Origin: an uncultured Bacteroidota bacterium
GTDB lineage: Bacteria > Bacteroidota > Bacteroidia > Chitinophagales > LD1
Reading direction: 5' to 3'
Length of the DNA stretch: 42,919 nucleotides
NCBI GenBank assembly: GCA_903861145.1
Contig: CAIOTH010000004.1
Location: 1-42,919 of the forward strand
Shown: in pieces, positions 1-42,919 of the stretch
Layout: each line of letters starts with the position of its first letter
Position numbering within the stretch: the stretch's first letter is position 1
Translations under genes and position numbers: made by a program
The notes under the pieces: model-generated
The model's input: the letters and a program-made list of their open reading frames with translations, nothing else
What the model was told of the DNA's origin: nothing
The model's database searches: none

Positions 1-5
1 TTGAC

Positions 6-998
6 GTGAAGGAGTCTTTAAGAATACTAAATGAATTGAGAACGTTGACCTTGGAGAACGAAAGCAATTATTTCAGTAACATTGATGAATTCAACTCTCG
101 CATTAAGGAATTTAAGGAAAGAGGATACAAAATGATTTTAGCCAATAATTTAGAGCCAGTAGAGCTATCGGAACCTATAGAAATATCGGATAAATATGCC
201 TCTGAAATAAAAAGAATTCAGTTAGAAAAAATAGAAGATATTAAAAACGGGCGAATGGAAAACGCAGCGAGATTGAGAAGCCAAGAAAAATTCCTGGTGG
301 TCGAGGTATTAAATTCCTACTTCGGCAATCCTTCAATTCATTACAAACTTCACAATGCTGAAAAAAAGGAAGTTCTTTGTCGCCCTGCCTTCTATAAATT
401 TCAATTTCCCAATCTTTATTTCGACTTGGGTAAAAATCCATTTAAAAAAGTCGTAAACGATATTCAAAAGGTGCTACTGGATACTCCTTTATACTCAGTG
501 GGAGAGTGCCAGAGTAAATTATCGACAAAAAGTAAAGGGCTATATTGGATTTGGACTAATCATTCCGATGAAGATTTGAAAGCGTGTATAACAGATGAAG
601 AAAAACGAAAACACGTTCCAATTTCCAAGCTTGTTATGGAACGTGAAGGTCTTAACAATATATGTAAAATTGAGAAAGATGATTTTAGAATTGTATATAA
701 TGGAATGGGTGGATTTAAAAAGGTTCCAGCAAAATTTAGTCTGAGAAAGAGAATAAGTCAAGAGTTAGATTGTCCTGATAAAGGCACAGGAACACTTAAT
801 ATTTTAAACCGATTTGGGAGCAGTAAAGAAGAGGAGAAAAAAAATTGGCGCATTTCATTTTTTGAGTTTGGCAATATGGATAACTTAAAAATTTTGAGCC
901 AATTGGGAAGGTGCGGAGATTACTATAATCAGTATGCATCAACGCTTGAGAAATTATGGCGCATTGAATACGGGATGCCAATCCTAATAAGACATTAA
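6..998 (+). CDS. GIY-YIG-like nuclease with UVR motif (possibly 5'-partial)
   Basis: The frame opens at GTG 6 and remains open to the window edge, so the true start may lie outside. Residues 63-97 resemble a UVR motif of the UvrB/UvrC/ClpC type (RMENAARLRSQEK, compare 'fE.AA.lRD.e'). The C-terminal half resembles a GIY-YIG nuclease: GLYWIW (178-183), then YNGMGG (231-236), a basic LRKRI helix (246-250), and a late Glu (315) ten residues before a Pro, in the usual order. UvrC joins these two modules in the opposite order, so this would be a different architecture. It is the first of several nucleic-acid-related genes here. The UVR motif is fairly clear; the nuclease assignment is inference from spaced motifs and needs a profile search. 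Confidence 0.5.
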   Translation: MKESLRILNELRTLTLENESNYFSNIDEFNSRIKEFKERGYKMILANNLEPVELSEPIEISDKYASEIKRIQLEKIEDIKNGRMENAARLRSQEKFLVVEVLNSYFGNPSIHYKLHNAEKKEVLCRPAFYKFQFPNLYFDLGKNPFKKVVNDIQKVLLDTPLYSVGECQSKLSTKSKGLYWIWTNHSDEDLKACITDEEKRKHVPISKLVMEREGLNNICKIEKDDFRIVYNGMGGFKKVPAKFSLRKRISQELDCPDKGTGTLNILNRFGSSKEEEKKNWRISFFEFGNMDNLKILSQLGRCGDYYNQYASTLEKLWRIEYGMPILIRH

Positions 999-1010
999 TC
1001 TTTTATTGAT

Positions 1011-2147
1011 ATGAAATTCGGATTCCGAAAACCATCCTTAAGCAAAATGAAAAGAACCTTTTTCCCAGCATTCATTATTGCAATAGCAACGTTATCTCCA
1101 CAGTTCTCATTTGCCTGGGGGCATAAGGGTCATTCACTGGTTGCTGAAGTTGCCTTCAGCCAACTAAACGAATCCACCAAAACAGAAGTAATGAAGTTTC
1201 TTGATGGAAAGTCAATTGAAGATGCTGCCAACTGGATGGACGAAATCAGAAGTGACCACACTTATGATTATCTTAAACCCCTTCACTACATTAACATTGA
1301 TAAAGGCGAACAGTTTAACCCCTCTTCCACTGAAAATATCTATTCTGAAATCAATCGCATCCTGACCGACTTCAAAAGCATGGACAAGTTAAGAGATGAA
1401 CAAATCCAGTTCGACTTGCTTGAGTTGATGCACCTGTTCGGGGATATACATCAACCACTCCATTGCGGGTATGGTTCAGATAAAGGTGGCAACACCGTTC
1501 AGGTTTCCTTCCTTGGCACTGGTTCCAACATCCATAAAGTATGGGATTCTGAAATGATAGATTATAAAAAAGTAACCTTGCAGGATGTTCTCCAGAGTAA
1601 TCATTATACCTCAGAACAAATTGCCAGCATAAAGAAAGCCCCTGTTGAAGCATGGATAAAAGAAAGCAGGAGTTATCTCGATAATTGTTATGCGTTCAAG
1701 AGCAATAAGATTGATGATGCTTATGTGAATGCGAATATCGGCATCGTGGAAAGCCAGATTGATAAAGCTGGAATCAGACTTGCCGCATTGCTGGAGGAAT
1801 ATTTCGGCAAAATCACAAGGACTCCATCATTTGCTCATGTTCAGGTAGATGTTAAGGAAATCAATGTCAATGATGCAAGTTCAAACATCGGGCAAACCGT
1901 AAAGGTATGTTCAATGGTATATGGAACCAAAGAATTGAAAAGCGGAATGACCTTTATTAATCTGGGTTCGGCATATCCGAATTCACCATTAACGCTGGTT
2001 ATTTATGGTGATGATATGAGCAACTTCAAACAGAATCCATCAAGTTATTATGATGGAAAAAGAGTTTGTGTAAAGGGAAAGGTATCTGATTACAAAGGCA
2101 AAGCACAGATTGTGATTCACGGGGAAGACGAAATACAGGTTAAGTAA
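1011..2147 (+). CDS. Secreted S1/P1 nuclease with C-terminal OB-like domain
   Basis: Zinc-dependent single-strand nuclease/3'-nucleotidase of the S1/P1 family, exported. The family's zinc-ligand pattern is visible: WGHKGH (36-41), HYIN (92-95), HLFGDIHQPLH (141-151) and NIHKVWD (173-179). In this family the signal-cleaved N-terminal Trp itself binds zinc; here W36 follows a convincing signal peptide (MKRTFFPA... to ...QFSFA, residues 13-35). That makes the internal ATG at 1047 a plausible alternative start. The first 12 residues (MKFGFRKPSLSK) precede the signal peptide and nearly duplicate the start of the next gene. Residues about 283-378 form an extra beta-rich domain (GQTVKV..., GKRVCVKGKVSDYKGKAQI) resembling a nucleic-acid-binding OB fold. 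Family assignment is strong; the OB-like call is inferred. Confidence 0.88.
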   Translation: MKFGFRKPSLSKMKRTFFPAFIIAIATLSPQFSFAWGHKGHSLVAEVAFSQLNESTKTEVMKFLDGKSIEDAANWMDEIRSDHTYDYLKPLHYINIDKGEQFNPSSTENIYSEINRILTDFKSMDKLRDEQIQFDLLELMHLFGDIHQPLHCGYGSDKGGNTVQVSFLGTGSNIHKVWDSEMIDYKKVTLQDVLQSNHYTSEQIASIKKAPVEAWIKESRSYLDNCYAFKSNKIDDAYVNANIGIVESQIDKAGIRLAALLEEYFGKITRTPSFAHVQVDVKEINVNDASSNIGQTVKVCSMVYGTKELKSGMTFINLGSAYPNSPLTLVIYGDDMSNFKQNPSSYYDGKRVCVKGKVSDYKGKAQIVIHGEDEIQVK

Positions 2148-2215
2148 ATCCCGAACTGCCTGAAACCAACAATGAAGAGTTGGTAATGATTAATAACAAA
2201 ACGAAAATACTTAAC

Positions 2216-2419
2216 ATGAAGTTGGGATTTCGAAAACCCTCTTTATCCAGAATGATTGCCGCCAGGACATCTCCAAAGCGCATCATAAAGAACGCCTTGG
2301 GCTTAAGAGCACCCAGGGGATGGGGCTGGTTAACGAATCCGAAACGAACGGTTTATAACAGAGTTTACGATAGGACGAGTTTAAGTTTGGTCGGAATGCT
2401 TAAGAAGTTGTTTAAGTAG
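2216..2419 (+). CDS. Small basic protein with MKLGFRKPSLS N-terminus
   Basis: 67 aa, very basic. The frame opens earlier (TTG 2180, ATG 2186), but ATG 2216 is chosen because MKLGFRKPSLSRM aligns with MKFGFRKPSLSKM at 1011, with DNA similarity over about 40 bases. It continues with IAARTSPKRII, RAPRGWGWLTNPKR and YNRVYDRTSLSL. I have an unverified recollection of similar short Arg/Lys-rich segments (a GFRKPSL opening followed by a GWGWxxNPK block) in hypothetical proteins of Bacteroidota and Firmicutes, alone or as N-termini of larger proteins. There is no signal peptide or membrane segment. Function is unknown; nucleic-acid binding or a targeting segment would suit the composition. Confidence 0.6.
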   Translation: MKLGFRKPSLSRMIAARTSPKRIIKNALGLRAPRGWGWLTNPKRTVYNRVYDRTSLSLVGMLKKLFK

Positions 2420-2460
2420 ATTTATAAATTGTAAACGAGCTTTGCATTCACAAACTCAGT

Positions 2461-3186
2461 TTATTTTTGTTGACTCTTTTTAATTGCAGTCATGATTTCT
2501 TTATAATGGGGCTCTTCTGGCTTTCCTTGAGGGTGCTGTGCTACAATAATTAAGGTCTCATTCAAATACCCTGCAAATTCAACATAGGTCATTGAGCTCT
2601 GCTTTATTTTATTTTTTAAGCTCCCCAAAAAATCTTTTGCCCATGACCATCCTGTTAGAAATATCACAACCTTGGGTTTGAACAAATCGAACTCCGCTAA
2701 TAATAACTCTTTACATATTTCAAGTTGGACATCACATAACTTATCTGATGGGTTTGCCTTTCCCGTCTTGAGCTTGGCAGCCTTATACAAATTAGACCAA
2801 ACAATTTTGTTCATTACCGTTTCTCTATTCTCAATTATTTCTTGTGCTAACATTCGGGAAAGTCGGAAAAAGGCTGATTTTCTTGTATTATAAATTCCAT
2901 TTTTTGTTGCTCCCCATTGTTTAATAACCCATTCCAACCCATCATCATCAGAAAGTGCTTCTTTAATTTGTGCAATTACTCTTTTTCTATTTGCCTTATT
3001 ATTTTTATCAATTTTATTACCCCACCCATTTGTTGCTCTCCCGATAATCATCAATTCATGCTGGTATTCTTTTCCCTTAGCAGGAGTAAAAAGACTTAAC
3101 TTTTCTTCTGCATAAGAATCGCGTTCAGAATATATTATTTCAATTAAATTTTCATACTTAGCTAACAAAGTGTCATGTGATTTCAT
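2461..3186 (-). CDS. Uracil-DNA-glycosylase-like superfamily protein
   Basis: 241 aa, cytoplasmic. LMIIGRATNGWG (45-56) resembles the glycine-rich first motif of the UDG superfamily. KIVWSNLYKA (127-136), the hydrophobic strand KVVIFLTGW (172-180) and the late IIVAQHPQG (213-221) sit where that fold has its second strand, central strand and His-containing final motif. It is not a canonical Ung: the GQDPYH motif is absent. The best guess is one of the uncharacterised UDG-like families, which may have lost or changed glycosylase activity. It converges on the 67-aa gene (41-bp gap) and lies downstream of the 3272-4365 pair on the same strand. Fold inference only. Confidence 0.5.
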   Translation of the reverse strand: MKSHDTLLAKYENLIEIIYSERDSYAEEKLSLFTPAKGKEYQHELMIIGRATNGWGNKIDKNNKANRKRVIAQIKEALSDDDGLEWVIKQWGATKNGIYNTRKSAFFRLSRMLAQEIIENRETVMNKIVWSNLYKAAKLKTGKANPSDKLCDVQLEICKELLLAEFDLFKPKVVIFLTGWSWAKDFLGSLKNKIKQSSMTYVEFAGYLNETLIIVAQHPQGKPEEPHYKEIMTAIKKSQQK

Positions 3187-3271
3187 ATTGATAACGGATT
3201 AATAGAGATACGTGCTTAAGATTTTCGAAGTTAACTTATGCCCCCATATAATATAGCTAAGTAAGTGTCCA

Positions 3272-3694
3272 TTACGCCTTCAGTCCCAGGCTTCTTAGCC
3301 CCTGAATTGTATGGTCATACTCGCCCTCAACAATATATAAACTCATTCCATCCTCTCCATAAGCAAACGTTGCTTTGATATTTTCTCGCTTTAATGCTTC
3401 AGCGAATTGAACAAGGTGGTTGGTGCGTTTTTCCAAATCCCTGAGTCGAGCCATATCTTCATATCGCTTTGCTGCCTGGAGCGTCTCTTTTTGTGCCTTT
3501 ATAAGAGGAACCTGGACATTAGCTTTCAGAAATATTTCTGGCTTATGCAGAGTAACCGATATAATCTTCTCCTCTTTAAAGAATTCGAAAAGCTGCTCCT
3601 TCTCAGCTACCGATAAAATGAAATCTGGTTGAAGAAGCTTATTGAGGATTGTAACACATTCATCAATTTGTTGACCGTTCATAAATTTTTCCAT
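3272..3694 (-). CDS. UVR-motif hypothetical protein
   Basis: 140 aa. Residues 63-92 match the UVR helix-hairpin well (AAKRYEDMARLRDLEKR; the EDMARLRDLE core is at 79-88). This motif mediates protein-protein contacts in UvrB, UvrC and ClpC/McsA proteins. N-terminal helices (2-45) precede it, and a short alpha/beta tail follows (ATFAYGEDGMSLYIVEGEYD). The start codon overlaps the 3' end of the upstream 228-aa gene by 16 bp, so the two are probably co-translated. No catalytic residues are recognised; an adaptor or regulatory role is inferred. It is the second UVR-motif protein within 4 kb. Confidence 0.6.
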   Translation of the reverse strand: MEKFMNGQQIDECVTILNKLLQPDFILSVAEKEQLFEFFKEEKIISVTLHKPEIFLKANVQVPLIKAQKETLQAAKRYEDMARLRDLEKRTNHLVQFAEALKRENIKATFAYGEDGMSLYIVEGEYDHTIQGLRSLGLKA

Positions 3695-4365
3695 TTTACT
3701 AATTTGATTTGACCGTAAACACTCAAAGCCAGGAGTGAATCTTTGGGAAAGATATAAAATTGATACTCTGCGAAGTCAAATGAATATGGAGGCAAATTAT
3801 AGAGTTGATACTCTTTAAGATGAAAAGATAATGGCTTCCTTTTCAACTGAAGCTCTTCATAATCCTTCATATTATTTTGATGTAGGGGTTCAAAGAACAT
3901 TGTAACTATGTAGGTGGAGCTTGAAAAATAGTCTTGTTCGCATTTGTAATATTTTGTGCCCCTTTTCATTGCATCACGTATATTCCGCTCCCGTTCTATC
4001 GGCTCATTCCTTGCAAATGGGCTAAACATCCCACCGCAGCTTGCCTCAATTATAAATTCACAATCGAATTCTGACTTGCGAAAGAATACATACATATCAG
4101 CCAAACCCTCAAGTTGATTATCCGACTTGTGTATCTTGTATTGTTGCATTGCCCAAACATCAATGGGCTTCTCGTTGCGTATCAAAGCAGATTTGACCAA
4201 GCCAAGAAGAGCAACAGCATTATTGGTAATTATTTCATCTGCTTTTTTATCACGGCAAACATTTCTTCGGATGTAAGCATCAACTTCCTCTTGCAACTTA
4301 TCTTTCAAAGTTTCTTGCAGAAATCGTTTTATGTCGTTGCATAGATTAATGTGAGTTAATTCCAT
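3679..4365 (-). CDS. Unknown protein, possibly PD-(D/E)XK-like
   Basis: 228 aa from the ATG at 4365; an upstream TTG at 4401 is less likely because a TACTTTTG element (TAnnTTTG consensus) lies between the two. Not recognised by family. A helical N-terminus (LQETLKDKLQEEVDAYIRR) leads to a core, GLADMYVFF then CEFIIEAS, whose Asp...Glu-x spacing recalls a PD-(D/E)XK nuclease, but the motif Lys is Ser. A basic helix (RDAMKRGTKYYKCEQ) and hydrophobic strands (TYIVTMFFEP, YQFYIFPKDSLLALSVYG) follow. It overlaps the UVR-motif gene by 16 bp, so they likely act together. A nuclease-like fold, perhaps inactive, is speculation. Confidence 0.5.
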   Translation of the reverse strand: MELTHINLCNDIKRFLQETLKDKLQEEVDAYIRRNVCRDKKADEIITNNAVALLGLVKSALIRNEKPIDVWAMQQYKIHKSDNQLEGLADMYVFFRKSEFDCEFIIEASCGGMFSPFARNEPIERERNIRDAMKRGTKYYKCEQDYFSSSTYIVTMFFEPLHQNNMKDYEELQLKRKPLSFHLKEYQLYNLPPYSFDFAEYQFYIFPKDSLLALSVYGQIKLVKWKNL

Positions 4366-4370
4366 AACTT

Positions 4371-4378
4371 TTTGGAGC
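4371..4378 (-). promoter_or_regulatory. Candidate -7 element for the 228-aa gene
   Basis: On the minus strand TACTTTTG matches the Bacteroidota -7 consensus TAnnTTTG and ends a few bases before ATG 4365. No good TTG -33 element lies 19-21 bp upstream, so support is partial. If used, the mRNA would have a very short leader and translation from TTG 4401 would be excluded. Confidence 0.3.
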
Positions 4379-4507
4379 AAAAGTAATGGCTCACTACGCA
4401 ATGTATCTGCGTAGCGAAATATTTTTTTGGGGACGATAACAGAAGAAATTGTTCAGGGAAATAATACCAGGATTGCCTGGAAATAAGGGCTATTTTTAAG
4501 GTTGCTT

Positions 4508-4690
4508 TCAGTTTAAACTATTCCAGTTTTCCTTCATCACATTCCTTTTTCTAACGTGGGCGGATATGATTTCGTTTAAAACAAGCAGCGTAATTTCATT
4601 TAAGTAACCAGTTAGATTGTTCATGTAGACGTAAACCGTTGAGGAGTTCACTGGTTTAATTTTCGCTACTCTTTTTTTATGTGCTTTCAT
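4508..4690 (-). CDS. 60-aa small protein, paralogue 1
   Basis: Aligns without gaps over its full length to the 60-aa protein at 4889-5071, with 23 identical residues. Shared blocks: MKxHK, KIKPxNSST (10-18), Tyr22, GYxxE (28-32), IS (42-43), RNV (49-51) and terminal LN. The stop regions also match in DNA (TTCAGTTTAA), so this is a gene duplication, and both frames having been kept argues that they encode protein. Small, basic, soluble, no signal peptide. About 200 bp separates it from paralogue 2. Function unknown. Confidence 0.55.
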   Translation of the reverse strand: MKAHKKRVAKIKPVNSSTVYVYMNNLTGYLNEITLLVLNEIISAHVRKRNVMKENWNSLN

Positions 4691-4888
4691 AAAACACCTT
4701 TATGTTAAGTATACGTGAATCGCTAACTTATGTTGTGAAGGTCGTAGAAGAAAACAACTCAACAATTGGCTTTTGCACAGGGGCTAATCTGATTGTATTC
4801 AACATTGAGCAGGTTGATGAATACTGAAGTAGTTGTTTGGATGGAAATACAGAGTGAGAGCAACTCACCTGGGGTTAATTATAAAGCT
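4691..4888. other. Spacer between the two 60-aa paralogues
   Basis: 198 bp without a convincing ORF; it would carry the promoter of the 4508-4690 gene. A GAATACTGAAGTAGTTG string here (about 4819) resembles GAATGCTGAAGAAGTAGTTG at about 5423 upstream of the lysine-rich gene, so the duplication may have included upstream sequence. No terminator or clear promoter was seen. Confidence 0.3.
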
Positions 4889-5071
4889 TCAGTTTAAGAG
4901 ACTCATTCTTCTTTCATCAACATTCCTATAATTGCCATCAGAAGATATGTTCCCCTCAATCAAAATTTTGGCAACCTCTCTAAAGTAACCTCCTGAATCC
5001 TTGAGGTAAATAAATAGGGTTGAAGAATTTGCTGGTTTTATTTTCCCAGATATTAATTTATGGATTTTCAT
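4889..5071 (-). CDS. 60-aa small protein, paralogue 2
   Basis: Paralogue of 4508-4690 (23/60 identical, no gaps). Its ATG overlaps the TGA of the lysine-rich gene upstream (ATGA, 5068-5071), the arrangement typical of translational coupling, which strongly supports it as a real gene. Conserved blocks KIKPxNSST and GYxxE suggest a short beta/alpha fold. No membrane segment. It probably acts with the histone-like protein; what it does is unknown. Confidence 0.62.
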   Translation of the reverse strand: MKIHKLISGKIKPANSSTLFIYLKDSGGYFREVAKILIEGNISSDGNYRNVDERRMSLLN

Positions 5072-5325
5072 TGTTGCTTGGGAGATTTACTGCCAACGTT
5101 TTTATACTCCTCGATAAAGGTGTTGATTTCACCAAAATAAATTTCAACCTGTTCTTTATCATTGTTGGGGTCTGTAACGAACTTGGTCATCCTTTTGTGC
5201 ACCTTCTTAATCGCTTTTTCTGTTGCTGGTGTTACAGTAGCCTTTTTTGGCTGAGCACTTTTCTTCTTCGCTGGTGCGGCTTTCTTTTTCGTAACCGTCT
5301 TGGTTGGAGCCTTCTTCGTTGCCAT
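5068..5325 (-). CDS. Lysine/alanine-rich histone-like protein
   Basis: 85 aa. The N-terminal third is a Lys/Ala/Pro/Thr tract (TKKAPTKTVTKKKAAPAKKK...) like histone H1 tails and bacterial Hc1/AlgP-like proteins. The C-terminal part is a short acidic-amphipathic helical region (ATEKAIKKVHKRMTKFV, then EQVEIYFGEINTFIEEYKN). Non-specific DNA or RNA binding is the likely property. First gene of a coupled pair with the 60-aa paralogue (ATGA overlap). Such low-complexity proteins occur on phages and islands and also as chromosomal proteins, so composition alone does not define the function. Confidence 0.65.
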   Translation of the reverse strand: MATKKAPTKTVTKKKAAPAKKKSAQPKKATVTPATEKAIKKVHKRMTKFVTDPNNDKEQVEIYFGEINTFIEEYKNVGSKSPKQQ

Positions 5326-5539
5326 TGTATTGTTTTAAGGGATTCAGATAAAGGTAACCTTAATTACTGAACAAGCTTCTCATCAAAATAGTGGTTGATG
5401 GCTCTTAATTTATTGTTTGTTTGGAATGCTGAAGAAGTAGTTGCAATAACTCATTTCAAAAATGGCATTAAATACATGCCCATTTTTAGCCAACTACTTT
5501 TTGAAACTACCTATATTTAAGCTGTCGTTTATTATGAAA

Positions 5540-5563
5540 GTGATACCAAAAGTGATACCAAAG
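5540..5563 (+). repeat. Tandem 12-bp repeat next to the tRNA scar
   Basis: Two adjacent copies of GTGATACCAAA(A/G). They lie about 47 bp before the T-arm of the tRNA fragment. Paired direct repeats beside an attachment core are how integrase arm-type sites usually look. Their form (GT..AC followed by AAAAGT..AC) resembles the tandem pairs at 5842-5858 and 33385-33401. Confidence 0.55.
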
Positions 5564-5606
5564 AGAAAAACCCCTCAAGAAATTGAAGGCTTTGAGAGAT
5601 GGAAAG

Positions 5607-5635
5607 AGTCCCAGGTTCGAATCCTGGTACCCCGA
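5607..5635 (+). tRNA. Orphan tRNA 3' end (attachment-site scar)
   Basis: CCAGG-TTCGAAT-CCTGG forms a perfect T-arm (5611-5627), followed by TACCCCG (5628-5634), the 3' strand of an acceptor stem, and discriminator A5635. No CGGGGTA strand, D-arm or anticodon arm lies at the proper distance upstream, so only the 3' part is present. In translation this gives the typical artefact VRILVP. The CGGGGTA/TACCCCG acceptor would suit a tRNA-Pro-like donor, but the isotype cannot be fixed from this piece. The intact gene should lie at the far left end of the island. Confidence 0.7.
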
Positions 5636-5749
5636 CACAGTAATAGCATGGGGTAAAAGGTTTACATTTTTCAGAAAAGTTGTCTAAAAAACAGCATAAA
5701 TCAGGAAAACCAGCATTTCAATATAATGATTTTCAATACAATACAAAAG

Positions 5750-5858
5750 GTTTACACTTAGCAAAACAGGCTATTTTTAATGATTTTGACACCTACAAAA
5801 TATTGACATTCAATAGATAACAAATAGCGATTTATAAAAAAGTTTACAAAAGTTTACA
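5750..5858 (+). repeat. Spaced GTTTACA module (site A)
   Basis: GTTTACAC at 5750, TAACAAATAGC at 5818-5828, and the tandem pair GTTTACAAAAGTTTACA at 5842-5858. Offsets from the first repeat are 68 and 92 bp, identical to the module at 33293-33401. The 60 bp between the first two elements match that module at about half of positions. Confidence 0.65.
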
Positions 5859-5938
5859 GAATTTATGGCAGATTTTTTAGGCTCGCGAGGGTTCTGCCAA
5901 ACAGCCGAGCCTCTCCCGACCTTCGCTTCGCTGGGTCA

Positions 5939-5966
5939 CCCTCTCCATCGCAAGCGATAGAGAGGG
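5939..5966. repeat. REP-like palindrome
   Basis: CCCTCTC-C-ATCGC-AA-GCGAT-A-GAGAGGG: 12 paired bases with one C/A mismatch and a 2-nt loop. It sits in a GC-rich patch (5879-5966) that also contains GGCTCG...CGAGCC and GACC...GGTC, within AT-rich sequence. Compactness and contrast suggest a dispersed palindromic element (REP or MITE type) rather than a terminator; no T-tract follows. Confidence 0.5.
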
Positions 5967-6104
5967 AACAGAAGAGATTATTTTAGGCTATTGTTTCTTT
6001 TGCTTGTATTAAGCAATTAGAATTATTAGTATTGTAGGATGTGTTCGTTAGTCATTCATTACTAGAAGTTTACATTTATACCTTAAACAGCCCAACCCCG
6101 TGCT

Positions 6105-9100
6105 ATGAAGAGAAATGTCCTCCTCGCGTTGTTATTAATTGCTACCGTCTTTTTGTATGCTCAAAAATCTGCTGCAAAATGGACAGGCTCTATTGGCCAG
6201 CAAAAGGCTTTTATCGAAAACAAATCGCAGTTCGATAGTAAAAACAAACAGGCCGGCGGGCAAATTCTTTTTGGTACCGACGAAGGTCCGGCAATGATTT
6301 ATTTTACAAAAACCGGCCTTACCTACCGCCTGCAAAAAATTGAACCCAAACCGCATACTGGGGAGATGGAAAGGACTGCCTCGAAAAGAGAAAGCGAAGA
6401 AGAGGAACACGCCGTAAAAACCACTACCGACATTTTACACATGCAATGGGAAAATGCCAACCCTGATGCACAGGTAATTGCAGAGGAAGTGTTGCCCAAC
6501 TACAGCAGTTATACTTTTGGCAAAACCAACGTAAACCATGTAAAGAGTTTCAAAAAGCTTACCTATAAAAACCTGTACCCCGGCATTGATGTTGTTTACG
6601 TGTTCGATAAGCGCGATGGCATTAAATATTCAGTAGTGCTTCATCCGGGTGCCGATGTTTCGAATGTAAAAATGAAGTATGCCGGTAACAAAAAAGTATC
6701 GTTAGATGCTAACGGAAACGTTCATATCGCAACCGTTTTTGGAGATATTATTGACCATGCACCCGATCGCGTTTATTCTACTGCCGATAACGCAAGCCTA
6801 AGTTCGGGCTTTGTAAAAAACGGTAACGTCATCTCTTTTCAACTGACCGATTACGACCACACTAAAGAGATTATAATTGATCCCTGGACTACTTCACCAG
6901 CTATGCCTGCTACCAATACCGTGTATTATATTAAGTCAGATAGCGTGGGCAATGCATATGTATATGGTGGGACCAATCCTTTTAGACTTATTAAATACAA
7001 TTCGGCCGGTACTCTCCAATGGACTTACAACTCGCCATGGGGTGGCACATCATGGTTTGGGGCACTTATAGTTGATCGCGCCGGAAACTCATACATTACT
7101 GTAGGAAGCAATGCAGCCTTAGCTAAAGTAAATACCAGCGGTGCCCTTGTTTGGTCGAATACCCCAACCCAGGGTACTCTGGCACTTGAATATTGGGCCA
7201 TGGATTTCAACTGCGATCAAACTCAATTGTTTGTTGGTGGCACACGCGATATTCCATTTAGCTTTAGTTTTTACGCTACTATTTTTAAAATGAATATGAC
7301 TGATGGCAGTATTGCGTCGTACTTAAATGTTGAAGCCCCCGGGCTTCACATAGGTGGAGCTAACGAAGTAAGAAGTATGTGCAGCGCACCTAACGCTAAC
7401 CTCTATTATCTTAGTTTAGATTCAGTTGGCTCGGTATTTCAGAGCCTTACGAATAATGCAGGACAGTTGAGTACTTATAGCTTCCCTTACTATATGCCCT
7501 ATAGCAATGGCGCAACGGGACAGGGCCAAAACAACATCAGGGCAAATGCATCCTTTCTTTATAGCAGCGATGGAGCAACATTACATAAACGCGACCTGAC
7601 CACCAGAAACGTTATTTCGTCGGTAACAATTCCGGGGGGCTCGCAATACAACAATAGCGGCCTGGTGCTTGATAGTTGTGGCAATGTATACGTTGGTTCG
7701 CAAAGCTCCGTAGTTAAATACGATGCTAATCTCAACTTAATAACCTCAGCAACAACCACAGCGGCAGTTTATGATGTTTCGATAGGCGCCAACGGCGATA
7801 TACTAGCCTGCGGAAATGGTTTTGCTGTTGCATTAGCCATGTCGGCATGTGGCCAGGTAACACCGGTTTGCTATATTCCGTTTACCGCTACAATAACACC
7901 TCAAAACTTTTGCAGCCAGGTTTGTGCAGGTAGTGCTACCGCCAATCCTTTAAACGGGATACCTCCTTATACTTACTCATGGTCGAACAATCAAACCACT
8001 CAAACAATTAATGGCCTGTGCGCCGGCACCTATAGTGTAACTATTACCGATTCTTTAAGCGCCACAGCAAGCGCCACGGCAACTGTAGTGCAGGATACTA
8101 TTCACGTAAACATTACAACGCAGCCAACAGCTTGCGGTAATGGTCACGGTAGCGCTAGTGCCAACGTAACCGGTGGCACAGGTGCCACTTTTATTTGGAG
8201 CAATACCGCCACCACACAAACCATTTCCTATGTCGATTCAGGTTCATATTCGGTTACGGTAACCGTTCCAGGCGGTTGTTCGGCTACTGCAACCGGTGTA
8301 GTTCACTCTACAGCCGGGCTGGCCTTAACTACTACATCAACCCCGGCCACTTGTGGCAATAATAACGGTACGGCAACAGTTCTGGCTTCCGGTGGCTCCG
8401 GTACCTATACTTATACCTGGAGCAATGGTAATCGTTCATCAACCATTTCAAGTCTCCAGGCCGATACCTTTACCGTAACAGTTAGCGATGGCGTAAACTG
8501 CTCGGCCACTGCAAGTGTTATTGTAACCAGTACCGGTCAATTAACGCTTACCTCAACAACCATTCCTGCCTCCTGCGGTTTAGCTAACGGAACGGCTATG
8601 GTACATACTGTCGGAGGAACTTCGCCCTTTACCTATAGCTGGAGTAACGGGGCAACAACTGTAGTAATTGCCAATGTTATCTCAGGGCCCTATGTGGTTA
8701 CTGTAACAGATAGTTCAAGCTGCTCAGCAACCGCTAACATTGTTGTTGCTGATACCGGTGGGTTTACCATAACTACCAGTACTACCTCAGCCTCGTGTGG
8801 ATTAGCCAATGGAACGGCACTTGTGCAGGCCAATGGGGGCACGCCACCCATTACTTACAGCTGGAGTAATAGTGCAACCACCTCTGCAATCAATAACCTT
8901 ACTACCGGGTCATATGTAACCACCGTAACAGATTCAACCGGTTGCAGGGTAACAGCGTCGGCTTTTGTTGATTCAAGTAGTGCACCAACCGTGGCTATAA
9001 CCGAAGATAAGCCCGGCATATGCCCCGGCGATACAGCACATCTTTGTGCACCGCAAGGTTTCTTAACCTATAGATGGAACGTAGGTGATAGCACCAACTG

Positions 9101-9686
9101 TATCATCGTAACCCAGGCAGGTACCTTCTGGGTTACTGTTAGTGCCGATTCAAATTGCACTGCGGTTTCCAATCAACTTTCCGTTGTATTATATCCGCAA
9201 CCAACGGTAGGGATAACCGAATCGGGTGCTATATTAACTGCCTCCACAGGCGGTGTTACTTATCAATGGTATCTTAACGGATTGTCAATAACCGGTGCTA
9301 CCGCTCAAACGTACAGCGCTCAATCACCAGGTTTGTATATGGTGGTTATTGTAGATACGAACGGATGCCATGCCAACGATACTTTAACTTATCTTAAACC
9401 TAACTACGCATTTCCCGATGCCTTTACACCTAACGGAGATGGCAAGAACGACTTTTTCTATCCCACAATAAGGGGCGATGTAAAGGTGACCTCTTTCCAT
9501 ATTTATAACCGCTGGGGCCAACTTATTTACGATGATGCCAGCGATGGTTGGGATGGTAAATTTAAAGGTAAAGAGCAGCCATCGGGTACCTACCTCTATT
9601 ACGCTGTGTTGCATGTTCCTGATGGAACCGCCCCCAGCGGATATACTGATGTGAAAAAAGAAGGCGCAGTTACACTGCTAAGGTAG
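6105..9686 (+). CDS. SprB-repeat surface protein with CHU_C T9SS tail
   Basis: 1193 aa, exported to the cell surface. The signal peptide is MKRNVLLALLLIATVFLYAQ. Residues ~30-260 resemble the DUF7948 domain often found at the N-terminus of Bacteroidota SBBP/gliding proteins (IENKSQFD..., YPGIDVVYV...). About 265-590 reads like a repeat-built propeller (PHE-rich strands, DSVGNAYVYGG, DSCGNVYVGS). About 593-960 holds five SprB-type repeats of roughly 73 aa, each with ACG/SCG near the start and an (Y/F)xWSN core. Two Ig-like modules follow, then a CHU_C domain from ~1100 (AFTPNGDGKNDFF, IYNRWGQLIY, GTYLYYAV, GAVTLLR), the type B T9SS sorting tail. Adhesin or motility-related surface role inferred. 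Confidence 0.9.
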   Translation: MKRNVLLALLLIATVFLYAQKSAAKWTGSIGQQKAFIENKSQFDSKNKQAGGQILFGTDEGPAMIYFTKTGLTYRLQKIEPKPHTGEMERTASKRESEEEEHAVKTTTDILHMQWENANPDAQVIAEEVLPNYSSYTFGKTNVNHVKSFKKLTYKNLYPGIDVVYVFDKRDGIKYSVVLHPGADVSNVKMKYAGNKKVSLDANGNVHIATVFGDIIDHAPDRVYSTADNASLSSGFVKNGNVISFQLTDYDHTKEIIIDPWTTSPAMPATNTVYYIKSDSVGNAYVYGGTNPFRLIKYNSAGTLQWTYNSPWGGTSWFGALIVDRAGNSYITVGSNAALAKVNTSGALVWSNTPTQGTLALEYWAMDFNCDQTQLFVGGTRDIPFSFSFYATIFKMNMTDGSIASYLNVEAPGLHIGGANEVRSMCSAPNANLYYLSLDSVGSVFQSLTNNAGQLSTYSFPYYMPYSNGATGQGQNNIRANASFLYSSDGATLHKRDLTTRNVISSVTIPGGSQYNNSGLVLDSCGNVYVGSQSSVVKYDANLNLITSATTTAAVYDVSIGANGDILACGNGFAVALAMSACGQVTPVCYIPFTATITPQNFCSQVCAGSATANPLNGIPPYTYSWSNNQTTQTINGLCAGTYSVTITDSLSATASATATVVQDTIHVNITTQPTACGNGHGSASANVTGGTGATFIWSNTATTQTISYVDSGSYSVTVTVPGGCSATATGVVHSTAGLALTTTSTPATCGNNNGTATVLASGGSGTYTYTWSNGNRSSTISSLQADTFTVTVSDGVNCSATASVIVTSTGQLTLTSTTIPASCGLANGTAMVHTVGGTSPFTYSWSNGATTVVIANVISGPYVVTVTDSSSCSATANIVVADTGGFTITTSTTSASCGLANGTALVQANGGTPPITYSWSNSATTSAINNLTTGSYVTTVTDSTGCRVTASAFVDSSSAPTVAITEDKPGICPGDTAHLCAPQGFLTYRWNVGDSTNCIIVTQAGTFWVTVSADSNCTAVSNQLSVVLYPQPTVGITESGAILTASTGGVTYQWYLNGLSITGATAQTYSAQSPGLYMVVIVDTNGCHANDTLTYLKPNYAFPDAFTPNGDGKNDFFYPTIRGDVKVTSFHIYNRWGQLIYDDASDGWDGKFKGKEQPSGTYLYYAVLHVPDGTAPSGYTDVKKEGAVTLLR

Positions 9687-9719
9687 CAGCAAAGCGTTGC
9701 CATAAAAACTTATAAATCA

Positions 9720-9753
9720 AGCGATTAGGATTAAAATCCTGATCGCTTTTTTT
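9720..9753 (+). terminator. Intrinsic terminator after the SprB-repeat gene
   Basis: AGCGATTAGGAT / ATCCTGATCGCT pair over 12 positions (one T/G mismatch) around a TAAA loop, followed by seven T's. Starts 34 bp after the stop codon. Confidence 0.8.
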
Positions 9754-9857
9754 ATTTGTGATGGTAAACAAAACATACTTTGTTTAAATCCGTAAACATT
9801 AGCGATAGTGGAAGAATTTTAAACAAAACGCCCCCCAATAAACCAAACACCTCTCCA

Positions 9858-10727
9858 ATGTTGCAGTTTCAAAACCTGGTCGATTACGGCTTTTGGGATT
9901 ACCTGGTAAACGTAGCGATATACGCAGTGCTTGCTATTGCAGCCTTTGCCGCCTTTTGGGTATACTTTAAAAAAGATTTTCAAAGCCGAAGGATACAGCA
10001 AAAGCGAACTGCATCTCCAAGCCTATTGCGCAGCGAGGTAATAAACTCTTTTATTGCGCTCTTCATTCTTACAGTTATAGATGTAGCCATATATATAGCA
10101 CAACTAAATGGCTATACTAAAATTTATACCAATGTAAGTGATTACGGCTGGTTCTATCTTGTAGTTAGTGTGGTAGTAATGATTTTACTACACGATGCAT
10201 GGTTTTACTTTACGCACCGGTTTATGCACCACCCCAAAATTTACAAATACGTACATAAAGTACATCACCAAAGTACAGACCCAAGCCCTTTCGCCGCTTT
10301 CTCATTCCACCCGTTTGAAGGAGTTATTGATGCCGGCATATTTGTCATCTTCGCTTTCTCATTTCCCGTGCATATGATAGCCCTTTGGGCATGGCAGTTG
10401 GTACACGTAGTACTCAATATTATAGGCCATTTGGGTTACGAAATTTACCCTAAAGGTTTTAATAAACACTGGTTGTTTAAATACAAGGCACCCTCTACGC
10501 ACCACAATATGCACCACGAAAAATTCAATGGCAATTACGGCTTTTACTTTACCTGGTGGGATAAGATATTTAAAACAGAATTTAAAGACTACAACCAGGT
10601 TTACGATAACCTGCACGAAAGAGTGAGCCGTGAAGAACAGGCCAAATCGCAGGCGGCATCTTCGCCATTGCACGTTACTTTAATGCCCGATGCCAACGGT
10701 TACGATATTGCGAGCAAAGCGTCGTAG
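9858..10727 (+). CDS. Sterol desaturase / fatty acid hydroxylase family protein
   Basis: 289 aa integral membrane di-iron oxygenase. The start is set at ATG 9858; upstream TTG 9780 would add 26 non-hydrophobic residues. The three His boxes are present: HDAWFYFTHRFMHH, HKVHH, and THHNMHH near the C-terminus. Transmembrane segments include DYLVNVAIYAVLAIAAFAAFWVYF, SFIALFILTVIDVAIYIA and WFYLVVSVVVMILL. The family hydroxylates or desaturates lipids (sterols, fatty acids, carotenoids); the substrate is not evident. Downstream on the same strand lies a hotdog thioesterase. Confidence 0.85.
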   Translation: MLQFQNLVDYGFWDYLVNVAIYAVLAIAAFAAFWVYFKKDFQSRRIQQKRTASPSLLRSEVINSFIALFILTVIDVAIYIAQLNGYTKIYTNVSDYGWFYLVVSVVVMILLHDAWFYFTHRFMHHPKIYKYVHKVHHQSTDPSPFAAFSFHPFEGVIDAGIFVIFAFSFPVHMIALWAWQLVHVVLNIIGHLGYEIYPKGFNKHWLFKYKAPSTHHNMHHEKFNGNYGFYFTWWDKIFKTEFKDYNQVYDNLHERVSREEQAKSQAASSPLHVTLMPDANGYDIASKAS

Positions 10728-10784
10728 TTTTTATATCAGCAAATTTTCTCGCCTAACTCGTTAACTTTCGTCCAAATTAAAATC

Positions 10785-11216
10785 ATGGACCCGCAGTTCG
10801 ACGTATTCAAAAGCATCATCGAAGATTTTATTCCCTTCCACAAAATAATTGGTTTTAAGTTGCTTGAAGCACGCGAAAATTTTGTTTCGCTGCTTATTCC
10901 TTATCGACCTGAGTTGATTGGCGATGTGCGCCGAAGCAGCATACACGGTGGTGTTATTGCAACCGCTATGGATGCGGTAGGCGGAGCGGCGGCCATTACA
11001 ACTTTGAAGCACGAAAACGATAAACTCTCAACCATCGATTTGCGGGTTGATTACCTGGCACCCGGCCAGGCCCGCGATTTAATTACCGAGGGCACCATAG
11101 TTAAAAGCGGCAGCAAAGTAATTTTTACCCGCATGATAGCGTACCACGATAACCGTGAAAACCCCATAGCCGAAGGACGCGGTGTTTACAGCGTTTCGCG
11201 CACAAAACCGGTTTAG
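10785..11216 (+). CDS. Hotdog-fold thioesterase (PaaI/4HBT type)
   Basis: 143 aa. The core SIHGGVIATAMDAVGGAAA carries the HGG motif and the following central helix with the catalytic Asp position of PaaI-type acyl-CoA thioesterases. LRVDYLAPG and the strand VIFTRMIAYHDN complete the fold. Soluble, expected to be tetrameric. It converges on an acyl-CoA dehydrogenase gene (8-bp gap between stops) and follows a fatty acid hydroxylase, consistent with acyl-chain metabolism. The acyl substrate cannot be told from sequence. Confidence 0.88.
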   Translation: MDPQFDVFKSIIEDFIPFHKIIGFKLLEARENFVSLLIPYRPELIGDVRRSSIHGGVIATAMDAVGGAAAITTLKHENDKLSTIDLRVDYLAPGQARDLITEGTIVKSGSKVIFTRMIAYHDNRENPIAEGRGVYSVSRTKPV

Positions 11217-11224
11217 GGATATTT

Positions 11225-13036
11225 CTAAAAAATCATTTCCTTTTCCGATACAATATTCAATTCATCGCTGTTCTTAATTGTTTCTGCAAAACCATCGGTT
11301 TTCGGCATTTCATATTTATAGAAAAACTTCATGGTATGTATCTGGCTGTTATAGAAATCAGCGTTGTATTTGGCATCGCTTTTCTTTAAAGCCTCTTGCG
11401 CGGTGAGTGCAATTTTAAGCCATTGCCAACCCATTACCACGGTACCCAGGTATTGCATGTATATAGTGGCATCACTCAAGTAACGTTCATAGTTTCCTTT
11501 AATGGCAAATGGCGCAAGGAAGGTGAGAATGTCCTTGTTCAGCGCAAGTTTAGCGCTCAATACTTCAGCATACTGTTTCAATTCATCATGCCCGCTGGCT
11601 GTTTGTATCGTGGTTTTAATTTCGCGCATCAAAAGTTTTAATGCTTTGCTGTCTTCCATCGTTACTTTGCGTGCAAGCAGGTCAAGGCTTTGTATACCGG
11701 TGGTTCCCTCGTAAATAGCAAGTATGCGTATATCGCGGTAATACTGCTGCAAAATAGTTTCAGCGCTATAACCCATACCCCCTAAAATCTGAACGCCATT
11801 GCTTACAGATACCTGCCCCATCTCTGATGGATAAGTTTTGGCAATGGGTGTAAGTATTTCAAGCAGCAAGTGGTTCTCTTCCCTTTCCTCATCGGTGGTC
11901 GCCACTTTTTCCATATCATGATAGCGGGCAGTTTGCAATATCAGGCTTAATGTGCCTTCGCTAATCGCCTTTTGCAAGAGCAGCATGCGCCTTATATCAG
12001 GGTGATTAATAATCAGCGTTTGCCCTTGGGTTAAATCCTTTTTACCACCATCACTTAGCCTACGCCCCTGCGGCCTTTCATGTGCATATTGTAGCGAGGC
12101 ATAATACGCCGCAGTAGCTATTGAAACACCGTGCCTGCCTACCGATATACGCGCACCGTTCATCATTTGAAACATATAAGTTAAACCCTTATGCGGCTCG
12201 CCCACTAAAAAGCCACGACATTCAGTTTCACCAAAAACAAGATGCGTTGTAGCATATCCTCGCTGTCCTAGTTTTTGAAAATCGCCAGCGGTAAAAACAC
12301 CATTAGGAGTAAGGCCACCATCACCGGTTGGCCTGTTCTTCGGCACCACAAAAAGCGAAATGCCTTTAGTGCCTGCCGGTGCACCTTCTATACGGGCAAG
12401 CAGTAAGTGCACTATGTTTTCAGTAAAATGATTATCGCCGCCGCTAATCCAAATCTTTTGCCCTTTTATATGATAGTATCCATGTTCGGTGGGATAAGCA
12501 GTGGTAGTAATATCCGATAACGAGCTCCCTGCCTGCGGCTCAGTTAAACACATGGTGCCACCCCATTCACCTGCTATCATATTCGGCACGTAGGTATCCT
12601 TCAATTCCGGGCTTCCAAATGCCATAATCAAACCCGCCGCGCCTGATGTAAGCCCTGCATAACCGCTAACATGGTTATTAGCCGCATCAATCATAAAGTA
12701 TGCAGCCTGGTTCATCATCGATGGCAACTGAAGGCCCCCTTGTTCATAATCAAACGAAGAGCCTATCAATCCCAACTCACCGGCCTTTTTCATAACGGTT
12801 TGCACTTGCGGGTGCACCACCACTTTTCCATCTTTATATTGAACAGGTTTTTCATCCATTTCTTTTATATACGGAAAACACTCCTTATCGCAAAAAGCCT
12901 TTACCGAATCAAGAAACATATTGGTTGCATTGTCATCATATTCGCTAAAGCGCGGATAAGCCGAAAGCTTTGTAAGTTGATGTACATCGTAAAGCATGTA
13001 TTTAAGGGTTGCCATGCTCATGTATTGCTCTGCCAT
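11225..13036 (-). CDS. Acyl-CoA dehydrogenase (large, DmdC-like subfamily)
   Basis: 603 aa FAD enzyme oxidising acyl-CoA to 2-enoyl-CoA. The usual middle-domain motif is present (MCLTEPQAGSSLSD, GQKIWISGGD), and the C-terminal helix has IYEGTTGIQ, where the Glu is the catalytic base in this subfamily. The additional ~120-residue C-terminal domain and total length near 600 distinguish it from 380-aa short-chain enzymes and fit the family with an 'acyl-CoA dehydrogenase C-terminal-like' module, which includes DmdC and FadE-type proteins. Single gene with its own upstream region; divergent from nadA. Chain-length specificity is not predictable. Confidence 0.9.
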   Translation of the reverse strand: MAEQYMSMATLKYMLYDVHQLTKLSAYPRFSEYDDNATNMFLDSVKAFCDKECFPYIKEMDEKPVQYKDGKVVVHPQVQTVMKKAGELGLIGSSFDYEQGGLQLPSMMNQAAYFMIDAANNHVSGYAGLTSGAAGLIMAFGSPELKDTYVPNMIAGEWGGTMCLTEPQAGSSLSDITTTAYPTEHGYYHIKGQKIWISGGDNHFTENIVHLLLARIEGAPAGTKGISLFVVPKNRPTGDGGLTPNGVFTAGDFQKLGQRGYATTHLVFGETECRGFLVGEPHKGLTYMFQMMNGARISVGRHGVSIATAAYYASLQYAHERPQGRRLSDGGKKDLTQGQTLIINHPDIRRMLLLQKAISEGTLSLILQTARYHDMEKVATTDEEREENHLLLEILTPIAKTYPSEMGQVSVSNGVQILGGMGYSAETILQQYYRDIRILAIYEGTTGIQSLDLLARKVTMEDSKALKLLMREIKTTIQTASGHDELKQYAEVLSAKLALNKDILTFLAPFAIKGNYERYLSDATIYMQYLGTVVMGWQWLKIALTAQEALKKSDAKYNADFYNSQIHTMKFFYKYEMPKTDGFAETIKNSDELNIVSEKEMIF

Positions 13037-13173
13037 AGGGGTGTATTTTATTTATTTTTTTACAGGATGGAGTAAAGGAAAGAAAAGATTTTAAAAACTG
13101 GTATAAGCAACAAGCCGTAAATAATTTAATTAACCAAAACATCCTTTCGTTGGCAAATGTGTGACAGAAATCA

Positions 13174-13204
13174 TTGTTAAGGGCCTTTTATACAACAACC
13201 TTTG
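13174..13204 (+). promoter_or_regulatory. Candidate nadA promoter
   Basis: TTG (13174-13176), a 20-bp spacer, then AACCTTTG (13197-13204), one base off the TAnnTTTG -7 consensus of Bacteroidota. It lies 22 bp before the nadA ATG, implying a short leader. Visual match only. Confidence 0.4.
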
Positions 13205-13226
13205 CATTATACTTAAGTGAAGGAAA

Positions 13227-14213
13227 ATGAGCGAACTGTTGAATGAATCACCTACCAAAACTATCTTTTCCGAAATCAGAAAATGGAAAGCCGAAAAGGA
13301 CGCCGTTATTTTGTCGCATTACTACATGCCACCCGAGCTGCAAATCCCGGTTAAAGATGGTGGTGTAGCCGATTTTTTGGGCGACTCTCTGGGATTAAGC
13401 GTTGAAGCAACAAAGGTAAAGGCTCAAAACATCATTTTTTGCGGGGTTACTTTTATGGCCGAAACCGCCAAAATTTTAAACCCCGGCAAAAATGTTTTCA
13501 TACCCGATCGTGAGGCAGGTTGTTCATTGGCCTCCAGTATAACCGCAAACGATGTAATTGAACTTAAGAAAAAGCATCCCGGGGTGCCCATTATTGCTTA
13601 CGTAAATACCTACGCCGAAACAAAGGCCGAGTGCGACATTTGCTGCACCTCGCGCAACGCAATGAGCATTGCCCGCTCATTTGATAGTGACACGCTCATT
13701 TTTTTACCGGATGTATACATGGGCCAAAACCTTCAAAAAGGTATTGAAAAAGAAACCGGTAAAAAACTGATTTTATGGCATGGCCGCTGCGAAGTACATG
13801 AACAGTTTTCAAACACTTCTCTTTCAACCATGAAAATGATGTACCCCAATGCCGAAATGCTGCTGCACTGGGAAGTACCGGAAGAAACAGTTGAGGAATC
13901 ACTTAACAACCGTGCGGGAGTATTGGGTAGCACCAACGATATTTTGCGATACGTAGGAGAAAGTAAATCCAAAGAGTTCATCCTGGCTTCGGAATGCGAC
14001 CTGGGTGCCATATTAAAAAGCACCTATCCCGATAAGGAATTTATAACTCCATGCATTAAATGCCCTTACATGAAAAAAATATCCTTGCTAAATACGCTTG
14101 CAGCGCTAAAAGCGATTGGTACCAGCGAGGAAGAAAAATACAAAGTGGAATTAAGCCAGGATATCATCGACAGGGCCTCAATTCCGGTAAAAAGAATGCT
14201 CAACTTCTCATGA
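13227..14213 (+). CDS. nadA: Quinolinate synthase NadA
   Basis: 328 aa. Condenses iminoaspartate with dihydroxyacetone phosphate to quinolinate, the second step of de novo NAD synthesis. It needs a [4Fe-4S] cluster held by three cysteines, found here at C99 (REAGCSLA), C188 (WHGRCEVH) and C279 (CIKCPYM). Other conserved parts: ILSHYYMPPELQ, DFLGDSLGLS, FCGVTFMAETAKIL, AYVNTYAETKAECD. Its TGA overlaps the nadB ATG (ATGA), so the two pathway enzymes are translationally coupled. Confidence 0.97.
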   Translation: MSELLNESPTKTIFSEIRKWKAEKDAVILSHYYMPPELQIPVKDGGVADFLGDSLGLSVEATKVKAQNIIFCGVTFMAETAKILNPGKNVFIPDREAGCSLASSITANDVIELKKKHPGVPIIAYVNTYAETKAECDICCTSRNAMSIARSFDSDTLIFLPDVYMGQNLQKGIEKETGKKLILWHGRCEVHEQFSNTSLSTMKMMYPNAEMLLHWEVPEETVEESLNNRAGVLGSTNDILRYVGESKSKEFILASECDLGAILKSTYPDKEFITPCIKCPYMKKISLLNTLAALKAIGTSEEEKYKVELSQDIIDRASIPVKRMLNFS

Positions 14214-15787
14214 ACACAATGGATACAGATATACTGGTTATTGGCAGTGGCATTGCCGGTTTGCATTACGCCATTCGTTGCAGCGCATTTGCACGGGTTT
14301 TAATTGTTACTAAAGGTAAAATAGGTGAATCGAACACTATGTATGCCCAGGGTGGTATTGCTGCTGTTTTTGATGAAAAGGATTCCATCGAAAATCATAT
14401 AAAAGATACACTGGTAGCCGGCGATGGGTTGTGCGACGAAGCTGCAGTAAGATTGATTGCCGAAAATGCCCGGCAATGCATACTTAACCTGTGTTCCTAT
14501 CACGTGAACTTTGACAAAACTTTGAGCGGAGGTTTCGACCTGCACCGCGAGGGCGGGCATTCATTTGCACGGGTAGTACACAACGCCGACGCTACAGGAA
14601 AAGAGGTTGAAACGGCAATGGTAAACATGGTTCGCCATTCAAAAAACATATCAGTTTTAGAAAATCATTTTGCCATTGACCTTATTACAGAAAACAATAC
14701 CTGCGCAGGGGCCAGTGTTGTCAACCAGTTAAACAACGAGTGCTCTTTAATCCGCGCAAAGGTAGTTATGCTGGCAACCGGGGGTGCGGGCCAGCTATTC
14801 ACACAAAACACTAACCCCGCTATAGCCACCGGCGATGGTTTTGCCATGGCACAGCGGGCCGGTGCAACAATTGCCAATATCGAATTTGTACAGTTTCACC
14901 CCACCACGCTCTACGCACCGGGTAAAGAATGCTTTCTTATTTCCGAAGCCGTTCGCGGATTTGGAGCGCAGTTAAAGAATAAAGCAGGGTTTGCCTTTAT
15001 GGATGACTATCATCAACTTGCTTCATTAGCTCCGCGCGATATTGTTACCCGTGCTATTTTAAACGAAACGAAAAAGACTAACGAACCTTGCGTCTTTCTT
15101 GATTTGCGTGGGTTCGACATTAAGGAGCTAAAAAAACACTTCCCCAATATTTGCGCCAAATGTGCCGAAAACGGCCTAGACCTTTCAAAAGATATGATCC
15201 CGGTGGTTCCGGCTGCGCACTATATGTGTGGCGGAGTTTTAACCGATTTACAGGCCCGCACTTCTGTCAAAAATCTATATGCCTGCGGCGAGGTATCGTG
15301 CACCGGTGTACACGGGGCCAACCGCTTAGCCAGTAATTCTCTTCTTGAGGGGCTGGTGTTTGCCGAGCAGGCCGAAAAAAATACCCGCGAAAACCTGGAT
15401 GAAATCGAGCCCGCTGAAAACCGGTTTAATAACATTCAGATTTCAAGCCAACCCGATAACACCAGCGAGGAATCAATGAAAAATTACTTACAAAACCTGA
15501 TGTGGCATCATGCCGGAATTATAAGGCGCAGTGTTGGATTGGTACAGTGCATAGAAGAGTTAAATGCCATGCATCAAAAAATAACCTTCAAAATTTCGGC
15601 CACCGGTTTTACCTCAAAAAGAATGGAACTCCAGAATATGATTGAGTGCGCTTTAATGATCGTGGAAAGTGCATTACGCCGCGAAGAAAGCCGGGGTTGT
15701 CACTATCGCACCGACTTTCCTCAAAAAAGTCCTACTGCGGCAAGCACCTTCTTAACTCTGCAAAACTTCGGTTTTATTACTGTGTAG
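14210..15787 (+). CDS. nadB: L-aspartate oxidase NadB
   Basis: 525 aa FAD enzyme that oxidises aspartate to iminoaspartate for NadA. The start is ATG 14210, overlapping the nadA stop; the frame runs further upstream, but only as an in-frame shadow of nadA. The FAD-binding N-terminus TDILVIGSGIAGLHYA, MYAQGGIAAVF, GGHSFARVVHNADATG, FVQFHPTTLY, PAAHYMCGGV, and GEVSCTGVHGANRLASNSLLEGLVF match the succinate dehydrogenase/NadB flavoprotein family. The C-terminal helical domain (LMWHHAGIIR) is present, so the protein is full length. Confidence 0.96.
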   Translation: MNTMDTDILVIGSGIAGLHYAIRCSAFARVLIVTKGKIGESNTMYAQGGIAAVFDEKDSIENHIKDTLVAGDGLCDEAAVRLIAENARQCILNLCSYHVNFDKTLSGGFDLHREGGHSFARVVHNADATGKEVETAMVNMVRHSKNISVLENHFAIDLITENNTCAGASVVNQLNNECSLIRAKVVMLATGGAGQLFTQNTNPAIATGDGFAMAQRAGATIANIEFVQFHPTTLYAPGKECFLISEAVRGFGAQLKNKAGFAFMDDYHQLASLAPRDIVTRAILNETKKTNEPCVFLDLRGFDIKELKKHFPNICAKCAENGLDLSKDMIPVVPAAHYMCGGVLTDLQARTSVKNLYACGEVSCTGVHGANRLASNSLLEGLVFAEQAEKNTRENLDEIEPAENRFNNIQISSQPDNTSEESMKNYLQNLMWHHAGIIRRSVGLVQCIEELNAMHQKITFKISATGFTSKRMELQNMIECALMIVESALRREESRGCHYRTDFPQKSPTAASTFLTLQNFGFITV

Positions 15788-15863
15788 TAAGTCTATTATC
15801 ATGGTCCACCTGCCGCACTCATAATTGCCATAAAACACTAATTTCGCATAAAGCATTCCCTTA

Positions 15864-16715
15864 ATGAAATTAGATACCTATATCACCACCTCAACCGGCC
15901 AACGGGTTCATTTTGATGATGAGCGGTTGCAGGCTTCGTTAAAAAGAGTAGGTGCAAAGCCAGATGTTATAGCCCATATAATTGACCAGGTAAAAAGCAT
16001 GATTTATGATGGCATTAGTACTCATAAAATTTATGCACTGGCTTTTAAACTGCTGCGCGACACATCTCGCCCGGTGGCCGCGCGTTACTCGCTTAAAAAG
16101 GCTTTGATGGAGCTTGGGCCAAGTGGCTTTCCGTTTGAAATATACTTTGCTCAACTATTAGCCGAAGAGGGATACAGTGTAAAAAACGATCAAATCATAC
16201 AGGGCCATTGTGTGACACATGAAGTAGATGTAGTAGCCGAAAAGAATAACACATTGCATTTTATTGAGTGCAAATACCACAACAGCCGGGGTATTATAGC
16301 CGATGTTAAGGTGCCATTATACATTCACTCGCGTTTTAATGATATCGTGGCTCATCAAAAACTGCAGAAAGAAAATGAAGGAAAGCAATTTAAAGGGTGG
16401 GTAGTTACTAATACCCGCTTTAGTACTGATGCTGTTCAATACGGTTTATGTTCAGGGCTTGAACTGGTTGCCTGGGATTTTCCTGAAAACGATAAAAGCC
16501 TCAAAAAAAGAATTGATGCTACTAAATTATATCCTATAACCTGCCTTACTACCCTAACCGGTGCCGAAAAACAAACACTCCTCAATCAAAAAATAGTGCT
16601 TTGCCGTACCTTAGATAAAAATGAAAAACTTTTAACCGGCCTTGGCATTAAAGCAACCCGATTAAAAGCAATTTTAGATGAATGCGCACTTTTGTGTTCG
16701 ATGGAGATGAAATAA
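15864..16715 (+). CDS. ATP-cone domain fused to Mrr-type nuclease
   Basis: 283 aa. Residues ~1-85 look like an ATP-cone (YITTSTGQRVHFDDERLQASL, MIYDGISTHKIYALAFKLLR), the nucleotide-sensing module of ribonucleotide reductases and NrdR. A restriction-endonuclease-like core follows (HEVDVVAEKN, then LHFIECKYH: the D...ExK of PD-(D/E)XK), with a helix for subunit or DNA contacts after it. The C-terminus (KNEKLLTGLGIKATRLKAIL) is helical. I recall this pairing as a recurrent 'ATP cone, restriction endonuclease' protein in Bacteroidota. There is no methylase beside it, so it is not a standard restriction system. Nucleotide-gated nuclease activity is inferred. Confidence 0.78.
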   Translation: MKLDTYITTSTGQRVHFDDERLQASLKRVGAKPDVIAHIIDQVKSMIYDGISTHKIYALAFKLLRDTSRPVAARYSLKKALMELGPSGFPFEIYFAQLLAEEGYSVKNDQIIQGHCVTHEVDVVAEKNNTLHFIECKYHNSRGIIADVKVPLYIHSRFNDIVAHQKLQKENEGKQFKGWVVTNTRFSTDAVQYGLCSGLELVAWDFPENDKSLKKRIDATKLYPITCLTTLTGAEKQTLLNQKIVLCRTLDKNEKLLTGLGIKATRLKAILDECALLCSMEMK

Positions 16716-16735
16716 TCCTACCTGCTACCCCTGCA

Positions 16736-19700
16736 TTACATTTTAATAAGGCTCCTAACCGTAAATTTACCTTCGGCATTAGTAACCCTTATTAAATATG
16801 GGCCGGCCGCAATTGCGCCTGTGTTGATGGTATACTTAAATCCGGTACTTGCATTGATATCGGCGTTGCTATAAATAGTTTGCCCTACCAAATCAATAAT
16901 TTCAATACGCGCATTACCGCTAACGGTTTGGATAAACGACACAGTAACTTCGTTAGTAGCAGGATTTGGATAAACATCAAAAACCGGCATGTCATAAACA
17001 TCTTCAATACCAGTTGATAAACAAGCAGGGTAGCTAACAAAAGCATCCGGCGACTGCGCGGTGCAACCAACCAGGTCGCTTACTTTTACAAAGTAGTAGC
17101 CGGCCTGGGTAACGGTGTAAAAACGTGTTGTAGCACCGGCAATCGTGCTACCCTGTAAATACCATTGATAATTTACGGCAGGTATATTTTGCGCGGCCAG
17201 GTCACAAGCATTCAGTTGCACAGTAGGTGCAGCAAGCGTACATTGAATCAAGTAAACACCTACGGTATCAGTCGCGGTGCATCCATGTGCATCGGTAACG
17301 CTTAATGTATAAATTGTACTATTTGTAATACCGGATTCAATAGGGTTAGCCGCCGAACCCGAGCTAAGCCCCGTTTGCGGGTTCCATACGTAGGTATAGG
17401 GCGAAGTTCCTCCGCTGGCAGATGGGTTTCCTCCTAATATCACCGACGAAGATGAAGGTATGTAAAATGAATTGCCCGCGTTTGCCACCGGCAGAGGGCT
17501 TACGGCCATAGTCACCGTATTCGAAACAACATTTGGAGTACCCACACACGAAGCGGATGAAGTCATTAAACACGAAATTACGTCTCCGTTTTGAACACCG
17601 GAGTAAGAGTAGCTCGAACTATTTGAACCTACTGCGTTTCCATTCAATTGCCATGCATATATAGGTGTACTACCCCCATTACCGGGCGTCGCAGTAAACA
17701 CAACCGGCGCTCCGGCACAAACCGGATTTGCGTTTGCCGCAATGCTTACCGACGCTACCGCCGAATTCTGAATACGAATATTCATGGTATTAGATGCAAC
17801 CGGTGAGCCCGTAACACAAGCCGAAGAAGATGTCATAACACAATATACCGTTGAAGTGCTTTGAATATTGTTAAGTGTAAACGTAGAACCGCTGCCCTGC
17901 GAAGTACCATTAACAAACCAATTGAAAGCCGGGCTATTACCACCGTTGGTGTAAACCGAGGTAAAAGCAATATTCTCACCACTGCAAACATTGGTATCGG
18001 GTGTTGAAATATTAAGGGTTGCAGGTTGTGGTGCCTGAGTTGCAACAGTAAGGGTATTTGAATAAACCGAATCAGGACTGGCACAGCCGGCATTCGAAAT
18101 AAGCAGGCATCTAACCGTAACTCCGTTGGCAACGTTATTCAACGTAAAAGTATTGCCGGCGCCCGTTTGCCCGTTGCCGGCCGACCATTGATAAACCGGG
18201 CTTGTTCCACCATTAGTGCCTGATGCGCTGAAGGAAACCGAAGTGCCATTACAAATAGGGCCAGTTGTTGTTTGAGATATAGTGACTGTTGGTGCGACCG
18301 TAGTAGCAAAATTAACAGTAGTACTTGCAGTGCCCGTGCAACCATTTAAAGAAGCTATAACTGTATAAGTTTGGCCTCCTACTGTTGAAACCAAAGCATT
18401 AACATTATTACCGGTATTAGTTTGCAAACCCGTACCACTCCACTGATATGAAGTACCATTACCGGTAGCCGTAAGTGTTACAGATTGATTAACGCAAACC
18501 TGCTGCGATGATGCACTTGCTAAAACGGTTGGTGCCTGATTAACAGTAACTGCTACCGAACCAGGTGAACTTATGCAACTGCCGCTGGTTGTAGTAACAG
18601 TATACGTTGCGCTAGCCGTAACAGAAATAACCGCACCCGAAGCTCCGTTGCTCCAATTATAAGTGCAACCGTTACAGCCACTGCTTGATGCAGTTAATTG
18701 TATGGCTCCACAAGCAGTAAGCCCAGGCGAAGGTGTAATTGATGGAGTAGCCGGCGGCGCGTTAAAATTGACCGACGTATTCGCAGTAGCCGTGCATCCA
18801 TTTAAAGTAGCAGTTACAGTGTAAGTTTGTGACCCCGCCGAAGAAACAACAGCGCTTACACTACTACCGGTGCTGCTTTGCAAACCGGTACCACCCCACT
18901 GAAATGAGGTGCCATTACCAGATGCTGTTAGCGTAACTGCCTGGTTAATACATGCCTGTTGGGTTGAAGGGCTTGCTAAAACAGTGGGCGGTTGATTAAC
19001 GGTTACCGCAACTGTGGCCGGCAAACTTGCACAACCGGCACTGGTTGCAGTAACATGATAGGTACCCGTTGAAGTAACAGAAATTACTGAACCAGTAGCA
19101 CTATTACTCCAGCTATACGTACAACCCGTACACCCGCTGCTGGAGGCTGTAAGTTGAACGGTGCTACAAGCAGTTGTACCGGGCGAAGCCTGGATAGTAG
19201 GCGTGGCCGGTGGCGTACAAACCACGGGCGAGGCAACATTAATATTATCAATATACAAAATATTTCCCCAGCCCGAACGGCTTTCAAATGAAAACATTAC
19301 ATCGGCATCACCCATCAACGATGAGAGATTAATTGTATCAGCACGCCATGCGTTGCTATTGGGAGGAATAAAACAGCCGCGCCCGCCGCTGGTATCAACC
19401 CCAGCCGAATCGGTGCTACCTGTGGTGCAAAGGGTCATTCCACCTTTTAAATAAATTAGATTCCAGGTGTTTGAGCAATCCAGTGAATAATAAACCGCCA
19501 GCGTATCGCTGTATACCCGGTTATATGGTTCGTAAGCCACATCAAACCACATGATAGGATTAGAAGTGCCCACAAAGCTATAATTTGGGGTATATAATTG
19601 TTGCCTCTGTCCTGCGGTGCTAGCTACATAACCGCAATTGGCCGGAAAGTACATGCAATGCGTACTATTATAGCCATTGTTAGTACACAACTGCCAAGCA

Positions 19701-20782
19701 CTATCAGCAGGACTCGGAAAATTCATAGTCCAACCGGTGGGAGGAAATGTTGAGCCCTGAAACGTTTGTACTAATGGTAAAGTTGAGTCCGGAATAACAT
19801 GGATATAGGCCGTTTTCGTAATTGAATCGGTACCGGTAGAGGATATTACCACTTCCTTAACACTATAGTTACCCGATGCGTTATAAATAACCACGGGATT
19901 AGTTGCCGTTGAAGTACCCGGCGAACCACCCGTAATTGTCCACTGATGGCCTGTGATAGTACCGGTAGAAGTGCTATGATCGGTAAACGTTACCTGCATG
20001 CCGGGGCAACCGGTTGTTACATTGGCTGTAAAACCGGCGGTGGTGGTGGTGCTTACGCCTATTAATGTATTAAATGCTGTGCTATCGCCGTTAAAAACAT
20101 CCAAATCAACCTGCGCTGCACTATTGCTGCCTATCCCGGCAACCGTGCCAGTCCAGGAGTATTGTTTGAATTGCCAGGTAGTCCATGCACCCAAGTGAGC
20201 GGCGTTAGGAGCTATAGTCGAACTTCCATCCGGGTCGGCGCTCCAAAGTCCATAATGGTTTAATGAACTTCCAACATATGAAGCTATACTTCCACTGGTG
20301 TATATAATAGGTGCTACACCGGTTGCATTTTGCACAGTTGTCATCCAGGTTTGCACCCATGTTGTTAAAGCTGCGCTGGTAAAATAACTCGTTAAACCCG
20401 TGCCAGTTGAAGGGTCTTCCAAATCAAGAACGGGCGGTAAGTAACCCGGGCCAATATAAGCCCCCGCAACGCTTACAAACCAGTTGGCCTCAGCAGTTGC
20501 ACTATTCGATTCAGGTGTTGCAAAATGATATGCCCCCATTACAACGCCGGCACTATGGCCTCCTACCATATTGGTAACAAACGAGGGGTCGGTATAGCCG
20601 GTGCCTTGTGTAGCCTTGTTCCATGCAAATTTTTTACCTGCTCCTTTTACCTGGGCCCAGTTTTCAGCACCGTAAGGGACATCACTATCATAGTGGGAAA
20701 CATCAACTCCAAGTATGGTTTGCGCATTTGAAAACAGGCACAGTACTGCGAGGACGGCGATAAGGGGTAAACGTTTTTCCAT
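16736..20782 (-). CDS. T9SS-exported multidomain GH25 lysozyme
   Basis: 1348 aa. Signal peptide MEKRLPLIAVLAVLCLFSNA. Residues ~21-235 are a GH25 muramidase: GVDVSHYD at the start, MGAYHFA, the catalytic PVLDLED, and WQFKQY...QVDLDVFNG near the domain's end. A PKD domain follows (~245-330), then a jelly-roll segment of the MAM/choice-of-anchor-J kind (~335-515, ending GWGNILYIDNINV), then about 650 residues of Ig-like repeats. Two blocks starting TVLAS...QQ(A/V)C(I/V)NQ are near-duplicates (about 18310-19000 in DNA). The end is a type A T9SS domain (FDVYPNPATNEVTVSF to VRSLIKM). Likely surface-exposed or released; it could attack other bacteria's peptidoglycan. Confidence 0.92.
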   Translation of the reverse strand: MEKRLPLIAVLAVLCLFSNAQTILGVDVSHYDSDVPYGAENWAQVKGAGKKFAWNKATQGTGYTDPSFVTNMVGGHSAGVVMGAYHFATPESNSATAEANWFVSVAGAYIGPGYLPPVLDLEDPSTGTGLTSYFTSAALTTWVQTWMTTVQNATGVAPIIYTSGSIASYVGSSLNHYGLWSADPDGSSTIAPNAAHLGAWTTWQFKQYSWTGTVAGIGSNSAAQVDLDVFNGDSTAFNTLIGVSTTTTAGFTANVTTGCPGMQVTFTDHSTSTGTITGHQWTITGGSPGTSTATNPVVIYNASGNYSVKEVVISSTGTDSITKTAYIHVIPDSTLPLVQTFQGSTFPPTGWTMNFPSPADSAWQLCTNNGYNSTHCMYFPANCGYVASTAGQRQQLYTPNYSFVGTSNPIMWFDVAYEPYNRVYSDTLAVYYSLDCSNTWNLIYLKGGMTLCTTGSTDSAGVDTSGGRGCFIPPNSNAWRADTINLSSLMGDADVMFSFESRSGWGNILYIDNINVASPVVCTPPATPTIQASPGTTACSTVQLTASSSGCTGCTYSWSNSATGSVISVTSTGTYHVTATSAGCASLPATVAVTVNQPPTVLASPSTQQACINQAVTLTASGNGTSFQWGGTGLQSSTGSSVSAVVSSAGSQTYTVTATLNGCTATANTSVNFNAPPATPSITPSPGLTACGAIQLTASSSGCNGCTYNWSNGASGAVISVTASATYTVTTTSGSCISSPGSVAVTVNQAPTVLASASSQQVCVNQSVTLTATGNGTSYQWSGTGLQTNTGNNVNALVSTVGGQTYTVIASLNGCTGTASTTVNFATTVAPTVTISQTTTGPICNGTSVSFSASGTNGGTSPVYQWSAGNGQTGAGNTFTLNNVANGVTVRCLLISNAGCASPDSVYSNTLTVATQAPQPATLNISTPDTNVCSGENIAFTSVYTNGGNSPAFNWFVNGTSQGSGSTFTLNNIQSTSTVYCVMTSSSACVTGSPVASNTMNIRIQNSAVASVSIAANANPVCAGAPVVFTATPGNGGSTPIYAWQLNGNAVGSNSSSYSYSGVQNGDVISCLMTSSASCVGTPNVVSNTVTMAVSPLPVANAGNSFYIPSSSSVILGGNPSASGGTSPYTYVWNPQTGLSSGSAANPIESGITNSTIYTLSVTDAHGCTATDTVGVYLIQCTLAAPTVQLNACDLAAQNIPAVNYQWYLQGSTIAGATTRFYTVTQAGYYFVKVSDLVGCTAQSPDAFVSYPACLSTGIEDVYDMPVFDVYPNPATNEVTVSFIQTVSGNARIEIIDLVGQTIYSNADINASTGFKYTINTGAIAAGPYLIRVTNAEGKFTVRSLIKM
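18310..19190 (-). repeat. Internal duplicated Ig-like modules
   Basis: Within the GH25 gene, the encoded units 'C-G-C-T-Y-(S/N)-W-S-N ... VAVTVNQ' and 'TVLAS ... QTYTV ... NGCT(A/G)TA' occur in alternating order and are highly similar. The DNA shows long shared strings such as those around 18390-18500 and 18850-18960. Such repeats expand and contract by recombination. Confidence 0.6.
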
Positions 20783-21117
20783 GCACTATTAAGTTTATCA
20801 ATCCTTTTTGAATCCGGGGTTTCATATCAGCGCAAGGCGCGAGGTAAGGTCGTGCCATATTCCTTTCAATGTTGAAAAATACAAAAGAAAGCACATGAAA
20901 ACGATAGAATATTTGAATTGTTAAAATAGCGGGGTTGAAAGGGGAGATTTGCTTTCTGCCCCGGCAAAGCAGTCTTTCCCACTTATTTCGCCGACCGTTG
21001 ATACGCTAAATCCGCTGTTTATGCATCCAAACCCGCTGTTGGTTACATGCCCCTTTACTAAGGGGTTTTGGGGCCGTATGTTTGTTCTGTAATTAATAAA
21101 ACAGAAAAACAAAAGCC
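20783..21117. other. Structured leader-like intergenic region
   Basis: 335 bp without a gene. On the + strand, 20941-20980 can fold into a long hairpin (GGGGAGA...TCTTTCCC enclosing TGCTTT...AAAGCA and GC-rich inner pairs). CCCCTT/AAGGGG followed by TTTT (21050-21069) looks like a small intrinsic terminator, and the 21118 gene starts 48 bp later. CCGCTGTT is repeated directly at 21012 and 21033. This could be an attenuated leader of the 21118 gene or a short RNA; no riboswitch family is recognised. Confidence 0.35.
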
Positions 21118-21447
21118 ATGAAAAAGTACTTCGCAACCTTCAAATATCTGTTCTTTCCCTTTCTGATGGCAAATTGCACCGGCACCGATTTTACCAAATT
21201 ATATGATAAAGACCAGGTTACTATAAATGTTGAAACCGCAAGCTTTCAGCAATTGGAATCAACTGCAGGTTTTTGGATGATGAGCGCACCAATTGAAAAA
21301 AAGGGACAGCCTGTTAATCAAAGCTTCTTAATTAACGATACTAAGGCCACGGGCAAATCAACCAATAATGGAGCCAATAATACCATTCCGGTTACCCGCG
21401 AATTTTTGATGCCTGAGAAATTTTGCGCCGAATTAATAAACCCATAA
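21118..21447 (+). CDS. Small secreted or lipoprotein-like hypothetical
   Basis: 109 aa. The N-terminus MKKYFATFKYLFFPFLMANC has basic residues, a hydrophobic stretch and a Cys at 20, but LMANC is a poor lipobox. The rest is hydrophilic and Thr/Asn-rich (FLINDTKATGKSTNN, ANNTIPVTREFL) with no recognised domain. It is a single gene between a structured leader-like region and a terminator, so probably its own transcript. Not recognised by family; the reading frame and flanking signals are the support. Confidence 0.5.
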   Translation: MKKYFATFKYLFFPFLMANCTGTDFTKLYDKDQVTINVETASFQQLESTAGFWMMSAPIEKKGQPVNQSFLINDTKATGKSTNNGANNTIPVTREFLMPEKFCAELINP

Positions 21448-21495
21448 AAACCTCGCTCCAGCTTATGGAGTAAAAGATACAGGAGTTAGCACTAC

Positions 21496-21518
21496 CCCGG
21501 CCCGGACGGCCGGGTTTT
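21496..21518 (+). terminator. Terminator between convergent genes
   Basis: CCCGGCC-CGGAC-GGCCGGG followed by TTTT (21515-21518) and a T-rich tail, 49 bp after the 109-aa gene and just before the stop of the convergent tryptophanase gene. Confidence 0.75.
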
Positions 21519-21529
21519 GCATTTTACAT

Positions 21530-22918
21530 CTATATAGGTTCAAACCTGGCGGTAAAATGTCTTAAAAAAGGAGGCTCATAAACAATTTTCAATCCGTGTG
21601 CCTTGTCTCGTTCTTCAAGTATGTCATCAAAAACGTCTATAACATATTCAATGTGGCTTTGAGTATAAACCCTGCGTGGAATTGCCAATCTTACCAGTTC
21701 TGATTTTGCATTTACAGGGTTCCCCTCTTTATCGTATTTGCCGAACATAACCGAACCTACTTCTACGCACCTAATCCCACCCTGCACATATAAATTACAT
21801 ACAAGTGCCTGGCCCGGAAATTGGTGCTGCGGGATATGGGGATATAAATCCTTCGCGTCAATATAAATGGCATGGCCTCCAAAGGGCTGAACCAACGGAA
21901 CACCCTTATCACGCAAATGACTGCCTAAATACTCCGTACTTTTAATTCTATAATGCAAATAGTCCTCATCAAAAATTTCTTTTAGGCCCACAGCAATGGC
22001 CTCCATATCACGGCCCGTTAATCCACCGTATGTAGCAAACCCCTCTGAAATAATAAGCAGGTTGGTGCATTTCTCGGTCAATGCCTTGTCACGTAAAACC
22101 AACAGGCCGCCCATATTTACCAGGCCATCTTTTTTTGCACTCATAACAAATGCATCAGCAAGGTCAAGCATTTCGCGTGCAATGTCCCTGCAAGCCCTTC
22201 CATCATAACCTGCCTCGCGGTGCTTAATAAAATAACTGTTCTCCGCTATCCGGCAACCATCTATCACAAACAAAATTCCGAACTCATCGCACAAGGCCCT
22301 TACCTGCCTTGCATTTTCCATACTAACCGGCTGTCCACCGGCCGAGTTATTAGTTACGGTTAGAATAATGGCACTTACATTTTCAGCGCCCTGTTGCAAA
22401 ATTACTTTGCGGCCCTGTTCAATATCCATGTTTCCTTTAAAGGGTAGTAAGGTATCAGGCTTCAACGATTCTTCGTTCATACAATCAAAAGCCTGTGCAC
22501 CGGTAAACTCGATATTGGCCCGTGTTGTATCAAAATGTGTATTACTGATAAATACTTTATCCTTTCCGCCAAGTATACCATACAAAATTCTTTCAGCAGC
22601 GCGGCCCTGGTGCGTAGGCAGAACGAAAGGCATACCGGTAAGTTCTTTAACGGTTTCCTCCAAATGCTCCCAGCTATGTGCACCCGCGTAGCTTTCGTCA
22701 CCCATCATCATTGCCGCCCATTGGTGATCGCTCATTGCCGAGGTTCCGCTATCAGTCAATAGGTCAATGTAAACATCATCGCTTCGCAAAAGAAAAGGGT
22801 TATAATGCGCCTTTTGCAAAGTTTGTTTCCGGTATTCAGGGGTAGTAATGCGTAAAGGTTCAACCATTTTTATTTTAAATGGCTCAGCAAGTGTTCTTGG
22901 TTTTTTTGTCTGTATCAT
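21530..22918 (-). CDS. tnaA: Tryptophanase (beta-eliminating lyase)
   Basis: 462 aa PLP enzyme, related to tryptophanase (Trp to indole, pyruvate and ammonia) and tyrosine phenol-lyase. The family backbone is clear: FLLRSDDVYIDLLTDSGT, LPTHQGRAAE, NNSAGGQPVS, MSAKKDGLVNMGG with the PLP Lys at 263, and ending FLRHFTARFEPI. At two positions used to separate the families it has Asp130 (HFDTTR; tyrosine phenol-lyase has Thr) and Val387 (IRCVEVGS; tyrosine phenol-lyase has Arg), both tryptophanase-like. Its ATG overlaps the hpd stop (ATGA), so it is the last gene of hmgA-hpd-tnaA, a tyrosine catabolic operon. Specificity is inferred from the aligned residues as I remember them. Confidence 0.85.
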   Translation of the reverse strand: MIQTKKPRTLAEPFKIKMVEPLRITTPEYRKQTLQKAHYNPFLLRSDDVYIDLLTDSGTSAMSDHQWAAMMMGDESYAGAHSWEHLEETVKELTGMPFVLPTHQGRAAERILYGILGGKDKVFISNTHFDTTRANIEFTGAQAFDCMNEESLKPDTLLPFKGNMDIEQGRKVILQQGAENVSAIILTVTNNSAGGQPVSMENARQVRALCDEFGILFVIDGCRIAENSYFIKHREAGYDGRACRDIAREMLDLADAFVMSAKKDGLVNMGGLLVLRDKALTEKCTNLLIISEGFATYGGLTGRDMEAIAVGLKEIFDEDYLHYRIKSTEYLGSHLRDKGVPLVQPFGGHAIYIDAKDLYPHIPQHQFPGQALVCNLYVQGGIRCVEVGSVMFGKYDKEGNPVNAKSELVRLAIPRRVYTQSHIEYVIDVFDDILEERDKAHGLKIVYEPPFLRHFTARFEPI

Positions 22919-24072
22919 AATGTTCCCCTCCTGGCTTGTTCAGCTTCAATTGATTCAAACAGGGCTTGAAAATTGCCCTTGCCAAATGATTTTGCACCCT
23001 TGCGCTGTATAATTTCAAAAAATAAAGTTGGCCGGTCTTCAACGGGCTTGGTAAATATTTGTAGCAGGTAACCTTCTTCATCCCGGTCAACCATAATACC
23101 CCAACGTTTCAACTCAGCCAAATCCTCACTTATTACCCCTACCCTATTCAAAACGGTGTCGTAATAAGTGCCGGGCACATGTAAAAACTCGACGCCACTT
23201 TTTTTCATTTCCGAAACCGTAAGAACTATATCATCCGTTGCCACCGCTAAATGCTGACAACCGGGTCCCTTATAAAAATCAAGATACTCCTGAACCTGCG
23301 AATTTTTCTTACCATTGGCAGGCTCGTTAATTGGGAACTTGATATAGCCATTACCGTTTGTCATCACTTTACTCATCAATGCAGTATATTCTGTCGAAAT
23401 ATCTTTATCATCAAAAGTTACCAGGTTGGCAAAGCCCATTACGTTGGCGTAAAAATCTGCCCAGGTGTTCATGGTCCCCATCTCAACATTACCAACCATG
23501 TGGTCAATATATTTAAGGCCTTTTGTGCCGGGGCAATAACCGCTATCATGGCCTTCATACCCTGGTAAAAAGGCTCCCAAATAATCATTCCTCTCAACAA
23601 AAATATGTACCGTTGAACCATAGGTATGTATACCGCTTAGCCTTACGGTGCCATTTTCATCGGTTATACTTTTGGGTTCCATAAATGGTTTTGCTCCGCG
23701 CTTTACCGTTTGCTCAAAGGCATCGTGCGCGTCGTTCACCCATAACGCAATTACTTTTACCCCATCGCCATGTATGCGCAAATGCTCCGCCGCATCACTT
23801 TCAGGATTAAGCGGTGTGGTAAGCACCAATCGTATTTTCCCCTGTTGCAATACGTACGAAGTAAATTCCCGCTCACCGGTTTCGAGGCCGGCATAAGCAA
23901 GGTCTTCAAATCCAAAGGCTGTTTTATAATAATGCGCGGCTTGTTTGGCATTACCCACGTATAGCTCCACGTAATCAGTGCCAAGAATGGGCAGAAAGTC
24001 TTTCGCCAATTCAAATATTTTTTTGTTTTCGGTGTACGAAAAATTTTCGACTGACGTTAAATCTGTATTCAT
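22915..24072 (-). CDS. hpd: 4-hydroxyphenylpyruvate dioxygenase
   Basis: 385 aa from ATG 24072; the frame continues upstream to 24135 but into the end of hmgA. Converts 4-hydroxyphenylpyruvate to homogentisate. Two vicinal-oxygen-chelate halves are present: DYVELYVGNAKQAAHYY starts the first, and YIDHMVGNVEMG (Fe-binding His) and GCQHLAVATDDI (second His) belong to the second, with the final ligand Glu in LFFEIIQRKGAKSFGKGNF. Product feeds HmgA, encoded immediately upstream (32-bp gap). Coupled by ATGA to the tryptophanase gene. Confidence 0.95.
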   Translation of the reverse strand: MNTDLTSVENFSYTENKKIFELAKDFLPILGTDYVELYVGNAKQAAHYYKTAFGFEDLAYAGLETGEREFTSYVLQQGKIRLVLTTPLNPESDAAEHLRIHGDGVKVIALWVNDAHDAFEQTVKRGAKPFMEPKSITDENGTVRLSGIHTYGSTVHIFVERNDYLGAFLPGYEGHDSGYCPGTKGLKYIDHMVGNVEMGTMNTWADFYANVMGFANLVTFDDKDISTEYTALMSKVMTNGNGYIKFPINEPANGKKNSQVQEYLDFYKGPGCQHLAVATDDIVLTVSEMKKSGVEFLHVPGTYYDTVLNRVGVISEDLAELKRWGIMVDRDEEGYLLQIFTKPVEDRPTLFFEIIQRKGAKSFGKGNFQALFESIEAEQARRGTL

Positions 24073-24104
24073 ACGTTTATGTTTTATTTTTTTACCTGGT
24101 TTAA

Positions 24105-25280
24105 TCAAACGGTTGCCGGCGATTTGGCCAGCCAACTTTGGTAATAATGTCCCAGTTCAATTTGCGCGGCTTCGGTTGTAATTTTTACCGGGTTAAACGG
24201 ATCAATCATTACAGCTAACTCGTTAGTCGCTTTTTTACCAATGCTTCTTTCTATTGCACCCGGATGAGGGCCATGAGGAATACCTCCGGGGTGCAAAGTA
24301 ATTTGCCCCTTTTGAATATTGTTGCGGCTCATAAAATCGCCATCTACATAATACAGCAACTCGTCGCTATCAACGTTGCTGTGATGATAAGGAGCGGGAA
24401 TGGCATCAGGATGATAATCATACAAGCGGGGAACAAATGAGCATATAACAAAATTCTTACCCTGAAAAGTTTGATGTATTGGCGGTGGCATGTGAATGCG
24501 GCCGGTGATGGGTTCAAAATTGAAAATGGAGAATCCATAAGGATAACTACATCCATCCCAGCCAACTAAATCAAAAGGGTGTGTTTCGTATACATAGGGA
24601 TATATCAATCCACGCTTTTTTATTTTGATGGTAAACTCGCCCACCTCATCGTGGGTCTCCATATTTTGTGGAATTTTGAAGTCGCGCTCGCAAAACGGCG
24701 AGTGCTCTAAAAACTGTCCGTAATTATTGCGGTAGCGTGTTGGTGTCTCAACCGGTCCGAAAGATTCAACAATCAGTAAGCGGTTTTTATCATCATTAAA
24801 CTTTAACTGGTAAACAGTTCCTCTGGGTATAATTAAATAATCTCCATACTCAAAAGGAACAGTGCCATACATAGTGCGCAATTCGCCCGAGCCCAGGTGC
24901 ACAAATAGAATTTCGTCGGCATCAGCGTTCTTAAAAAAGTAGTCGGCCATACTTTTGGCAGGAGCAGCAACGCCAATGGTCATGTCGTTATTTACAAATA
25001 ATGTTTTACGGCTTTCCAGGTAATCCTCCTCTTGTGCCACATCAAAAGTCATATAACTTCGTGCCTGCAAATTGTCTTCGGTTGCAATTTCCGGCCTCAC
25101 CGAATAAGGCACGCCATGTTCCTTTACTCTTGTCGGCGGATGAAGGTGATAAGCGAGTGAAGATAAACCCGCAAATCCTTCTGTGCCAAAAAGCTCTTCA
25201 TGGTAAAGCGAGCCGTTTGGTTGGCGGAAAACTATGTGTCGTTTAGCGGGAACAAGGCCTACGCGCTGATAGAATGGCAT
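24105..25280 (-). CDS. hmgA: Homogentisate 1,2-dioxygenase
   Basis: 391 aa, shorter than the ~440-residue enzymes of animals and Pseudomonas but typical of the compact bacterial branch as I recall it. It opens the homogentisate ring to maleylacetoacetate. The cupin C-terminal half has HSNVDSDELLYYVDGDF and ITLHPGGIPHGPHPGAIE, providing the Fe(II) His/Glu/His set; FGTEGFAGLSSLAYHLHPPT is the conserved N-terminal signature. First gene of hmgA-hpd-tnaA. The next pathway enzymes (maleylacetoacetate isomerase, fumarylacetoacetase) are not in the window. Confidence 0.93.
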   Translation of the reverse strand: MPFYQRVGLVPAKRHIVFRQPNGSLYHEELFGTEGFAGLSSLAYHLHPPTRVKEHGVPYSVRPEIATEDNLQARSYMTFDVAQEEDYLESRKTLFVNNDMTIGVAAPAKSMADYFFKNADADEILFVHLGSGELRTMYGTVPFEYGDYLIIPRGTVYQLKFNDDKNRLLIVESFGPVETPTRYRNNYGQFLEHSPFCERDFKIPQNMETHDEVGEFTIKIKKRGLIYPYVYETHPFDLVGWDGCSYPYGFSIFNFEPITGRIHMPPPIHQTFQGKNFVICSFVPRLYDYHPDAIPAPYHHSNVDSDELLYYVDGDFMSRNNIQKGQITLHPGGIPHGPHPGAIERSIGKKATNELAVMIDPFNPVKITTEAAQIELGHYYQSWLAKSPATV

Positions 25281-25282
25281 GT

Positions 25283-25303
25283 TTTACATTTTAGTTATGT
25301 AAA
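25283..25303. promoter_or_regulatory. Inverted repeat before hmgA
   Basis: TTTACAT-N7-ATGTAAA with perfect 7-bp arms, ending 3 bp before the hmgA ATG on the minus strand. Its position suits an operator for the aromatic-catabolism operon. It is not a TyrR box, which has the arms the other way round. Confidence 0.35.
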
Positions 25304-25433
25304 CCTATCTATCCTCCTATCGCGTACTATTGACTTTCCTCATGTAGTTATATGATTTACTCTTGGCTATTTCGATTAAACCTCTGGCAATTACCGGTTG
25401 TTGTATTTTAAAGCTAAGAATTAATCCATAATG

Positions 25434-28160
25434 CTATTGTTTAACAAACCGGGCTATTTCCTTACCCATTTTTACAAAATAAACTCCGGAAGAAAGATTA
25501 GATACATCTAAACTTATTTGTACACGATTAGAAACATTTTCCTCATGCAATTTCTGCCCTAACATATTATATATACCAAGCGTAACGTTGCCCTCAAGTT
25601 GGTTTTGACAAATTACATACAACTGGCTATGCGCAGGATTTGGGTAAATAGAAAATATATTATTGCTGGTGATAGCACTAATTCCAAGCACCGTTATCAA
25701 AACACTTTGCGAGGTAGCACTACAACCACTGCCATCTGTAATTTGCACACTATAATTACCCGTTTGAGTTGCCGTATAATTTTGACTAGTAGCACCACTT
25801 ATAGGATTGCCATTCAGTAACCATTGATAAGTAGTTGCTGAAGTTGAAGTTAACTGATTACTGTTTTGCGATACCACCGGTGCACTTAAATTACAGGCCG
25901 TGTTAGCCGTTACCATACCATAACCAAAGGAGCTAACCCACATTTCCGAAGTATTCCAGGGATTAAAAAATACGCGCATGGGGTGGCGGAAAGGATAAGC
26001 CCCCACCTGCGTAAATGTGGGTGTTGCATTATTGATATTATTAGAATACCACAAGCCGCCGGTTTCGGTACTAAAATACATTTCGTTACCGTTGGCCGGG
26101 TTTATAGTGCATGAACTAACGCGGTACTCATTACTGATTTGTGTCCACGATACTCCTTTATTAGTTGTTTTGTATAAACCGCCATTGCCTTGCGGGTCGT
26201 TACTCCAACCGCTGTAAACACCGGCATACCAGGTGCTGTTAGTGGTATCGTTGGTATCAATAATTACATCCATGGTCCAGTATTTCATGCCGGCGTCACT
26301 TCTATCTGCCCATGTATGGCCTCCGTCATTACTATAAAACACTCCGGAAGTTTGTAGAAAGGCACTACTGCTTGATACCCTATGAGCACTGAAACTAACT
26401 ACAAGGTCACCATTTTTAAGCACGTTAATATTAAAGGCATGCCCCTGTGTTCGAGGTGGACTAGTGCATTTTACCCAGGTTGCAGAGGCACCCAAATTCA
26501 GGTTATCGGTTCTCCATATTCCCCCTTTGGTTGTATCGCTGTTAGTTACCGCAGCGTACAAACGATTGTTATTCGTAGGATCGGTAGCTAACCATATAGC
26601 CGGGCCGCCAAATGATTTGATTTGGGTAAAAGTATTACCGGTATCGGTTGAAACAAACACTGCCCCTGTTTTTGTATCGAGCGTATTATTATAAATAGTA
26701 GTAGTTTGGTAAATATCATGCCGGTTAGAAGTGCAGGCGTATATGTTGCCATTTGCTGACTGAACAATTCTGTAAACCGAATTGGCGGTTAGGCCGGGTA
26801 TAAATTTCCAGCTACTCCCTTTATCTCCACTCATCACGCCATTAATATCGCTAAATGCCGAAAACATGTGCAACGAATCCGTCCACATTACCTGCCAGCA
26901 ACTGGTATTTTCAAGGCCAATACCATGGTAATTTTTCCCTTTAGGGGTGGTAGCATTTTCTGCGTTTTGGTCGTTCGCGCTCAGGTATTGTTGTTTCCAG
27001 TTATTACCGCCATCGGTTGTAATATGCGAGCATGAATAATCGCCAAACATTACAATCCGCGAATCGTTTTTGCAAACCTCAAAACCAAACGGTGCTTCCG
27101 GAAAACTCCATTGATGGTCTCCACTTTGCCCGGCCCAACCGGTGAAAATGTTTTGATTATTGGCGGTAAGAAAAGTTTCATGCCATGTATCGCCTATACT
27201 ATCCGTACGCATCACAATCGGGCTACCGCTACTACTGCCTCCGGCTAAATACATAGTATCAATATCGTTATTAGCCATGCCAACAAAAACCGGGTAATCG
27301 GTATTAATGGTTATGCCGCTAAGTTTTGGTGTCCAGGTTCCGCTCACATCATCCATAGTATAAACGCCGGACATTTCGCCATAGTAATTATCTCCGTATG
27401 TAAAGCCCGAATAAACGCTTGTTGACGTAAGGCAGGCAAAACGAACCTTTCCGTTTTCTTTGGCACCGGCAAACGACAGAATTGATTCGCCGGTTACAAT
27501 CCCCGCCGAAGAAAGGCTATCAAAAGTAGTTCCGCCATCTGTAGAATAAAGCACACCATCGTTAGTGCCGAGATAAATATTGTTCCCATCGAAAAACGCC
27601 CCCGCAATGTGGTTACCGGCACCATTGCTCAAACAGGTATGTATTTGATGAAATGTAGTACCACCATTTTGTGAAAAATAGATAGTGCCATAGTCGGCAA
27701 TCATTACGTGCTCAGGGTTATTGTAATCTGCAATCAGCCGTAAAATGCCGCCGTTGGGCGCAGTTGGGTATGGGTTGCCACTTAGCACACCCCAGGTTTG
27801 TCCTCCATCAGTGCTTTTTAACGGCACTATTTCATCGTTTCCGTTGGGCGATAAGTAACTAACGGAATAACGAATGGTAGTGTCCGAAAATGAAACATAA
27901 GATTCGTGTCCGCCTTGTATCCGGGCAAAGTTTTGGCAAGCCCAATGCTGCCCCTGGTCGGTGCTATGAAACAGGTTGCTCATATCGCAGCCTATGTACA
28001 TTTCGTTATGATTAAACGGATTAATAGACGGGGAAAACAATGCGCCACCGCCGCCAATTCCGCGCGAATTAAAAACCGTAGGTGCCTGGGCAAAACTGCC
28101 GTTGGCGGATAAGATTGAAAAGACGATAGCGGCAAATAGAATGCGTACAGCTGCTTTCAT
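25434..28160 (-). CDS. T9SS-exported beta-propeller hydrolase-like protein (GH74-like)
   Basis: 908 aa. Signal peptide to ...SANGSFAQA. About 20-740 is a propeller of repeated sialidase/BNR-type motifs (STDQGQHWA, STDGGQTWG, STDGGTTFD, TTDGGNNWK, SNDGGHTWA, TTNKGVSWT). The opening GIGGGGALFSPSINPFNHNEMYIGCDMSNLFHS resembles the start of GH74 xyloglucanases (GGGG..., ...TD.gG.Y), with an Asp at the position of the first catalytic acid; the second acid was not located. An Ig-like module (TYQWLLNGNPISGATSQNYTA) and a type A T9SS tail (FSIYPNPAHSQLYVIC, YFVKMGKEIARFVKQ) end the protein. GH74-type activity is a guess; the export route is well supported. Confidence 0.85.
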   Translation of the reverse strand: MKAAVRILFAAIVFSILSANGSFAQAPTVFNSRGIGGGGALFSPSINPFNHNEMYIGCDMSNLFHSTDQGQHWACQNFARIQGGHESYVSFSDTTIRYSVSYLSPNGNDEIVPLKSTDGGQTWGVLSGNPYPTAPNGGILRLIADYNNPEHVMIADYGTIYFSQNGGTTFHQIHTCLSNGAGNHIAGAFFDGNNIYLGTNDGVLYSTDGGTTFDSLSSAGIVTGESILSFAGAKENGKVRFACLTSTSVYSGFTYGDNYYGEMSGVYTMDDVSGTWTPKLSGITINTDYPVFVGMANNDIDTMYLAGGSSSGSPIVMRTDSIGDTWHETFLTANNQNIFTGWAGQSGDHQWSFPEAPFGFEVCKNDSRIVMFGDYSCSHITTDGGNNWKQQYLSANDQNAENATTPKGKNYHGIGLENTSCWQVMWTDSLHMFSAFSDINGVMSGDKGSSWKFIPGLTANSVYRIVQSANGNIYACTSNRHDIYQTTTIYNNTLDTKTGAVFVSTDTGNTFTQIKSFGGPAIWLATDPTNNNRLYAAVTNSDTTKGGIWRTDNLNLGASATWVKCTSPPRTQGHAFNINVLKNGDLVVSFSAHRVSSSSAFLQTSGVFYSNDGGHTWADRSDAGMKYWTMDVIIDTNDTTNSTWYAGVYSGWSNDPQGNGGLYKTTNKGVSWTQISNEYRVSSCTINPANGNEMYFSTETGGLWYSNNINNATPTFTQVGAYPFRHPMRVFFNPWNTSEMWVSSFGYGMVTANTACNLSAPVVSQNSNQLTSTSATTYQWLLNGNPISGATSQNYTATQTGNYSVQITDGSGCSATSQSVLITVLGISAITSNNIFSIYPNPAHSQLYVICQNQLEGNVTLGIYNMLGQKLHEENVSNRVQISLDVSNLSSGVYFVKMGKEIARFVKQ

Positions 28161-28205
28161 AGCTTAAATTTTTTCTAAACTAATACATTACTTAATGAGC
28201 GTTTA

Positions 28206-30362
28206 TTATTCTCCCGTAAATCTTACGTGTTGAACGTGATGGCTCAATACCAACTCCAGGCTCTGCTCACCCGGGTGATAAACACGTTCGGCATGCTTGT
28301 ATGCCCAATCTTTGCTCAAACTCTCTTCTTTGGTTTGATGATTGACATACAGTTTCATTTGGTCGGTATAGTGTTTTGAATCAGGGTGCGTACTGGTTCC
28401 ATACGGCGAAACAGTACGGAAATGCGGACCATCCTTGGTAAAGTTGGCCAGCAAAATAAATGACTCGCCCATCCAGGCTCTTACCCGTCCTTTGCCGTAC
28501 GGCTTACCGTATTTGGCATTCCACATATCGGGGCCACCATCTGTAGGTAAATCAACATTGCCTCTTTGATGGCGTTGAAAATCTCCCAATGGTACATTCA
28601 ACGAACCAAAATCTGCCAACATCTCGGTTTTTACATTCTTAATTGCCGTTACAAAAAATTCGAACTTGGCCTTTTTATCCGTTGCAAATTGCTTTTCCTG
28701 GTCGCCGTTGGTGTGGTCATAAATGTAATACAGCACTTTGTAAACAAATGCGGCGTTCATATTATTCATGTCCCCACTCTTATCCCAAGCCTTTATAATT
28801 TTTATACAGTCCGCAATATCAGGGTGCTCTTCCTCTTTTAGTTCAACAATATCAAAGGCCTGAAACTTTTTAAAGAAAAGCGGATGCGCCGGGTAATGGC
28901 TATCGTATTTTATTTTTAGAAAATCATCCCAGCTTACTTTTGAGTATTTAGAAATGTTTTCCTGAAAACGGAGACCTCTATTGGTCATGGTTGTGTCGTG
29001 CCCTTGGGTGCAGTTAATAGATGCGCACTTCACATTGTCAGCGCTACAGGTTGCCTGGAAACAAGTATTGTTTGCATTAAATATATACCCGCAGTCAGGA
29101 TTAAGAATTTGCGGAATTGCTGTTTCAGGAAAAAACTCGGTCCATAAGGTTTTCGAAGTATTACCCGGCAGTGTTGTTGTCCAGTCATAACCATCTGCAC
29201 GTTTCGGAAAAGCACCATTACTGATAAAGAAGATTGTGTCATTCTTATCGGCATAGGTGATATTTTGATTCACTATACCCTGCATATCCAACGCATGGCG
29301 GAACTCGGTAAAGTTTTTCGCCTTATCCATTCTGTACCATTGCTCAGGCGCTTTAATAGTCATGTTTGATGCCAGGCGGATAGAGAACATCCCTTTCTTA
29401 TTTACAACGGTTGCACCGTACTTACTCCACCAAATTTTCTTGCTGGCGTTAATAATGAATTTGTGTTTATCGGGATGTTTAGCGAAGTTAACCGATAGCC
29501 TGGCTCTACCGATTTCTAATGGATACGAAACCCCATCCATCAAATAATGGTTCCTCTTTTTCGGGTCGGGTTGCAACTGAAAAATATCAATGGCATCAAA
29601 ACCATTGGTGGTGTGCGCCCAGCCCAGGTTTTCGTTCACGCCATGAAAAATAGTAATGCCCCCTGCAAAGGTAGAGCCGTACATATTCCATCCTTCTTCA
29701 CTTTGCAAATGGCATTCGTACCATGATAATGGCCCCTCCATTGGTTGATGCGAGTTAACATCCAAGTAAACATGTCCGTCTCCGGTAATTTTTGAATTCA
29801 TGGCCATCGCGTTTGAACCTCTCCCTTTTTCAACAAACGGTACTTGAGGAACATTACCGTTTACCATTTGCCCTAATGCCCCATCAACACCCGTCATAAG
29901 CGCCTGGGCCAGCATGTACCCGCCAATAAAATCTTTGGGGCCAACCGGTTCGGCTTTCTTTACCAATACTTCATCGGGATGCATTTGGGCATACTTATTA
30001 CCGGCATCTGCGGCGGCCTGAAGTAGCTTTTTAAATTCAGGCGATACGTCTTTATCATAATGCTCGTCAATTGTTTTTTGAATGCGCAATAATTGCACCG
30101 CATAATCAATTTTAGCGCCCTCCATACCCAAATGTCGTCCCAGCATTCCCTTTGCCAACATCAGGCCCCATTGCACGGTGGTGAAATCGTCTTCACATTC
30201 AGCCCATACCAGGCCATAAACACAATCGGCATCTGTTTTGCCAAAAATGTGCGGCACCCCAAAGCTATCGCGCACTATTTCAACATTGTATTTTTTATCG
30301 GTTTGAGAAAAACCGCTCGTAGAAATTGCGCATAGCGCGAAGGCAAGCAAAAATCTTTTCAT
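28206..30362 (-). CDS. Penicillin-acylase-family Ntn hydrolase
   Basis: 718 aa, periplasmic; signal peptide MKRFLLAFALCAISTSGFSQ. Family members are made as precursors and cut to an alpha and a beta chain, the beta chain starting with the nucleophilic Ser. That junction is visible here: EKGRGSNAMAMN, cleavage before S183. Further conserved pieces: VEIVRDSFGVPHI at the N-terminus, NENLGWAHTTNGFDAID, and the C-terminal RVSPYGTSTHPDSKHYTDQM region. Known substrates are penicillins, acyl-homoserine lactones and other N-acyl compounds; the specific one is not predictable. Confidence 0.9.
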   Translation of the reverse strand: MKRFLLAFALCAISTSGFSQTDKKYNVEIVRDSFGVPHIFGKTDADCVYGLVWAECEDDFTTVQWGLMLAKGMLGRHLGMEGAKIDYAVQLLRIQKTIDEHYDKDVSPEFKKLLQAAADAGNKYAQMHPDEVLVKKAEPVGPKDFIGGYMLAQALMTGVDGALGQMVNGNVPQVPFVEKGRGSNAMAMNSKITGDGHVYLDVNSHQPMEGPLSWYECHLQSEEGWNMYGSTFAGGITIFHGVNENLGWAHTTNGFDAIDIFQLQPDPKKRNHYLMDGVSYPLEIGRARLSVNFAKHPDKHKFIINASKKIWWSKYGATVVNKKGMFSIRLASNMTIKAPEQWYRMDKAKNFTEFRHALDMQGIVNQNITYADKNDTIFFISNGAFPKRADGYDWTTTLPGNTSKTLWTEFFPETAIPQILNPDCGYIFNANNTCFQATCSADNVKCASINCTQGHDTTMTNRGLRFQENISKYSKVSWDDFLKIKYDSHYPAHPLFFKKFQAFDIVELKEEEHPDIADCIKIIKAWDKSGDMNNMNAAFVYKVLYYIYDHTNGDQEKQFATDKKAKFEFFVTAIKNVKTEMLADFGSLNVPLGDFQRHQRGNVDLPTDGGPDMWNAKYGKPYGKGRVRAWMGESFILLANFTKDGPHFRTVSPYGTSTHPDSKHYTDQMKLYVNHQTKEESLSKDWAYKHAERVYHPGEQSLELVLSHHVQHVRFTGE

Positions 30363-30434
30363 TGCAAAAAAGGGATTGATTTAATTGGAATAAGCGAATC
30401 TAATAAAAAGAGAATGAGTAAAATATGAATGTCC

Positions 30435-30785
30435 TTACTTGTTGGAAGGATAGAATGATTTTGTAACTTCAATCGTACCCACAATATTATCATTAAACTC
30501 TTCAATTTCTTCAGCCGGAACCCAAAGCTCGTTGTGCATGTGGCCTCCAACATTTTGAACTTCGAATTTCTTTAGATATTCGGTTGTGACCTCAAACTTT
30601 GTAACAAAGCCAGAGCCAGACGCTGCTACGTTCCAATCTCTTGCAATTTGAATCGCGTAATCTTCATTCATTACAGGATAAAAAATTGGTTGTTCAGGCA
30701 AGCGTGGTGGAAATTTTCGCCAGCCCGACTGTTCAATTAAGGCAAGTTCCTGGGGTCCAACAGGCCTGTATAATGTAGTTGTCAT
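30435..30785 (-). CDS. ADP-ribosylation/crystallin-J1-like small protein
   Basis: 116 aa. The opening TTTLYRPVGPQELALIEQSGWRKFPPRLP, the central YPVMNEDYAIQIARDWN, and the closing HNELWVPAEEIEEFNDNIVG are as I remember for a widespread short family labelled 'ADP-ribosylation/crystallin J1' in automatic annotation. The Y-R-P...Q-x-I-F-Y-P layout recalls a minimal ADP-ribosyltransferase-like fold, but no catalytic Glu is established. No transmembrane segment. A single gene between the acylase gene and a divergent HipA-like gene. Treat function as unknown. Confidence 0.7.
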   Translation of the reverse strand: MTTTLYRPVGPQELALIEQSGWRKFPPRLPEQPIFYPVMNEDYAIQIARDWNVAASGSGFVTKFEVTTEYLKKFEVQNVGGHMHNELWVPAEEIEEFNDNIVGTIEVTKSFYPSNK

Positions 30786-30801
30786 TGTTCTGGTTTGAAA
30801 A

Positions 30802-30817
30802 TATGAAACTTTTCATA
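30802..30817. promoter_or_regulatory. Short inverted repeat in divergent promoter region
   Basis: TATGAAA-CT-TTTCATA, 7-bp arms, 17 bp before the 116-aa gene and about 100 bp before the HipA-like gene. Possible operator; short enough to arise by chance. Confidence 0.22.
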
Positions 30818-30919
30818 ATCAGCTATAAAGTAGTTAACGAAGAATTCAAAATTCATACAGCCTTAATACAAAACGTTATTTTCGTTCAACTATACTTATA
30901 AAATCCGGATTATTACAAA

Positions 30920-31717
30920 ATGAGCAATACGCAACAGCAACTCCGAACCGTAAACGTAACCCGTTACGTTATGCCTTTGCGCGAGGGCGGCTCTATGCCT
31001 GCCATTGCTGAGGCTGATGATGGTTTTTTGTATGTGCTGAAATTCAGGGGTGCCGGACAAGGTTCAAAAGCGCTAATTGCTGAATTAATTGGTGGCGAAA
31101 TTGCCCGCGCATTAGGATTACATATTCCTGAAATAGTTTTTGCAACACTGGATGAAGCCTTTGGCCGTACCGAAGGCGATGAGGAAATTCAGGATCTATT
31201 AAAAGCCAGCGTGGGCCTTAACCTGGGGCTTCATTATTTATCGGGCTCCATCACTTTTGACCCTGCGGTAACTACGCTGGACGAAAAACTAGCTTCACAA
31301 ATTGTTTGGCTTGATAGCCTATTACTTAACGTTGACCGCACCGCACGTAATACCAACATGCTTTGGTGGAATAAGGAATTGTGGTTGATTGACCATGGCG
31401 CCGCTTTATACTTTCACCACAGCTGGCAAAATTGGGAGGAAAAAGCAACCCAACCCTTCGCCAAAATTAAAGACCATGTTTTGCTCCCGAGTGCCAGCAA
31501 GTTACATGAAATTGACGCTGGCTACAGGGCTATATTAACCAAAGAGAGAATCAACAATATTGTATCCTTAATACCCGATGTTTGGTTGAGTGGCAATACA
31601 CCTTTCGCCACGGCCGATGAGCACCGGCAGGCTTATGCCCGGTTTTTAGAAACCAGGGTTGCGTATTCAGAAACCTTTGTAAAAGACGCAGAACATGCAA
31701 GAGAAGCACTTGTTTGA
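30920..31717 (+). CDS. HipA-like kinase
   Basis: 265 aa, a compact HipA-family protein. Kinase features: an N-terminal Lys in LYVLKFRG (K41), an Ala/Gly-rich helix AELIGGEIARALGL, the catalytic loop LNVDRTARNTNML (D139, N144, N146), and WLIDHGAALYF (metal-binding D158). HipA kinases phosphorylate a protein target (GltX for E. coli HipA). No HipB-type antitoxin is upstream; instead a DUF3037 gene overlaps its 3' end by 23 bp. I recall this two-gene arrangement as conserved in diverse bacteria. The target is unknown, and a toxin role should not be assumed. Confidence 0.82.
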   Translation: MSNTQQQLRTVNVTRYVMPLREGGSMPAIAEADDGFLYVLKFRGAGQGSKALIAELIGGEIARALGLHIPEIVFATLDEAFGRTEGDEEIQDLLKASVGLNLGLHYLSGSITFDPAVTTLDEKLASQIVWLDSLLLNVDRTARNTNMLWWNKELWLIDHGAALYFHHSWQNWEEKATQPFAKIKDHVLLPSASKLHEIDAGYRAILTKERINNIVSLIPDVWLSGNTPFATADEHRQAYARFLETRVAYSETFVKDAEHAREALV

Positions 31718-32081
31718 ATATGCGGTAATACGCATTGTGCCCCGCGTTGAGCGCGAAGAGTTTCTCAATGTGGGTGTGGTATTGTATTGCGCCGACCAAA
31801 AGTTTCTGCAAACCATGTTTGCGTTAAATGAAGAACGGATAAAAGCGTTTTCAAGCCATGTGAACATAGCACAGGTTGAAGCGCACCTTTGCGCATTCAG
31901 GCAGATTTGCATTGGCGATATACATGCCGGCCCAATCGGCAAACTACCTATTGCTGAACGTTTTCGCTGGCTAACGGCTGCTCGTAGCACCGTGCTTCAA
32001 ACCTCAGTAGTACATCCCGGTTTATGTACCGATGCCAACGATATGCTTGTAAAGCTCTATTCCCGCCTGGTACTCGACTAA
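31695..32081 (+). CDS. DUF3037 protein, partner of HipA-like kinase
   Basis: 128 aa. EYAVIRIVPRVEREEFLNVGVVLYC is the recognisable DUF3037 opening; it is followed by LNEERIKAF and IGKLPIAERFRWLTAARSTVLQ with the conserved central segment, and HPGLCTDANDMLVKLYSRLV at the end. Function unknown. Its start lies inside the HipA-like gene (23-bp overlap), giving tight coupling; likely a regulator or substrate of that kinase. Confidence 0.82.
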   Translation: MQEKHLFEYAVIRIVPRVEREEFLNVGVVLYCADQKFLQTMFALNEERIKAFSSHVNIAQVEAHLCAFRQICIGDIHAGPIGKLPIAERFRWLTAARSTVLQTSVVHPGLCTDANDMLVKLYSRLVLD

Positions 32082-32201
32082 ACTATCTTTCCTGAAAACG
32101 GTTCTATTTCATACCACCAACGAAGATTCTTGCCGGGGTTAACAAAAATCAGTGTATTGGGCACTTTTATTTGAGAACTTCGCAATGGGTTTCGTTGGGA
32201 A

Positions 32202-32972
32202 ATGCACAGTTTTATGGATAAGATTCCTCTTTCGGCAAATGAATACTTTTTGCAGCAGCACAACCTCTGTTGCAAATACCTACAGGCTTATGCCAAAAGA
32301 AAAAGTGCTGAAAATTTACATCAATTGCGGGTTTCGATTAAACGAGTACGGGCGCTACTAAAAATGCTGAATAAGCTGGAACGCCGTTTCGAATACCACA
32401 AAAACTTTTCCCCTTATAGAAACATTTTCAGAAAGGCGGGAGCCATCAGAGAAGAGTCTTTGCACGTTGAGAAGCTGAAAGAAGATGAAACCCATAAACC
32501 AAAGCCGACTTCAGAAAAAAACATTGATAAACTGATTGGTGAATTGGTAAAATCAATTCCGACATATCTAAAGGGTATGGTAAAAGTTCAAGCCGGCATT
32601 CTGGAGGGTTTTGATAAACTTGACCAAAAAGAAATATTACCCTATTGCAGCAAATTATTTAACCATCTTGAAAACAAATGGGGAAAATTACAGACTGAAG
32701 ATGATCTCCATGCATTCAGAAAACGGTTGAAACACTTTATTTATTGCTCGAACCTTTTAACCGAGACTGAAAAAGCCGGAGTGGCATCCGGTAAAAAATT
32801 TAAAAGCCTGGATGAGCTACAGGATATTATTGGCAAATGGCACGATAATGTTTTGCTGTTGAATAAAATTTCTAAAGAAAATTTGTCGATAGATAGTCAT
32901 TTCCTATTCGCTTTAAAGCACCAAACACACCAATTGCTTGCTAAGGCCCATAAAAAAGGAAACAAGCTTTAA
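32202..32972 (+). CDS. CHAD domain protein
   Basis: 256 aa, all-helical. CHAD proteins carry conserved histidines and basic residues and bind polyphosphate. Here the two helical repeats show HQLRVSIKRVRALLKML in the N-half, and DLHAFRKRLKHFIYCSNLL with DELQDIIGKWHDNVLLL in the C-half. ATG 32214 (MDKIPLSANEYFL) is an alternative start. No CYTH triphosphatase domain is fused. Single gene; a role at polyphosphate granules is family knowledge, not shown here. Confidence 0.8.
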   Translation: MHSFMDKIPLSANEYFLQQHNLCCKYLQAYAKRKSAENLHQLRVSIKRVRALLKMLNKLERRFEYHKNFSPYRNIFRKAGAIREESLHVEKLKEDETHKPKPTSEKNIDKLIGELVKSIPTYLKGMVKVQAGILEGFDKLDQKEILPYCSKLFNHLENKWGKLQTEDDLHAFRKRLKHFIYCSNLLTETEKAGVASGKKFKSLDELQDIIGKWHDNVLLLNKISKENLSIDSHFLFALKHQTHQLLAKAHKKGNKL

Positions 32973-33541
32973 ACTAACGCCCCAACTATTTATGCACACC
33001 CTTTTGACTTATTAAGGCGCTTGATTATATTCGTAATATAATACCAAATAACAAAACTAAGAATTAGAAATTTTGTTCGATATAGTTCTTTGACATAGAT
33101 GATGAGAGTGACGACGTTACGCTGAGAAACAAGGTTTTTATCCGGAGCACGGTAATTTTCGGGTTTCGTAAAATATTGATTGTAGTTGCTTTACAAAAGC
33201 GAATATTTTACAAAAATGAACCGGCGGCATTTTAGTATTTAGCCAGCAAAATATTGATAATGAACCACTAACATATAATACATTTTAAAAAAGTATACAC
33301 AGGTGAAAATGACCGATTTTTGAGTATTTGAGTGCCGGTAAACCATTGATTATAAACAGCTAACAAATAGCATTTTTCGTAAAAGTATACAAAAGTATAC
33401 AAAATAAAAGTTGGCTTTACGGCTTATTGAAGGGGTATAATTTGAACAAAACGTTAAAATTGCTGCAATTTTTAAGGCTGGCAATTGGTTTGCATTAACT
33501 TCCACATGATTAAAAATTCGAGCTTGTTACACAAATCAATA
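32973..33541. other. AT-rich non-coding region before the chitinase gene
   Basis: 569 bp without a supported gene. It contains an inverted repeat (GTAAAATATT 33168-33177, AATATTTTAC 33202-33211), direct AATGAACC copies (33215, 33259), two AAAATATTGAT copies (33171, 33248), the spaced GTATACA module (33293-33401), and a near-consensus TATAATTTG at 33436 that may be the chitinase -7 element. Confidence 0.55.
33293..33401 (+). repeat. Spaced GTATACA module (site B)
   Basis: GTATACAC at 33293, TAACAAATAGC at 33361-33371, and GTATACAAAAGTATACA at 33385-33401. The internal offsets (68 and 92 bp) equal those of site A. The 11-mer is identical, while the short repeat differs from site A in the same way at each of the three copies (GTATACA for GTTTACA). 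Confidence 0.65.
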
Positions 33542-34405
33542 ATGAAAATTAGCTGGTTGATTGTTTTAGCCGTAACATTTGGTTCGGCAAAAGCCCAGAT
33601 GCTTAATGGTGCAAGAACTCACAAATCGGGCAGTACCAATCTTGAAAAACTGTTAACAGCCAAAGAATGGAATGATTTGTTCCCCAATAGGTACGGACTG
33701 GATAAAAAAGACGCATCAGGAAAGATTAAAGATTTCTATTCTTTCGAGGCTTTTGTTGCAGCGGCCAAAGCGTACCCTAAATTTTTGGGCGAGGGAGATG
33801 AGGCTACACAAAAAAGGGAGCTATCGGCATTTCTGGCCAACATAGCCCAGGAAACCACCGGTGGCTGGAATGATGCACCCGGTGGATATTTTAAATGGGG
33901 ATTGGTTTATTTAGAGGAGCAGGGCCACCCTGCACCGGCTTATATTAAACAGGGAGACGACCGGTACCCGCCTGTTAAGGGCAAAAAATATTATGGCCGC
34001 GGGCCAAAACAGTTAAGCTGGAATTACAATTACGGGCAATTTAGCCAGGCATGGTATGGTAGTATGGATACTTTATTGCAGCACCCGGAATACCTGGCGA
34101 AAGATCCGGTGGTATCTTTTGCATCGGCCATTTGGTTCTGGATGACTTTGCAGGATAACAAACCATCGTGCCATGATGTAATGACCGGTAAATGGAAGCC
34201 TACCGACGATGATATTAAAAAGGGTAGGTTGCCAGGGTTCGGCACCACGCTTAATATTATTAATGGCGGTGTTGAATGTGGCAAACCCATAGTAACCCCT
34301 AAAACGAAATACCGGTACGAATACTACAAGTACTTTTGCAAATACTTTAAGGTTAACCCCGGCGATAACATTGAATGCGCCGACCAAAGGCCTTTTGACA
34401 AATAG
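33542..34405 (+). CDS. Secreted GH19 chitinase
   Basis: 287 aa from ATG 33542, which gives a proper signal peptide (MKISWLIVLAVTFGSAKAQ); the frame opens earlier at 33485 without one. The GH19 core is complete: ELSAFLANIAQETTGG with the general acid E104, LVYLEEQG (second acid E125/E126), YYGRGPKQLSWNYNYG, ASAIWFWMT, SCHDVMTGKW, GFGTTLNIINGGVECG. It hydrolyses chitin with inversion; some GH19 enzymes attack peptidoglycan. There is no carbohydrate-binding module and no T9SS tail, so it would stop in the periplasm or leave by another route. Preceded by the unusual site B region. Confidence 0.93.
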   Translation: MKISWLIVLAVTFGSAKAQMLNGARTHKSGSTNLEKLLTAKEWNDLFPNRYGLDKKDASGKIKDFYSFEAFVAAAKAYPKFLGEGDEATQKRELSAFLANIAQETTGGWNDAPGGYFKWGLVYLEEQGHPAPAYIKQGDDRYPPVKGKKYYGRGPKQLSWNYNYGQFSQAWYGSMDTLLQHPEYLAKDPVVSFASAIWFWMTLQDNKPSCHDVMTGKWKPTDDDIKKGRLPGFGTTLNIINGGVECGKPIVTPKTKYRYEYYKYFCKYFKVNPGDNIECADQRPFDK

Positions 34406-34417
34406 GCTTAACAACTC

Positions 34418-37400
34418 CTAGGCCTCCAGCTTTATATCCGGTGGCAGCAATTTATATAGAACAGGAGTAACCAACCTTGCCAACAGCGTTGATGAAATCA
34501 ATCCGCCTATCAGCACCCATGCCAATGGCGAGTAAAGCGGGTTCCATTCCAAAGCCAATGGTAACAAGCCGCCGATAGCAGTTAGAGAGGTTAGTACAAT
34601 GGGCACAAACCTTACTTCGCCTGCTTCGCGGATAGCGGTTTCAATATCTTTGCCCTGTTTGCGCAGCTGGTTGGTAAAATCAACCAAAAGGATGGTGTTC
34701 TTTACCTCAATGCCCACAAGCGCTATAAGCCCGATAACGGCCACAAATGATAAAGGATAGTTAACTGCCAGTAGAGCCCCGATTGCACCTATAATGCCCA
34801 GCGGAACGACCGATAGCACTATTAAAGTGCTCTTAAAGCTCTTAAACTCCAAAATAAGCACCCCAATGAAACCAAAAACGGTAATTAATATAATGGTTCC
34901 CAGGCCCCCAAAGCTGTCATTTTTGCTTTCTACCTCACCGGCCACTACATAACTGTACCCTTCATTAAACTTTAACTTCTCCAGTTTCTTCACAATGGCA
35001 TCGTTAACATTATTAGTCAAGAAGCCCGATTTGGTAAAACTGGTAATAACAACATACCTGTTTTTATCAAAATGCTTGATACTATTAGGCGAGGTTTCGA
35101 AGTTAACATCGGCAATTTCGTTTAAGGGGATAGAAGTTCCAATTACATTATTTACATATAAACGTTTAAATACATCAAAGCTTTGCACCTTATAGGTTTT
35201 GGGTAGGGTTACATGTATATCCTCATCATTGTTCTTATCGTTTTGAAATGTGCCAATGTTCAACCCCGCTACCGCCAACCTGATGGCCTTGTTAGCATCG
35301 ACAATAGAAACGCCCAACATGCCGGCTTTTTCTTTATTGATACGAACCCGGAGGTTTGTGGATTGGGTAGATAGTGGATTGTTGATATAAATAGTGCCTG
35401 GGGTAGATTTAAAAATGTCTTCAACCTGGTATGACAATGCGCGAAGCGAATCAAGGTTCTCTCCAAAAATCCGGATAGCAATGGGTGCCTCTACCGGTGG
35501 CCCCTGTTCAAAATCCTTTACCTCAATTTTTGCGTTGGGATAGGATTTGAAGGTGGTGCGCAACTCATCAATAAACTTTTGCTTTTCAGTTGGCTCGGTT
35601 GAAGGTTGGAGTTGAACGAATACCTGCGCAAAGTTTTCGGTTTCGTTTTGTTGAATAACGTTGTAATAAATACGGGGGTTGCCCTTACCAACGTTAGTTG
35701 CATAGGTTTTAATCAGCTTGTGTTTGTTTAGTTCCCCTTCAACATATTTGGCAATGCGGTTCGTTTCGTACAAATTAGTTCCATCCGGTGTTTCAATGTT
35801 TACCATAAACATGGGTTTCTCGCTTTTAGGGAAAAGGCTGAAACCAATAACCGGTATCAAACTTAGCGAGCCAACAAACAAACCAATGGCCACTAACAAA
35901 GTTATTGCCGGATGTTTTAACGCCCTGTCAAGGAAAACCGCATAGGTTAGGTGGATGCCTTTTTTTAACCCGCGTAAAAATATGTTGCCCTCGGGGTTGC
36001 TGTGATTAGCCAGAATAATGCTGGACAAAAAAGGCACAATGGTTAATGACACGAACAAGGAGGCAACAATGGTAAATATAACCGCCATTGGCAGCGAGCG
36101 AATAAAATCACCCGAAGCCTCCGGCAAAAACACCAGTGGTAAAAAAGCAAATATCAAAATGGCAGTACAGCCAAGCACAGCAAGCCCGATTTGCTTAGTG
36201 GCTTCTATGGCGGCCTTCCGTTTGTCCATGCCATTGCGCATAAACCGTTCAATATTCTCAACTACCACAATACTGTCATCCACCAACAAACCAAGAGCGA
36301 CAATAAAACCCACAATGCTTAACTGGTTAAGGTTATAACCAAATGCATTTAGCAAGCTAACACCAATGGCCAGCGAAAGCGGAATAGAAATCATAACTAC
36401 CGTTGAAGCCCTAAAACCCAAGGGCAACAGCGTAATAAGCACCAACAAAATAGCAATGGCAAAATCGCGCACAAAATGGTCAAGCCGTTTCTCTACACCC
36501 TCATGTTGGTCGAACACTTTTACAAGGGCCATGCTTTTAGGTAGCTCACTTTTAAATTTGGCAGCTACCGGTGCAACAGTTTTATCAACCGCTACTATAT
36601 TCTCTCTTTCCTTTAACGATGCTGTTATAAATATTGCCCGGTGTCCATTTGCCCTTACCATGTCCGTCTCTTCAGCATAGTCCTCGGTAACGTTGGCAAC
36701 ATCACGCAGATAAACAATTTGGGTGCCCGAGGTCGAAACAATAGTATTTTTAATCTGCTCAGCGTCGGTATACTTACTGGTAGTCTTAACGTTAAACTTT
36801 TTTGTATTAATATTAATAGAGCCCGCCGGTATATTTACATTTTCGCTTTGGAGTGCTCCTAAAATCCTGTTTAATGGAATTTTATACTGCGCTATCTTTT
36901 CAATGTTCAACTCAACATTCACTTGTAAGTTGGGATAGCCCCAGGCTTTCACATTTTTGAGTGACTTATTCTTCTCCAGCAATTTCTTAAACTTATCCGC
37001 CTGCTCTCTAAATTGCCCGTACGAGGCATTCTCACTAATGATGGCGTACTGATAAATATTTACATCACTACTCGAGGCCTTTTGCAAATTAAGACTGTAA
37101 AGGTCCTGCGGTAGGTCTTTGCGAATGGAGTTTACTTCGCGTACCAGTTCCTGGTATTTACTGTCAACATCACTTCCGTATTTATAATACACCCCAATAA
37201 CTGCAACACCATCATCAATTACAGAATTCACTTTCTTGATATCATCCAGTTCGTTAACTCTTTTCTCAATAGGGTCAACCACCAGGTTCTCCATATCCTT
37301 AGGACTGGTACCCGGATAAACAGCAATTAAATAATATTGGGGTGCATCAAACACCGGATCTTCGCTACGCGGCATATTCAACATAGCGGAGATGCCCAGC

Positions 37401-37468
37401 GCAAATAGGGCGACAAAAATTACCAGGGTAAACTGGTAGTTCTTTACCGAAAATTCAGTGATTCTCAT
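34418..37468 (-). CDS. RND efflux transporter, HAE1/AcrB type
   Basis: 1016 aa inner-membrane proton-driven pump. The N-terminal TM1 (QFTLVIFVALFALGISAMLNM) leads into the large periplasmic domain. TM4 carries the proton-relay Asp pair in GLLVDDSIVVVENIERF, and a duplicated second half begins at KHPAITLLVAIGLFVG. C-terminal TM segments (GTIILITVFGFIGVLIL, LSFVAVIGLIALVGIEVKNTILLVDF, PLAWVLIGGLISSTLLARLVTPVLY) are intact. Last gene of tetR-tolC-MFP-RND. Substrate likely hydrophobic compounds; not determinable. Confidence 0.94.
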   Translation of the reverse strand: MRITEFSVKNYQFTLVIFVALFALGISAMLNMPRSEDPVFDAPQYYLIAVYPGTSPKDMENLVVDPIEKRVNELDDIKKVNSVIDDGVAVIGVYYKYGSDVDSKYQELVREVNSIRKDLPQDLYSLNLQKASSSDVNIYQYAIISENASYGQFREQADKFKKLLEKNKSLKNVKAWGYPNLQVNVELNIEKIAQYKIPLNRILGALQSENVNIPAGSININTKKFNVKTTSKYTDAEQIKNTIVSTSGTQIVYLRDVANVTEDYAEETDMVRANGHRAIFITASLKERENIVAVDKTVAPVAAKFKSELPKSMALVKVFDQHEGVEKRLDHFVRDFAIAILLVLITLLPLGFRASTVVMISIPLSLAIGVSLLNAFGYNLNQLSIVGFIVALGLLVDDSIVVVENIERFMRNGMDKRKAAIEATKQIGLAVLGCTAILIFAFLPLVFLPEASGDFIRSLPMAVIFTIVASLFVSLTIVPFLSSIILANHSNPEGNIFLRGLKKGIHLTYAVFLDRALKHPAITLLVAIGLFVGSLSLIPVIGFSLFPKSEKPMFMVNIETPDGTNLYETNRIAKYVEGELNKHKLIKTYATNVGKGNPRIYYNVIQQNETENFAQVFVQLQPSTEPTEKQKFIDELRTTFKSYPNAKIEVKDFEQGPPVEAPIAIRIFGENLDSLRALSYQVEDIFKSTPGTIYINNPLSTQSTNLRVRINKEKAGMLGVSIVDANKAIRLAVAGLNIGTFQNDKNNDEDIHVTLPKTYKVQSFDVFKRLYVNNVIGTSIPLNEIADVNFETSPNSIKHFDKNRYVVITSFTKSGFLTNNVNDAIVKKLEKLKFNEGYSYVVAGEVESKNDSFGGLGTIILITVFGFIGVLILEFKSFKSTLIVLSVVPLGIIGAIGALLAVNYPLSFVAVIGLIALVGIEVKNTILLVDFTNQLRKQGKDIETAIREAGEVRFVPIVLTSLTAIGGLLPLALEWNPLYSPLAWVLIGGLISSTLLARLVTPVLYKLLPPDIKLEA

Positions 37469-37503
37469 TTTTAGAGTTTTAATACATTCTGAAAACCGAT
37501 ACC

Positions 37504-38559
37504 TTAATCAACAATCTTTACACCAACGCCGTCCGTTAAATACGCCGAACCGTCAACAACTACTTTCGCGCCCTTTTCCAAACCGGAAGTCAGCATAACT
37601 TTGCCGTCTTTGATAAAAGCAATTTTCACCGGCTGTTTGTGCGCTTTGCTATCAAGCGCAGTATATACAAATGCCTCGCTGCCGTTACCTTCAATTACAG
37701 CATCAACGGGCACCGTAACATATATAGCATCGCTGTTAGGCTGAATCTCAGTTTTGGCAAACAGGCCTGTTGCCAGTGATTTGTTGCAGCCGCTTAATTT
37801 TATTTCAACCTGGTATAAGCCACTCATTGCATCAGGGGCCTGGGCCAATTGCGAAACAGCTCCCGAGAAGTTTTCACCAGGATAAGCATCGATTTTTACC
37901 GTAGCGGTATTTCCCAATTTCAATCTCGTCCAATCTCTATCGGCTATACCTACTTTAACCAACCAATCGTTAGTACCCGCCGAATTCATAAAAAACACAG
38001 GCATACCCGGGGCGGCAATTTCGCCTTCGTTCATTATCTTCTTTACAATCCTACCATCAGTGGTGGCGCGTATTTCAGAATAACTCTTATTAAACCTTGC
38101 CATTTCATATTGCTGCTTTGCAACATTCAATCCTGTTGTAACGTTTTGAAATTGCTCCAAAGAAGCAACTGTGTCTTTATACAAATTTTTAGTCCTGTCG
38201 TAATCACGCTGCGCTTTTTCAAGCCCCTCTTTGGCCTGCTCAACCATAGCATTTATTTCGGTAAGGTTAATGGTTGCGAGCAATTGGCCTTTATGAACCG
38301 ATTGACCCTCTTCTACATAAATGCGTTCAATAACTCCGCCGGTTTTGAAAGAGAGTCGTGCCTCGGTTGCCGAAGAAATGAACCCAGGTGCTACCACCGG
38401 TTCGCTTATCGTTTCATTTTGCACCGCAAAAAGCTTTACCGGTATTTCAGTTACATCAGCTACTGAACTTGTTTCTTTCGCCTTTTGCTTGCAGGCAACA
38501 ATAAACACAGTTAAAGCCATGACGCTTATAATCGTAACAAGAATTGTTTTAAGGTTCAT
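37504..38559 (-). CDS. RND membrane-fusion lipoprotein
   Basis: 351 aa from ATG 38559; the frame extends to 38700 inside the upstream gene. LTVFIVAC is a lipobox, so it is probably lipid-anchored. Lipoyl/barrel-sandwich strands flank a helical hairpin (GGVIERIYVEEGQSVHKGQLLATIN, then NAMVEQAKEGLEKAQRDYDR), and the distal beta domain includes GRIVKKIMNEGEIAAPGMPVF. It links the RND pump to the TolC-like channel, both encoded next to it (10 bp after the tolC-like gene, 36 bp before the pump). Confidence 0.93.
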   Translation of the reverse strand: MNLKTILVTIISVMALTVFIVACKQKAKETSSVADVTEIPVKLFAVQNETISEPVVAPGFISSATEARLSFKTGGVIERIYVEEGQSVHKGQLLATINLTEINAMVEQAKEGLEKAQRDYDRTKNLYKDTVASLEQFQNVTTGLNVAKQQYEMARFNKSYSEIRATTDGRIVKKIMNEGEIAAPGMPVFFMNSAGTNDWLVKVGIADRDWTRLKLGNTATVKIDAYPGENFSGAVSQLAQAPDAMSGLYQVEIKLSGCNKSLATGLFAKTEIQPNSDAIYVTVPVDAVIEGNGSEAFVYTALDSKAHKQPVKIAFIKDGKVMLTSGLEKGAKVVVDGSAYLTDGVGVKIVD

Positions 38560-38569
38560 ACAAATATTT

Positions 38570-39940
38570 TTATGGTTGATTAATATTAAAGCCGGCATTG
38601 GCGCGTTCAAGTTCGGTGTGACGGATCCATGCATCGAAATAGGTAATCGATTTTTGAAGGCTTGCCAGGGTGCTTTCATTTCGCGCATCCAGGTACTCAA
38701 TATAAAGCGCCTGTCCTTCGCGATATTTTTTATCCATCAACCCATAATACTGCGATGCAGAATTTTCCTGGTCAGTAGCACTCGCGAAATTTTGTTTGGC
38801 CGATATGTATGAGTTAGCGGCACTTGAAGCTGCTAACTGCAACCAGCTTTTTGCATATTTTGTTTGCGCACCTAAAGCATCAATTTCAAGTTTAGCTTGT
38901 TTAACTTTGTATACATCCGTTAAGCCACTAAACAAACTCCAGTCAAACGAAACACCCAACAAATAATATTTACTGCTTGAATTGAATTTAAAATCGGAAG
39001 CCTGCGAACCCAAATCAATTGAAGCACCGATTTTCGGAATCCAGGAGGCTTTGTTTAAACCCAAAACCGAATTGTTGATTTTTGAGGCCAGTAATAATTT
39101 TGTTAGTTCTTCTCTTCTATCAGAAGTAAGTGAAAGGTCATCGGGTAAGGCAAGTGCGTTATTAAGTAGCGCTTCATCAATTGTTATTTCGCTATCCTGT
39201 GGTTTGTTGATTAGAAAGTTAAAATAAGCCGCAGCATTCTTTTTTGTGTTTTGTACTTCATTTAGTTGTGCTTCAATTTTACTGACTTCGCTTTTTGAGC
39301 GGGACAAAACATATACCACCTCTTTTCCGTTATCCACCAATTTTTGATTAACACGCTCACTCTCCTTTACCATGCGTAAAGCATTTTCATAGATGGTAAT
39401 TGCACGCACAGCTTTTAAATAGTTGAAGTAGGCTACCTTGATATCCTTTACTAATTCTCTTTCATAAATAACCACCTCATTCTGCTGCATTTTTACCTGG
39501 TCTTTTTTAATATCGCGGTTATACCATATCTCGGCATTCACAATGGGCAAAGCAATTTTGAAATACGCATCATAAAAGTTTGAAGGATTAAGTTGTTCGG
39601 ACACATTACTTAAAGAAGGGTACCGTGGTGCTCCTGATTGTAGTGCAGAATTTATTTGGTTCAGGTTTTGATAAACCGGATTCATGATATCACCGATGGG
39701 AAAATCAATTGTTCTTCCTCCTTTCGCATCTACATAATTTGCTTCAAGGCTTACAATCGGAAAAAATAAACCGGTTGCTTGTTTTAAGGCATACATGCTT
39801 TTTTGTAACTGAAAATTTTGCTGGTGTAGGGACTCGTTATTGGCAATACCTTGTTGCACATAATTATTGAGTATATCGCTTTGCGCTTTTACGCTCACCG
39901 TTACAATGAGCAGCATGAATATAGTTTTCAATGGTCGCAT
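38570..39940 (-). CDS. TolC-family outer-membrane channel
   Basis: 456 aa with signal peptide MRPLKTIFMLLIVTVSVKAQ. Long coiled-coil segments (e.g. VKMQQNEVVIYERELVKDIKVAYFNYLKAVRAITIYENAL at the N-half; LEIDALGAQTKYAKSWLQLAASSAANSYISAKQNFASA at the C-half) and the internal repeat with the YLDARNES segment are characteristic. First gene after its own operator-like palindrome at 39961-39973; co-directional with MFP and pump genes. Confidence 0.92.
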   Translation of the reverse strand: MRPLKTIFMLLIVTVSVKAQSDILNNYVQQGIANNESLHQQNFQLQKSMYALKQATGLFFPIVSLEANYVDAKGGRTIDFPIGDIMNPVYQNLNQINSALQSGAPRYPSLSNVSEQLNPSNFYDAYFKIALPIVNAEIWYNRDIKKDQVKMQQNEVVIYERELVKDIKVAYFNYLKAVRAITIYENALRMVKESERVNQKLVDNGKEVVYVLSRSKSEVSKIEAQLNEVQNTKKNAAAYFNFLINKPQDSEITIDEALLNNALALPDDLSLTSDRREELTKLLLASKINNSVLGLNKASWIPKIGASIDLGSQASDFKFNSSSKYYLLGVSFDWSLFSGLTDVYKVKQAKLEIDALGAQTKYAKSWLQLAASSAANSYISAKQNFASATDQENSASQYYGLMDKKYREGQALYIEYLDARNESTLASLQKSITYFDAWIRHTELERANAGFNINQP

Positions 39941-39960
39941 ACTTATGTGTATTAAATTTA

Positions 39961-39973
39961 TGAACAGTGTTCA
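39961..39973. promoter_or_regulatory. TetR operator-like palindrome before tolC
   Basis: TGAACA-G-TGTTCA, 21 bp before the tolC-like ATG, in the 52-bp gap after tetR. On the minus strand ACTGAACACTGTTCA is identical over 15 nt to the tetR upstream site. Confidence 0.6.
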
Positions 39974-39992
39974 GTTTACGGGCAAAAAAATA

Positions 39993-40619
39993 TCAGGCCT
40001 TCATCAATCCAATCAATTCGTCTAAACTTTGCAAAAGCATCTTTCTTAATTGTTCGTCAGTCAAATTCATCACCTCGTACCTGTCGCGGATTTTTAATGA
40101 TACCAAACCGTGCACCGCACTCCAGGTATACATACTTGCAACTACAGGGTCTTTCGATTTAATTAGTTTTTGCTCTATACACTCCGTAACCGTTTGCATC
40201 AAAAGCATAAAAGTTGCCTGGCCTAATTCCCAACAATTTTGATCGCCTTGTTTTTCTCTCATAGCGTTGATTGGCGCCCTGATGATAAACATCAAATCAT
40301 AATATTCCGGATTCTTTAGTGCAAATTCAATATATATCTTCCCTATTTCATGCAGACGTTTCAGCGGATTTTTTATTTTACCTGCGGCTTCCATTTCTTT
40401 CAATAGCATTTGAAAACCAATATCATGGATAGCGCAAAATAATTCGTCCTTATCCTTAAAGTAGAGGTAAATAGTTGCGGGGCTGTACTCAATTTTTTCG
40501 GCAATGCTTCGCAGAGAGGTTTTTTCGTAACCGTCTTCCAAAAACATATATGTTGCAGCCCGAAGTATTTTGTCATACATCTCCTGCTTATCACGCCCCT
40601 TTCTTTCCGCTATGCCCAT
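39993..40619 (-). CDS. TetR-family repressor of the efflux operon
   Basis: 208 aa. N-terminal helix-turn-helix: TSLRSIAEKIEYSPATIYLYFKDKDELF (~37-65), with the usual preceding KILRAATYMFLEDGYEKTS. The C-terminal ligand/dimer domain is WHG-like (MYTWSAVHGLVSLKIR). First gene of the tetR-tolC-MFP-RND cluster. Palindromes upstream of itself and upstream of tolC share a core, suggesting autorepression plus repression of the pump genes, relieved by a ligand. Confidence 0.93.
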   Translation of the reverse strand: MGIAERKGRDKQEMYDKILRAATYMFLEDGYEKTSLRSIAEKIEYSPATIYLYFKDKDELFCAIHDIGFQMLLKEMEAAGKIKNPLKRLHEIGKIYIEFALKNPEYYDLMFIIRAPINAMREKQGDQNCWELGQATFMLLMQTVTECIEQKLIKSKDPVVASMYTWSAVHGLVSLKIRDRYEVMNLTDEQLRKMLLQSLDELIGLMKA

Positions 40620-40643
40620 TTAAGTTTGAATTACAATACAAAC

Positions 40644-40664
40644 TTACTGAACACTGTTCAGTAA
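40644..40664. promoter_or_regulatory. TetR operator-like palindrome before tetR
   Basis: Perfect 10-bp arms TTACTGAACA / TGTTCAGTAA around a central C, 25 bp upstream of the tetR ATG. It shares ACTGAACACTGTTCA with the site before tolC. Confidence 0.65.
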
Positions 40665-40714
40665 AACAACTTTTTAGATAAATTTTTTCTTCCTTGGTTT
40701 AAAAGGCCGCTCTT

Positions 40715-40748
40715 AAAACAAAAGTCCCCACGAAATACTCGCAGGGAC
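40715..40748 (-). terminator. dnaA terminator
   Basis: On the minus strand GTCCC (40748-40744) and GGGAC (40728-40724) form a stem around an inner pairable stretch, followed by TTTTGTTTT. It starts 43 bp after the dnaA stop codon. Confidence 0.6.
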
Positions 40749-40790
40749 CCTTGCTTTATCTTAATACTAAATACTTACTACTTAATATTA

Positions 40791-42230
40791 CTACGAAATG
40801 CTCATTTGTATTTTTTTCTGAATGTCGGCCACAGCTTCTCTGAATTCCTGGTCCGTGTCAATTAAATTTTGAACAGCCTGGCAAGAGTGAATAACAGTAG
40901 AGTGGTCTCTTCCGCCAAAATGTTTGCCAATTACCTTCAAAGAATTTTTGGTATAGTTCTTTGCCAGGAACATTGAAAGCTGACGGGCCTGAACAATCAT
41001 ACGCTTCCTCGTTTTTTCACGAAGCATATCAACCGGCACCGTAAAGTAATCGCAAACAGTTTTTTGAATATAGTCTATCGAAACCTCGCGGCTAATGCTC
41101 TTCACAAAATTCTTGATGATCTTTTTCGCTAAATCCAGATCAACTTCCTTTTTGTTCAACGAAGCTTGTGCAAGTAACGAAATCAAAGCCGCCTCTAATT
41201 CGCGCACATTAGTATTAATGTTGTAAGCAACGAATTCCACAACCTCGCGTGGAAGTTCAATTCCATCGGCATACATTTTCTTTTCAAGTATCGCAATGCG
41301 GGTTTCAAAATCCGGAACCTGCAAGTCTGCACTTAGTCCCCACTTGAAACGTGAAAGCAATCTTTCTTCCATTCCTTCCAAATCTCTTGGAGGGCGATCA
41401 GAAGTAAGCACCAACTGTTTTCCGTTTTGATGAAGGTGATTAAAGATATGGAAGAAAATATCCTGCGTTTTTTCTTTGTTGCCAAAGAACTGGATATCAT
41501 CCATTATCAAAACATCAATCAATTGATAGAAGTGCACAAAGTCGTTAACCGAATTATTTTTTACCGCATCAAAAAACTGGTTGGTAAATTTTTCGCTCGA
41601 TACATATAATACCGTCTTATTCGGAAAGTTCTGTTTTACCTCATTGCCTATGGCTTGCGCCAAGTGCGTTTTTCCTAAACCTACACCACCATATACAACC
41701 AACGGATTGAAAGCAGTGCCTCCTGGCTTTTGTGCTACGGCATAACCCGCACTACGTGCAAGACGATTGCAATCGCCTTCAACAAAAGAATCAAAATTGT
41801 AATTCGCGTTTAACTGCGAATCAATATTGATTTTTTTCAAACCCGGAATAACAAACGGATTTTTGATGTGGTTGCCCGTTAAAAAATAAGGGAACCCAAC
41901 TTCCGGGTTCGATGAATTGCCTGAGTTGTAGTTCGGGTAATCAACCGTAGAGGGCAAATTGCCATTCGAAGAATTCTCAACTACTATTCTGTACTCCAGT
42001 CTTGCTGCGGTGCCCAACTCGCGTTTAACGGTTTTGCGCAACAACGATACATAGTGCTCTTCGAGCCACTCGTAAAAAAACTGTGATGGTACCTGAATGG
42101 TAAGAACAGATCCTTTCAATTCTACAGGTTTGATCGGCTCGAACCATGTTTTGAAACTTTGTTGACTTACGTTGTCTTTGATAATTTCCAGACAGCTGTT
42201 CCAAACGCTATTAGCCGATTTTTCCTTCAT
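40791..42230 (-). CDS. dnaA: Chromosomal replication initiator DnaA
   Basis: 479 aa from ATG 42230 (MKEKSANSVWNSCLEIIKDNV); the longer frame to 42296 adds 22 non-conserved residues. Domain I (WNSCLEII..SFKTWFEPI) is followed by a variable Asn/Ser-rich linker, then the AAA+ domain with Walker A GGVGLGKTH, Walker B DVLIMDDIQF and sensor motif TSDRPPRDLEGMEERLLSRFKWG, and domain IV with the DnaA-box-binding signature GRDHSTVIHSCQAV. Full length. It opens the replication origin; the AT-rich flank upstream may include regulatory or origin sequence. Confidence 0.98.
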   Translation of the reverse strand: MKEKSANSVWNSCLEIIKDNVSQQSFKTWFEPIKPVELKGSVLTIQVPSQFFYEWLEEHYVSLLRKTVKRELGTAARLEYRIVVENSSNGNLPSTVDYPNYNSGNSSNPEVGFPYFLTGNHIKNPFVIPGLKKINIDSQLNANYNFDSFVEGDCNRLARSAGYAVAQKPGGTAFNPLVVYGGVGLGKTHLAQAIGNEVKQNFPNKTVLYVSSEKFTNQFFDAVKNNSVNDFVHFYQLIDVLIMDDIQFFGNKEKTQDIFFHIFNHLHQNGKQLVLTSDRPPRDLEGMEERLLSRFKWGLSADLQVPDFETRIAILEKKMYADGIELPREVVEFVAYNINTNVRELEAALISLLAQASLNKKEVDLDLAKKIIKNFVKSISREVSIDYIQKTVCDYFTVPVDMLREKTRKRMIVQARQLSMFLAKNYTKNSLKVIGKHFGGRDHSTVIHSCQAVQNLIDTDQEFREAVADIQKKIQMSIS

Positions 42231-42919
42231 GCTCACTAAGTCTGTTTTAAAAGTGTAAATAAATTGTGTGTTGATAGGTGATGTGAAAATGAACAAAAGA
42301 ATGTTTACAAAAAAATTTTTTTCACTTGATTTTTCAGAAAAAATTCACAACAGGGTGAATAAGTTTTTTTTCGAAAAAAATTAGGGCAAGGCTTCTCTTT
42401 TTAAAAAAAAATGTTACCCTTTATAATTAGCATTAAAACACATCTTTTGTCCTTTACTTTTCTCTTGTTCCTGTCCCTAAATTCCGTAGAACATAAGCCA
42501 GTCAATAGTTTCAGCGGCTCGAATTATTCGGGTTGCTCTCAAAGACATTTTTCAAAAATCAGTAACTGTAAAAAATAATTGAATACTCAGCACTGAAACG
42601 AAATATTTTTTTGAAAGATTTTGAAAAAATTTCTTCGCCGTTTTTTTCAAAAAATAGCCATTAATAATGCACCAATTCTCGTTTACTTTTTTAAGAGGGA
42701 ATATTACCTTGTGCAAATCAAATTTTATTGAACACGCAAATGTGGGTATTATTAAAACGGATTCATTAAATCGATGTCACATTTTTTGATGAAAAAAAAT
42801 CTATATTGTCCGATAAAAGTAAAAAAATATTTTTTCATTACAACTATTGCCTATGAAAGTGTTCAAATTGGATGAAAAAGTGAAAAGCAGGGGGCTACCC
42901 CGAATTAAACAGTGATAAA
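42231..42919. other. AT-rich region upstream of dnaA
   Basis: About 690 bp with no supported ORF. Long A and T tracts (e.g. 42306-42322, 42361-42380, 42601-42660) and nonamers close to the DnaA box TTWTNCACA: TTTTTCACT (42318-42326, +) and TTATTCACC (42354-42362, -), each one mismatch off. dnaA promoter and autoregulation sites are expected here; an origin is possible but not shown. The right end runs off the window. Confidence 0.4.

What the first reader, a model, noticed from the sequence alone, without database searches (positions are those of the whole stretch)
4508..5325. Duplicated 60-aa protein family coupled to a lysine-rich histone-like protein
Two gapless paralogues (23/60 identical; KIKPxNSST and GYxxE blocks) sit in tandem. 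One is joined by an ATGA overlap to a Lys/Ala-rich DNA-binding-type protein. Retention of both frames after divergence implies selected function. The unit could be a nucleoid or phage-related module; I recognise no described family.
Basis: partly seen in the sequence, partly recalled or inferred. Interest (0 to 1): 0.6.

Follow-up and report, generated by a model that had tools for sequence, protein, structure and literature searches.

The report
Orphan small-gene pair on mobile island
Two related 60-residue genes of no known family really are there and look like working genes, but they appear to be local passengers at the end of a piece of mobile DNA inserted at a tRNA gene, so they are mostly ordinary.

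Summary
Two minus-strand ORFs (4508-4690, 4889-5071) encode 60-aa proteins that are 23/60 identical without gaps, far beyond shuffles. The second overlaps by ATGA an 85-aa protein (5068-5325) with a Lys/Ala-rich basic N-terminal half and an acidic C-terminal half. Codon-position identities, dN/dS about 0.3-0.4 (dS near saturation) and codon usage support real genes under purifying selection.

No convincing homologue was found for the pair or for the 85-aa protein.

The new point is location. Window 5608-5636 is a detached 3' end of tRNA-Pro(TGG). The intact tRNA lies on another contig of the same genome, followed after 194 bp by a tyrosine recombinase. The 14-mer CAAAAGTGATACCA flanks both sites. 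Two same-genus genomes share this terminus; the one readable upstream carries different genes. The genes are most likely lineage-restricted cargo at the right end of an integrative element. A nucleoid or phage module is not supported. Function is inferred only: small basic nucleic-acid-binding or regulatory proteins of the element.

The parts
5068..5325 (-). 85-aa protein (P0003): Lys/Ala-rich basic N-terminal half, acidic C-terminal half; first gene inward from the right attachment site
4889..5071 (-). 60-aa paralogue (P0002), ATGA-overlapped with the 85-aa gene
4508..4690 (-). 60-aa paralogue (P0001), 198 bp further on
5608..5636 (+). detached 3' end of tRNA-Pro(TGG), 29 bp identical to the intact gene at G000:C152:16051-16126; right attachment site
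5539..5560 (+). two AGTGATACCA repeats next to the attachment site (arm-type-like); the 14-mer at 5547-5560 recurs beside the intact tRNA-Pro
3679..4365 (-). neighbour X, 228 aa, no family; conserved with Y in one same-genus genome; not part of the 60-aa unit
3272..3694 (-). neighbour Y, 140 aa, overlaps X; conserved with X in one same-genus genome

Best explanation
The two 60-aa genes and the 85-aa gene are real, lineage-restricted cargo genes at the right end of an integrative element that entered the 3' end of tRNA-Pro(TGG) through a tyrosine recombinase. The 60-aa pair arose by duplication inside the element or an ancestor and both copies kept their frames under purifying selection. Inferred, not shown: all three are small basic proteins that bind nucleic acid or a partner and serve the element as regulators, accessory factors or counter-host factors. 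In the 85-aa protein the basic tail would bind DNA or RNA while the acidic helix-prone C-terminal half would contact a partner, possibly the coupled 60-aa protein.
For: Paralogy and coding. No relatives in 148 related, 395 same-order and 394 same-phylum genomes beyond the own one, nor in the collections. Detached tRNA-Pro end at 5608-5636; intact tRNA-Pro on contig C152 with Arm-DNA-bind_5 / Phage_int_SAM_5 / Phage_integrase recombinase 194 bp downstream; the same 14-mer on the element side of both sites; 134 bp of right terminus 95% and 85% identical in G006 and G016, where the gene upstream in G006 is different. G+C of 0.34-0.40 up to about 6000 against 0.405-0.49 beyond.
Against: C152 and C4 are separate contigs of a draft genome, so the two ends are not shown to belong to one element, and the middle is unseen. 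tRNA-Pro is a recurrent site (a second, detached copy in 5 of 18 same-genus genomes), so the ends could come from different insertions. Nothing tests binding or function. dS is near saturation. The structure model is weak (mean pLDDT 65.9).
Confidence: 0.6

Rival explanations
1. Element control genes: the 85-aa and 60-aa proteins act at the joined attachment site, as excision or DNA-bending factors. In the circular form they would lie beside the integrase, transcribed away from it.
For: Position next to the right attachment site and its repeats; small basic proteins.
Against: G006 shares 95% of the terminus but has an unrelated 220-aa frame upstream; no excisionase-type family matched. In G016 only about 220 bp of the contig lie upstream, too little to judge.
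Confidence: 0.12
2. A toxin-antitoxin or other addiction pair: 85-aa first gene, 60-aa second gene, overlapping by 4 bp, with a second 60-aa copy.
For: Gene order, sizes and overlap; mobile-element setting.
Against: No TA family matched in Pfam or NCBIfam, and P0001/P0002 match nothing in PADLOC; the basic N-terminal half of the 85-aa protein and both basic 60-aa proteins offer little charge complementarity except through the acidic C-terminal half.
Confidence: 0.12
3. A nucleoid (histone-like) module.
For: 20 Lys and 9 Ala in 85 residues.
Against: No histone-like or NAP family matched; no relative of the 85-aa protein in 39 close or 297 same-order genomes.
Confidence: 0.08
4. Not genes: decaying or chance ORFs.
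For: Short, no homologues found.
Against: Frame-specific similarity, third-position divergence, dN/dS below 1, best codon score in the claimed frame for all three.
Confidence: 0.05

Closest known systems
Cargo ORFans at the ends of tRNA-integrated elements (genomic islands / ICEs of Bacteroidota)
   Same: tRNA 3'-end attachment site duplicated, tyrosine recombinase with Arm-DNA-bind_5 and Phage_int_SAM_5 domains, lower G+C, genes without homologues near the end
   Different: A retained divergent paralogue pair with one copy translationally overlapped to a lysine-rich protein; no named element was matched
Lysine-rich histone-like proteins (HU / histone H1-like; recalled names)
   Same: Lys/Ala-rich tail in the 85-aa protein
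   Different: No family match; the C-terminal half is acidic; the 60-aa proteins are not lysine/alanine-rich tails
Acb4 anti-CBASS protein of phage SPO1 (PDB 9e4w)
   Same: Best Foldseek PDB rank of the weak model, E 0.41, TM 0.48 over 37 columns
   Different: Not significant, 5% identity, weak model; not taken as a relationship

Membership tests
tRNA-integrated mobile element (tyrosine-recombinase type) | duplicated tRNA 3' end at the far boundary | tested here: met
   29 bp identical, window 5608-5636 versus C152 tRNA-Pro(TGG)
tRNA-integrated mobile element (tyrosine-recombinase type) | integrase gene adjacent to the intact tRNA | tested here: met
   401-aa frame, open at the contig end, 194 bp downstream; three integrase Pfam domains above cut-off
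tRNA-integrated mobile element (tyrosine-recombinase type) | both ends joined by one continuous element | not testable with these tools
   the ends are on two contigs of a draft genome
Integrative and conjugative element (ICE) | conjugation genes inside the element | not tested
   the middle of the element was not identified
Histone-like / nucleoid-associated proteins | sequence match to a described family | tested here: not met
   no match above a curated cut-off; PDB only L11 at E 0.6
Toxin-antitoxin modules | match of either partner to a toxin or antitoxin family | tested here: not met
   PADLOC no match for the 60-aa pair, one sub-threshold-like match of the 85-aa protein to Cas5_IIId at E 0.0043, 13.7 bits, discounted because of its lysine-rich composition
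Phage genes | match to PHROGs, phage records or viral contigs | tested here: not met
   best PHROG match of P0001 at E 0.086

The most novel reading that the evidence does not exclude
An undescribed two-part regulatory or counter-defence module of integrative elements: a tail-bearing basic adaptor (85 aa) translated together with a small beta-rich 60-aa effector, with a second, diverged effector copy of different specificity beside it.
Probability: 0.12. Interest if true: 0.5.

Novelty: new member of a known kind. Interest (0 to 1): 0.22.

Why it matters
It adds one more family of orphan cargo genes, this time with internal evidence (a diverged paralogue) that the orphans are functional, and it maps an integration hotspot at tRNA-Pro(TGG) in this genus. 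If the two-part module reading were true it would be a small new tool of mobile elements.

Tried and rejected
Homologue candidates rejected: of the 6 non-own genomes in the phylum search at E <= 0.01, I looked at the reading frames of 5 (L037, L038, L040, L041, L042; L039 not looked at). The best, L037 (E 1.6e-4), lies out of frame inside a 323-aa ORF. L042 is in frame inside a 159-aa ORF over 26 positions (E 0.005); chance is likely but not excluded. The 17 non-own matches of the order search (best E 0.0034) were not looked at one by one. The related-loci scans need near-exact short peptides, so they miss distant relatives.

Structure: the 60-aa model (two-row alignment) has mean pLDDT 65.9, three strands, residues 43-60 below 50; Foldseek gave no match at E <= 0.001 in PDB or BFVD. 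The model of neighbour X was too poor to search (mean pLDDT 42.3).

41-aa plus-strand ORF between the paralogues (4702-4827): the best codon score of its six frames (0.204), but its two weak matches elsewhere fall inside or antisense to the end of a long conserved ORF that I recognise as RNA polymerase beta (from recall), so they are taken as chance.

UDG-like gene as part of a conserved trio with X and Y: the 235-aa gene before X in G007 is not similar to it (E 0.052); dropped. A promoter scan found fewer promoter-like sites than the shuffles (7 against 9.0). A literature search for the theme gave 6 listings (listing and abstract starts only) and 0; neither answers the question.

Full report
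Observation. All stated coordinates are right. P0001 (4508-4690, minus) and P0002 (4889-5071, minus) are both 60 aa and align without gaps at 23/60 identities, E 8e-14. Shuffling one of them 100,000 times never gave more than 16 identities or a score above 47 against 111 observed. P0003 (5068-5325, minus, 85 aa) precedes P0002 and overlaps it by ATGA. Similarity runs from the start codon to the stop.

Are they genes? Of six frames only the claimed one is free of stops in both copies, and it has the best protein score. Identities by codon position are 36, 39 and 27 of 60; shuffled codon order gives about 19, 17 and 16. dN/dS is 0.37 (NG86) and 0.29 (ML); two other methods failed, and dS of 1.4-2.2 is near saturation. 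A codon score trained on 15 window genes outside 1-5640 is positive in the claimed frame for P0001, P0002 and P0003 (0.036, 0.097, 0.145) and negative in their other five frames. A chance ORF pair is therefore unlikely.

Relatives. Pfam, NCBIfam and PHROGs give nothing above a cut-off. In the own genome only the two copies match beyond noise. Single-sequence search: own only, 1 of 149 genomes. Profile search: 18 of 396 same-order genomes at E <= 0.05, of which only the own one is below 0.003; 7 of 395 same-phylum genomes at E <= 0.01, the best other one (1.6e-4) being out of frame in another gene. Two scans of 84,980 species genomes confirmed none, and two of viral contigs none. Phage and plasmid records gave only E 7 or worse. 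No PDB sequence matched. P0003: own only in 1 of 40 and 1 of 298 genomes, none in viral contigs or plasmids. The pair is an orphan family as far as searched.

Surroundings. Window 5608-5636 is the detached 3' end of tRNA-Pro(TGG). The only other match in the own genome is the intact gene at C152:16051-16126. 194 bp after it begins a tyrosine recombinase frame that is open at the end of contig C152, with Phage_integrase (1.8e-20), Phage_int_SAM_5 (3.6e-14) and Arm-DNA-bind_5 (1.3e-9) domains. The 14-mer CAAAAGTGATACCA occurs at 5547-5560 and at C152:16269-16282. In the 90 loci then held, 15 had it, all of them copies of these two sites or of the G006 and G016 sites; the whole genome was not scanned for it. 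The window has two exact AGTGATACCA copies, both here. G+C rises from 0.34-0.40 before about 6000 to 0.405-0.49 after. From 6105 on lie chromosome-like genes, starting with a SprB-repeat / CHU_C protein. So 1 to about 5636 is most likely the right end of an integrative element. That both contigs carry the ends of one element is inferred.

Relatives of the element. Of 18 same-genus genomes, 11 have the tRNA-Pro end at up to 2 mismatches and 5 (own, G006, G012, G014, G016) have a second copy; ARAGORN finds no complete tRNA at the five second copies. G017 has a 42%-identical integrase just after its tRNA-Pro. Searching 248 same-order genomes with window 5500-5640, 32 match, but only own, G006 (95%, 134 bp) and G016 (85%, 134 bp) match on the element side; the other rows cover the tRNA part only. 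In G006 the frame upstream is an unrelated 220-aa one; in G016 the contig starts too near to tell. P0001-P0003 are thus not a fixed part of this terminus, which points to cargo.

Neighbours. X (3679-4365) and Y (3272-3694) overlap by 16 bp and are conserved together in one other genome, G007 (50% and 49%), without a 60-aa gene among the ORFs of at least 50 aa listed there. Terminator-like stems on the minus strand lie at 4418-4390 and 4480-4467, between P0001 and X, so X and Y may be a separate unit.

Mechanism. Shown: real paralogues, coupling of one to P0003, attachment-site neighbourhood, orphan status as searched. Inferred: cargo role; nucleic-acid binding from charge alone (pI 9.7-10.2); an adaptor role of P0003 from its basic/acidic halves. 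The AlphaFold model of the 60-aa protein suggests three strands with low confidence, and its fold matches are not significant.

Verdict. The nucleoid and phage readings are not supported; orphan cargo of a tRNA-Pro integrative element is the best account. This is a common kind of finding, hence the modest interest score.

Noticed in passing
window 3272-4365 and L035:12023-13081 (G007): Two-gene unit X-Y without family match, conserved at about 50% in one same-genus genome. X of G007 has a D...E-A-K pattern that resembles a PD-(D/E)xK nuclease motif (recalled), where the window copy reads E-A-S.
   Followed up: partly
window 1011-2147 and 2216-2419: An S1/P1 nuclease gene (Pfam E 4e-51) and a small protein matching phrog_3374 (E 1.7e-16) begin with nearly the same 13 residues (11 of 13 identical).
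   Followed up: no
G023:C8:12757-12802 and 54915-54949: Two tRNA-Pro-end copies about 42 kb apart on one contig of a same-family genome: possibly a complete element in one piece.
   Followed up: no
window 4702-4827, plus strand: 41-aa ORF between the paralogues with the best codon score of its six frames; no believable relative.
   Followed up: yes
window 2461-3186, minus strand: Uracil-DNA-glycosylase-superfamily-like gene, below Pfam's cut-off (20.5 against 24.3 bits).
   Followed up: partly
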